Shown: positions 1-37,613 of the stretch, piece by piece
How the letters are laid out: the number at the start of each line of letters is the position of its first letter
Numbering within the stretch: position 1 is the first letter of the stretch
DNA from: a virus
Virus record (IMG/VR): IMGVR_UViG_3300044970_000782
Location: 1-37,613 of that record
Length of the DNA: 37,613 nucleotides
Direction: 5' to 3' (one strand)
The notes under the pieces: model-generated
Databases searched by the model: none
What the model was told of the DNA's origin: nothing
The model's input: only the letters and a program-made list of their open reading frames with translations
Translations under genes and position numbers: made by a program

Positions 1-41
1 GACGTGACCGGCCAGGCGCGGGCCCACACCCCCCTCCCTCA

Positions 42-188
42 AAGTTAGTGAGCACTAACTTCAAGCTGCCAGGTTAGTGAGCACTTACTAACATGTTAGT
101 GAGCGCTTACTAACAGTTGTCAGCTTGGCAAGTTAGTGAGTACTAACTTACAGTTGTCAGCCTGGCAAGTTAGTGAGTACTCACTAAC
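42..188. repeat. Array of five GTTAGT...ACTAAC palindromes
   Basis: Five 20-bp inverted repeats lie at 42-61, 73-92, 95-114, 130-149 and 169-188. The last (GTTAGTGAGTACTCACTAAC) is a perfect palindrome; the others are imperfect or have 2-8 nt centres. Copies four and five also sit inside a 31-nt direct repeat (114-144 and 151-181, one mismatch) with a 37-bp period, beginning CAGTTGTCAGC. Dyad symmetry suggests binding by a dimeric protein. Candidates are a replication initiator or a repressor; neither is identified in the window. Confidence 0.9.
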
Positions 189-222
189 ATCTGTTAGCCA
201 TGTAGTTGACTAACACGAAGCA

Positions 223-241
223 AGGGCCGAGGGCTCTTTTT
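223..241 (+). terminator. Terminator-like short hairpin with T-run
   Basis: AGGGCC and GGCTCT can pair across a GAG loop, with one G-U wobble, and are followed directly by a T-rich stretch. This is a weak plus-strand intrinsic terminator candidate placed just after the palindrome array. It would isolate the repeats from the DnaA box side if any transcript enters from the left. Confidence 0.35.
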
Positions 242-265
242 CTGTTGCCTTTTTGTACACAAATC

Positions 266-274
266 TGTGGATAA
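266..274 (-). promoter_or_regulatory. DnaA box (perfect consensus)
   Basis: TGTGGATAA is the exact complement of the consensus DnaA box TTATCCACA. It lies in an AT-rich stretch between the palindrome array and the GTTAGTCAT arrays. A single perfect box can occur by chance, but its position in the only large non-coding repeat region supports a role in host DnaA recruitment. Confidence 0.6.
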
Positions 275-297
275 CTTTTTTCTTGTCAAAATACTAT

Positions 298-323
298 GTT
301 AGTCATGTTAGTCATGTAGTCAT
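298..323 (+). repeat. Tandem GTTAGTCAT units (right-facing)
   Basis: Two exact 9-bp copies (298-306 and 307-315) are followed by an 8-bp variant GTAGTCAT (316-323). They share the GTTAGT core with the larger palindromes at 42-188 but have a different flank, CAT instead of GAG, so they may be half-sites for the same protein or sites for a second one. Confidence 0.85.
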
Positions 324-423
324 GGAAATAAAATCGCAGCGCGCGCAGGTATGCGCGCGTCATGGCCTGGCATTATTGCCATATAGATATCAAAATAAAA
401 GTTACTTAGGTTCAACCTAAAAA

Positions 424-441
424 ATGACTAACATGACTAAC
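424..441 (-). repeat. Tandem ATGACTAAC units (inverse of the 298 array)
   Basis: Two exact copies of ATGACTAAC (424-432 and 433-441) are the reverse complement of GTTAGTCAT. With the array at 298-315 they make an 18-bp inverted repeat separated by 108 bp. Further single units occur at 478-486 (direct) and 500-507 (inverse, one base short). Confidence 0.85.
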
Positions 442-572
442 AAAAAGCAAAAAGCCGCTAGCCGCCTTGATTCTCACGTTAGTCATCACGCGCATTTTCA
501 TGACTAAAAATCAGCTAAATTCCGTTACAAATTAATGCAAAGTTAGTAACGCAAACTAATGTAAAATAATCC

Positions 573-601
573 TTTACACTTTTTATTTTTTCGCGTATAA
601 A
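573..601 (+). promoter_or_regulatory. Sigma70-type promoter for the left gene cluster
   Basis: The -35 element TTTACA (573-578) and -10 element TATAAA (596-601) are separated by 17 nt. Transcription would start near 608, leaving a leader of about 55 nt before the AGGGAG ribosome-binding site (651-656) and the first start codon at 663. Confidence 0.75.
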
Positions 602-662
602 GGTATCTGCAGCACAATGATTTACACGTTAACTGATTAAATTTTAAGCAAGGGAGCTAAAA

Positions 663-869
663 ATGATTACTTTCGCTGAATACATGGCCTTCTTTGATCG
701 TTGGATCAACTATCAATTCTCACGCGCCGAAGATGCGGCGCATAACGACGCAATCTTGCAAATCGTCGGACGCATTGTGTCCGATCCGGACGAATTGGCC
801 TATTGGGCTGATCGTGACAATTGGACAATGTACTGGCTTTGCGCAAAAGAGGTTAGCCATGCTGAATAA
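663..869 (+). CDS. Hypothetical small acidic protein
   Basis: This 68-residue protein is the first gene after the promoter at 573-601. The start ATG has AGGGAG 6 nt upstream. It is acidic and Trp/Tyr-rich (a C-terminal WADRDNWTMYWL stretch), with no signal peptide, membrane segment or Cys motif, and I recognise no family. Its last codons overlap the start of the next gene (859), which suggests coupled translation. First position in an early-type cluster fits a host-takeover or counter-defence role, but that is inference from location only. Confidence 0.75.
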   Translation: MITFAEYMAFFDRWINYQFSRAEDAAHNDAILQIVGRIVSDPDELAYWADRDNWTMYWLCAKEVSHAE

Positions 870-945
870 AATTCTCGAAGTAATCGCGGCGCTGTTCATC
901 GGCGCTTGGCTGTATGTAATGCTTGTTTTTGTAATGTCATTCTAA
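859..945 (+). CDS. 28-residue single-span membrane peptide
   Basis: A short frame starting at the ATG inside the end of the previous gene (11-nt overlap) encodes MLNKILEVIAALFIGAWLYV and eight further mostly hydrophobic residues, ending before the leader of the next gene. Nearly all of it is one membrane segment (residues 4-27) preceded by a Lys, so it would sit N-in. No clear ribosome-binding site stands apart from upstream coding, so translation would depend on coupling. Small inner-membrane peptides are common among phage early genes. Function is unknown; the gene is plausible but not proven. Confidence 0.5.
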   Translation: MLNKILEVIAALFIGAWLYVMLVFVMSF

Positions 946-969
946 TAATTATTTGTGGAGCCTATAAAA

Positions 970-1653
970 ATGAAAACCGTACACTTAACACTCAAATCGG
1001 CCAACGCAAAAACCGGCCCGATACCAGTATCGACGACGTCGGCCCTATCATGCCCGTCGGCATGCCCGCTTAAATCGGCCGGTTGCTACGCCGACGGCGG
1101 CCCGCTCGCGTTGCACTGGCGCGCTGTCACGGCCGGCGATCGCGGCATGGCATGGGCTGAATTTTGCGACGCGATCGCGAATCTACCGGCCGGCCAATTG
1201 TGGCGCCACAATCAAGCCGGCGATTTACCCGGCTTAGATAACACAATCAATCCGCTCGCAATGGAAATGCTTGTTGCGGCCAACGCGGGCCGGCGCGGCT
1301 TTACGTACACTCACAAGCCGGCGACAGTCGACAACCTCGCGCAGATTAAAGCGGCCAACGCGGCCGGCTTTACTGTCAACCTGTCGGCCAATGATTTATC
1401 GCACGCCGACGCGTTGGCCGATACCGGCGCCGGCCCTGTTGTCACAATTCTACCGGCCGACGCCGGCGCTAAAAACCGCACGCCGGCCGGCCGCGTCGTC
1501 ATTACATGCCCTGCGCAGCTGCGCGACGACGTGAGCTGCGCAGACTGTCAGCTCTGCGCGCGCGCCGATCGGCCGACAATTGTCGGTTTTTTGGCTCACG
1601 GCGCGAGCGCCAAAAAAGCGGAAAAAGTATTTTTTCTGAAAAAGGCGGCCTAA
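970..1653 (+). CDS. DUF7227-like Cys-rich protein of unknown function
   Basis: The 227-residue product begins MKTVHLTLKSANAKTGPIPV and I recognise the pattern as DUF7227, found in phages and integrative elements, with no known function. The ATG at 970 is preferred over GTG 955 because GGAG (957-960) is well spaced. Cysteines cluster at the N-terminus (CPSAC then CYADGG, spacing Cx3Cx6C) and near the C-terminus (CPAQ, then CADCQLC). Between them are a WRHNQAGDLPG motif and regularly spaced predicted strands (FTYTHK, FTVNLSAN, VVTILP, VVITCP) that could form a barrel. The Cys groups could bind a metal or an Fe-S cluster. The gene holds about 20 GGCC tetramers, far denser than the head genes. 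Confidence 0.85.
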   Translation: MKTVHLTLKSANAKTGPIPVSTTSALSCPSACPLKSAGCYADGGPLALHWRAVTAGDRGMAWAEFCDAIANLPAGQLWRHNQAGDLPGLDNTINPLAMEMLVAANAGRRGFTYTHKPATVDNLAQIKAANAAGFTVNLSANDLSHADALADTGAGPVVTILPADAGAKNRTPAGRVVITCPAQLRDDVSCADCQLCARADRPTIVGFLAHGASAKKAEKVFFLKKAA

Positions 1654-1654
1654 T

Positions 1655-1882
1655 ATGAAAACGATAACAGCACGATACCCTGGCATGTGCGCGTCGACAG
1701 GCGCGCGCATATTGCCAGGCGACATAATCCAATGGTCTAAGGGCCGCGCCGTGCTACTTGATCGGCGCGTGACTAAGGTCGACGCGATAACACTATTCAG
1801 CGAGCGCGGCCCGAAAACCTATTATCAAAACGCACGCGGCCGGTGTATCGACGCGCCGTGCTGCGGCTGTTGCACTATCTAA
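1655..1882 (+). CDS. Small Cys-containing hypothetical protein
   Basis: 75 residues, starting 1 nt after the previous stop. It opens MKTITARYPGMCASTGARIL, resembling small zinc-ribbon or knuckle segments that recur in phage and conjugative-element proteins (a Cys, then Gly-Ala-Arg, then a PGD turn). It ends with a dense Cys cluster, CIDAPCCGCC, so metal binding is likely. It is basic in the middle. The high GC and GCGC/GGCC-rich codons match the preceding gene, suggesting the two arrived together. Function is unknown. Confidence 0.75.
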   Translation: MKTITARYPGMCASTGARILPGDIIQWSKGRAVLLDRRVTKVDAITLFSERGPKTYYQNARGRCIDAPCCGCCTI

Positions 1883-1899
1883 CCTGGAGGGATAACACA

Positions 1900-2052
1900 A
1901 TGGCATACACACTAAAGCGCTCAATTAATGGTCTGTCGCTTGACGATATCAAGCGAATTTTTGATCAAAACCCGAACATGACACTGCGCGAGCTGTCGAA
2001 TCTGACAGGTTATGCAATACCGTTTTTGAAAAAATTACTCTTGGAGGGTTAA
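1900..2052 (+). CDS. Helix-turn-helix-like small protein, putative DNA-binding
   Basis: The start at ATG 1900 has a strong GGAGG (1886-1890) 9 nt upstream; an upstream in-frame start at 1843 would overlap the previous gene and lacks this site. The 50-residue product reads as three short helices: LSLDDIKRIFDQNP, then MTLRELSNLTG, a turn, and IPFLKKLLLEG. That layout fits a minimal helix-turn-helix. It is the only regulator-like product in the left cluster, so it is a candidate to bind the palindromes at 42-188. The fold assignment is by pattern only. Confidence 0.65.
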   Translation: MAYTLKRSINGLSLDDIKRIFDQNPNMTLRELSNLTGYAIPFLKKLLLEG

Positions 2053-2056
2053 CATT

Positions 2057-2332
2057 ATGCAAACAATAAACATCGATGGCACCACGTATCGCGTGAAATT
2101 CGACCGCGATCCGCTCGAATTAGCTAAGCTCGCACGCAAACCTTGGAAACCAAAGAAACCGAAAGATATACGCAAATTTCCGGTATACACGGCCGGTATC
2201 ACGTCGACGGCGGACTATATACGCCGGTTCGATAATCTGAATTGTCTGCAGGCGCTCGATTATCACGGCGCCAGCGCCGAAACGGCCGCTCAGTATGATT
2301 CCACTATCCCACTATTCGAGGTGACAGAATGA
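2057..2332 (+). CDS. Hypothetical basic protein
   Basis: 91 residues; GGAGG lies at 2043-2047, just inside the end of the previous gene. The N-terminal part (MQTINIDGTTYRVKFDRD) looks like a short beta hairpin. The middle is strongly basic and Pro/Lys-rich (about residues 27-40), and the C-terminal half is neutral to acidic. The Lys/Pro stretch could contact nucleic acid, but no family is recognised. Its stop overlaps the next start by 4 nt (ATGA at 2329-2332), so the two are probably translated together. Confidence 0.75.
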   Translation: MQTINIDGTTYRVKFDRDPLELAKLARKPWKPKKPKDIRKFPVYTAGITSTADYIRRFDNLNCLQALDYHGASAETAAQYDSTIPLFEVTE

Positions 2333-2610
2333 TGAATAACGCACGCACCGACGCGGCCGCCGTGGCCGGATCAAACCTGCGCACCTATCCGCATTATCTT
2401 GAGCGCGTGGAAATTCTGCTCGATGACGTGCTTTTCCGGCTTTGGGTAGACTTCGAACCGGCGGACGCATCTGTCGGTCTACAGGCCACCGCTTGGATTG
2501 TCCATGCGCACGTTGGCGACAGTCCGGCCGACATTGCCGACTATCTGAGCGAGTCGACAATTAAGCGCCTGGAAGCGGAAGCGGCCGATTATCTATCGGG
2601 CGGCGATTGA
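2329..2610 (+). CDS. Hypothetical small acidic protein
   Basis: 93 residues beginning at the ATG that overlaps the previous stop (ATGA). It is acidic, with predicted strands (HYLERVEILLDDVLFRLWVDF) followed by an amphipathic C-terminal helix (SESTIKRLEAEAADYLSGG). No Cys, membrane segment or known motif is visible. The fold looks like a compact alpha/beta domain of a size often seen in phage proteins that bind host enzymes, but no target can be named. The 3' end overlaps the next short frame by one base (TGATG). Confidence 0.75.
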   Translation: MMNNARTDAAAVAGSNLRTYPHYLERVEILLDDVLFRLWVDFEPADASVGLQATAWIVHAHVGDSPADIADYLSESTIKRLEAEAADYLSGGD

Positions 2611-2669
2611 TGGCGGCGCTCATAGGATTGTTTCTTGCGGCACTTTTCGCAATCCTGCTAGGATTGTGA
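2610..2669 (+). CDS. 19-residue hydrophobic micropeptide
   Basis: A TGATG stop-start overlap at 2608-2612 opens a frame of 19 codons, MAALIGLFLAALFAILLGL, entirely hydrophobic and ending at a TGA only 36 nt before the terminator hairpin. It would be a single membrane-spanning peptide. The coupling and the placement just ahead of the terminator favour a real gene, but at this length the frame could be chance. Confidence 0.35.
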   Translation: MAALIGLFLAALFAILLGL

Positions 2670-2670
2670 C

Positions 2671-2732
2671 GCCGGGTGCTCCCCCCGGCGATCAGTGCCA
2701 CTTTTGGCCCGGCCTTGCGCCGGGTCTTTTTT
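2671..2732 (+). terminator. Terminator ending the left plus-strand operon
   Basis: Two GC-rich hairpins lie in tandem: GCCGGG/CCCGGC (2671-2676 with 2684-2689) and CCCGGC/GCCGGG (2708-2713 with 2719-2724, loop CTTGC), the second followed by TCTTTTTT. The T-run marks a plus-strand intrinsic terminator. The same hairpins lie just beyond the stop of the convergent primase gene (2731) and may also slow transcription coming from the right. Confidence 0.85.
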
Positions 2733-5043
2733 ATTTCACCAAGCGCACGGCGGCGGGCGGCGGCGCTTCCTCTACCATGCGACGCAGTTCGGATTTCGAC
2801 ACGGTATCGGCCAAGTCAGGCGCAGCAAATACATGCTTGCGCGTGCTGAATTCCCTCGACATAAGCCGCCCCATGTCTATCCAGCCCGCTTCTTTGAGCG
2901 CGTGTAGTAGCGCCTGCTGTACTACCCTAGTACCCATCGGCGCGCCACCCTGCAGGCGGTCGCAGAGCGCGTAGAACGGCGACGCGATGACGCCTGCGGA
3001 AAACTCACCCAGGCGGCGCTCGATCATCTCGACCAGATACGACTCGGCGGTACTGCGCCCCTGCTCGATCATGATGATCTTCGCTTCGGTCAACGGCGGC
3101 GCGGCGCCCGGATTGAATCGACTTACGTCGCGCTCGTATAGCCACCCTGCGGCCACGGCCAGCCCGCCCGCCTTGTACCAATTCCAAACGGCCGTGGCCT
3201 CGGCCTCGGTCATCCTCGGCGCGTCGGAGTACGTCACGAACCATCGGCGGTCATCACCGGCCAGCGACAATGGCACGCGCTCATTTGAGAACGCGAGCAC
3301 GAAAATGCGGTTCAGCGCCTGGTACGGGTGCAGCCCCTTACGGTTGACCTGCAAGAACTCCGGCGGCGCGGCGATGATCGGCTTTAGATGGTTCTCGAGC
3401 GCGCGGCGATCCTTCGCTTCGGACTGGCGCAGCTCTTCGAAGACCATCACCTCGGACTCCAACGCATAGCCCCACTGCGACTGAATCTCTTCATTGCGTA
3501 CGATCTTGACATTCGCGAGCGCTTCGCCACCAATGCCCCATAGCAGCGGTTGCCACATCGTATCCTTGCCGCTGCCTGGGTTGCCAATGTGCAGCACGGC
3601 GTGATTGATTTTCTGGTTCGGATGCTGCAGCTTGTATGCCATCACGTTTAGAACGTGCTCGCGCTCGACGTCATCGGGAATCATCCGCTCGACGTGCTCG
3701 AGCCAGATGCGCGCGTTGCCCGTGGCCGCGACGGGCCGCTGATTGATCCAGCGGTTACCGTACACTTGGCCCTCACGCGATACCAGCACGGACTCGCCTG
3801 CGGCATACGTGATGCCTGCTAACGCGAGCGCACCTTTCGCCTGTCGGTTCTCGTCAAAGCATACAGACGCCTCAATTCGGCGTTTCTGTTTGCTCGGGTG
3901 GATTGAATAGCAGGTGACGTGCCGAAAGAGTGCATTAAAAGTACCGCGCGCAACCTCTCGCCGATCTTGCAAATCAAAGTAAGCGTCATCTTCCTGAATG
4001 TATGCAAAGCGCTCATACCAACCCTCTTTCGTCGTTCTATCCAATTGCTTGCGCTCGACCTCGGCAATCACCTCGGCGCCCTTGTCCGGGAACGCCTCAG
4101 TCGGCTGCAGTTTGGCGAGCGTCTGATCCATGACAGCGGCCAGCAGCTCGTCACGCAAGCCTGGCGCGTGTTTCGGGCCGCCCTGCGCGGCCACCCAGTC
4201 AAGAAACGTGTGCGAGTCGAGATCAAGGCAATGCGAGTGCAGGCAGCAGTACGCACGCATGGCCGGGTTGTAGCGGCCCTCAGGGTTGCCATCGGTGTGC
4301 TCGCCACTGTTCGGGCAGATAACACCCGCCCACCCTTGCGGATTCGGGCGCGAGAGTAGCAACCCTTGGCCGGACAACCATGCCATCACGTCATCGGCGC
4401 CATCGTCCGACAATCGGATCGGGCGCAGTGTCAGCGAGTCGGCAGGCGCTGGCGTCACGCCTAGCCCTGCGCAGAGCTCGGCCAGCGTGTACTCGCGCTC
4501 AGGGTGGAACTCAACCAAGCGGGCCGCGAATCGGTTCTTGTTCGGCTTTAGATTGATCGAGCCGGGTAGCCGGAAGTTGCGCACAGGGTTGCAGGCGCCG
4601 GGGTCGGTGTAACCAGCATCGGCCACCGCGCGGATGGCGGCAGCGTACTCGCCCTTCGTTGGCTGCTCGGAAAAGGTGTAGCCCCACTGGTACGAGCCCT
4701 CGGACGTCTCGATGATCCACGTCGGCGGCACGGTCGGGGTGTTCGGCGCCTTCTCGGGGTCACCCACGTCATCCAGCACCATCACGAGCACGTACTCGCA
4801 ATTCGCAGCGGACGCGCTCACATGGCCGTTATCAAAACGGTCGATGATGAACGACGCGGTATTGCCGTAGATGGCCCAATCAGGCTTGATGTTGTGGCTT
4901 GGCAGGTACGCAGGCCACGTACACTTGATAGCGCCATCGGCATGGAACTGCAGCTCGCCAGCTTTTAGTTGTGGCTTTTGGCGCACGATCAGCGCCGTCT
5001 CGCCTTCGGGTGCTAATTTCTGATAGTATTCAATGAAATCCAT
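2731..5043 (-). CDS. Primase-helicase (AEP-like primase plus SF3/DUF5906 helicase)
   Basis: The 770-residue protein would make primers and unwind the fork. Residues about 55-180 resemble an archaeo-eukaryotic/RepB-type primase: acidic LDDVGDP near 90-96, SYQWGYTF near 117-124 and RNFRLPGSINLKP near 155-167. A Cys/His cluster follows (C243, H249, C266, C267, H271, C272), likely zinc-binding. The C-terminal half is an SF3-like ATPase of the DUF5906 type: Walker A GNPGSGKD (487-494), Walker B VMVFEE (532-537), then a sensor region with FSNE. I chose ATG 5043, with AGGA upstream, over longer starts that run into the polymerase gene. It lies 44 nt downstream of the polymerase gene, with a hairpin between. 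Confidence 0.92.
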   Translation of the reverse strand: MDFIEYYQKLAPEGETALIVRQKPQLKAGELQFHADGAIKCTWPAYLPSHNIKPDWAIYGNTASFIIDRFDNGHVSASAANCEYVLVMVLDDVGDPEKAPNTPTVPPTWIIETSEGSYQWGYTFSEQPTKGEYAAAIRAVADAGYTDPGACNPVRNFRLPGSINLKPNKNRFAARLVEFHPEREYTLAELCAGLGVTPAPADSLTLRPIRLSDDGADDVMAWLSGQGLLLSRPNPQGWAGVICPNSGEHTDGNPEGRYNPAMRAYCCLHSHCLDLDSHTFLDWVAAQGGPKHAPGLRDELLAAVMDQTLAKLQPTEAFPDKGAEVIAEVERKQLDRTTKEGWYERFAYIQEDDAYFDLQDRREVARGTFNALFRHVTCYSIHPSKQKRRIEASVCFDENRQAKGALALAGITYAAGESVLVSREGQVYGNRWINQRPVAATGNARIWLEHVERMIPDDVEREHVLNVMAYKLQHPNQKINHAVLHIGNPGSGKDTMWQPLLWGIGGEALANVKIVRNEEIQSQWGYALESEVMVFEELRQSEAKDRRALENHLKPIIAAPPEFLQVNRKGLHPYQALNRIFVLAFSNERVPLSLAGDDRRWFVTYSDAPRMTEAEATAVWNWYKAGGLAVAAGWLYERDVSRFNPGAAPPLTEAKIIMIEQGRSTAESYLVEMIERRLGEFSAGVIASPFYALCDRLQGGAPMGTRVVQQALLHALKEAGWIDMGRLMSREFSTRKHVFAAPDLADTVSKSELRRMVEEAPPPAAVRLVK

Positions 5044-5063
5044 CGCAGTCCTTGTAGTTGAAG

Positions 5064-5089
5064 AAGCCGCCCCGCCAGGCGGCTTTTTT
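5064..5089. terminator. Intergenic hairpin between polymerase and primase genes
   Basis: AAGCCGCC (5064-5071) pairs with GGCGGCTT (5078-5085) across a 6-nt loop. A T-run follows on the plus strand, so as an intrinsic terminator it faces opposite to the genes. On the coding (minus) strand it sits directly after the polymerase stop codon and could set relative mRNA levels or block antisense transcription coming from the left. Confidence 0.5.
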
Positions 5090-7031
5090 ATTTGCCGTAA
5101 CGCGTCATTGTCTCTACTTCTGCCGACAATGGCAGACCAGCCGCCCACTCAGGCGGCGTGCACATCACTTGTTGCAGGGTATTGGGTGCATCAGGATTAG
5201 CCGTCTCCAGAACGATCTCATCATGTACGTGCAGCACTACATCATCCAGCTGGCGTAAAGCGTGCCGCAGCAGATCGTTGGCGACTGCCTGCGTAATATT
5301 CTCACAGGCAAGCCCACGCCACAAGCGAGCACGCGGCCATTCCTTCGCATCGGCTGCAGGTTTCCATGCCGCCTTCACATATGTGATCTCGTCACCCTCA
5401 AACTTAGCAAATGGATAGCACAGCACACGCCCCGATGGCAGCGCGTACCAAAGATGCTGGCCGCTGTACAAGTACGTCACCCGCCCCGCTGAGAACTCGC
5501 GCCCAGGGTTGCGCAGAGCACGCGTGTACGCCTCTTCGAGCTTGGCCCAGTAGCGCACCGCCCACGCGTTTGCCCGCCGCCATGCGTCAACAATCCGACG
5601 GGCGTCGGACTCCGGCATGATGACGCCGTAGTTGCGGCCCATCGCCGCGAACGCACCGACCGAACCGCCGAAGCCAAGCGAAAGAATCGCAACCTTGCCG
5701 ATCTGGCGCTGCTCCTTGTCGACGCTATCCTCGGCCACGCGGTAAATACCGGCGGCCTCACGTTTGTAGATGTCACGGCCATCGCGAAAGACCTGCAGCA
5801 CGTCATCAGCCTGCGGGTCGGCAGACGCCCACGCGGTCACCCGCGCTTCAACGGCAGACCAGTCAGCAACAACGAATTGTTTACCAGGTGCAGGGATCAG
5901 TGAGGGCCGGAGCATCGACCGGAGAACATCAGTAACGCGTTTTCCAAATCTTGGGGTGATGCTGTGGCCTCTGACCATAGCGTGCCGTACATCATCGGGC
6001 TCTGCTGCACACTTTCGGGTGAAGTTGTGGACTTGAGCGCCGTAGCTCGACGCACGCCCGGTGGCAGACCCTCCGGCGAAGACAAATGCACCTCGTACAC
6101 GGTGATCAACTTCGTCAGCCAGCTCGCCAAGGCGGCTGAACTTCGCAACCGACGACGCCCAGAGATCGTCGGCACATTGAATGACGTCCGCAACATGGGT
6201 CGGAATCTCATCGGGGTTTTCCTCTGCAAAAGCCAGTAGATTGGCGCGTACCGCCTTATCGATACTGTACTTCTTTTCGCCATCTTTGTAGACCTCCATC
6301 ATCGTCAGTGCCTGCGGCCCGACACGGTCTAGCACCCACTGGCGCATCTTCGGACTGCGTACTGACAGAATCTCACCCTCGGTCAGCTCAGCTACCAGCG
6401 TCTCGATCTCGCCCAGCTCAGTCGATGCGTACTTGACCGCTGCTTGCGCCAGCGGTAAGTCCAGCAGCACGCCACGGTCGTTGATGCGCTCGTTGACATG
6501 GTAGTCGGCCAGCTCGTCGTCTGACAGCGGGCGCATGGCTTTGCTGATCTCGCGCATCACTTTGACGTCGGTTTCGCAATAGCGAATCATCTCGGCCAAA
6601 AGGGCGGGATCGTTATTAAATGATCCATCAGCGCGGGGTACAGATAGTGCTCGTATGAGTTGCTTTCCTCGGTGGTCTTTGCGCATGTTGCTGCTGATGG
6701 CGCGTCCAACGTCTTCAAGGCTGCCCGGTAGGCAGTTAGCACGCGCTTGTGCAGCGGTGCAGACGAACTGCTCGAGCCGAAAGTCACACTCAAGGACGTA
6801 ATAGAAGACAAGCCGCTCGAACGCGGCGTTGTGCGCGTATATCGGCCCTGTGTGGTTGCGTACGGCATCAGGGAATGGCTGGTCGGGCGTCCAGGTGACA
6901 ACGTCACCGTCACCAAACGCATAGGACATGCACAGAACATCCGTGCTTGCATCTTGAGCATAGTTATACACCCCCTTGCTTGTGAGATCGCAGCGACTGC
7001 GCGTCTCAAAGTCGATCCAAAGTATTTTCAT
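5088..7031 (-). CDS. DNA polymerase, family A, with 3'-5' exonuclease
   Basis: The 647-residue replicative polymerase starts MKILWIDFETRS. The proofreading domain has Exo I (D7, E9), Exo II (YAHNAAFE, 65-72) and Exo III (YCETDVKVM, 151-159). The polymerase domain has motif A ADWSAVEAR (389-397, catalytic D390), motif B around 441-456 (QRQIGKVAILSLGFGG, with Lys446) and motif C HVHDEIV (601-607, D604). All catalytic residues appear intact. There is no N-terminal 5' nuclease domain, as is usual for phage enzymes. No strong ribosome-binding site precedes the ATG. It lies between the putative ssDNA-binding gene and the primase-helicase. Confidence 0.97.
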   Translation of the reverse strand: MKILWIDFETRSRCDLTSKGVYNYAQDASTDVLCMSYAFGDGDVVTWTPDQPFPDAVRNHTGPIYAHNAAFERLVFYYVLECDFRLEQFVCTAAQARANCLPGSLEDVGRAISSNMRKDHRGKQLIRALSVPRADGSFNNDPALLAEMIRYCETDVKVMREISKAMRPLSDDELADYHVNERINDRGVLLDLPLAQAAVKYASTELGEIETLVAELTEGEILSVRSPKMRQWVLDRVGPQALTMMEVYKDGEKKYSIDKAVRANLLAFAEENPDEIPTHVADVIQCADDLWASSVAKFSRLGELADEVDHRVRGAFVFAGGSATGRASSYGAQVHNFTRKCAAEPDDVRHAMVRGHSITPRFGKRVTDVLRSMLRPSLIPAPGKQFVVADWSAVEARVTAWASADPQADDVLQVFRDGRDIYKREAAGIYRVAEDSVDKEQRQIGKVAILSLGFGGSVGAFAAMGRNYGVIMPESDARRIVDAWRRANAWAVRYWAKLEEAYTRALRNPGREFSAGRVTYLYSGQHLWYALPSGRVLCYPFAKFEGDEITYVKAAWKPAADAKEWPRARLWRGLACENITQAVANDLLRHALRQLDDVVLHVHDEIVLETANPDAPNTLQQVMCTPPEWAAGLPLSAEVETMTRYGK

Positions 7032-7059
7032 AGCTATTGGGCGGGGGCTTCGATTTGGG

Positions 7060-7210
7060 TTTCAACTAAGCCGTGAAAGAAAGCCAGAAAACTTCACGGG
7101 TCACCATCCTCGAGTGCTGGCTTAACAGCCCCCTAAAAAATTAGGTGGGGTACTTCGACTGCGTCTGGAGCTTTCTCTTGCCGGTGGTGCGATCCGGCGC
7201 TCTCCAGCAT
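7060..7210. other. Structured 200-nt gap upstream of the polymerase gene
   Basis: The gap 7032-7231 is unusually long for this phage and holds three inverted repeats: CCGTGAA/TTCACGG (7071-7077 with 7093-7099), a CCTAA/TTAGG stem with extra C/G pairs (about 7130-7150), and a nested pair CTGGAG/CTCCAG (7165-7170 with 7202-7207) enclosing GCCGG/CCGGC (7180-7184 with 7194-7198). A 25-codon minus-strand frame starting near 7211 follows a purine-rich GGGGGAAAAG but is unconvincing. Possible roles are an mRNA processing site, an attenuator before the polymerase gene, or a small RNA. Confidence 0.45.
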
Positions 7211-7231
7211 CCGTCTTTTCCCCCGTGTTAC

Positions 7232-7876
7232 TTAGCCGCGACGACGACGTGTTGGCGCTGCGTCAGCTGCCGGTGCTTCGGCCTCTGCTGCAGGTTCATC
7301 ACGCTCACCATCCATGCCGACCCAGTCGACGATCTCAAAGACCGGCGTGTAGATGCGACCGTACGACTTGTGCTGATAGTGCTCTTTCTTCAAGCGCACC
7401 ACCGGCACCGGCTTGCTCTGATCCTTCTCGACCTGCTGAGCAATCGCTACTGCGAGTGTCTGCACTGCACGCTTGCCGCCGACGGATGTCACGGTATAAC
7501 GCGCTTCCATGTCTTTGTCTGCGCCAGCGAGGCACTTCATCGACATGCCGACCTGCGGCTCCCAGCCCTTCTTGGCGTTCGGTGGCGCTGCTTCCATCTC
7601 TGGCAGCGGCTCGGTGACAGATACCATCTTCTCACCCAGCACTTCACCTTCACCCCAGGCGATGAAACCATGCAGGAACGAGAACGGATTGACCGCCCAC
7701 GTTGCATCGTCCTCGACTTCGGTTTGGTCAGCACCAAAGACCCAATGGCCTGTCTTGTCCATCTTGATGATGACGGAACCAGCAGGCCCGACTTCAGTCT
7801 CGAGCGCGCGTAGTGCGGTGGAAAGGGTAGAAACTGCAGGCAGGTTAGCGCCTTTGAAGGTTACTAGATTGGACAT
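7232..7876 (-). CDS. Putative replication accessory / ssDNA-binding protein
   Basis: 214 residues; AAGGAG lies just before the ATG. I recognise this as a recurrent phage protein that sits beside DUF2800 nucleases but cannot name a domain. The body is predicted mostly beta (VIIKMDKTGHWVFG, FLHGFIAWGEGEVL, RIYTPVFEIVDWVG). The tail is Ala/Glu/Pro-rich (about 190-208) and ends RRRRG. Location between the nuclease and polymerase genes, and the small beta-rich fold, fit a single-stranded DNA-binding role like the DUF2815 proteins that neighbour DUF2800 elsewhere. That role is inference. Confidence 0.85.
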   Translation of the reverse strand: MSNLVTFKGANLPAVSTLSTALRALETEVGPAGSVIIKMDKTGHWVFGADQTEVEDDATWAVNPFSFLHGFIAWGEGEVLGEKMVSVTEPLPEMEAAPPNAKKGWEPQVGMSMKCLAGADKDMEARYTVTSVGGKRAVQTLAVAIAQQVEKDQSKPVPVVRLKKEHYQHKSYGRIYTPVFEIVDWVGMDGERDEPAAEAEAPAADAAPTRRRRG

Positions 7877-7887
7877 TACTGTACTCC

Positions 7888-9009
7888 TTAGGAAAGTTTA
7901 GAGAGGGCCGCAGTTAACTGCTTCCCGATTTGCAACACCGCTGGCCTCGGATCGGACTCCGGTGCCAACGTACTACCCGACGATACGGCTACTACCAGAT
8001 CGGCGGGGAAGTCTAGTTTAGCCTTTTTCAAGACTTTTTCCAGCTGCGCAGGCGACTTTATCTTCGTGTCGTACGCGTCTTCGATACCTTTGGCGTCAAC
8101 CCACGCCTCAATCGCTTCTTCTTTGACCCACTGACGACGCGCTTGCTTGGCGACCAGCTTGTATCCTGGCACAGGCTGACCGTTCTCCAGCATGTTAAAC
8201 GCCAGCTCACGCAGGTCATTCAGATAACTCTCAATCGCTGCGGCCTGCTGCAGCTGCTGACTGATCTGCTCAGCGGGCAGGTTGACCAGCTGCACCTTCA
8301 ACGCACGCTCGACAGCGCCCGTCATCTGCGGGCAGATCGGCTTGGCGGCACACCAGCGGCAGTGGTCGCCCCACTGCATCGGTGGGTTCGGCCAGCTGGA
8401 CAGTCGCACGGCGTACAGTAGCTCTTGCTCAAACTCCTTGACACGCTCGAATGTCGTCACCCAGCGTTTAATCATCGGTGGTTGCACGATGATGCACTCG
8501 ATCTCATCGACGCCTTCGAACACCCACTTGGCGGCTTCCGTACGCATGGCAGCAGCAGCGTAGAAGAGCAGCTGTGGATTCTCTTCGGCGTCAACCACTA
8601 CCCCGTCACCGAACTTCCAATCGATAACGAATGCACGGTTATCACGGCGGCCAAGCAGATCAGTGCTGCCGAAAACGCCAGGTAGAAAATCACCAAACTC
8701 AACGCGAGTTTCCACCATGTACTCCATTCGCTTTTCCGGATCAATTTCATCGAGGGCCGCGAGAGCGGGAATAATTTTCTCATCGATTAGCTCCTGAGTA
8801 AGTACCTGATCTTTGTAGGCAGCGCCGATGCACTGTTCTGGCTTTTTGTCGAACTCCAAGAGCTCAGCGATGACGTTGTGCAGCAACGTGCCACGGTCGG
8901 CGTGCTCGTTCGATGGCTTGGGCGGCATCTTGGCGCACAGGTTGACTGACGCTGGGCAGTTGATGACGCGCTTGGCGGTGGAACCGCCGACGATGGATGA
9001 ATGTTGCAC
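7888..9009 (-). CDS. DUF2800 Cas4/RecB-like Fe-S nuclease
   Basis: The 373-residue protein belongs to the DUF2800 branch of PD-(D/E)XK nucleases. Visible core residues: H44 (RGTLLHN), D117 (GSTDLL), D130 and K132 (VIDWKFG), and QLLFY (146-150). Four cysteines, C18 and then C217-x2-C220-x5-C226, have the Cas4/AddB iron-sulphur arrangement that locks the N- and C-terminal ends together. Such enzymes act as exonucleases in recombination or end processing. The start is GTG at 9009 with AGGAG at 9015-9019. It is first in the minus-strand replication operon, driven by the promoter at 9039-9067. Confidence 0.95.
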   Translation of the reverse strand: MQHSSIVGGSTAKRVINCPASVNLCAKMPPKPSNEHADRGTLLHNVIAELLEFDKKPEQCIGAAYKDQVLTQELIDEKIIPALAALDEIDPEKRMEYMVETRVEFGDFLPGVFGSTDLLGRRDNRAFVIDWKFGDGVVVDAEENPQLLFYAAAAMRTEAAKWVFEGVDEIECIIVQPPMIKRWVTTFERVKEFEQELLYAVRLSSWPNPPMQWGDHCRWCAAKPICPQMTGAVERALKVQLVNLPAEQISQQLQQAAAIESYLNDLRELAFNMLENGQPVPGYKLVAKQARRQWVKEEAIEAWVDAKGIEDAYDTKIKSPAQLEKVLKKAKLDFPADLVVAVSSGSTLAPESDPRPAVLQIGKQLTAALSKLS

Positions 9010-9038
9010 TGTACGCTCCTTTAGTGTTTTGAGCCTCG

Positions 9039-9067
9039 ACTGTACTCCCGCAAATAATTCTTGTCAA
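9039..9067 (-). promoter_or_regulatory. Minus-strand promoter of the replication operon
   Basis: Read on the minus strand, a perfect -35 TTGACA (9067-9062) is followed after 17 nt by TACAGT (9044-9039), a fair -10. Transcription would start near 9032 and give a leader of about 22 nt with AGGAG before the GTG at 9009. The -35 overlaps the -35 of the opposite promoter. Confidence 0.75.
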
Positions 9068-9089
9068 ATACTTTTTTAGGGTGTTATAT
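9061..9089 (+). promoter_or_regulatory. Plus-strand promoter of the nuclease-helicase operon
   Basis: TTGTCA (9061-9066), a 17-nt spacer and TTATAT (9084-9089) form a good sigma70-type promoter; TATATT (9085-9090) with an 18-nt spacer is the alternative. The expected start point is at about 9096-9097, which is the A of the next ATG, so the mRNA may be leaderless. Confidence 0.75.
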
Positions 9090-9096
9090 TTCGGCC

Positions 9097-9369
9097 ATGC
9101 TTGAAAAAGAAATTGAGAACTACTTTGTGTGGGCTGTCGAGCGGGCTGGCGGCAAGACGTACAAGTTCAAGTCTCCCACACAACGCGGGGTTAGTGACCG
9201 CTTAGCGTGTATGCCTGATGGCACCACGTGGTTTGTGGAGTTGAAAACGAAAGGTGGCCGACTGTCACCGTTACAAAAACGATTTGCCGCTGACGTTACT
9301 GCGTTGCAGCAGAACTACGCGTGCTTATGGACGAAGGAGCAGATAGATGAGTGGATTAAGCCGAGATGA
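9097..9369 (+). CDS. VRR-NUC domain nuclease
   Basis: This 90-residue protein is a minimal VRR-NUC (PD-(D/E)XK) nuclease: GVSDR (31-35) supplies the Asp, WFVELK (45-50) supplies E48 and K50, and a Gln (Q60) follows in the next helix. Stand-alone phage VRR-NUC proteins cut branched or structured DNA, acting in recombination or replication-fork processing. I place the start at ATG 9097 since MLEKEIE begins the domain. An upstream frame start at 9061 would lie inside the promoter. No ribosome-binding site precedes the ATG, in keeping with a leaderless transcript. It overlaps the next gene by 23 nt. Confidence 0.93.
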   Translation: MLEKEIENYFVWAVERAGGKTYKFKSPTQRGVSDRLACMPDGTTWFVELKTKGGRLSPLQKRFAADVTALQQNYACLWTKEQIDEWIKPR

Positions 9370-9592
9370 GATTAATCGAATTATCTACGACAACGGGCTA
9401 TTTCACGGCACTATGGCGTTGGGCGTGGTGATGGATGCTGACCACTTAGAACGCTTTACCCACTTAGTCGCAGCAGCGGAGCGCGAGGCGTGTGCGAAGA
9501 TTTTAGATGACATGGCAGCGAAGGACAGGCTGTCAAACTATTTTCAAGTAGCTGCGATAGCTATCCGTGCCAGAGGCAACGATGCAACTTAG
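9347..9592 (+). CDS. Hypothetical protein, mostly helical
   Basis: 81 residues; GGAG at 9336-9339 precedes the ATG, which lies inside the end of the nuclease gene. The product begins MSGLSRDEINRIIYDNGLF and continues as predicted helices, with EREACAKILDDMA in the second half; this AEREACA pattern recurs in short phage helical proteins of unknown function. No membrane segment or catalytic motif is seen. Its end overlaps the helicase start by 11 nt, so the three genes form a translationally linked set. Confidence 0.8.
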   Translation: MSGLSRDEINRIIYDNGLFHGTMALGVVMDADHLERFTHLVAAAEREACAKILDDMAAKDRLSNYFQVAAIAIRARGNDAT

Positions 9593-10919
9593 ACCTTACC
9601 AGGACGAAGCGGCTGACTTCCTGTACGAGCGCGACCGCGCGATGATTTTGGCGCCCGTGGGTGCTGGCAAGACTGCGATCACGTTGACCGCCATGCAGGC
9701 CATGATCATGGACGGCCATGTAGGGCGCTTCTTGGTGCTGGCACCCAAGCGCGTCTGCACGGACGTCTGGCCTGTCGAGGCACGCAAGTGGGCGCTAGAG
9801 CTGCACTGCCGCACAGCCGTGGGCACACCGCGCAGTCGAGGCGAGGCGCTGGACTCTGACGCACACATCGTTGTGACCAACTACGACAACATTGGATGGC
9901 TGGCCGAGCAGGACTTGGTGTCGTTCGACGCCATCGTGTTCGATGAGCTGACCAAACTCAAGAACCCCTCCGGCGCTCGGTTCAAAGCGCTGCACAAGAT
10001 CATCGACCAGTTCAAGATACGCTGGGGTCTGACCGGATCGTTTACCAGCAACGGGTTAGAAGACGTCTTCGGGCAGTGCAAAATCGTCGATGAGAAGTTG
10101 CTTGGGCGCGCCAAGGGCGCCTTCCTGCAGCAATACTTCGTCTGCATGAACCGCGACTTCGGCGAGTGGATGCCACGCCCCGGCGCCTTGCTGCAGATCA
10201 TGGAAAAGATCAAGCCAGCGACGTACGTGCTGGAGCCCGGCGAGTACCGCGACAAGCTGCCACCCTGCCACGTCGTCGAGCTGCGCTGCCAGCTGGATGA
10301 TCGCGGGCCTTACGAGAAGATGAAACGCGACTTTGCGGTACAGTTCCCGACCGCCGAGGTGCTGGCCGCCAACGCTGCTGCCGTGACGTCTAAACTGCAG
10401 CAGATGGCCAGCGGGTTTGTGTACGACAGCCAACGAGTGGCGACTGCTGTGCCTGGGCAGTTTGCCGCAACTAAGCAGTCGATCTGGTTTAGCAGTCACA
10501 AGTTTGAGCGATTGGATGAGTTACTCGAGGAGAACCAGCATGCCAATACGATCTTGGTTTACCAGTTTCAAGAGGAGCTGGCGGAAATTAAACGTCGCTA
10601 TCCGAAAGCGCAGACGCTTGATGACGAGAAAGCGATTGAACGCTGGAACGCTGGACATATCGAACTGCTGGCCGTCCATCCAAAAAGCGCAGGACACGGG
10701 CTTAACCTACAGCACGGAGGATGCGTTATGGCTTTTATATCTCTACCGTGGAGCCTTGAGTTGTACGAGCAAACCATCGGACGTTTGCATCGTTCCGGCC
10801 AATTGCGCGAGGTATGGGTGTATATCCTCGCCGCTGAAAACACGGTGGACGAAAAAATCTTTGCCGCCCTACATGACAAACGAGCAATCTCAGACATCGC
10901 AATGGAGGCTTTGAAATGA
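9582..10919 (+). CDS. SNF2-type SF2 DNA helicase/translocase
   Basis: The 445-residue protein contains the SF2 motor motifs: Q-motif-like LRPYQ (3-7), Walker A APVGAGKT (24-31), Walker B DELT (121-124), motif III TGS (151-153), and motif VI QTIGRLHRSGQ (397-407), with SAGHGLNLQ (motif V) before it. The order and the RxHRxGQ form are typical of the SNF2 subgroup. It probably translocates on duplex DNA to assist replication or recombination, beside the VRR-NUC nuclease. ATG 9582 with AGAGG at 9572-9576 is preferred over GTG 9567. The last base pairs overlap the next gene (ATGA). Confidence 0.95.
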   Translation: MQLRPYQDEAADFLYERDRAMILAPVGAGKTAITLTAMQAMIMDGHVGRFLVLAPKRVCTDVWPVEARKWALELHCRTAVGTPRSRGEALDSDAHIVVTNYDNIGWLAEQDLVSFDAIVFDELTKLKNPSGARFKALHKIIDQFKIRWGLTGSFTSNGLEDVFGQCKIVDEKLLGRAKGAFLQQYFVCMNRDFGEWMPRPGALLQIMEKIKPATYVLEPGEYRDKLPPCHVVELRCQLDDRGPYEKMKRDFAVQFPTAEVLAANAAAVTSKLQQMASGFVYDSQRVATAVPGQFAATKQSIWFSSHKFERLDELLEENQHANTILVYQFQEELAEIKRRYPKAQTLDDEKAIERWNAGHIELLAVHPKSAGHGLNLQHGGCVMAFISLPWSLELYEQTIGRLHRSGQLREVWVYILAAENTVDEKIFAALHDKRAISDIAMEALK

Positions 10920-11113
10920 CATTAGCAGAACAACATGCCGCACGCTTGCTAGACCGCGCGCGGGATGAGCACGACATCAGAGCGGCGGAGCTACTGCGCC
11001 AGTTCGGGCGGGTGCACGCGGTGGCCAGAGAGATGGTCTACGCCAACACGCACGAACAGAGCAAGGCAGCGTACGTCGAGATGATCGATCTAATCAAAGG
11101 CAAAGCCGACTAG
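10916..11113 (+). CDS. Hypothetical helical protein
   Basis: 65 residues starting in a 4-nt ATGA overlap with the helicase stop. It is alanine- and charge-rich and predicted to be one or two long helices (EQHAARLLDRARDEH, then AYVEMIDLIKG). No domain is recognised. Strict coupling to the helicase gene may mean that it is a partner of the helicase, but nothing in the sequence shows this. Confidence 0.75.
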   Translation: MTLAEQHAARLLDRARDEHDIRAAELLRQFGRVHAVAREMVYANTHEQSKAAYVEMIDLIKGKAD

Positions 11114-11122
11114 GAGGACATC

Positions 11123-11407
11123 ATGCCATTACTTACCGCCGTTGTACTTGCGGCTGCCGGACACTCGGTTAGCGCCAACAACTACCTAAGCTACACCAAC
11201 GACATCAGCGTGCAGACGGTGCTCACGCAAGACCGCCCCGACTGGTGCCGAGGGCGCAAGCTGATGTTCGATCTGGACGGCCTGCAGCGTGCCTACTACG
11301 GCTGCTGGACGGACGCCCAAGGATTTGCGCATATCACCATGACCGACGGCGGCCAGCGCATCATGCCGATCACACAATTTTCTAAACTGACTGGAGATGG
11401 GAAATGA
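11123..11407 (+). CDS. Hypothetical, probably exported small protein
   Basis: 94 residues with AGGAGG (11111-11116) before the ATG. The N-terminus MPLLTAVVLAAAGHSVSA has a short hydrophobic core and a possible signal-peptidase site near residue 18, though there is no positive charge ahead of the core. The mature part has two Cys (C42 and C61) that could pair if exported, and a WTDAQGFAHITMTDG beta segment. This could be a periplasmic protein, which is unusual in the middle of a replication operon. No family is recognised. Confidence 0.75.
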   Translation: MPLLTAVVLAAAGHSVSANNYLSYTNDISVQTVLTQDRPDWCRGRKLMFDLDGLQRAYYGCWTDAQGFAHITMTDGGQRIMPITQFSKLTGDGK

Positions 11408-11550
11408 CTGACTTTACCAAGTACGAAACCCAACGCGAGATTCTGATCGACTACCTGCATGTGATGATCGCCCGCAGCGACTGGCATGGCGTCTCGGACG
11501 TCGCCAACGATCTGCGTGAACTGGAGGCCGAACAACGTGAAAAGAATTGA
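11404..11550 (+). CDS. Hypothetical 48-residue protein
   Basis: The ATG at 11404 overlaps the previous stop by 4 nt (ATGA), with GGAGATGG shortly upstream. The product, MTDFTKYETQREILIDYLHV and 28 more residues, is charged and helical, and ends in an acid-rich segment (LRELEAEQREKN). The tight coupling to both neighbours and a helix-favouring, in-frame-clean sequence support it as a gene. No function can be assigned. Confidence 0.7.
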   Translation: MTDFTKYETQREILIDYLHVMIARSDWHGVSDVANDLRELEAEQREKN

Positions 11551-11710
11551 CTACTGGAAGGCTAAGCTGCCTGCTGCACGCGCCGAGGAGCGCGCGCGGC
11601 AGCGCGAGCTAAACCAAATGGAGCGCGCATTCCAACGCGCGGTAGACGAAGTAGCACGAATTGAAACAAGGATAGAAGATGAAAAAGCTAAGCTGGCGCG
11701 CGTTGAATGA
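11537..11710 (+). CDS. Small coiled-coil protein
   Basis: GTG at 11537 has GGAGG (11523-11527) at good spacing, whereas the upstream ATG at 11486 lies within the previous gene and has none. The 57-residue product, starting MKRIDYWKAKLPAAR, is almost all charged helix: heptad-like E/R/K runs (ERARQRELNQMERAFQRAV, IETRIEDEKAKLARVE) point to a coiled coil. It overlaps the genes on both sides. It could be an oligomeric adaptor, but no family is recognised. Confidence 0.7.
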   Translation: MKRIDYWKAKLPAARAEERARQRELNQMERAFQRAVDEVARIETRIEDEKAKLARVE

Positions 11711-11873
11711 TCAGCTGCCCAAGCTCTCGGAAGACGAGGTGTTCGCCATGTTGACCGCTGAGCTCTTGCATGAGAAGCGCAGCTCGATCTTGCAGCGGCT
11801 ACACCAGCGCTACTGCGCGCTGCGTGACGCCCGTGAGCGGGTCGAGGTGCTGAGCCAGGCGGTCAAACCATGA
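11679..11873 (+). CDS. Hypothetical helical protein
   Basis: 64 residues starting within the end of the preceding gene (32-nt overlap), with AAGGA upstream of the ATG. It is predicted as two helices (EDEVFAMLTAELLHEKRSSILQ and CALRDARERVEVLSQAV). The arrangement, with one coiled-coil and one helical-hairpin product encoded in overlapping frames, hints that the two may bind each other. The 3' end overlaps the zinc-ribbon gene by ATGA. Confidence 0.72.
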   Translation: MKKLSWRALNDQLPKLSEDEVFAMLTAELLHEKRSSILQRLHQRYCALRDARERVEVLSQAVKP

Positions 11874-12115
11874 AATGTATGACCTGTAATGAACGCACCT
11901 ACGTCGTCAACGTCATCAAGATGGCAGGCGGCCTGCGGCGCCAACGCAAGTGCAAGTCGTGCGGGGCAGGCGCCTACAGCGCCGAGGTGTGGCTAAGAGC
12001 AACGGCCAATGGGGCCGAACCTGTTTATACTAAAGAAGAGGCAGCGTTAATAAAAAAGAAAGCAGTCAACGCTCGCCGTGCAAATGAAGATAGGAGGAAA
12101 GACGATGCTTCGTGA
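11870..12115 (+). CDS. Zinc-ribbon protein
   Basis: The 81-residue product has two CxxC knuckles, CMTC (3-6) and CKSC (28-31), separated by a basic loop ending RRQRKC. This is a classic zinc ribbon, like the N-terminal part of NrdR-type regulators but without their ATP-cone domain. The C-terminal half is a basic and acidic helix (EEAALIKKKAVNARRANED). It may bind nucleic acid or a host polymerase subunit. It starts in an ATGA overlap with the previous gene. Confidence 0.82.
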   Translation: MKCMTCNERTYVVNVIKMAGGLRRQRKCKSCGAGAYSAEVWLRATANGAEPVYTKEEAALIKKKAVNARRANEDRRKDDAS

Positions 12116-12287
12116 TGGTTATTTTATTAAGGAAGAGCCGCCCAAGATTGGGTCGCATTACACGCCGCAGTTCTATCAGAAACCCACAACGCCCGAAGAG
12201 CGGTTTGTGCAAGACGTGATGCTGGGCATTACGCCCTACAGAGAGTCACCCGTGACTAAGCTGCTCGGGAGGTTGCTACGGATATGA
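12105..12287 (+). CDS. Hypothetical small protein
   Basis: ATG 12105 has AGGAGG (12092-12097) at ideal spacing; an earlier in-frame ATG (12078) lacks one. The 60-residue product, MLRDGYFIKEEPPKIGSHYT and on, is Pro-rich, with a TPEERFVQDVMLGITPY stretch and a basic C-terminus. It looks extended or partly disordered. No family is recognised. The 3' end overlaps the next gene by 4 nt. Confidence 0.72.
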   Translation: MLRDGYFIKEEPPKIGSHYTPQFYQKPTTPEERFVQDVMLGITPYRESPVTKLLGRLLRI

Positions 12288-12466
12288 AAGACCTCGTTGT
12301 GGTGTACTACGCGGCCATCGCGGTGGCCACGTTTACCTTTCTTGCTATTGGTTTGCCCGAGCCCAAGGGGCCGTCACCGGCTGAGTGCACGACCAAGGAC
12401 ACGACCATCTGGCAGACGACGCGGGATCGCGTCATTTGCCAGCAGTTGCGCCGCCGCCTAGTTTGA
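12284..12466 (+). CDS. Small single-span membrane protein
   Basis: 60 residues, coupled to the previous gene by an ATGA overlap. Residues about 4-23 (LVVVYYAAIAVATFTFLAIG) form one membrane segment, followed by a short hydrophilic domain with two Cys and a basic end. It is the last gene of the plus-strand operon; its 3' end overlaps the convergent Rz gene by 35 nt and Rz1 by 9 nt. A role in membrane-linked early functions is possible but unproven. Confidence 0.7.
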   Translation: MKDLVVVYYAAIAVATFTFLAIGLPEPKGPSPAECTTKDTTIWQTTRDRVICQQLRRRLV

Positions 12467-12932
12467 GGCGGACGGCTTCGTACTGCGCGTAGCACTGCTT
12501 GAGGGCGAGCCGGGCTTCGTCTCCTCGGGCAGCTTCCCCTGCAAGAAATTCTGCATCCTGTCTAGAAAGTCCTGCTCCAGTACATGCTGCGCGGGAGCCG
12601 CCAGATTCGGCGGTATCGGACACGGTGCCGGCAGCGGTGGTGGGGCGCTCCGGCCTACTGCGCAGGCTGTTAACAAGGGCAGTATTCCTAGCAGCAAGCT
12701 CACGCGTCTCACGATCTTTCTCCAGTCGTAGTTGGTCGGCGCCTAACTGCAGCGCCTGCTGTTTATCAATGGACTCTCGCAGCGCCTTGTTGTGCGCCTC
12801 CTGCTGTTGCAACCGCTCGGCGTCCCACGCTGCCTGCACCTTGGCTTGCCCTGCCTCGCGGCCCTTATAGTAGCCGGTGCCTGCGGCGCTGCCGATGGCC
12901 AAGACAGCGGCTAAGATCAGCCAGGGATTCAT
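12432..12932 (-). CDS. Rz: Rz-like i-spanin
   Basis: 166 residues. The N-terminus MNPWLILAAVLAIGSAAGTG is a membrane anchor, followed by a long periplasmic helix (about residues 25-90) rich in Gln, Glu, Arg and Lys, the usual Rz plan. The C-terminal part is Ser/Gly/Ala-rich, ending in a helix with one Cys. With Rz1, it bridges inner and outer membranes and fuses them at the last step of lysis. The lysis gene order here (holin, lysozyme, Rz/Rz1) is standard. Its start overlaps the end of the lysozyme gene by 4 nt. Confidence 0.88.
   Translation of the reverse strand: MNPWLILAAVLAIGSAAGTGYYKGREAGQAKVQAAWDAERLQQQEAHNKALRESIDKQQALQLGADQLRLEKDRETRELAARNTALVNSLRSRPERPTTAAGTVSDTAESGGSRAACTGAGLSRQDAEFLAGEAARGDEARLALKQCYAQYEAVRLKLGGGATAGK
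12450..12476. terminator. Hairpin at the convergent junction
   Basis: GCCG-CCGCCT pairs with AGGCGG-A-CGGC across the 6-nt loop at 12460-12465, giving about 10 GC-rich pairs with one bulged A. It spans the stop codon of the rightward operon inside the 3' ends of the leftward lysis genes. There is no T-run on either side, so it is a possible bidirectional pause or mRNA end-stabiliser rather than a canonical terminator. Confidence 0.45.
12458..12712 (-). CDS. Rz1: Rz1-like o-spanin lipoprotein, embedded in Rz
   Basis: The 84-residue frame lies wholly inside Rz in another reading frame. It has a clear lipoprotein signal, MRRVSLLLGILPLLTAC, with lipobox LTAC and Cys17 as the lipidated residue. 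The mature chain is Pro-rich at first (APPPLPAPCPIPP), typical of Rz1, and then polar. It is expected to sit in the outer membrane and pair with Rz across the periplasm. The embedded arrangement is the lambda-type one. Confidence 0.88.
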   Translation of the reverse strand: MRRVSLLLGILPLLTACAVGRSAPPPLPAPCPIPPNLAAPAQHVLEQDFLDRMQNFLQGKLPEETKPGSPSSSATRSTKPSASN

Positions 12933-13414
12933 TTGGGCGCCATGAAGTAGAGCGCAATCTCGTCATTCCTGCGCTTGACCAAGCCTGGCAGCACCTTGCC
13001 GCCTGCCTTGGTGAACTTCAGAAACTCCTCCCGCACGCCTTCGAAGTCGCCACGGTTGTGTTTCTGGCGCAGGGTCGAGCGTTGCAGCGTGCCTAGCCCA
13101 ACATTGAACGCAAAGCTGACCAGCGCCCCCATGCGATTATCGTTAAGGTGGTCAGGGCAGTAGCGAAGAACACCAGTGATAAAACGCTGTAGGTCTTTCT
13201 TAAGGATCGAATCAACTTCTTCTTTGCTAAATACACGGAAGTCCTCAATCTTTAGTGCGAACTTGTCGCGTTGGTCGATGGGCAGCTTGCCCTGCTCGGG
13301 GTACAGCACGTGCCCGACGCCAATCGTCCACAACTTGGCCGGGCACTTGTACGGCTTGTACCGAACACCCTCATGGTGTTTGATCATGGCGACCGTAGCG
13401 GCAGGCAAATTCAT
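12929..13414 (-). CDS. Endolysin, GH24 (T4-type) lysozyme
   Basis: The 161-residue muramidase has the catalytic triad spacing of T4 and P1-type lysozymes: Glu15 (HHEGVRYKPY), Cys24 in place of Asp, and Thr30 (LWTIGVGHV). The Cys variant is known in P1 Lyz. Residues 111-131 (GALVSFAFNVGLGTLQRSTL region) form the usual helical lobe. No signal peptide or SAR anchor is present, so release needs the holin encoded upstream. Both ends overlap the neighbouring lysis genes by 4 nt. Confidence 0.95.
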   Translation of the reverse strand: MNLPAATVAMIKHHEGVRYKPYKCPAKLWTIGVGHVLYPEQGKLPIDQRDKFALKIEDFRVFSKEEVDSILKKDLQRFITGVLRYCPDHLNDNRMGALVSFAFNVGLGTLQRSTLRQKHNRGDFEGVREEFLKFTKAGGKVLPGLVKRRNDEIALYFMAPK

Positions 13415-13923
13415 TTACCGGCCTTGCTGTTGCCACGGCTGCCGAACCACATAGCGATGATGGTGCCCAAGAGCGCCATCTCATCCGCGTCGAAGACGAT
13501 CTGCATGATCTGAATCAGCTCACCAATCGACGTCACCTTCTCACCATTCACGAAAATCCACAGCATCGTCAGCAGGTTGATTAGCACCAACTCGAATACA
13601 AAGATGAACGTGACGAACGGGCGGGTCGCTGCCGTCATGTCCTTGACCCACTGGGAGGACGACTCCAGCAGCTTTTCCTGGTTGCTGTAGATTGCGGCGG
13701 TCTGCGCCATGTATTGCTGATGGTCTTGCTCGTCGTTCTCGCGCACCTCTTCGGTCTTGTCCGCAGGCGAGTAGCCTTTCTCGGTCAGGGCGAGCTGCTG
13801 GCGCATCTGCATGTGCAGGATGTCGAGCTCATGCTTCTTATCCGCGCGGTCTTGCAGGATGTCAAACAACCGCGGGAACAACGCGACGATATAGCCGCCG
13901 ATGGTAGAGATTAACGTCAGCAT
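13411..13923 (-). CDS. Holin, GTA_holin_3TM-like
   Basis: 170 residues. A short N-terminal amphipathic or membrane segment (MLTLISTIGGYIVALFPRLF) is followed by a charged coiled region (about 27-92). Two membrane spans come next (TRPFVTFIFVFELVLINLLTM and the EMALLGTIIAMWFGSRG region). The TRPF and WFGSR signatures match the three-span holin family seen in gene-transfer agents and many phages. It makes the inner-membrane hole that lets the endolysin, coded directly downstream, reach the wall. Confidence 0.88.
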   Translation of the reverse strand: MLTLISTIGGYIVALFPRLFDILQDRADKKHELDILHMQMRQQLALTEKGYSPADKTEEVRENDEQDHQQYMAQTAAIYSNQEKLLESSSQWVKDMTAATRPFVTFIFVFELVLINLLTMLWIFVNGEKVTSIGELIQIMQIVFDADEMALLGTIIAMWFGSRGNSKAGK

Positions 13924-13932
13924 GATGGCTCC

Positions 13933-14238
13933 TTATTTACCGTATAACCGTTCTTCCAGAATCTCTTTGCGCAGCTGGCGCATTTTCTTCGCTTCGTACA
14001 CCGCAGCCTGGGTTGCGTAGTGCATGTCGTAGATCATAAAACCGATGATGGGCATGACGATAAAGAAGGTCAGCAGCACCGCCATGACCGTGATCAGTAG
14101 ACCCCAAGGGACGTCCTCATTGTCGCGCTTCTTGTCGTTAGCCACATTAGACCCACCGCCCACAACACTACGAAAACGACTGCTGAAATCCATGTTGCCT
14201 TGGCTCTTAGTTCCGCTATTCTTTTTCTGCGTCGCCAT
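13933..14238 (-). CDS. Small membrane protein of the lysis region
   Basis: 101 residues: a polar basic N-terminus (MATQKKNSGTKSQGNMDF), one long hydrophobic span (about 44-68, WGLLITVMAVLLTFFIVMPI) and a basic tail (EAKKMRQLRKEI). The start is uncertain: Met16 at 14193 is an alternative with a weak AAGG. The first half overlaps the preceding 226-residue gene by 145 nt. It could be an antiholin or an accessory holin, judged from location and topology. Confidence 0.7.
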   Translation of the reverse strand: MATQKKNSGTKSQGNMDFSSRFRSVVGGGSNVANDKKRDNEDVPWGLLITVMAVLLTFFIVMPIIGFMIYDMHYATQAAVYEAKKMRQLRKEILEERLYGK

Positions 14239-14774
14239 CTCGCCATCTGGATCAGTTTAAGCTCTTCTGCGTGCGCCTCTTCCTGCTCCGCAATGATGGT
14301 TTCCCACATCTCGGAGAACTTACCCCAAAGTGAGCCCAATTCTGGGGGGCTCTTAAACACCATGGTTTCGCGTATCTCCGCCAGCATGGCGTCAAGCCGC
14401 GTTGTGATGATGATGCGCCGTAGTGCCCGGCGACCGATGCTCTCCTCGCCTCGGTACACCTTCTTGCTTTCCATCTGCTCCGCCAGCAACGCTTTACTCA
14501 AGGCGTCGTAGGCGTCCATCAGTTTGCCTAGCTGCTCCCCAATCTCGGTATAGACGTCATTGGGGTCTGACTTTGCTACCTCTTGCACCCGCTGTATTTC
14601 GGTGTGGAGCTGCTGCTTCTGCGCTGGTGTCGGGTCGACGATCTTTTCGTACTGCTGCTTCAGATCATCAATGACATCTTTTGCTTCGCCCGCTACGCTC
14701 TTAATTTCCTTGTATAACTCACAGCCCTTCCTGACCGCTGCGACAGCAGCGTTGGCAGCAGCAAGAAGGGTCAA
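14094..14774 (-). CDS. Helical protein with C-terminal membrane anchor
   Basis: 226 residues. The long helical N-terminal part is rich in Lys, Glu and Gln (about 15-110) and the middle contains ELGSLWGKFSEMWETIIAEQEE. A basic stretch (ARWRRRKRIAELR) leads into one membrane span (AVVFVVLWAVGLMWLTT). Tail-anchored topology in the lysis region suggests a role at the inner membrane, but homologues I recall are only annotated as phage structural or hypothetical proteins. It shares 145 nt with the next gene in a different frame. Confidence 0.75.
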   Translation of the reverse strand: MTLLAAANAAVAAVRKGCELYKEIKSVAGEAKDVIDDLKQQYEKIVDPTPAQKQQLHTEIQRVQEVAKSDPNDVYTEIGEQLGKLMDAYDALSKALLAEQMESKKVYRGEESIGRRALRRIIITTRLDAMLAEIRETMVFKSPPELGSLWGKFSEMWETIIAEQEEAHAEELKLIQMARWRRRKRIAELRAKATWISAVVFVVLWAVGLMWLTTRSATMRTSLGVY

Positions 14775-14783
14775 CGGGTCAAT

Positions 14784-15011
14784 TTAGACCCCCTTGTCCT
14801 GCTTGCCGTCTAGCCGGTCGAATATCTTGCCGAGCATCTCTTTGATCTCACGCATGTCGTCGCGGTAGTCTTCGCGGCTGACGTAGGTGTGGGGCATGGC
14901 ACGCACGTCAACATCCAACCGGTCAAGCGACTTGTGGATATTGTTCAGCACCCAGCCGCCGAAGAAGCCCGCGATTGCCACCGCGATGTTGAAGAGAATC
15001 TGCGTGTCCAT
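14784..15011 (-). CDS. Small membrane protein with coiled tail, holin-like
   Basis: 75 residues: an N-terminal span (MDTQILFNIAVAIAGFFGGW), then VLNNIHKSLDRLDVDVRAMP and the motif YVSREDYRDDMREIKEMLGKIFDRLD, a recurrent pattern in phage lysis regions. It may act as a second holin or antiholin, or as an assembly factor. It begins 2 nt after the stop of the fibre-associated gene upstream, so it is the boundary between tail-fibre and lysis genes. Confidence 0.8.
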   Translation of the reverse strand: MDTQILFNIAVAIAGFFGGWVLNNIHKSLDRLDVDVRAMPHTYVSREDYRDDMREIKEMLGKIFDRLDGKQDKGV

Positions 15012-15013
15012 GA

Positions 15014-15553
15014 CTATTCATAAATGATGTTGATGGTTCCAGCGTCGAAGGTGTCTGTGCCGTTGATGGTAGTGATGCGGACTCGATCTAGAGTGCCAGA
15101 AAGAGTTATATTGCCGCCGAAATATGCCATGCGACCAGCACCATCCGCATACAAAATTCCAGTAGCAACCCAAGTATTTCCACTAATGTTTGTAAATATG
15201 GCATGACCTGATGCAACACTAGCTGCTGTGCTGGTATAACCACCAGTCACTATATAAGTAGTTACAGCGTTAGATCCATTTGTTGTACTTGACGTTGTTG
15301 TAGAAACACTTGCTGCTCCTGAAAGATAACCAGTATTGGCAATACTTCCAGCACCTATCTGAAACACATAGTTAGAAGTTCCGCTTAATGAAACCCCACT
15401 CAACATCACCGTAATCCGACGCACCCAGCTAGGAATCGACGTAAAGTCCACCGACGTACCTGATGCAGACACCGCAGTACCTCTCTGCAAGCTGTCATAC
15501 ACCGCACCGCTGTTCGTGGTAACACCTGCGCTACCGTTAATCGTGACTGTCAT
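15014..15553 (-). CDS. Tail-fibre-associated beta protein (paralogue A)
   Basis: 179 residues, Ser/Thr/Gly-rich and beta-predicted throughout. The signature FTSIPSWVRRITVMLSGVSL near residues 38-57 and the ending RITTINGTDTFDAGTINIIYE are shared with the 190-residue gene at 16585-17157, so the two are paralogues. Phage proteins of this kind are distal fibre or receptor-binding domains. Two variable copies in one cluster suggest alternative or co-assembled tips. The stop lies just ahead of the small membrane gene. Confidence 0.82.
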   Translation of the reverse strand: MTVTINGSAGVTTNSGAVYDSLQRGTAVSASGTSVDFTSIPSWVRRITVMLSGVSLSGTSNYVFQIGAGSIANTGYLSGAASVSTTTSSTTNGSNAVTTYIVTGGYTSTAASVASGHAIFTNISGNTWVATGILYADGAGRMAYFGGNITLSGTLDRVRITTINGTDTFDAGTINIIYE

Positions 15554-15924
15554 TATGCTTCTCCTTCAGGTGCAGGTTCTGCTACAGGTTCAGGCTCTGG
15601 TGCAGGCTCTGGTGCAGGCTCAGGCTCTACTACAGGCTCAGGCGTAGGTTCTGCTACAGGCTCTGGCACTACTTCAGCAACTACAGGCTCCACTACAGGT
15701 ACAACACACGATAGTGCCTTTAGTTCATCCGTAGTTGTGCAAGCATCTACCTGACTGGTAATGTCTCTTAGACGCTGCTTCTCAGCCACAATCGCTGCTG
15801 TGTCGCTATTAGACTCTAAGGCTCGTTGGAATAGCACATCTTGAGCAGCTAGGAGTGGTGTGCGTTCAGCACGAAGCCGATCTTTGGTCAGGGCTTTGGC
15901 TTTGTCGATGTCTACCGTAATCAT
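15553..15924 (-). CDS. Tail-fibre assembly/chaperone-like protein with Pro-Glu tail
   Basis: 123 residues. The N-terminal half (KALTKDRLRAERTPLLAAQD, continuing LFQRALESN) is a helical motif common in phage fibre-assembly proteins. The last 50 residues are Pro, Glu, Val and Ala repeats (PEP/EPAPEPE), encoded by a simple CAGGCTCTGG-like repeat at about 15575-15665. This is probably disordered and prone to length change by slippage. It is coupled to its neighbours by one-base and 4-nt overlaps. Confidence 0.78.
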   Translation of the reverse strand: MITVDIDKAKALTKDRLRAERTPLLAAQDVLFQRALESNSDTAAIVAEKQRLRDITSQVDACTTTDELKALSCVVPVVEPVVAEVVPEPVAEPTPEPVVEPEPAPEPAPEPEPVAEPAPEGEA

Positions 15925-16115
15925 GCTTTCACCTCTGCACCAGTAAAGTCAGCAGTCCATGCGTTGCGGAATGTGCGGTCTGTCGGAATGTCAGCAGCGT
16001 CAACTATTCTGTACGGCTTTCCGCTAGGAATGTCTTTCATAGCCGCTTCAACCGACTCAGCAGGAGTAAGTATGCAAACACCGCCATTATCGTTAGGATA
16101 AATGATAAGTTTCAT
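15921..16115 (-). CDS. Small fibre-cluster protein, chaperone-like
   Basis: 64 residues starting MKLIIYPNDNGGVCILTPAE and continuing DIPSGKPYRIVDAADIP. I recognise this as a recurrent small phage protein encoded beside fibre genes (a MKLI.YPNDNGG... IVDAADIP pattern); its role is unknown but a chaperone or assembly aid is the common guess. It overlaps the next gene by 4 nt, which fits joint work with the 123-residue protein. Confidence 0.82.
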   Translation of the reverse strand: MKLIIYPNDNGGVCILTPAESVEAAMKDIPSGKPYRIVDAADIPTDRTFRNAWTADFTGAEVKA

Positions 16116-16124
16116 GGCTGCCCT

Positions 16125-16574
16125 TTATCTGAAAATAGCGATGTTTACGAAGGATTTATCTTCTTTGTAAGTTGTCCAACTTCCAGCTTGATACCCTGAC
16201 ACACCGCCAATTGTTCTAACTTGTATCGAAGACGTAGTAATTGCGCCATCTACAGGAAAAATAGCTGTGTAATTAGATGTTGTTGAGTTAACAGCAGTCT
16301 GTAAACAATACTGATAATTTGCATCTGGCATCGCGTTAGTGAAGTTCACCGTATAGTCACCCGTACCGTTATCCGTAATACTCGTCACGTTAAACGACGC
16401 ACGAATAGCGACTGTGCCTGTACCATTAAAGTTTACCCACGCACGACAGAACGTACCAATCTGCGTACCGGCACTATCCTGAATCGTAGGAGGCGTATTA
16501 GCTACACCGTTCTTTAGCACTAAGGTGCTAGTACTAGCGGCTTGTAGCGTATCTGCGACAACAGTTCCAGCCAT
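16125..16574 (-). CDS. Tail fibre tip-like protein
   Basis: 149 residues. After a short N-terminal segment (TLQAASTSTLVLKNG) it has RAWVNFNGTGTVAIRASFNV, then DNGTGDYTVNFTNAMPDANY, which I recognise from phage tail fibre C-terminal domains. It is beta-rich and ends FVNIAIFR. It probably forms part of the receptor-binding tip. It is a separate gene from the long fibre and lies between the two paralogous beta proteins. Confidence 0.85.
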   Translation of the reverse strand: MAGTVVADTLQAASTSTLVLKNGVANTPPTIQDSAGTQIGTFCRAWVNFNGTGTVAIRASFNVTSITDNGTGDYTVNFTNAMPDANYQYCLQTAVNSTTSNYTAIFPVDGAITTSSIQVRTIGGVSGYQAGSWTTYKEDKSFVNIAIFR

Positions 16575-16584
16575 GATTTACCTC

Positions 16585-17157
16585 TTACTCGTAAAGGATG
16601 TTGATGGTTCCAGCGTCGAAGGTATCTGTGCCGTTGACTGTGGTAATGCGTACTTGGGTCAGCGTGTCGGATAGGGTTTTAGTTCCGCAAAACAAATATT
16701 GAAACGCGGAGCCAATGTTATACGCGCCTAGTAAAGTCCATGTGTTCGACCCCAATAGAGCAAACACAAGCTGCCCATTTCTGGTTTGTGTCGCACTTGT
16801 GTCTCCAGTGCTATCGAAACCTGATGTGGAAAAAATAGTAGAGACCGTTGACCCTATTTGTGTACAAGTTCCAGCATAGCCTGTTGTTTCAATACCACCA
16901 GAGTCTCCTAATTGAAGGCGAATAGTGCTTGTTCCATTCGTACTCACACCACTAAACATCACCGTAATTCGTTTAACCCAAGACGGTATGCCTGTAAAGT
17001 CAACGCTAGTACCCGAAGCCGTAACCGCCGTACCACTCACAATCGGCGCTAACGTACCTGTGACGTTCACCAACGTCTGTGTCGTACTACCCGCTACCGC
17101 AGGAGCAGATACCGTAATCGAGCCGGATGTATCGCCTGATAGAACTAAAGAAGCCAT
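16585..17157 (-). CDS. Tail-fibre-associated beta protein (paralogue B)
   Basis: 190 residues, related to the 15014-15553 product. The central FTGIPSWVKRITVMFSGVST and the ending RITTVNGTDTFDAGTINILYE are near matches, while the segment in between is diverged. The N-terminus (MASLVLSGDTSGSITVSAPA) differs from copy A, so only the central and C-terminal modules are shared. It probably contributes an alternative or second receptor-binding domain. Confidence 0.82.
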   Translation of the reverse strand: MASLVLSGDTSGSITVSAPAVAGSTTQTLVNVTGTLAPIVSGTAVTASGTSVDFTGIPSWVKRITVMFSGVSTNGTSTIRLQLGDSGGIETTGYAGTCTQIGSTVSTIFSTSGFDSTGDTSATQTRNGQLVFALLGSNTWTLLGAYNIGSAFQYLFCGTKTLSDTLTQVRITTVNGTDTFDAGTINILYE

Positions 17158-17167
17158 GATTAATCCT

Positions 17168-18055
17168 CTACAAAACTACCCAGCGAGCGCCGGATGAGAC
17201 GGTGACAATCACCGCAGCGGTAATCGCATCTAATGACGCCGACTGCGAGATGTCAACCTCGTACGTACCAATACCGCCGGTGCCGGTGCCCAACGCTGTG
17301 ATCAACGTGCCTGCGGTAACATTCGGGCCAGCCACAATCGACCCCACACCCAGCGCACCGGATGTTGCGGTGTCCACCGTCAGCGTGGTGCCTGCGATGC
17401 TACCCGTACCTACAAAGCCCGCGCCCAGCGTGATTGGGCCGGTCGACATGGCATTCTTAGTCGAAGGGATTGTATAGCTTAGCGTGACTTCTTGGTCGTT
17501 CTCGTAGAAGACTTCATCAGGCCCGTTACCGGTTGCGCCTGCGCCGCCGACCTGGCCCCATTCGCCATTCGTGTAGCCTTCGAAGATATCTTCCGTGCTG
17601 TTGTAGCGAAACATGCCTTCAGCTGGCGTGGTAGGCCGGTCAGTCGTTGCCCCCACGGGCATCTGCACGTAGCCGGTGCCGGAGAAGGTGACATCTAGCG
17701 TGGCTGACAAGGTGGTAAACGCGCCGCTGTTCGGTGCCACGTCGCCAATCGCTGGCGGCGAGCCGAACGACAGGTTGTCCACCGGCACCAGGATGTTGTC
17801 GGTGGTGTACTGCTGGACGTCGTTGCTGTCGGTGACTAAGAACTTGTACGCGATGGTCGGCTGCAGCCAGATGTTGGCCATGCCGCGCGAGTCAAGAATA
17901 ATCGGGTTGGTGTTAGCAGTCGCACCCGTCTGGCTGGTATAGGTCGCAATCGGCGTGGTTGTGCCACCTGCGTAAGTGTAGACCTTACCAGCAACGAGCG
18001 GGTCGCCGTTAGCGTCGAAGAATTGCTGCTTGGGTGTTGGGGTTAGGGATGCCAT
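17168..18055 (-). CDS. Tail protein with head/tail-binding N-terminal domain
   Basis: 295 residues. The N-terminal [20 protein letters not shown], then [18 protein letters not shown], is the attachment domain seen at the start of many podophage fibre proteins. The middle ([20 protein letters not shown]) is the domain that often precedes fibre tips. The end, [11 protein letters not shown], matches the last residues of the 1031-residue fibre (VASGSRWVVM), preceded by a similar AGP/TGP strand. It is probably a tailspike adaptor or short fibre, possibly joined to the beta proteins that follow it. Confidence 0.85.
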
Positions 18056-20536
18056 CTAGTCATTCCTCAGGTTGTTCTGGTTTCCTGGCGCTAAACGATT
18101 ACGAATCGCCTCCCTTGTCTTTGGCCCTTGCTCTTTTACCGAAGTAGCACGCGGGCGGCTCAACTGAGGCTCTAACGTTTCCAGCACATCCATAAGCCGT
18201 TCACGCTCAGCGCGGGCGCGGTTGGCTTGTTGTGCATCTTTCGCTCGTTTCTCGATCTCTTCAAATGCTTTTGCTTTCTGACGGGCTTTTGCTATGGTTT
18301 CCTCAACCCACGCCCGATCCATCGCTTTTTCAGCCAATGCCTTATCGGATAGCTTACCCAAACCGGCGTCGATAACAGAAAGGTCTACCTTAGTCTTTTC
18401 CCACGCAATTCTTTCTTCTGCCGATAGCGCAAACTTTTGCCCCGAAGCAATCTTCTGCGACGCGCTTTCTAACGACCGCCCTGTGCTGGCTAACACTTCA
18501 GGCGTCGCGCCTTTCATGCCTTGGCTTGTGCTACGCAGTTTACCGGTAACTGGGTCAAGCTCCAACACCACCTCACCGCTGGTCGGTGCTCGGCCAGCAG
18601 CTTCGCTTTGTGCTTGACGCGCAGCAGCTGCTTCAGCTTCTGCCCTTTGACGTTGGTAGTCAAATGCGCGTTGTTGCTCCACGGTACGCATGGTCGATTC
18701 GGCGCTCGGCGCGCCCAACATGGGGCCACTCGGCGTACCGACACGTACATTGCCTTCGGGGATGTTTTGGCCAAACACCCAGTTAGGTATCTGATCTTGC
18801 GTCAACAACGCGTTGCGGTAATCAAACGGTACCGGTAAGTTAGGCGTTGTAGACGGCGGCGCAGGACGCAGATTGTTAACTTGCGCTGGTGGCCGGAAGT
18901 CCGGCGGTACCGCGTAACGCGCTTGGTAGCTAGGCGTAGACATGCGGCGCCCTGCCATGCCGCTGGCAATATTGCCTGCTACCGCACCTGTAATAGCCCC
19001 TGGCAAGCCACCAACTGCCAAACCAACCGTACCGGCAGCGGTTGAACGTGTCAGTCGTTCTGGCGCCCAAAACGGTTTCCCAGTTTTGCCCGCTTGGGCA
19101 ATATCAGGAAACACCGCAACAATTTTGCCAATGTCAGCCGCAATCCCTGATAGCGGTTTACCTTCTGACACCATCTTAGCTAAGACGGTAGGGTCGATAC
19201 GGTTTGTTGCAAAGTTAGTCGCGCGTTCGTAATCGTAAATCTTGGCCATCTCTGAGCGCGCTTGGCGCAGCTCACCTAACAATTTTGGATTGGTGACGTT
19301 GGCGTCAATTAACGATTCCAACGCGTCTGCCAACGACTTATTAGCGTCTGCGCGCGCTATTCTGACAGGGTCAGGCACACCGCTTTTCTGCTGGGCGGTG
19401 TACACCGCATTTGCGTCGCGGCGCAGTTTACGGATGTCGTTAACAATTTCGGCGCCGGAGCGGCCAGCTTTAACTTTAGCAATAGCCTCATCAACCAGCT
19501 TGTTGACGGCTTTAGCGGCAGCTTCGCCGCCAATGGCTGGACGCGTAATGCGCAGTCCTTCTATCTGCGCTAACACGCCTTCGTCGGCTGCCAACTTGGG
19601 TATTTCTCGCACTGCGTTATAAGGCGCGCTTTTCTGATCCAACGCTGTTTCAAACGCTTTGGCGTCCAACACGGTGTTGGGCGGCAAATCCATATCTTGC
19701 AAAGCCAGCTGGGTAAACCGTGGCTCGTTAATCTTTGATAAATTTTCGTTTAGGTTTTCTACGCCAGCCATGCTGGCTTTGAGTCGGTTACTGCGTGTTG
19801 GGTTAGCTTCAGCAGGGTTAACCGCAATGCCGTGCTTAACCGCCAAATTAGCTGCATCAATACGCGCAGCATTCTCAAAACTGCTGGCAACACGGGCTTC
19901 TTGTTTCTTAGCGGCGCGTTCTTGCAGAGGCTTTAATACGGTTTGTACCGGCGCGCTTTCAACCACACTGGAGACAGCTTCACCGACCACGGGCGCTGCA
20001 GCTTTGTACCCGCGTTTAGCCGTACGGCCAGCCGCTGGCAACGTAAACATGCCTGTAAAGATCATGTTTTCTATGTCGGCTTTGGGAACTCCGGTTTTAC
20101 TAGCAAGCCAATCTGCACCTTTACCAACGTTTTCACCTATAAACTGCATAAGCTGCTGCGATGCTTCACCTCGGTACTCAGGCGTTTGAGTAACATTAGC
20201 TGCGGAACCAACCGGCGTACCAAATGTACGCATGAAGGCTTCTTTGCCGCGTTGCGCGCGCCCAGGCTCAGCTAAGCCAACGCTTTCTAATGCGCGTACG
20301 CCTGCATAGCCTGTCTCGGCAATTGCTTGCGGCACGATACCAAGCACCGTGTCTGCCAAACCTGCAGCAGACGCGCCCAAGCGGCGAGAAAAACTGCGCG
20401 GCGGCGGCAACTCACCATATGACATATCGTCAGCCGTTACCGTTACTTCAGGTAGCTGTTCAGACTCTCGATATTGACTCCACGGCCCTGCTGGCTCAGC
20501 AGCAGGCGCCTGATACTGTTCCCATGGGCCTGCCAT
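18056..20536 (-). CDS. Ejection/internal virion-type protein, large
   Basis: 826 residues, starting MAGPWEQYQAPAAEPAGPWS, a start I recognise from podophage proteins expected to be injected with DNA. It is Ala/Gln/Lys/Arg-rich and mostly helical, with a hydrophobic Gly/Ala region near 505-535 (AAGTVGLAVGGLPGAITGAV) that could enter membranes, and a long charged coiled stretch near the C-terminus. The layout fits ejectosome proteins of the P22 gp16/T7 gp16 sort, which make a channel across the envelope. Order and size fit, but the specific homology is not proven. Confidence 0.75.
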   Translation of the reverse strand: MAGPWEQYQAPAAEPAGPWSQYRESEQLPEVTVTADDMSYGELPPPRSFSRRLGASAAGLADTVLGIVPQAIAETGYAGVRALESVGLAEPGRAQRGKEAFMRTFGTPVGSAANVTQTPEYRGEASQQLMQFIGENVGKGADWLASKTGVPKADIENMIFTGMFTLPAAGRTAKRGYKAAAPVVGEAVSSVVESAPVQTVLKPLQERAAKKQEARVASSFENAARIDAANLAVKHGIAVNPAEANPTRSNRLKASMAGVENLNENLSKINEPRFTQLALQDMDLPPNTVLDAKAFETALDQKSAPYNAVREIPKLAADEGVLAQIEGLRITRPAIGGEAAAKAVNKLVDEAIAKVKAGRSGAEIVNDIRKLRRDANAVYTAQQKSGVPDPVRIARADANKSLADALESLIDANVTNPKLLGELRQARSEMAKIYDYERATNFATNRIDPTVLAKMVSEGKPLSGIAADIGKIVAVFPDIAQAGKTGKPFWAPERLTRSTAAGTVGLAVGGLPGAITGAVAGNIASGMAGRRMSTPSYQARYAVPPDFRPPAQVNNLRPAPPSTTPNLPVPFDYRNALLTQDQIPNWVFGQNIPEGNVRVGTPSGPMLGAPSAESTMRTVEQQRAFDYQRQRAEAEAAAARQAQSEAAGRAPTSGEVVLELDPVTGKLRSTSQGMKGATPEVLASTGRSLESASQKIASGQKFALSAEERIAWEKTKVDLSVIDAGLGKLSDKALAEKAMDRAWVEETIAKARQKAKAFEEIEKRAKDAQQANRARAERERLMDVLETLEPQLSRPRATSVKEQGPKTREAIRNRLAPGNQNNLRND

Positions 20537-22057
20537 TTATTTCACCTTTTCCCAGTTTTTCTGATCGGCGGGGTTGCCGCCTTTAAACCGATAGCCATCT
20601 ACCACCGTGTTAACCGCAGGTGGTTTTGGCGCATTAGGCGCGGCGCCGCTTGGCTTTCCTGTTGGTTTAAAATACTGAGTGTCGCCCCACTCAGTCTGAT
20701 AAGCGTCTTTGGCGTTGCTTTTGATTTTCTCCATGTACGCGCGGATTTTCTTGACTTGAGTTTCAGCTTCTTGCGCTGACATGTCGGGCGTAAGCGCAGC
20801 AATCATTTGCTCAACGATTGGCCATTCTTGTTGCGTCATGGCGCCAATAGATCCACCCACGCGAATTAACTCAAGACCTGCAGCCTTCATATCGGATTTC
20901 AAGCTGTCAATACGACGACGCGCATCTGGCGCAAAATATTGAGTTACCGCGCCACTGTAAGGTATGTCGCCACTGAAGTTAGCGCGGAACCCAGCAATGT
21001 ATTTTGGACTTAGCAACTCATCAATTTTGGAGATTGCTGACTGAGTTTTTGTCTCAACGCCTTTTAACGCTTCGCGATCTTTGTTGTGCTTGTCGGATTG
21101 CGCGACGTGCAACTTGCTGCCCGGCACCGTTTCAATACGCTGTTCGGCAACATTCCAACGTTCGCCTTTTTCCAACTTTGTTGGTGGCCCACCGTCGCCG
21201 GTTCCACCACCTTCACCTTTACGTGAACGGTATCGGTCAATTTCAATACGTCTACGCTCTAAGCCGCCAGTTTCTTGCTCAATCTCATCTTGAATTTGTT
21301 TGGCCTGCGGGCTGTTTGCGCCGTACGTTTTTTTCGCCGTATCAAGCTCACCTTGCAACTGAACCACTTTGCTAGGTGCAACAGGCGCTGCAGTTTTAGT
21401 AATAGATTTAGGCCCAACTTCTTGGTTGTAAGTTGGGCTGTTCGGGTTAACGTCGATAAATTTAATCGCGCCGCCAATATCAACTTTTTCGATTTTGGGT
21501 TCTGCGCGACTAAGCTGCTGCTCTATTGTCAAATAACTAGTTAATTTTTGCTTTTGCCATGCAGGAAATGCGGCTGGATCAGACGGTAATTCTGCCTTTA
21601 AGGCTGCACCTTGCACTTCCGTTAACAAACCCGAACCTACATTCCGATCAATAGCGCGCAATGCGTCGTCAAAACTGGTGTAAGACGCCAACTCTTGTGC
21701 CGACGCTTTAATCTGATCTCTATTTTTTTGCGCAGTTTCTGCGGCTAGTTTCTGTTCTTCAAATTTACGTTTAGCAATAGCTTCTTGCGCGCCTGCTAAC
21801 TCCAGTACCGTTTTTGCTTGTCTCGGCGCGCGCGTTAATACCTGCCGCATAAAATCTGGCGAACCAAGGTCTACGTTTGGGCCGCTTAATAGTTTAGCTA
21901 GTTCATTTTTGTCTTGAATATCGCGTTGATACTCTTGCGACTTCAGCAATGCGTTTTCATACTCCGCATACCTTTGCATACGGTTGAGCGGGCTTTCTTC
22001 AAGCGGCATCTGAACCGGCCGAATGCTCAGTGCAATGTTAGGGTCGACTTGTGCCAT
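20537..22057 (-). CDS. Ejection/internal virion protein, mid-size
   Basis: 506 residues, mainly helical. The N-terminal half is charged with heptad-like repeats (AIAKRKFEEQKLAAETAQKN). The C-terminal half has YSGAVTQYFAPDARRRIDSL followed by KSDMKAAGLELIRVGGSIGA, then a WGDTQYFKPTG tail, a pattern shared with P22-like DNA transfer proteins. It starts and ends within a few nt of its neighbours, forming a three-gene ejection-protein set as in P22 (gp7, gp20, gp16). Confidence 0.75.
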   Translation of the reverse strand: MAQVDPNIALSIRPVQMPLEESPLNRMQRYAEYENALLKSQEYQRDIQDKNELAKLLSGPNVDLGSPDFMRQVLTRAPRQAKTVLELAGAQEAIAKRKFEEQKLAAETAQKNRDQIKASAQELASYTSFDDALRAIDRNVGSGLLTEVQGAALKAELPSDPAAFPAWQKQKLTSYLTIEQQLSRAEPKIEKVDIGGAIKFIDVNPNSPTYNQEVGPKSITKTAAPVAPSKVVQLQGELDTAKKTYGANSPQAKQIQDEIEQETGGLERRRIEIDRYRSRKGEGGGTGDGGPPTKLEKGERWNVAEQRIETVPGSKLHVAQSDKHNKDREALKGVETKTQSAISKIDELLSPKYIAGFRANFSGDIPYSGAVTQYFAPDARRRIDSLKSDMKAAGLELIRVGGSIGAMTQQEWPIVEQMIAALTPDMSAQEAETQVKKIRAYMEKIKSNAKDAYQTEWGDTQYFKPTGKPSGAAPNAPKPPAVNTVVDGYRFKGGNPADQKNWEKVK

Positions 22058-22059
22058 GA

Positions 22060-22761
22060 TTATCTCTTACCCCAAGTTGTAGGCCAGTTAGCAGGTGTCG
22101 TTTCGCCCGCATTACGGCTAGCCGTAAGCGCGTCAATATACTGTTGGTCTAGTTTATTTCTTGCTTGGTTTTGCTGGTACGCCAGATAATTTGATAGCCC
22201 CGCATTAGCCGCATTTGCTATGCCTGCATAACCTGACGCGCGCGCCACACCGCCTTGAATCAAGTTAGACCCAATCTGTTCGCCTAAACGACCTGCCGCA
22301 CCCGCAATATTCTGCGAAGTTGTTTGACCCATGCCAGCTAAACTTTGCAGTGGGTTAAGACGCGCGTTACGTTCAGCTTGGTAGCGGTTAAATGCGTTGG
22401 TAAACTCATCCGATCCCAGCTGTTGGCCGTACCGAGTAAGACCGCGCAACGTGGCGCCCGATTGACCCATACCGCCAGCTAACGCGCTGTTCTCTATCGC
22501 GCGTAAACCTTCTTTTAGCCGAAAGCCGTAACCAGGATCAGCTTGAAACTTCTCCATTGTGAACGGCTCATAGCGAGAAGCGGCAACCAATTCGGGCAGC
22601 GCGTTAACGCCTACTTGACGAAACGGCTCTTGCAGCGCAACTTGACGCTCGAACTGGCGCCGTTGTTCTTCAGTCGCGCGGTCAGCAGATTTTGCCTGTT
22701 CTTTTGCACCTAAATAAGATGCGCCGCCGCTAATTATGCTGCCTGCTATGAAGCCTGACAT
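22060..22761 (-). CDS. DNA transfer protein, P22 gp7-like
   Basis: 233 residues. The N-terminal region (MSGFIAGSIISGGASYLGAK) is small-residue-rich and could enter membranes. The central motif FQADPGYGFRLKEGLRAIEN, continuing GGMGQSGATLRGLTRYGQ, is the hallmark of a group of podophage ejection proteins including P22 gp7-like ones. The C-terminal part is Ala/Gly/Gln-rich. It should leave the head with the DNA at infection. It overlaps the SET-domain gene by 16 nt. Confidence 0.85.
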   Translation of the reverse strand: MSGFIAGSIISGGASYLGAKEQAKSADRATEEQRRQFERQVALQEPFRQVGVNALPELVAASRYEPFTMEKFQADPGYGFRLKEGLRAIENSALAGGMGQSGATLRGLTRYGQQLGSDEFTNAFNRYQAERNARLNPLQSLAGMGQTTSQNIAGAAGRLGEQIGSNLIQGGVARASGYAGIANAANAGLSNYLAYQQNQARNKLDQQYIDALTASRNAGETTPANWPTTWGKR

Positions 22762-23615
22762 ACTGTCTCTCCTGATAAGTAAAAGCCAAAATTCGCATGC
22801 ATGGCGTCGCGGTAATCAATAAAAAGTTCGTTACCAACACCCACATCTTTTAAGGCAATTACATATAAATCATCACCAAACTTGTACGGCATTACGTTTG
22901 CGTCGCAGGAATGGTTAATGTAACGCCCTGCCGGAGTACGCTTTCCATCTAACCGGCCTGGGCAGATAACTTCGCCTGCAAAAAAGTGCCTTGTCGCAAA
23001 CATCCCGAGCCCATGTACTGGCGACTCTTTCAGCTCTACGTCATGCCCTTCTGGCATATCAATCAAATCACTTTCGATGGTCACTATGGCGTCCATCGTG
23101 TCTTGGTCTACCCCCAACTGATCTAAAAACAGCTGGTAGTCCGTTTGCGCTGATTCGATTGCCAACCGTCTGCGTGTGTCACCTAACCCGCACTCCGGCA
23201 CTACGTAAAGCCGATCTTCGATGACACTTAACTCTTGGCAGTCGTCAGGGTTGTCATACACGTCAACCCACACCACTTCTTCTTCAAACACTCGCCCGGC
23301 GCGCTGCTCACCTGCCTTGGCGTCAAACTCGCACGGTGCTGTCAATACTTTAACTTCCGTACCGACATTAACTGCGATTGTGCCTTTTTCCAGTCGTACG
23401 CGGTAGTCCGTCTTATGCGCCGCCCCCGTCAAAACTGTCCACGGTGGCACCGTAATCTTACGTTCGTACACGCCAGGCAAAAACGTGTGGGTTGTCACAA
23501 TGTCGGCCTGCGGCATTTGCAGCAGCTCGTCTTGCAACGCAACCACCTTTTGCCGCATCACTTCCGGCGTAACCACCGCCGTGCTGTCAGGGTTAAATAG
23601 TTCAATTGCGTTCAC
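22746..23615 (-). CDS. SET-domain protein with cupin-like N-terminus
   Basis: 289 residues from GTG 23615, whose GTGA overlaps the fibre stop; ATG 23627 (four more residues) is the alternative. Residues about 40-130 look like a cupin-type beta barrel (PPWTVLTGAAH, then strands around VLTAPCEFDAKAGEQ). Residues about 192-270 form a compact SET fold: HGLGMFA (201-207), GRYINHSCDAN with NHSC at 234-237, and GNELFIDY with Tyr268. These are the SAM-binding and catalytic motifs of protein lysine methyltransferases. Only 26 residues separate the first two motifs, so the SET-I insert is missing. It lies between the long fibre and an ejection protein, suggesting a virion or host-surface substrate; that is inference. 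Confidence 0.9.
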   Translation of the reverse strand: MNAIELFNPDSTAVVTPEVMRQKVVALQDELLQMPQADIVTTHTFLPGVYERKITVPPWTVLTGAAHKTDYRVRLEKGTIAVNVGTEVKVLTAPCEFDAKAGEQRAGRVFEEEVVWVDVYDNPDDCQELSVIEDRLYVVPECGLGDTRRRLAIESAQTDYQLFLDQLGVDQDTMDAIVTIESDLIDMPEGHDVELKESPVHGLGMFATRHFFAGEVICPGRLDGKRTPAGRYINHSCDANVMPYKFGDDLYVIALKDVGVGNELFIDYRDAMHANFGFYLSGETVCQAS

Positions 23616-26600
23616 ATCACCACCCATCGTGAGCCGCTGGCTACTGTCACCGTCGTGCCGCTCGCCACCGTAACCGGCCCGGCTGACATGCCCGACGTAC
23701 CTGCTGCAATGGTATAGCTGACATCAATCGTTAGATTATTGACAAATATGCCATTGCCCGCTATGAAATGCTCAGATGTTAATTCACCCGTGCTGGGTTT
23801 GTATAGTAATTTTGCATTGCTGGTGTTAATGGTCGACAGTGTGCCGGACGTAGTCGCCACGAAGGTCGGATAGACATTCGTTGCGGTTGTGGTGTCGTTC
23901 GAGATCGTCGCGCCCGAGCTACCGGCAGCGGCCCATTTAAGACCTGTAGTCTGAGTAGAGTCCGCCTGTAGTACCAGTCCGTCAGCGCCCACCGGCAAGC
24001 GGACATTGTCCGTGCCATCAAACGCAATTAAGTCGCCCTTAGTAGACGCGGGCGACAAGGCGTCAAAAGCCGCAACTTTAGTTGTTTGGCCCGTACCACC
24101 GTTAGCAATAGCTACCGTGCCGGTGACGTTACTAGCCGTGCCCGTGGTGTTCTGGTTCAGCGTAGGGATGTCTGCCGCGACAATAGCTCGGAACGTTGGA
24201 ACGCCCGCTGTACCGTTGGGCGCCGCCAAAAAGAAGTTAGCCGTCTTACTAGCGTAAGGGTTCTGTGTGTCGCCGTAACCTGACGCCAGACTAATAGCTG
24301 GTGTTGCGCCGCCTGACGATACGACTGGCGATGTTCCCGTAACTGAAGTAACGGGCGCAGTGCCGCTAGATGCCGCCGTTATTAAGCCTTTGCCGTTAAC
24401 GGTAATTGAGGCATTCGTAAAGCTGCCCACATTGGCATTGACGGTAGCTAATGTGCCGGCTGCGGTGACGTTAGTAGAACCGTTAAAACTTGGGCTGGTA
24501 TAGGCTAAATCGCCTGTAATAGCGATAGTTCTGCCCGTTGTCAGTGTAGCCGCAGAACCTGTGGTGTTCTGGTTCAGGGTTGGCACATCAGCAACTTGGA
24601 TAGCAGACATGACCACGTCAGTACCGTTGCCGCGCAGATATTGACCGGACGTCACCGCGCCAGCCAGTGCATCCATCGCAGCTTGACGGGTTGTCTCGCC
24701 TGTGCCGCCGTTGGCAATTGCCACTGTGCCCGTCACGTTGCTGGCGGTGCCGGTCGTGTTCTGGTTCAAAGTCGGTACGTCGGCAACTTGAATGGCAGAC
24801 ATGACAACATCAGTACCGTTACCGCGTAAATACTGACCAGACGTAACGGCGCCAGCCAACGCGTCTATTGCGGCTTGACGGGTTGTCTCACCTGTACCGC
24901 CGTTGGCAATTGCCACCGTGCCCGTTACGTTGGCAGCAGTGCCGCTGATACTGCCGGTAATTGTGCTTGGAAACGTCCAAGAGCCATTCGCTGCAACTGT
25001 AGTTCCGTTAGCCGAGCCAATCGCCATTGTTGTGGTGGATCCAGAAAGACCCCCCGTACCAATGTTGATTGTCTTGGTGAAACCAGTGGTAAGCGCGCCA
25101 GATTGAATATTTACCGTTTGCGACGCGCCGGTTGTCTGACCAACAGTAATAGTTCCGGTTGATGTGGCCGCGCCAAACGTGATTGCACTTGCCGTTTGAC
25201 CAAAGGTTACCGCGCCGACCGAACAAGTTATTCCGGCGTTAAACGTCTGTAAGGCGCTAAACGACTGCGCTGTTTGAAGCGCGGCTGTTGTGCGGGTTGT
25301 GCCATTAGCCCTAAACTGCAAACCGTTAGTGGTGTTTACCCAAACATCGCCGTTAACTGGTGAGGTAGGCGCTGTTGTAGTGGCTCCCTGACCTAAATTT
25401 ATCGGAGAATCGGCGGTTGTGACCGCAGGAAGGTTTAGCTTCCCAGTCATCGTATCGCCAGCTCTGTTAACCGGCGTGTAAGTTAAAGCTGTTGTAACGT
25501 CAGACGACGATAGAGTAACGCTGCCAGTACGCGTATTAAAGCTAGTGACGCCGCTGTTATTGATCGTAACCGCTGCCGAACCGTCGTAGGTTGTGCCGAC
25601 ACTGTACGAAATGCCAGTACCTGCCGTTAACGCGTTAGCAACGCTGCCCGCTTGGCCGCTGATGTTGCCCGACACGGCGCTGCCCGATATGGCGATAGCT
25701 GTGTCGGTTACGCTAGTAACTTGGCCTTGGGCGTTGGTGGTAAACACCGGCACTGCCGATGCAGAGCCGTACGTGCCTGCTGTGCCAGTATTGGTGATTG
25801 AAAACGTATTGCTGGCAAGGCTTAACCCCGTACCTGCAGAATACGTCTGAACCGCTGCAAATTGAACAAATACAAGTGCCGTGGTGCCGACCGTAATTGG
25901 CAACGCGGTTTGCTGAACCCAAGACGTATTAGCGTTAACAGCCCCCGACAAGACAAGCATTAAATCGCCTTGGTCTATCGAATTAGCGCCCGTGCCCGCA
26001 GTATCGTAGTCGGTAGCACGCGTAAGAATATATGGCTGGGATGCCGATCCTTCTTGCGTCAATGTGTAGACGCCATTATTAGCGCCAGCAACTTCATTTT
26101 TTACCAGTATGCGCTTGCCTATGTCGGCGGTGACAAACGTATACCCGTCAATGGTCAGCGTACCGTTGGAGCTGGCCGTAAGCGTAGCGCCCACACCGCC
26201 CGTACCATTGTTGTATGTATTGGCAGGCGACAGAGCCGCCGTGGTGGCGTAATTACACGCAGCATGAAAGTTAACGCCGCTGATAAGCGTGTCAGCATAA
26301 AATTTGTTGACTATGTCATTGTTTCCGCTGGGCGCCGTGCTTATGGTGCCTGTAGTCAGCGCAATCGACGTAATGTCCGTGTTTGCGCCGCTTTGCGCTG
26401 CGCTTAAGTTTGCGCGAGCGTTAGCCGCTGTGGTGGCGCCCGTGCCGCCGTTATCGACATCCAGCGTGCCTGCCAGCGTAATGGTGCCGGAGGTTGTGAC
26501 TGGGCCGCCCGAGGTAGTTAGGCCTGTCGTGCCACCGGAAACATCAACCGACGTGACGGTGCCGGAGCCGCCGCCGCCGCCTGTATTGGCTTTGTTCAGC

Positions 26601-26707
26601 AGGTTTAGGAAGAACCGGTACCAATCACGCGACACCATCCCCGTCCGGTCGTCGGTGATCGGCGACTGGTTCTTAGGGAGTTGCGGTTCGTTATCGGGAT
26701 TAGGCAT
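23612..26707 (-). CDS. Long tail fibre protein
   Basis: The 1031-residue protein starts with a virion-attachment segment (ITDDRTGMVSRDWYRFFLNL) and then a Gly-rich linker (about 45). The rest is Thr/Ser/Gly/Ala-rich beta repeats with recurring IANGGTG and GTGISYS-type units found in phage fibres. A 64-residue unit is exactly tandem at residues 593-656 and 657-720 (about 24548-24931), with a weaker third unit near 24066-24156. The end SGSRWVVM is shared with the 295-residue tail protein. It probably forms trimeric fibres that contact the host surface. The start overlaps the gp10-like gene by 8 nt. Confidence 0.93.
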   Translation of the reverse strand: MPNPDNEPQLPKNQSPITDDRTGMVSRDWYRFFLNLLNKANTGGGGGSGTVTSVDVSGGTTGLTTSGGPVTTSGTITLAGTLDVDNGGTGATTAANARANLSAAQSGANTDITSIALTTGTISTAPSGNNDIVNKFYADTLISGVNFHAACNYATTAALSPANTYNNGTGGVGATLTASSNGTLTIDGYTFVTADIGKRILVKNEVAGANNGVYTLTQEGSASQPYILTRATDYDTAGTGANSIDQGDLMLVLSGAVNANTSWVQQTALPITVGTTALVFVQFAAVQTYSAGTGLSLASNTFSITNTGTAGTYGSASAVPVFTTNAQGQVTSVTDTAIAISGSAVSGNISGQAGSVANALTAGTGISYSVGTTYDGSAAVTINNSGVTSFNTRTGSVTLSSSDVTTALTYTPVNRAGDTMTGKLNLPAVTTADSPINLGQGATTTAPTSPVNGDVWVNTTNGLQFRANGTTRTTAALQTAQSFSALQTFNAGITCSVGAVTFGQTASAITFGAATSTGTITVGQTTGASQTVNIQSGALTTGFTKTINIGTGGLSGSTTTMAIGSANGTTVAANGSWTFPSTITGSISGTAANVTGTVAIANGGTGETTRQAAIDALAGAVTSGQYLRGNGTDVVMSAIQVADVPTLNQNTTGTASNVTGTVAIANGGTGETTRQAAMDALAGAVTSGQYLRGNGTDVVMSAIQVADVPTLNQNTTGSAATLTTGRTIAITGDLAYTSPSFNGSTNVTAAGTLATVNANVGSFTNASITVNGKGLITAASSGTAPVTSVTGTSPVVSSGGATPAISLASGYGDTQNPYASKTANFFLAAPNGTAGVPTFRAIVAADIPTLNQNTTGTASNVTGTVAIANGGTGQTTKVAAFDALSPASTKGDLIAFDGTDNVRLPVGADGLVLQADSTQTTGLKWAAAGSSGATISNDTTTATNVYPTFVATTSGTLSTINTSNAKLLYKPSTGELTSEHFIAGNGIFVNNLTIDVSYTIAAGTSGMSAGPVTVASGTTVTVASGSRWVVM
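24548..24931 (-). repeat. Tandem 192-nt repeat inside the fibre gene
   Basis: Two adjacent 192-nt units (24740-24931 and 24548-24739) encode the same 64 residues except three. The DNA copies differ at about 36 positions by eye, mostly third codon positions, so the duplication is old and the protein has been held constant. A weaker third unit with the same IANGGTG start lies downstream. Confidence 0.9.
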
Positions 26708-28133
26708 TGGTGCCGGACAACACTAATTCGGCACCCAAAATAGCAATCTTGACGGGGTCGGTGCCGGACACCTCGTACACGCGGTCACGCAGCTTTTCGG
26801 TCATACCCAGCCGCCGCCAGAAGGCACGGTAGCCGTAGTTGCCGATCTTGCCCATGCCCGTCCAATGTTCGTTTGACCAGGTGTGCCCGCCGTCATCCGA
26901 CCAACGCATGATGACCTGTGGGTCGTTGCCTTGGCCGGTGATCAGACCAACCCCTGTCTCGCACTCAAGCTGCAGCGTGTGCTGGGCAGTACGCTTTAGG
27001 TTGTTCTGGCCGGTGGGCAGTGCCCGCCACGACCGCAGCCACTTCTGTGGCAGGTTGTCGTCAGCAAACACGTCCAAGTCGTACGCGTAAATCTTGCCGT
27101 TCTGGAAGTCACCAACGACGACTTCGTTGTTGTAGAACATCTGGCAGTTGGCACGGTGGCGGATAAAGTCACCGTTGGCAAAGCCTGCGCGCTCATGCCA
27201 TGCGCCGGTGGCTACGTCGAACACCCAAGTGCGTTGGGCGCTCGGAAAGCTCAGCACGTAAAAGGCGTGGCCGTCTTGCTGATAGGTAAAACCAATGGCG
27301 TCCGAGATGGAGCCGTAGCTCTGAATAGCGAATTCAACTGCATGGGTCGAGACACGCTGGCCCGTATAGCCTTGGGCACGGAACACCACGCCTTGGCCAC
27401 GGGCGTCAGACCCAAGCCAAAACAGCGAGTTGTCCATCTTGGCAACCGAGTAGGTTGCCGCGCAGCCTAGCTCGTTGACGGCACCTTGGATGCGAGCCAA
27501 CGGAAAGGGTGAGGTGCCTGCGTTGTACCAGACCTCAACCGACTGGGTGCCAAACAGCCAGACCTCGCGGTGGTCGACAAACAGCGACACCAAGTTGTCC
27601 GGCATACCTTCGGCGCTGGCAAAGCTCAGCGGGTCGAGCTGCGTACCGTCCAGTAGCTCAGACACCCAAAACTTCTGGGAGTTAGGCTCTTGGAAGATAA
27701 AGTAGCCATCCAAATAGCCGACTGTTACCGCGCCGGGAAAGTCTACGTCCGTGATCTCGGCGTACTCTTCGGTCGACGCGTCGTAGATAAACCCTTCAGG
27801 GTTAGCCGCGATGAAGAGCTGCGTGCCGTTGTCGACCATCGACACAGGGCCAGTGCCCGACACGCCGCCAATCGGCGTAACCGTCCAGTTGGTGTCAACC
27901 CGATACAGCCGAGAGCCCGACACGACGTAGCCATAGCCGCCGTACGACCACAGGCCACGGATTGGGCCAGTACCAACGGTCGCCAACCGACGCAAGCCTG
28001 GCGCCCGGTTCAGGTACGCTGGCTCGTTGCCTTCTGGCGACGGGGTGATCTCTGGGTACAGGTTGACCATACGTGCCGCCGCAGCGTTCAAGCTGCGCGC
28101 GACGTACGATTGACCAAGGATAGGCGTCTTCAC
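26700..28133 (-). CDS. Packaged-DNA stabilisation / tail hub protein, P22 gp10-like
   Basis: 477 residues beginning MKTPILGQSYVARSLNAAAA, with a VNLYPE motif, then a series of beta repeats (GPIRGLWSYGGYGYVVSG, QLFIAANPEGFIYDAS, GYLDGYFIF) like a propeller. The signature DDGGHTWSNEHWTGMGKIG, then YGYRAFWRRLGM, occurs in podophage tail-hub proteins of the P22 gp10 family. Such proteins close the portal after packaging and hold the tail needle or fibres. It lies directly after the gp4-like gene, as in P22. Confidence 0.88.
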   Translation of the reverse strand: MKTPILGQSYVARSLNAAAARMVNLYPEITPSPEGNEPAYLNRAPGLRRLATVGTGPIRGLWSYGGYGYVVSGSRLYRVDTNWTVTPIGGVSGTGPVSMVDNGTQLFIAANPEGFIYDASTEEYAEITDVDFPGAVTVGYLDGYFIFQEPNSQKFWVSELLDGTQLDPLSFASAEGMPDNLVSLFVDHREVWLFGTQSVEVWYNAGTSPFPLARIQGAVNELGCAATYSVAKMDNSLFWLGSDARGQGVVFRAQGYTGQRVSTHAVEFAIQSYGSISDAIGFTYQQDGHAFYVLSFPSAQRTWVFDVATGAWHERAGFANGDFIRHRANCQMFYNNEVVVGDFQNGKIYAYDLDVFADDNLPQKWLRSWRALPTGQNNLKRTAQHTLQLECETGVGLITGQGNDPQVIMRWSDDGGHTWSNEHWTGMGKIGNYGYRAFWRRLGMTEKLRDRVYEVSGTDPVKIAILGAELVLSGTNA

Positions 28134-28136
28134 GGC

Positions 28137-28847
28137 TTAGAAGTTACCTGCGTAGATGTTGTAACGTTGCCGGTTAGCCACGATTGCATAAGGCATCGAC
28201 ATCACGTCATCTGGGTTGTTGATGCGCTTCAGATTTCGCTTAGATGTCATTGCAATCCGCGTTACCTGCGGCATCGGCTCAACACCAAACTCGTTAGCAA
28301 TCTCCATCGCCAAGTTGTACTTGAACGCCCGCAGATAGCCCGGCGGGAAGGACAATACGGTGTTTAGCGTTGCTGGCTTAGTCAGCTGTTGCACCGATAC
28401 AAAATGCCATTCCAAAAGCCGTGTAGGCTTTGGGTAGATGGTCATGGTTATGTCGGGGAACGTATTGTTGACGAACATGACCTGCGGATACGTGCTGGTC
28501 ACGGTCTTGACCGCAATGCCATCGTACTGCTGCTGGTTGATCAGCTTAATGCCGTACGAGACGTTGGTCTGCGGGTCACGGAAATACGTCGCATCGTCAA
28601 TCAAAATCGGACGATTGCCGACAAAGTCGCCGGTCGGCCCTAACGTGCGGGTAATCGTATCGGTTGGCCAGTTGAATATCTGGTCTTCCGTACAGAAAAC
28701 GGCTAAACGCTCGGTATTCCACGAATCGATCATCTGATTCATGGCAGTCAGCGCATCCTGCGCTGCTTGTGGGGAAGGCTCTTCACCTTCAGCCAGCTGG
28801 CCGATAAGCCGGAGGGCCGCTTTAATCTGGTCGAAGGCGGTTGCCAT
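28137..28847 (-). CDS. Head-completion / tail accessory factor, P22 gp4-like
   Basis: 236 residues. The N-terminal helical part (IKAALRLIGQLAEGEEPSPQ, then MNQMIDSWN) matches the gp4 tail accessory family. The rest has beta segments with FPDITMTIYPKPTRLLEWHF and FPPGYLRAFKYNLAMEIANE. It binds below the portal ring to plug the channel once DNA is packaged. Gene order portal, scaffold, coat, gp4, gp10 is the P22 order, apart from the small genes inserted after coat. Confidence 0.9.
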   Translation of the reverse strand: MATAFDQIKAALRLIGQLAEGEEPSPQAAQDALTAMNQMIDSWNTERLAVFCTEDQIFNWPTDTITRTLGPTGDFVGNRPILIDDATYFRDPQTNVSYGIKLINQQQYDGIAVKTVTSTYPQVMFVNNTFPDITMTIYPKPTRLLEWHFVSVQQLTKPATLNTVLSFPPGYLRAFKYNLAMEIANEFGVEPMPQVTRIAMTSKRNLKRINNPDDVMSMPYAIVANRQRYNIYAGNF

Positions 28848-28856
28848 TCAAGCTCC

Positions 28857-29057
28857 TTATTCTGCCGCTGCTACCTCTACAGGTGGGCGGCTACGACGAC
28901 GTTTGGGTTCCAGCTCGTTGACTGGCGCCGCTTCTTCGAGAGCCGAAGGCGTGTCGGGATTATACCGCTCCCATCCGTTTTGTTCATCAAAATCGGCCTC
29001 TAGCGCCATGATGGCGACTTTAGTGCCGTGAACCGGGTGTCGGAGATAGATTGTCAT
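28857..29057 (-). CDS. Small virion-region protein
   Basis: 66 residues from ATG 29057 (MTIYLRHPVHGTKVAIMALE); a longer start upstream reads through the UUCG hairpin and is less likely. I recognise this short product from podophage head regions, where it is unnamed. It ends with a basic RRRSR patch and an Ala/Glu tail. It has no membrane segment. It may be a minor head or connector component, judged from location only. Confidence 0.75.
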   Translation of the reverse strand: MTIYLRHPVHGTKVAIMALEADFDEQNGWERYNPDTPSALEEAAPVNELEPKRRRSRPPVEVAAAE

Positions 29058-29065
29058 AGGGTGTA

Positions 29066-29083
29066 TAGGGGCCGAAGCCCCTA
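29066..29083 (-). other. UUCG-tetraloop hairpin, copy 1
   Basis: On the minus strand the RNA reads UAGGGGC-UUCG-GCCCCUA: seven pairs closing a C(UUCG)G tetraloop, one of the most stable RNA loops. It lies between the stop at 29089 and the start at 29057. There is no T-run downstream, so it is more likely an mRNA stabiliser or processing barrier than a terminator. Confidence 0.85.
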
Positions 29084-29088
29084 CAAAG

Positions 29089-29499
29089 TTACACGCAGTG
29101 AACCAACGCAAAGTTAAGTACGACAGCTTCTGACAAAGAGCCGCCAGAAATGTTACGCACAGTAATAGAGACCGATCCTACACTTAACCCAGACACCCAG
29201 CAGTTGTATGAACCTGCAGTAGCGTCCGCAGCAATATTCAAAATAACAATATCGTTGGCGCTGATAAGCGAGTTGTTCAAAGTAAACGTGACGTTGGTTG
29301 TACCTGCCAACGCAGCGTTGTTCATTGTAATTTGACCGGCAGCCTTGTTCAACGTAACTGCGGTCGACTTGCTGGTAGCTTGCGTTACTGTACCTTGAGC
29401 AGCAGCGGTGTAGCCAAACTGTTCGTCAGACAGAATGTACTGGGCACCGACGATGTCTTGGTCTGTATACGCAACACCAATAGGTTTCGTATTAGACAT
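29089..29499 (-). CDS. Small capsid-region structural protein (decoration-like)
   Basis: 136 residues, beta-rich with an N-terminal tyrosine region (IGVAYTDQDIVGAQYILSDE) followed by Thr/Ala/Val strands (QITMNNAALAGTTNVTFTLN, SVGSVSITVRNISGG). It is flanked on both sides by UUCG hairpins and lies two genes below the coat protein, a place where decoration and head-fibre proteins are coded. It has two Cys. No named family is recognised. Confidence 0.8.
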   Translation of the reverse strand: MSNTKPIGVAYTDQDIVGAQYILSDEQFGYTAAAQGTVTQATSKSTAVTLNKAAGQITMNNAALAGTTNVTFTLNNSLISANDIVILNIAADATAGSYNCWVSGLSVGSVSITVRNISGGSLSEAVVLNFALVHCV

Positions 29500-29511
29500 G
29501 ATTTATCCTCT

Positions 29512-29534
29512 AAAAAGCAGGGGCCGAAGCCCCT
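29512..29534 (-). terminator. UUCG-tetraloop hairpin with T-run, copy 2
   Basis: On the minus strand AGGGGC-UUCG-GCCCCU is followed, after GC, by TTTTT (29516-29512). It has terminator form, but genes continue on the same strand, so it would lower rather than stop transcription downstream of the 29539-29937 gene. It is the only one of the three copies with a T-run. Confidence 0.7.
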
Positions 29535-29538
29535 AGCA

Positions 29539-29937
29539 TTAAGAAATGCGGTAGCAAGTCCAAGAATTATCGCCAGTCTTGCGCGCGCGGAAGTGGCCTG
29601 AAGTATTTTCAGTCACAGCAGCAGCGCCAACGATTGTCCAGCCAGTGCCAACCGCGACAGTCACATCATCTGTGCCGGCGTCGATATTGATGACGTAGAA
29701 ATCAAACGAAGCGTTTACTTTGACAGCGTTTGGAATGCCTGCCTCAAGATCAGCCACGGTAGGCAAAGTCAGATTGCCTGCAGTGCCGTTGAAGGTAAAC
29801 AGACCGTTTGAGAGTTGCGCAGCAGTTACGGTAGCAGCTGCTGTCAGAGCCGTAGGGGCGCTCTGAACAGACAAAACGGCTTCGTTGAGGTTGCCATCGC
29901 CAAGCTGGTAGCCACCAGCGCCATTAGGGATTGCCAT
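29539..29937 (-). CDS. Small capsid-region structural protein (decoration-like)
   Basis: 132 residues, beta-predicted throughout: MAIPNGAGGYQLGDGNLNEA, then strands around NLTLPTVADLEAG and ASFDFYVINIDAGTDDVTVA. The acidic/Gly-rich composition and its place directly below the major coat protein suggest that it sits on the capsid surface. AAAGGAAA precedes the ATG by a suitable distance. No named family is recognised, so the structural role is inferred from position. Confidence 0.8.
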   Translation of the reverse strand: MAIPNGAGGYQLGDGNLNEAVLSVQSAPTALTAAATVTAAQLSNGLFTFNGTAGNLTLPTVADLEAGIPNAVKVNASFDFYVINIDAGTDDVTVAVGTGWTIVGAAAVTENTSGHFRARKTGDNSWTCYRIS

Positions 29938-29966
29938 GATAATTTCCTTTCAAATAGATTCAGTAA

Positions 29967-29984
29967 TGGGGGCCGAAGCCCCCA
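29967..29984 (-). other. UUCG-tetraloop hairpin, copy 3
   Basis: On the minus strand UGGGGGC-UUCG-GCCCCCA forms a seven-pair stem with the C(UUCG)G loop. It sits directly after the coat-protein stop (29992) and before the 29937 start. No T-run follows. It probably guards the 3' end of the abundant coat mRNA against exonucleases. Confidence 0.85.
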
Positions 29985-29991
29985 CCAGTGC

Positions 29992-31194
29992 TTAGCCCCA
30001 GAGGCGGCAAGCCATTTGTGGACGGATGGTGCTGTAGCCGTACAGAACGTCGATACGGCAAGGCAGACGGTCGTTGTTGATGTCGTACTGACGAACAACA
30101 CGCATCGAAATACCGTTGTGAACTTGGCGAGAAGCCATGTCCACGCCTTGTGGCATCAACAAGTCGGCGGTTGCGAAAGTGATCGCGTCCTTGTGGTAGA
30201 CCAAGTTCTGCGGATAGGCAGTAGCAGCCGAACCCAACATGGTGACAACCGCACCCGATGCTGGCAGCGACGACACGGTAGCCAGTGCTTGGCTTGCCGA
30301 GTACAGTGCAGGCGAGATCGACAGAGTTGCGGTTGACGAACCGGTAGCAGCTGCAGTTACGGTGAACTGTTGCAACGAACCGGTGGACTCGCGAGTTTGT
30401 GGGTTGACAGCGTTAACACCAGCGATGGTGAACACGTCGCCGACGTTCCAAGTCTTGGATGAGCCAGTAAAGCTAATCGGCAGGGTCGACTGACCTTCGG
30501 TCGTGACAGTCGAAGTCACGGTGATCGAAGTACCCCAGTCACCGTTGGTGTGCTGTTTGATTGACTGAGACATGTTGACTTCATCAAAGCCCAGCACGCC
30601 CATGCCCATCATGCCGTTCTTGAACTGGCGGCTGATGGTGTCGGTTGGGTTGAACAGGCCTTTCATGCCTTCAACCAGACCAGCGTTAGCAGCTGGGTTA
30701 ACGGTTGCGTAGCGTGGCGACATTACCGCTGCGTTTTCGTTCAGCTTCTGCTGAGCTTGCAACAGAACGAGCGAAGTCGAAGGCACGGTGCCAGGAGTAC
30801 CGACCGAGTTGAACACGTTTTTGTATGCGTTAGCAACGTCTGCATCGATGCTGGAAGCCAGCTGCGAAATACGAGGCTTCAATACACGCTCTGCGAAGTC
30901 ATCCAACTGCATGGTGAGTTCAGCGGAGGTAAAGTTCACGCCGATGTGCTTCTGCGAAGCAACAGTCAGAGTGGTGAACTGTTCGTTGTCGTCCTGCACT
31001 TGCAGAGCGGCACCGTCGGTTACCAACGCGCGATCTGGTAAACGGATACGCAGTGTGGAACCAATTTTTGCGCCTTCAACGGCGAAAGAATCGTCGTATT
31101 GACGATTGACGTTACGAGTGATCACTAGGTTGTTCTCGAGGATTTCGAGTGCCTTGCGGGTGATCATGTCGATGGTAAGAATCGAGTTTGCCAT
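29992..31194 (-). CDS. Major capsid protein, P22 coat-like
   Basis: 400 residues. The N-terminal segment ILTIDMITRKALEILENNLV, then RNVNRQYDDSFA and GSTLRIRLPDRALVTDG, is typical of P22-type coat proteins (HK97 fold). Later motifs are KNGMMGMGVLGFDEV and an inserted beta region around 227-300 (TVTTEGQSTLPISFTGSS) like the P22 I-domain. The C-terminal IDVLYGYSTIRPQMACRLWG also fits. It assembles the icosahedral shell with the scaffold coded just before. The SD is AGGATATAAATC-ATG. Confidence 0.94.
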   Translation of the reverse strand: MANSILTIDMITRKALEILENNLVITRNVNRQYDDSFAVEGAKIGSTLRIRLPDRALVTDGAALQVQDDNEQFTTLTVASQKHIGVNFTSAELTMQLDDFAERVLKPRISQLASSIDADVANAYKNVFNSVGTPGTVPSTSLVLLQAQQKLNENAAVMSPRYATVNPAANAGLVEGMKGLFNPTDTISRQFKNGMMGMGVLGFDEVNMSQSIKQHTNGDWGTSITVTSTVTTEGQSTLPISFTGSSKTWNVGDVFTIAGVNAVNPQTRESTGSLQQFTVTAAATGSSTATLSISPALYSASQALATVSSLPASGAVVTMLGSAATAYPQNLVYHKDAITFATADLLMPQGVDMASRQVHNGISMRVVRQYDINNDRLPCRIDVLYGYSTIRPQMACRLWG

Positions 31195-31213
31195 GATTTA
31201 TATCCTAAAAAAG

Positions 31214-31999
31214 TTAGCGATTACGTTGAGCTTCCCACTTCTTCATTTGGCGCTGGCGATCCGCCTCAATCCACTCAGACGTACTCATGTTTTTAATTGC
31301 ACGAGGGTCAGTCGTATCATAAGACGGCGATCCAGAGCCTCTACCCGATATGGGCGCGATAGGCGGTGGGGCGCTTGTCGTTTTCTTCAAAACCGGCTCA
31401 GAAGCAATTTTTGCTTCAATTCGGCCAATTTCTTTAGCCTGTAAGATAGGCGAATTCAGTGCGGCAATCCGCGCGGCTTCTTTCGGATTTGAACCCAAGT
31501 AATACGCAATATCAGGGCCAATATCCGATGCTTGAATCGTCTCAGCCATCGCGTTAGAGATTGGCAGCTTTGGGTTGTAGGCGACTTGTTCAAAGTCGTC
31601 ATACTTACCTCGAGCCTCTTCTTCCCTATCGTGATACGCCTCAAGCAGATCCATCTTCTGCCGTTCGAGTTCACGCTTGGCCAGCAGCTCTTCAGCTTTA
31701 CGCGTTGCTAGTGCATCGGCATACGCATCAACGGAATCAAACTGTTCTGGCGGCGGTAACTCTGCAGGCGCAGGTGCTGTTTGCACTTTGCGACTCTGCT
31801 CGCGTTCCCACTTCCTTTGCTCTCTTGCAAGCCGTTTGCCTACGATGGCATCCAATTCTTCTTGTGTGAAGGTCTTGGTCTGCTGCTCGTTTGGCTGGTC
31901 ATTCTCCGGCGCTAGTGTTTCTTCAGCTACAGGCTCTGCCGTCGGTGCCTGTTCTGGCGCGGGTGAATCCGCTAACTGATTTTGAAGCTCGTCTGACAT
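31214..31999 (-). CDS. Scaffolding protein
   Basis: 261 residues, highly charged and Pro/Gln/Glu-rich. A disordered acidic N-terminus (about 1-45) leads to a long helix (about 46-125, TQEELDAIVGKRLAREQRKW and KAEELLAKRELERQKMDLLE). The C-terminus is basic (WIEADRQRQMKKWEAQRNR), as needed for coat binding in P22-like scaffolds. Its place between the portal-side genes and the coat gene is standard. It guides procapsid assembly and then leaves. Confidence 0.88.
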   Translation of the reverse strand: MSDELQNQLADSPAPEQAPTAEPVAEETLAPENDQPNEQQTKTFTQEELDAIVGKRLAREQRKWEREQSRKVQTAPAPAELPPPEQFDSVDAYADALATRKAEELLAKRELERQKMDLLEAYHDREEEARGKYDDFEQVAYNPKLPISNAMAETIQASDIGPDIAYYLGSNPKEAARIAALNSPILQAKEIGRIEAKIASEPVLKKTTSAPPPIAPISGRGSGSPSYDTTDPRAIKNMSTSEWIEADRQRQMKKWEAQRNR

Positions 32000-32003
32000 T
32001 GTC

Positions 32004-32062
32004 GATTCCTAAAGAATCCCTGACGTACCGCGTCAGTTCGGTTTGGGGAGAATTTACTCCCA
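32004..32062 (-). other. Hairpin-rich leader upstream of scaffold and coat genes
   Basis: Three short inverted repeats precede the scaffold gene: GATTC/GAATC (about 32004-32018), CTGACG/CGTCAG (32020-32025 with 32031-32036), and GGGAG/CTCCC (32046-32050 with 32057-32061) spanning the stop codon of the gene upstream. No promoter is clear. They could mark an mRNA processing point that frees the scaffold-coat message. Confidence 0.5.
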
Positions 32063-32320
32063 AATTACTGTTGCAGCAACTGTTCCGCTAATTACTACAT
32101 AAATTCCGTTTTTGGCGTACGCCCCGTCCAGCGGCAGCAGGTACGATGTTGCTGCCGTTGGGGTGAACACGCCTAGAATAGTGGTGGTAGTTGTTGCGGC
32201 TGCCGAGTCATAGACCGTAATGGTCGGCGTGCTCGATGCGGCGCTGACAAAGATGCCTTTCAGCTTACCGGCCATCGGCTTGATGTTGGCAGACGCAGTG
32301 ATGTAGGTGTAATTGGCCAT
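32054..32320 (-). CDS. Small beta-rich structural protein
   Basis: 88 residues: MANYTYITASANIKPMAGKL, then strands rich in Thr and Val (TPTITVYDSAAATTTTTILG and YVVISGTVAATVIWE). This resembles small phage head-associated proteins with an Ig-like or jelly-roll fold. Position between portal and scaffold genes suggests a minor capsid or connector protein. No family is named. Its stop lies within a hairpin before the scaffold gene. Confidence 0.78.
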   Translation of the reverse strand: MANYTYITASANIKPMAGKLKGIFVSAASSTPTITVYDSAAATTTTTILGVFTPTAATSYLLPLDGAYAKNGIYVVISGTVAATVIWE

Positions 32321-32328
32321 GATTTACC

Positions 32329-32691
32329 TCAAGCAAGAAACTTCAATTTGTAAATCGTGGACAAGTACAGCCCAACGATCTCATCAATAATGTTTTGTAG
32401 CGGGCTGTCCGCCTTGTCGACGACCTTGTACCGCATCTCTTCAATTTCTTCAAGCTGGTCTTGCAAAAACTCCAAGATGTTGCCCGGCTTTTTGGTCGAC
32501 TGTAGTGAAATAGCGCCAATCAGGCCGTGACGGCCTTGGTACGCCTCAGAAAACTTGTCCGCCAGATCAACAATCTCGTCGTAAAACGTGTTTAACGCAA
32601 CGTGTTTGGCGTAGCTACGGGTGTTCAAGTGCACCGAATGAGCCACATCGCGGCCCAAAAACAAGATGCCTACAAAGTTTGCGCAGCTCAT
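32329..32691 (-). CDS. DUF5856-like, ferritin-like helical protein
   Basis: 120 residues. The pattern FLGRDVAHSVHLNTRSYAKH, then ALNTFYDEIVDLADKFSEAY and a Glu-rich helix (QDQLEEIEEMRYKV), resembles DUF5856, a phage family with a four-helix bundle like Dps/ferritin. His19 and Glu/Asp residues in the helices could bind metal. It overlaps the portal stop by 4 nt. The role is unknown; it may be carried in the head. Confidence 0.75.
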   Translation of the reverse strand: MSCANFVGILFLGRDVAHSVHLNTRSYAKHVALNTFYDEIVDLADKFSEAYQGRHGLIGAISLQSTKKPGNILEFLQDQLEEIEEMRYKVVDKADSPLQNIIDEIVGLYLSTIYKLKFLA

Positions 32692-34976
32692 AGTCGTGGT
32701 TCCTCGGGCGGCATATTCAGCATTTCAGGTGGCATTTCAGCCGATTCCGGCGGCATCATGCCCATTTCCGGCGGCATTTGTTGCATGTCAGGGGGCATCA
32801 TGCCCATTTCCTCGCCCATTTGGGGCATTTCGCCCGGCAGTTCTAACCCACCTTCGCTCATCGCCAAGTCGCCGGTGCTCATGATGTCGCGCAGGGTCTG
32901 CATGACGACGTCTTGCACCTGATCGGGCGACATGGCGGCGCCAACAGCCGACAGACGCTGCGTCTCGGCTTGGTAGGCCTTGATTTCGGCTTCGAAGTTC
33001 TTGCGCTCCAAGTCCTGCACCTCGACCGACTGACCGACGTTCTGCAGCATTTGTTGCATTTGCTGCAGTTCTTGGCCCATCGCTTCCATCTGCTGCTTGG
33101 CCATCTGCATCTCGGGCGACTCGTCGCTGCCTTCCAGAATCTTCGGATCGATGATCTTGGCAAAGCGTGCTGCCATCTCCTGCGCACCAGGCCAGTCCAT
33201 GTTCTTGATGAACAGATCGCCTGCAACCTGCCAGAGCTGCGGGTTGGATTGCAGAATCATGCCCATTGCGTCCAGTGCTTCCTGACGCTTGGTGAGATAC
33301 GACGGGCCGGTGGTCACCACGACGTCGTACTTACCGACGCTAGGGTTGTAAATCTTATCGATGACGATGTCGTTCTGGTCACGAATCTCTTTGACCGCTT
33401 CTTGCTGCATCGGGTCGAGCTTGACCATCTCGGTGTCACCATCAACACCGATAATGCGGGCAATCCGCTGGGTGTCGTAAATCTTCGGGATCAGGCCAAC
33501 AATTTGACGGGTAACGTGCCTAATAGCCCGCGCCAGATTGTCCACGTAATGATAAGTGCCAGTATCAGACTGACGCTCGCGCGCCAAAATCGCTTTGCCG
33601 GATCGCTCGTTAGACGTTGCGCCCAAGCTCGTATCGTACTGGCCAGTCGTTGACTTGATATCATCAGACGCCCCCATCTTGGCTTGGATCAGCCCTGTCT
33701 GCGGCAGTGGCGGTGCGGCGCGCTGCGGTAGCGGCAGCACGGCGCCCGAACCATCCGTCACGTCGGGGTTGACCTCCAGATACGGCCAGTTCTGCGTGTT
33801 GGCCGTCTTCCACTGCATCTCGTAGCCTTCAAACTGGCCGCCATACCCAATAAACGGTGCCTTGGGTGCCAAGGCCAGCATTTCGGCTTCTTGGCTTGTC
33901 CAGTAGTTGTACATGCGCTGGGCATCCTTGGCGTTGCGCACCAGACCCGACACGTACAACTTACCGTCCACTTCAAATTCGTTACCAATGACACGAACCA
34001 CCGGAATCCAGTGGCCTGCCCAGTCGTTTGACTCGAGCATCTCGTAACCGTTGGTCTTGCACCACTTAACCCGCTTGGCATTCACTTCGCGGGTGCGGAT
34101 AGGTTTGATGCCCATCTGCTTCATCTGCTTGGCCTCGGGCGAACCCTCGAACGCCGTGATGTTGCCGGGGTACAGGTGCAGCGTGGCTTTGTCGTACTCG
34201 ATGTAGTAATACTCAGCAATCCTCACGGTATCCTGGTTGATCCAGACCGAGATTGACTGGTCGCCCACACCTTGCGCCTGTAGCGTCGAGAGCGGGCTGG
34301 CGTCTGGGAACATGCGCTCGTAGTCGGATCGCTGCAAATCTTCGGTGATGAAGCACCATTTAGCATCCGCACCGCACGGGTCTTGAATGGTTGGATCCAT
34401 GTAGACCGAGAAGCTGTTGCGGATGCGTGCGATCTTGATGTCTTGATCAAACGTGTCGTCGTCGCAGTATTCCGTCAGGATGCGGATGTACCCTTCGCCG
34501 TAGCTGACTTGGTTCTCGCAGGCGGTGTCGTAGGCAACGTCGGCGTCCGAGATGTACTCGATGTGCCTGACCATGCCGTTGTAGATTTCGGCAACTTCAG
34601 GGTCAGCGCGGTCGTCAGCGGGTATAACTTTGCCGCTCGGACGGTTTTGTCTTTGGTCATTGGTGACCTGCCGTACGTGCTGGGGCAGCTTGTTGATCGT
34701 CAGCGTCGGGCGGGCGTTGATGGTTTGCCCTTGCACGGCGCCACGCGTTGCCAACACGTCCGCTGGCCACTGCCAGTGGTTATCAGGTGAGCCTGCATAG
34801 AAGCGCAGGTCGTCTAGTTCGTCTTCTCGGCTCTCAGACAGCGCAGAAATGGCCATAGTCAGCCGTTTGCGCATGGTCGACAACACATCTTGTGTGTCTT
34901 TCTTCATGTCGTCTGACGGCGGGTTTCCGCCAATATCAGCGACTTTTGCTGCCTTATTTATGCCGGTGTAGTCCAT
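32688..34976 (-). CDS. Portal protein, P22 gp1-like
   Basis: 762 residues. Signatures: LRFYAGSPDNHWQWPADVLA, TLTINKLPQHVRQVTNDQRQ and ACENQVSYGEGYIRILTEYC near the N-terminus, then a long middle with STTGQYDTSLGATSNERSGK that is typical of P22-type portals. The C-terminal part is helical (about 625-690, the barrel region) and ends in a Met/Pro/Glu-rich tail with five MPP(E/D) units. It forms the dodecameric channel for packaging and ejection. Confidence 0.95.
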   Translation of the reverse strand: MDYTGINKAAKVADIGGNPPSDDMKKDTQDVLSTMRKRLTMAISALSESREDELDDLRFYAGSPDNHWQWPADVLATRGAVQGQTINARPTLTINKLPQHVRQVTNDQRQNRPSGKVIPADDRADPEVAEIYNGMVRHIEYISDADVAYDTACENQVSYGEGYIRILTEYCDDDTFDQDIKIARIRNSFSVYMDPTIQDPCGADAKWCFITEDLQRSDYERMFPDASPLSTLQAQGVGDQSISVWINQDTVRIAEYYYIEYDKATLHLYPGNITAFEGSPEAKQMKQMGIKPIRTREVNAKRVKWCKTNGYEMLESNDWAGHWIPVVRVIGNEFEVDGKLYVSGLVRNAKDAQRMYNYWTSQEAEMLALAPKAPFIGYGGQFEGYEMQWKTANTQNWPYLEVNPDVTDGSGAVLPLPQRAAPPLPQTGLIQAKMGASDDIKSTTGQYDTSLGATSNERSGKAILARERQSDTGTYHYVDNLARAIRHVTRQIVGLIPKIYDTQRIARIIGVDGDTEMVKLDPMQQEAVKEIRDQNDIVIDKIYNPSVGKYDVVVTTGPSYLTKRQEALDAMGMILQSNPQLWQVAGDLFIKNMDWPGAQEMAARFAKIIDPKILEGSDESPEMQMAKQQMEAMGQELQQMQQMLQNVGQSVEVQDLERKNFEAEIKAYQAETQRLSAVGAAMSPDQVQDVVMQTLRDIMSTGDLAMSEGGLELPGEMPQMGEEMGMMPPDMQQMPPEMGMMPPESAEMPPEMLNMPPEEPRL

Positions 34977-35123
34977 TTATTTCATCTTTTTGGCGGGTTT
35001 TGCCGCTGCCCGCTTGGTTGCGTACGCGATTGCGACTGCCTGTTTCACAGACTTGCCGCTCTTGACCTCGGTACGGATGTTCTGTTTGAAGGCTTTTTCC
35101 GATTTTGACTTCATCAGCAGCAT
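34977..35123 (-). CDS. Small Lys-rich protein
   Basis: 48 residues from ATG 35123 (AGGGGAAG upstream); a longer frame upstream has no site and overlaps the next gene. The product, MLLMKSKSEKAFKQNIRTEV and 28 more, is strongly basic with KSGKSVKQAVAIAYATKRAA and a KPAKKMK end. Phages often code such peptides beside terminase and portal, perhaps binding DNA in the head. It ends directly before the portal ATG. Confidence 0.75.
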   Translation of the reverse strand: MLLMKSKSEKAFKQNIRTEVKSGKSVKQAVAIAYATKRAAAKPAKKMK

Positions 35124-35124
35124 G

Positions 35125-35286
35125 TTACTTCCCCTTCTTCGCCGTTTTGGCCGATTGCTTGAACGCTTTAGCCGTCGGTGCGCCAGCAGCGCCCGGTTTA
35201 CGCATCTTTTCGCCGCTTCCGGCCTTGATGCGCTCACGTTTAGCGTGAATGTTTGCGTACAGTCCTGGGTCGCCTGGCTTTTTCAT
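35125..35286 (-). CDS. Small Lys/Ala-rich basic protein
   Basis: A 53-residue frame, MKKPGDPGLYANIHAKRERI onward, opens in a TGATG overlap with the previous gene and closes 1 nt before the next start. It is basic (about a quarter Lys or Arg) and ends AKKGK. The coupling on both sides and similar composition to its neighbours make it a likely gene. The PGxYANIHAKRERI opening recurs in small phage proteins. Confidence 0.72.
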   Translation of the reverse strand: MKKPGDPGLYANIHAKRERIKAGSGEKMRKPGAAGAPTAKAFKQSAKTAKKGK

Positions 35287-35543
35287 CAGCATTTCCACCT
35301 TTTCAATGACGCTTTGGCACGTTCACCATCCTTCGCCTTCGCCGCTACCGCACCCATGCGGGCACAGAACGACTTTTTACGTCCTTCATCCGCTTTCGTC
35401 TTCGGGCTGGGCGCAGGCGCCTTCAAATTCGACCCCGTCTCGCGGTTGTACTTCTCCCGCCCCTTGGCGGTCAAGCCTGCACCCTTAGACACGGGCAGCT
35501 TCTCGCCTCGTCCAACGCTTAGCGACACGCCTTTCTTAGCCAT
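35286..35543 (-). CDS. DUF6321-like small basic protein
   Basis: 85 residues from ATG 35543, in a TGATG overlap with the terminase stop. It contains KGAGLTAKGREKYNRETGSN, then LKAPAPSPKTKADEGRKKSF and CARMG, a pattern I recognise as DUF6321. The whole protein is basic. Such genes sit beside terminase or portal in many podophages, and their function is unknown; a DNA-binding or packaging role is plausible. Confidence 0.85.
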   Translation of the reverse strand: MAKKGVSLSVGRGEKLPVSKGAGLTAKGREKYNRETGSNLKAPAPSPKTKADEGRKKSFCARMGAVAAKAKDGERAKASLKRWKC

Positions 35544-37081
35544 CACGCCCCCATCCAGCCGGTTGCAGCTGCCACGCGGGGCGTGTAGCCATCACTGCGG
35601 CGTGCCGCACGCTCGTAACCAGACTCACGGCTGGCCACCGGGAACGCGAACGTCACCGCGAGGGCGTCTGCTGCATCCGGCGAGGCGAGGCCGCGTGACT
35701 TCATCTCTTTCTTGCCTTCCAAATAGATCGTGCCTGACGAATCGGGCTTCTTCATCGGGCCGGTCAAGTCCGCTTTCAACTGCCGATCATTCGGGATGCT
35801 GGCTGTTTTCAGCCACTCCTTCATCGCGCCCCACATCTCGGCGCGCTTGTTACCCCACATGACCGGCTTGCTCGACTTCCAGCCGAAGTTCACTCCCCGC
35901 ACCTTGTATCGCTGTTCTTTTAACCTGTCAAGTATGCCGTAGCCAAGACCACCTTCGTCGATGATTGTCAGTGCTGGCCGGTACTCTTCAATCGCGTCAA
36001 TCACCCGTCCGACGGTCGTCATGGTGTCCTCGCCGTGGTAGCGTTTGATTGCTACCAAGTCGCGTCCTTGCCGGACGACGATGACGGTTGCGTCCGCGCC
36101 GCCGCGAGCTGGGTCAACGCCGATAACAATTGGCGCCGTTTCGTCCTTGTAGCGTGGCCGACTGGCGGCGTCGTCGATAGCACTCGCACCAATAAACTGA
36201 TCTTCGCCAGCCGATGGAAATTCACCGTAGACTTCAACCCGAGCCTGCGGCGAATCTTCGCCATACTCCGCAATGATCTGCTCATATATTTGCTTGTCCG
36301 TATCTTCGACTGTGCGTGAGTCGATGTTCTCCGTCTGCCAGAAGTTGCGCTTGGCATGGAAACACTCGTAGAAGTAGCCTTGGTTACGCCGAGGGTTGGA
36401 GAACGCAAACCAATACCGGTCTAGGATCGGTTCGGTAAAGAAGCCCGCACCGACCGACCAGATCGCGTCGGGGATACCCGAGGCCTCATCAAAGATCAGC
36501 ATCATGCCGTCGTGGTTGTGCACACCGGCGTAGCTGTCCGGATTCTCTTCCGACCACAACTTGCCCTCGGCTGCCCAGTAGCGCGTACCCTTCTTTAAGT
36601 CGCGCTCGACCAGCTCAGTCAGCCATTTGGCAGGCGTCAGCTTGGTCGCGCTGATCTCCCACCAGTGGTTGTTGATCACCATTGCTTGCCACTTAGTCAG
36701 CTCACCCCAAGTGACAGAGCGGAGCTGCGCCTCACTGTTGGCTGACACTATGACACTAGAGCCGATGCGGGTGGTCAGCATCCACAGCACCAGCCAGCTG
36801 ACTAGGGCCGACTTGCCGATACCGCGACCAGACGCGACCGCTGTGCGCAGCGCGTCCATGTTTAGTTGGCCACGGTTGTCTTTCAAATGCTGAGCGATGC
36901 GTCGCAGTATCTTGCGCTGCCAGGTGCGCGGGCCTTTGAACTTGGCCAGCGGCGTGTTGGCTTGCCCCCACGGGAAGGCGAACAGCACGAACGCTTCGGG
37001 GTCGTCGGCTATCTGCGGCGCCCATAGGCGCGCCATCAGTAGCTGTTCGCCCTCGGCGTCATAGATCGGCTGTTGTGCCAT
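35543..37081 (-). CDS. Terminase large subunit (TerL)
   Basis: 512 residues. The packaging ATPase has Walker A SGRGIGKS (84-91) and Walker B LIFDEA (195-200), with the coupling residues in FAFSNPRR (226-232). The C-terminal RNase H-like nuclease has VIGVDPARGGADATVIV (Asp323), TIIDEGG (Asp375) and a late SPDAADALAV with a third Asp. All catalytic groups look intact. It cuts the concatemer and drives DNA into the prohead through the portal. It overlaps the small subunit gene by 23 nt. Confidence 0.97.
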   Translation of the reverse strand: MAQQPIYDAEGEQLLMARLWAPQIADDPEAFVLFAFPWGQANTPLAKFKGPRTWQRKILRRIAQHLKDNRGQLNMDALRTAVASGRGIGKSALVSWLVLWMLTTRIGSSVIVSANSEAQLRSVTWGELTKWQAMVINNHWWEISATKLTPAKWLTELVERDLKKGTRYWAAEGKLWSEENPDSYAGVHNHDGMMLIFDEASGIPDAIWSVGAGFFTEPILDRYWFAFSNPRRNQGYFYECFHAKRNFWQTENIDSRTVEDTDKQIYEQIIAEYGEDSPQARVEVYGEFPSAGEDQFIGASAIDDAASRPRYKDETAPIVIGVDPARGGADATVIVVRQGRDLVAIKRYHGEDTMTTVGRVIDAIEEYRPALTIIDEGGLGYGILDRLKEQRYKVRGVNFGWKSSKPVMWGNKRAEMWGAMKEWLKTASIPNDRQLKADLTGPMKKPDSSGTIYLEGKKEMKSRGLASPDAADALAVTFAFPVASRESGYERAARRSDGYTPRVAAATGWMGA

Positions 37082-37508
37082 GCGTCAGTTTGGTGGGTAA
37101 CGTGTGCGGTTGCTGTTCGGTAATCAGACCGTCGATCACGCGTTCCTGCGCCTGTTGCAGCGCCTGCGTGATGCTGATCCGGTTCGTGATGTCGACACTA
37201 ATCTCTTGACGTGCTGTCCAGCCGTGGCTGTGCTGCAGGATCGCCAGCGCCGCCTTGCTGTCGCCAGCGCGGGCTGCCTCACGCAAGTGCATAGAGGCCT
37301 CCATCTCGGAGTCAGCGCGACCCTTCTGTTCTGCCATCGCAGCCACCGGGTCTAGCTCGCACAGCTGCCGGTATTCGGTCGGCAGCAATCCAGCCGCTAA
37401 CGCCAGCGAGTCGCCCTTCAGACCCAAAGCAGCGGCGTCATAGATCGCCTGGAGACGCGCCTCTGTCGCCTCCACTTTGCGTGGGGTGAACGGGATGGAT
37501 TTGAACAC
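37059..37508 (-). CDS. Terminase small subunit (TerS)
   Basis: 149 residues from GTG 37508, with AGGAG at 37514-37518. The N-terminal half has a helix-turn-helix-like LQAIYDAAALGLKGDSLALA, then AAGLLPTEYRQLCEL. It is followed by a helical oligomerisation region (EMEASMHLREAARAGDSKAA, then LAILQHSHGWTARQEI). The layout and position match small terminases that recognise the pac or cos site and stimulate TerL. It is first in the late operon. Confidence 0.88.
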   Translation of the reverse strand: MFKSIPFTPRKVEATEARLQAIYDAAALGLKGDSLALAAGLLPTEYRQLCELDPVAAMAEQKGRADSEMEASMHLREAARAGDSKAALAILQHSHGWTARQEISVDITNRISITQALQQAQERVIDGLITEQQPHTLPTKLTHGTTADL

Positions 37509-37526
37509 TCAAGCTCCTGAAATGAT

Positions 37527-37553
37527 GGCGCTGGCGTTCGCACCGCCAGCGCC
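37527..37553. promoter_or_regulatory. 10-bp perfect inverted repeat upstream of TerS
   Basis: GGCGCTGGCG (37527-37536) and CGCCAGCGCC (37544-37553) are separated by 7 nt. There is no T-run on either side, so this is not a normal terminator. It lies 19 nt before the TerS start, in the 5' leader. It might bind TerS (as in pac sites near small-terminase genes) or regulate its translation. Confidence 0.6.
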
Positions 37554-37613
37554 GGCTCAGCACATTACTTCTGAACAGGACTTTATGGTAACGGATTTTT
37601 TTTTAAAAAAATA
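37554..37613. other. Right-end non-coding tail
   Basis: No gene or clear promoter is visible. A TTACCATAAAG stretch on the minus strand could be part of a weak late promoter. The window ends in an oligo-T/oligo-A tract, which may be where assembly broke. Nothing matches the left end directly, so no terminal repeat is seen. Confidence 0.5.

Follow-up and report, generated by a model that had tools for sequence, protein, structure and literature searches.

The window, the whole stretch of DNA analysed here (37,613 nucleotides), is an entire linear IMG/VR record (IMGVR_UViG_3300044970_000782). It belongs to a P22-like podophage with genes for a family A polymerase, a primase-helicase, a portal, a coat protein and a terminase. 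Comparison with close relatives, which were fetched by their polymerase alone, showed that the two ends of the window adjoin within about 25 nt. This places the palindrome array at its left end upstream of the gene at 37059-37508. In the relatives, the gap that holds the array separates the rightward early genes from a leftward gene that neighbors the large terminase gene. The proteins beside the array could not be assigned to any DNA-binding family. A 50-residue HTH-like protein mentioned in the first-pass annotation was not recovered: close to the array there is a single 50-aa ORF (1506-1658), and it overlaps a DUF7227 gene.

The first-pass annotation had described five inverted repeats of one design at 42-188, the last of them a perfect palindrome. 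All five are present, and the last is indeed perfectly palindromic. Their half-sites follow the pattern GTTAGTGAG...ACTAAC, and nothing comparable was found in the remainder of the 37.6 kb. The individual sites and the neighboring features are listed in Table 1.

Table 1. Palindromic sites, candidate origin elements and relevant genes of the window (SBS, SlmA-binding site; scores are from the phage-trained weight matrix)
Feature	Position	Strand	Sequence or remark	Score (bits)
SBS-like site 1	44-63		GTTAGTGAGCACTAACTTCA; weakest site; also readable as an 8+4+8 palindrome at 42-61	19.9
SBS-like site 2	73-92		GTTAGTGAGCACTTACTAAC	30.1
SBS-like site 3	95-114		GTTAGTGAGCGCTTACTAAC	29.4
SBS-like site 4	132-151		GTTAGTGAGTACTAACTTAC	30.4
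SBS-like site 5	169-188		GTTAGTGAGTACTCACTAAC; perfect palindrome with the exact SlmA core GTGAGTACTCAC inside	32.1
DnaA box	266-274	-	TGTGGATAA, complement of TTATCCACA; TTATCCACA read on the - strand; separate module, possible origin element	
9-bp repeats, two copies	297-315	+	TGTTAGTCA; diversifying between relatives; possible iterons, outside the SBS array	
Inverted copy of the 9-bp repeat pair	424-442	-	19/19 complementary to 297-315	
Further 9-bp repeat unit	478-486	+	GTTAGTCAT, of the TGTTAGTCA family	
Primase-helicase	2731-5148	-	DUF5906, with a weak match to RepB_primase; possible initiator if an origin lies near 266-506	
Terminase large subunit	35543-37081	-	phrog_2	
Gene adjoining the array across the contig ends	37059-37508	-	Lies directly upstream of the large terminase gene, in the position of a terminase small subunit; no family recognised	

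A weight matrix with a maximum of 32.1 bits was trained on 139 sites from the relatives found by polymerase only. With this matrix, the array comprised the five best independent sites of the window; the best site outside it scored 6.6 bits, and the maximum over 20 Markov-shuffled windows was 12.9 bits. A division of the repeats into two spacing classes (GTTAGT-N4-ACTAAC and GTTAGT-N8-ACTAAC) was considered and rejected. One 20-bp site suffices, and an A at position 14 appears to create the second ACTAAC. At positions 1 to 38, a G-rich stretch (CCCACACCCCCC on the + strand) adjoins the array and is kept even in relatives that lack the array.

The repeat sequence, which had not been recognised at first, was now matched to the binding site of the nucleoid-occlusion factor SlmA, which keeps bacteria from dividing across their chromosome. 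The 12-bp consensus core of SlmA is GTGAGTACTCAC (PMC3116907), the 20-bp SBS consensus in Escherichia coli is GTAAGTGAGCGCTCACTTAC, and the natural site SBS17 reads GTTAGTGACCATTTACTTAC (PMC4423959). The array is made of 20-bp palindromes with this core, which is exact in site 5, and the phage consensus GTTAGTGAGTACTCACTAAC agrees with the published 20-bp consensus except for positions 3 and 18 and the two central bases. When scored on the phage-trained matrix, the published consensus reached 28.9 of 32.1 bits and SBS17 reached 17.4 bits, compared with the null maximum of 12.9 bits. In bacterial genomes, TetR-family genes often lie beside this palindrome; SlmA is the member of the TetR family for which such a site has been published. 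On these sequence grounds, the array can be described as five predicted SlmA sites, four of them near-consensus, a description that we hold with moderate confidence jointly with the host-capture reading developed below. Against SlmA, other TetR-family regulators in other phyla adjoin the same palindrome, and a different TetR protein could be the binder of the array. In actinobacteria, the palindrome was seen in the gap between TetR genes and a NAD(P)-binding oxidoreductase-like neighbor (L205, L214, L217, L223, L225, L228, and L229), which possibly reflects an SlmA-like specificity outside the proteobacteria.

Among the relatives of the window, the array is common and variable. The first-pass annotation had suggested searching for the repeat in related phages, and the outcome was divided: at least two palindromes were present in 25 of the 34 polymerase-found relatives with a readable gap, and close relatives such as L044 and L049 had no array. 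Between relatives, the copy number shifts by gain or loss of whole units, with the half-sites kept. Several contigs, the window at its start among them, end in or beside the array; those of L015 and L029 stop 38 bases beyond the first base of the DnaA box. These ends may be assembly breaks at a variable repeat region or real genome ends.

Across IMG/VR, the SBS pattern occurred in at least 120 stretches and the reversed pattern in none. Clusters of at least three sites within 350 bp were found in 66 of 122 motif-found viral loci versus 0 of 34 bacterial loci. When grouped by shared ORFs, the loci with at least two sites fell into 16 lineages, three of them with several members. No gene family common to all array-bearing lineages was found, and in loci with nameable genes the clusters often adjoined terminase genes of different families. 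Among 50,697 phage records, no DNA match to positions 1 to 700 of the window was found, and near-perfect SBSs were essentially absent. No SBS cluster was found in the scanned DNA of the named relatives MW202483, MW202545, and Caulobacter phage RW. Pairs of Noc sites, searched for in phages with a strict pattern, numbered 0, a negative that says little either way.

In other lineages, the SBS clusters are accompanied by sites for further host proteins, namely, Fur boxes, NtrC boxes, and sigma-54 core promoters (consensuses from PMC4506495, PMC8743547, and PMC4371752, respectively). Near SBS clusters, these sites occurred at 0.18, 0.36, and 0.27 per kb, compared with 0.003, 0.002, and 0.005 per kb elsewhere in the same loci, an enrichment of about 50 to 150 times, with reversed-pattern controls near zero. 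The association also held in the opposite direction: in loci fetched independently by tandem NtrC boxes, SBSs lay nearby in 19 of 61 (0.67 versus 0.004 per kb). The layouts of these islands vary by lineage. We place the array in a broader set of intergenic phage islands that gather consensus sites for several host DNA-binding proteins (SlmA, Fur, NtrC, and sigma-54), which suggests a general capture or sponge role. The composite islands favor such a role over that of a promoter or an origin. Tandem consensus NtrC boxes were seen in 70 IMG/VR stretches, with up to 7 in 400 bp and SBSs often nearby (L263-L323 and others). Tandem consensus sigma-54 core promoters were seen in 96 stretches, with up to 10 in 400 bp and some in both directions (including L324-L396, L108, L156, L175, and L191). 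Two relatives of the window without an array carry a Fur-like box, in L065 at the position of the array (4 mismatches of 19) and in L073 in the same intergenic region (5 mismatches of 19).

For the array of the window, the best explanation is that it captures a host protein, with SlmA drawn to phage DNA and division blocked. We regard this as rather probable, although binding, host, and division effect are all steps that we infer. SBS-bound SlmA antagonises FtsZ polymerisation, and a multicopy plasmid bearing two SBSs, together with SlmA, caused a lethal division block in E. coli by global inhibition of the Z ring (PMC3573117, PMC4117426). By analogy, a phage that replicates with five SBSs on its genome could have this effect during infection. 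As the phage genome multiplies, host SlmA would shift from the nucleoid to phage DNA. It is in its DNA-bound state that SlmA breaks up FtsZ polymers, and Z-ring assembly would thus be blocked throughout the cell. The host would then stay undivided during infection without any phage protein being made. SlmA is present at about 500 dimers per nucleoid versus 24 to 52 chromosomal SBSs; some 100 phage copies with five sites each would offer about 500 sites, equal to the SlmA dimer pool. The plasmid-borne division block in E. coli required about fourfold overproduction of SlmA (PMC4117426). The preference of the array for a terminase flank is not explained by division control.

The binder is probably the SlmA of the host. 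No SlmA/TetR-like gene was hit among 11,082 viral ORFs, from loci many of which are partial, and an HMM built from the palindrome-associated TetR proteins had no match in the viral ORFs; this absence is what points to a host protein. The only host clue, a weak one, is that L237, from the same phage clade, was binned in a betaproteobacterium MAG. In the betaproteobacterial family to which L237 points, 37 of 41 genomes encode SlmA above the NCBIfam cut-off, and the recognition helix of the SlmA genes checked there resembles that of E. coli. SBS-like sites are few on the chromosomes of this family, with 32 matches in 40 genomes versus 9 for a control pattern and 13 of the 32 in one genome; thus, the specificity of its SlmA for SBSs is presumptive.

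Alternatively, the array could be an operator, through which SlmA or another host TetR-family protein regulates the divergent terminase or early genes, so that the phage reads the state of its host. The first-pass annotation had offered an operator array as its second choice, and this stands in kind, as an array of protein-binding sites. In the clade of the window, the array starts about 93 to 251 bp upstream of the leftward gene. SlmA is known to activate the chitobiose promoter in Vibrio cholerae (PMC5519180), and the NtrC and sigma-54 sites of related islands are transcription elements. However, no fixed geometry relative to a promoter or gene start was found: the copy number ranges from 2 to 8, the spacing from 18 to over 100 bp with no helical phase, and the distance to the gene varies, with the array downstream of the adjacent gene in L119 and L196. 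A promoter scan at the array gave no more sites than shuffled sequences did, and in E. coli, SBSs upstream of a promoter left lacZ expression unchanged (PMC3573117). Ten sigma-54 cores packed within 400 bp (an upper count) would also make poor promoters. Regulation of this kind is therefore considered unlikely.

Another role considered was that of a replication origin, in which a theta origin would comprise the DnaA box and the palindromes as its initiator or helper sites. Much of what the first-pass annotation had cited for this reading was borne out: a perfect consensus DnaA box, the sole exact one in the window, lies 77 bp past the array, the DNA beyond it is AT-rich (57-74% AT versus roughly 45% over most of the genome), and a primase-helicase gene is nearby. 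In addition, a second repeat family (TGTTAGTCA), not singled out previously, lies beyond the box. The 9-bp tandem repeats vary among close relatives (TGTTAGTCA, TGTGGGTCA, TGTAGGCAA, TGTGGACAA, TGTTGGCTA, and more), as seen in the window and in L012, L019, L032, L052, L072, L075, and others, whereas the SBS palindromes are constant. These repeats look like iterons with a fast-changing specificity. A comparison of repeat type with primase and polymerase segments gave no specific covariation signal, and phylogeny confounds it. Thus, a phage origin at 266-506, made of the DnaA box and the 9-bp repeats, is plausible, whereas the theta-origin reading is weak for the palindromes themselves, whose sequence matches a known host-protein site. 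The box was present in 22 of 25 polymerase-found relatives with an array versus 1 of 9 without, a contrast confounded by ancestry. The two do not always occur together: of the 50 array-bearing regions in the clade of the window, 18 have no box, while one array-less region of the clade keeps it, and in about 15 other array-bearing lineages there is mostly no DnaA box nearby. Arrays also occur in phages without the replication genes of the window. Since box and array are linked in close relatives but not in other lineages, the DnaA box and 9-bp repeats were treated as a neighboring module. The GC-skew check proposed earlier did not help to place an origin, as the skew tracks gene strand and has no single turning point. 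An origin function of the palindromes is thus very unlikely.

The least probable role is that of a packaging-site helper, in which a host protein beside the terminase genes would help in recognising cos or pac, in the manner of IHF at lambda cos; SBS clusters do adjoin terminase genes in many lineages, but these terminases are of different families while the sites stay the same, the sites vary in number and spacing, the flank of the terminase is in many cases simply a large non-coding gap, and Fur, NtrC, or sigma-54 sites replace SBSs in other islands.

If the capture of SlmA is correct, an array that turns the nucleoid-occlusion factor on FtsZ would be a different kind of takeover device, one missed by gene annotation, and would offer a test, set up by nature, of how division control depends on where SlmA sites lie and how many there are. 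More tentatively, many aquatic phages might carry DNA-only islands, made of clustered intergenic consensus sites, that capture or redirect SlmA, Fur, NtrC, and sigma-54 while the phage genome is multiplying, seizing control of division, iron, and nitrogen without phage proteins; we consider this wider proposal possible. If the composite islands are sponges, this non-coding phage DNA would be regulatory and searchable by known host motifs, and the motifs would hint at hosts.

As in the SBSs of E. coli and the engineered multicopy plasmids with two SBSs, the array combines a 20-bp palindrome, the core GTGAGTACTCAC, and several sites on a multicopy replicon. It differs in being natural and phage-borne, with five clustered sites nearer to the consensus than SBS12 or SBS17, whereas the chromosomal SBSs of E. 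coli are dispersed and mostly in coding DNA. Compared with iteron origins and the primase-helicase origins of the phage P4 type, the window likewise has an array of repeats in the neighborhood of both a DnaA box and a primase-helicase gene. However, its palindromes fit a site for a host protein and are also found where such replication genes are absent, and as candidate iterons the 9-bp repeats close by are the better choice. DNA titration sites, such as datA-like DnaA traps and synthetic regulator decoys, similarly bind up a host protein through clustered high-affinity sites; the array differs in being phage-borne, and the related islands are aimed at several host regulators together. The literature searched, which took in little of the subscription literature, contained no report of SlmA sites in phage genomes. 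The outcome proposed for the array, a blocked host Z ring or division, is like that of known phage division inhibitors, namely, lambda Kil, the T7 and SPO1 proteins, and DicB/dicF, and the phage inhibitors discussed in the literature are gene products (PMC3961180). Those described so far are proteins or RNAs, whereas the array is DNA proposed to recruit a host inhibitor.

Follow-up and report, generated by a model that had tools for sequence, protein, structure and literature searches.

A SET domain with conserved catalytic landmarks, optionally fused to a short tail fibre cupin in P22-like virion modules

Results

Gene order and start of the cupin-SET gene

The window (the whole stretch of DNA analysed, 37,613 nucleotides of the IMG/VR virus record IMGVR_UViG_3300044970_000782) carries a P22-like virion module in the order portal, scaffold, coat, gp4-like, gp10-like, fibre, cupin-SET, gp7-like ejection and gp20-like genes. 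The portal matches P22_portal (E = 8.4e-174) and the scaffold matches phrog_8865; further features are given in Table 1. The first-pass annotation had taken the gene following the cupin-SET gene to encode an ejection protein, and this proved correct (phrog_598, a family that also matches P22 gene 7, E = 4.2e-98). The fibre-like protein on the other side has no match in Pfam.

Table 1. Features of the cupin-SET gene and its neighbours, in positions of the window
Feature	Position	Strand	Basis
P22 gp10-like head closure Hc3	26700..28133	minus	phrog_578, E = 2.3e-137
Upstream fibre-like gene, 1031 aa	23612..26707	minus	phrog_11393 tail fiber protein, E = 5.9e-5, 83 residues matched
GTGA overlap of GTG start with stop of upstream fibre gene	23612..23615	minus	sequence
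Cupin-SET gene	22746..23627	minus	open frame, 293 aa; 289 aa from GTG at 23615
Cupin domain, residues ~40-140	23208..23510	minus	AF2, 4e2g match, phrog_12032
Two-helix linker, residues ~148-182	23082..23186	minus	AF2 secondary structure; full-length pLDDT 50-74 per block
Compact SET domain, residues ~191-285	22773..23057	minus	PF00856 and VIA fold matches
GxG motif (G206, L207, G208)	23004..23012	minus	both Gly in 86/86 rows
N238-H239-S240	22908..22916	minus	each in 86/86 rows; next Cys in 6/86
Tyr272, catalytic Tyr position of SET	22812..22814	minus	86/86 rows
Downstream DNA-ejection protein, P22 gp7-like	22060..22761	minus	phrog_598, E = 6.2e-36; overlaps SET gene end by 16 bases
P22 gp20-like ejected protein	20537..22057	minus	phrog_2534 'released from the phage upon host infection', E = 6.3e-9

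The cupin-SET gene had been placed at 22746-23615 with its strand omitted. The coordinates stand, and the strand is minus: the minus strand over 22746-23627 is open for 293 aa, and a plus-strand reading over 22746-23615 is ruled out, its frame being full of stops. The GTGA overlap with the fibre gene is likewise real, with the GTG (23615-23613) lying over the TGA (23614-23612) of the 1031-aa fibre gene. One relative (L022) has an ATG at the matching codon and a stop two codons upstream, and the GTG at 23615 is therefore a plausible start. SET is the sole Pfam match to the whole protein. Residues 24-277 match phrog_34170 (E = 1.6e-35), a PHROGs family of 296 positions that also spans cupin and SET but has no assigned function. 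NCBIfam and PADLOC gave no match to the protein; the PADLOC result says little, as that collection holds defence proteins. The G+C content of the window gene is lower in the SET half than in the cupin half (0.47 versus 0.54).

The C-terminal half is a compact SET domain

The C-terminal half scored 44.2 bits against PF00856 (E = 2.9e-11, curated cut-off 22.4 bits), and a profile built from eight relatives found MLL1 SET chains (E = 4.7e-9). Modelled alone from 42 rows with AlphaFold2 (AF2), it reached a mean pLDDT of 86.1 and a pTM of 0.72, with blocks of 92-98 over model residues 51-130. In VIA this model matched the MLL1 SET domain (7u5v) with Z = 12.4 and 1.6 Å over 78 residues, and also SMYD2/3. 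Structure prediction and comparison with vSET, proposed in the first-pass annotation as a check, thus returned a SET fold (3kma, Z = 11.3, 2.2 Å over 80 residues, 28% identity). Cupins make up most of the first 50 Foldseek matches listed, so the fold match rests on VIA and on the viral library. Taken together, the Pfam match, the MLL1 profile match and the VIA scores put the SET domain beyond chance, and the earlier claim of a SET homologue inside a P22-like virion module is borne out.

Conservation was assessed over 86 rows, namely 82 loci rows plus the window, MW202744, P26218 and PH1; as one locus (L001) is the window's own copy, 85 are distinct. Because the rows were collected by their similarity to the window (E <= 1e-3 in BLAST for those from IMG/VR), conserved forms are favoured among them; some are only ~30% identical to the window protein, and contig-end fragments and duplicates were dropped. 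Both glycines of GxG, Phe210, Arg230, Thr231, Gly234, Arg235, Asn238, His239, Ser240, Glu267 and Tyr272 are invariant in all 86. The first-pass annotation had found the motifs for SAM binding and catalysis all present, and had reasoned that homologues lacking the catalytic Tyr or NHSC would speak against its assignment. GxG, NHS and Tyr are invariant, while the Cys of NHSC occurs in only 6 of the 86 rows. That Cys matters in SET enzymes with a post-SET zinc cluster, which are some subfamilies only. Its rarity here means that the protein is not placed in a post-SET subfamily.

In every row the asparagine of NHS lies 30 residues after the second glycine of GxG, compared with 65 in MLL1 as read off the profile alignment; the SET-I insert, described earlier as missing, is indeed nearly absent. 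SET-I helps to shape the substrate groove, varies between subfamilies and is not required for SET membership. Median NG86 dN/dS values, from pairs with dS of 0.05-1.2 among 14 sequences, were 0.073 for the cupin (11 pairs), 0.074 for the linker (15) and 0.124 for SET (14), and the protein is thus under purifying selection. The invariant catalytic residues and the low dN/dS point to a working enzyme rather than a relic, a predicted SAM-dependent lysine methyltransferase.

Comparison with known SET proteins places the domain more closely. It shares the fold, GxG, NHS and catalytic Tyr position with SET lysine methyltransferases (MLL1/KMT2A, SMYD2/3, SET8; PF00856), but differs in having almost no SET-I, no conserved Cys after NHS, and a fused cupin. 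vSET (PBCV-1 A612L, 1n3j/3kma) is likewise a small viral SET, a chain of 119 aa without a cupin. Phage residues 193-272 (80) cover a 104-residue span of it (2-105), making the phage domain the more compact. Small SETs are also found in the phages P-SSM7 and Ps15, matching phrog_28741 with E = 1.3e-63 and, weakly, E = 4.9e-4. P-SSM7 has in common with the window an R-T-P-x-G stretch before NHS, whereas Ps15 lacks NHS. Both proteins are of ~100 aa and, unlike that of the window, stand alone outside virion modules, the P-SSM7 gene after nrdB and the Ps15 gene among small hypothetical genes. The paper on Ps15 lists its SET protein, ORF62, with the domains that have no known function (PMC9025141).

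The N-terminal half is a short tail fibre cupin

The cupin-like N-terminus reported earlier was confirmed by a match to the cupin 4e2g (VIA, Z = 12.0, 2.6 Å over 93 residues), and AF2 gave pLDDT values of 78-94 per 10-residue block over residues 41-140. PHROGs assigns this half to phrog_12032, 'short tail fiber protein' (E = 6.8e-21), and to phrog_24280, 'tail fiber adhesin' (E = 2.4e-16). A search of the PDB by sequence found no convincing relative of the cupin. Judged by these profile matches, the N-terminal half is a member of the stand-alone 'short tail fiber' cupin family of many podoviruses (phrog_12032 / PHA00672), where 'short tail fiber' is an annotation and the name PHA00672 is taken from record notes. 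Members such as those of BA3, VvAW1 and BPP-1 (Bbp23) lack SET and measure ~140-185 aa in the records examined; those of P22-type podoviruses occupy the same place, before the ejection gene.

Metal-dependent cupins have a conserved His/His/Glu/His metal site. In a 17-row alignment read by eye, only M1, R56, G68, G82 and G106 are invariant, with H71 kept in many rows, so this site is not conserved in the family. The full-length AF2 model, built with 14 aligned relatives, had a mean pLDDT of 76.7 at best (57.7-69.0 for the other four models) and a pTM of 0.42, which makes the two domains credible and their relative arrangement not.

The gene place adjoins the ejection proteins

Among 34 selected records, 32 match the cupin profile (17 of which supplied a profile row or are near such rows), 25 match phrog_598 and 24 match both; 8 other cupin records have no phrog_598 match. 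The cupin gene adjoins the phrog_598 gene in all 24 records with both families. Nineteen of these are IMG/VR records, window included, scored from overlapping open frames, and five are named phages scored by annotation (P26218, BA3, VvAW1, 234P9 and 1.067.O). A check of open frames found the two genes adjacent in 19/19 IMG/VR records and in 218/218 loci having both; 24 of the 242 loci, which overlap one another, lacked one or both. The 25th phrog_598 record is P22 itself, where gene 14 (DUF2824, 'head morphogenesis') occupies the place of the cupin.

BA3, VvAW1, VPMS1 and 234P9 carry the cupin as a stand-alone protein in their virion modules. In two T7-type phages it comes after the tail tubular B gene, at the internal virion proteins or one gene ahead of them and near the place of T7 gene 13; its position differs in BPP-1 and in an Alteromonas phage, where it precedes a head-tail adaptor gene. 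P22 gp14 (DUF2824, phrog_651) and T7 gp13 thus hold an equivalent gene place before ejection or internal proteins, but belong to other sequence families. DUF2824 matches P22 gp14 (6.1e-53) and not the cupin-SET protein, and the cupin profile found nothing in P22 or T7.

The stand-alone cupin gene of BPP-1, bbp23 (L172:5483-6402), directly follows a GNAT acetyltransferase gene, bbp24. A GNAT beside internal virion proteins has been likened to T7 gp13 (PMC6775973), and that comparison is the only printed hint found of a modifying enzyme near this gene place. PF00583 (GNAT) matched in just 2 of 26 records, 25 of them with a cupin or a P22/T7-type module, and in the Sphaerotilus phage the match lies by the head-tail connector, away from the cupin. 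An amine-modifying enzyme as a constant feature of this place is therefore unsupported.

The two large genes past the gp7-like gene (18056-22057, minus strand) vary strongly in length among relatives, most being ~280-940 aa each, with or without SET. One contig of 49,997 bases (G017:C1) encodes two phrog_598 proteins, one far from the cupin, and may comprise two phages or reflect an unusual assembly.

The SET half is optional

After exclusion of contig-end fragments and duplicates, 127 distinct cupin domains remained, 82 with SET and 45 without; a 138/33 split is redundant and is not taken as a frequency. The 45 short forms stop 22-49 residues past the cupin match, leaving no room for a hidden, decayed SET, and none of them shows a different domain in place of SET. 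Their cupins are up to 95% identical to that of the window (L051), a figure covering the cupin alone. PF00856 had no match in any of 9 contigs with a short form, which may be fragments, and one match in each of 9 contigs with a long form. DNA alignments from two distinct clades show the difference as one in-frame gap, located between the end of the cupin and the stretch overlapping the next gene.

On the cupin tree, where 59 of 124 inner branches are unresolved and SH-aLRT is the sole support measure, parsimony required 17 changes of SET presence, compared with 37.4 for shuffled labels; 5 are forced by well-supported branches. Cupin and SET identity correlate moderately among SET-bearing pairs (r = 0.61, 3403 pairs, the window's own copy L001 included), with the SET half often the more divergent. 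Read from these trees and alignments, SET is a module gained or lost repeatedly on a podovirus cupin. SET is not needed to build the particle in the related phages that lack it, and its optional presence makes a conditional benefit likely.

Distribution among viruses

Scans of viral contigs with four overlapping queries confirmed 127, 299, 246 and 310 related stretches, of which the best 80 were kept each time. The 246 were found with the SET part as query, and the best 80 of these were read. In 50,697 phage records, 34 match the cupin-SET protein and 8 do so over at least 80% of its length (MW202557, MW202655, MW202744, zth2-2, and two records each of P26218 and PH1). The isolates with the fusion and a named host are Rhodoferax phage P26218 and Pseudoalteromonas phage PH1. 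With the SET part alone, weak phage matches were obtained to P-SSM7 (E = 3e-3), Ps15 (E = 0.06) and P-RSM6 (E = 0.09). Outside phages, 4 of the 79 stretches from a scan of genome contigs were confirmed, each on a MAG contig.

Lysine co-variation with SET

We sought potential substrates by comparing lysine columns with SET presence in seven flanking virion proteins: coat (31 rows), gp4-like (82), gp10-like (112), fibre-like (82), gp7-like (112), gp20-like (33) and gp16-like (20, with no testable lysine column). No trustworthy lysine signature of SET was found in these seven, the best p per protein being 6e-4 to 0.02, uncorrected and with descent uncontrolled. The best gp7-like column (63) has lysine more commonly without SET (16/35) than with it (11/77). 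Weak leads are gp7-like column 106, with lysine in 46/76 rows with SET and 9/33 without (uncorrected p = 0.0017), and fibre column 703, with 14/34 and 0/17 respectively (uncorrected p = 0.0018). Strong differences occur in certain lysine columns of the cupin-SET protein (best p = 6e-11), the highest-ranking of which lie mainly at the cupin/linker edge.

Nearest neighbours agreed with the SET label above shuffles for the gp7-like (99/112, shuffle maximum 79), gp10-like (89/112, 83) and gp4-like (69/82, 59) proteins, an excess that can be explained by common descent and linkage. Agreement for the fibre, coat, gp20-like and gp16-like proteins was within the shuffle range. The approach therefore yielded no trusted substrate.

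Discussion

What is new here is that the N-terminal half is the podovirus 'short tail fiber' cupin, that the SET half is optional, and that the gene stands at the place of P22 gene 14. Many viral contigs, and two isolates whose hosts are named, encode a podovirus virion-module protein extended by a SET domain that keeps the catalytic landmarks. No description of a cupin-SET protein, and no account of lysine methylation of, or by, phage particles, was found in the titles and abstracts of the open-access literature. Published papers on individual phages cover VvAW1 (PMC3558961), P26218 (PMC4657236), X14 (PMC9011153), PBR31 (PMC10975493) and JG068 (PMC3765740).

Our preferred reading, to which we give a probability of roughly 0.45, is a dispensable, cupin-borne SET methyltransferase acting on virion or ejection proteins at tail or ejection assembly. 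The two-domain protein would be of late type, expressed late in infection. Most likely, its cupin half would anchor the enzyme to the tail or to the assembly of ejection proteins, where lysines of a virion or ejection protein would be methylated by the SET half. Such methylation would adjust stability, ejection or protection against host attack, without being necessary for assembly. In favour of this reading are the Pfam and fold matches, the invariant catalytic residues, the low dN/dS, the stand-alone cupins of other virion modules, the place beside the ejection gene and the absence of SET by one in-frame gap in relatives. The near absence of SET-I, the lack of a lysine signature in the flanking proteins, a 'short tail fiber' identity given by annotation and the pTM of 0.42 all weaken this reading.

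Alternatively, the fusion may sit in the virion and its SET enter the cell together with the ejection proteins, or be displayed at the tail tip, to methylate a host protein, for example blunting a defence. We consider this rather unlikely. The gene does adjoin the gp7-like ejection gene, the 17 changes of SET presence (5 forced) suit a conditionally useful accessory function, and the greater divergence often seen in the SET half fits as well; the missing PADLOC match counts against it with little weight. More speculative, and to us doubtful, is the specific form in which a lysine methyltransferase borne on a tail protein is ejected as infection begins and methylates a protein of the host ahead of any phage gene expression, with SET added or dropped as hosts and their defences change.

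It is improbable that the protein is instead an active methyltransferase made during infection and working in the cytoplasm on host proteins, its link to the cupin being incidental. The stand-alone phrog_28741 SETs of P-SSM7 and Ps15, both outside structural modules, offer a precedent; however, no SET match without a cupin occurred among 237 loci, most of which were fetched by cupin-bearing queries, the SET-only query contributing the best 80 of 246. Least probable is a SET fold without catalysis that serves in binding or at the tail tip and is exchanged in the manner of a receptor-binding domain: a C-terminal domain repeatedly gained and lost on a 'tail fiber' family protein would suit it, but binding alone would not require GxG, NHS and Tyr272 to be invariant, and none of the 45 short-form rows has an alternative domain in the SET position.

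Phages with closely similar cupins and no SET constitute a natural experiment. As the same protein occurs with or without SET in related phages, the role of SET under the preferred reading, or any other, is directly testable.

Other genes of the window

Two further genes in the window deserve mention. A DUF7227 protein (955-1653, plus strand; E = 5.6e-90) is of unassigned function. The other gene, immediately behind that for the portal (32329-32691, minus strand), encodes 120 aa that match phrog_858, 'starvation-inducible transcriptional regulator' (E = 5.7e-27), a kind of protein unexpected at that location.
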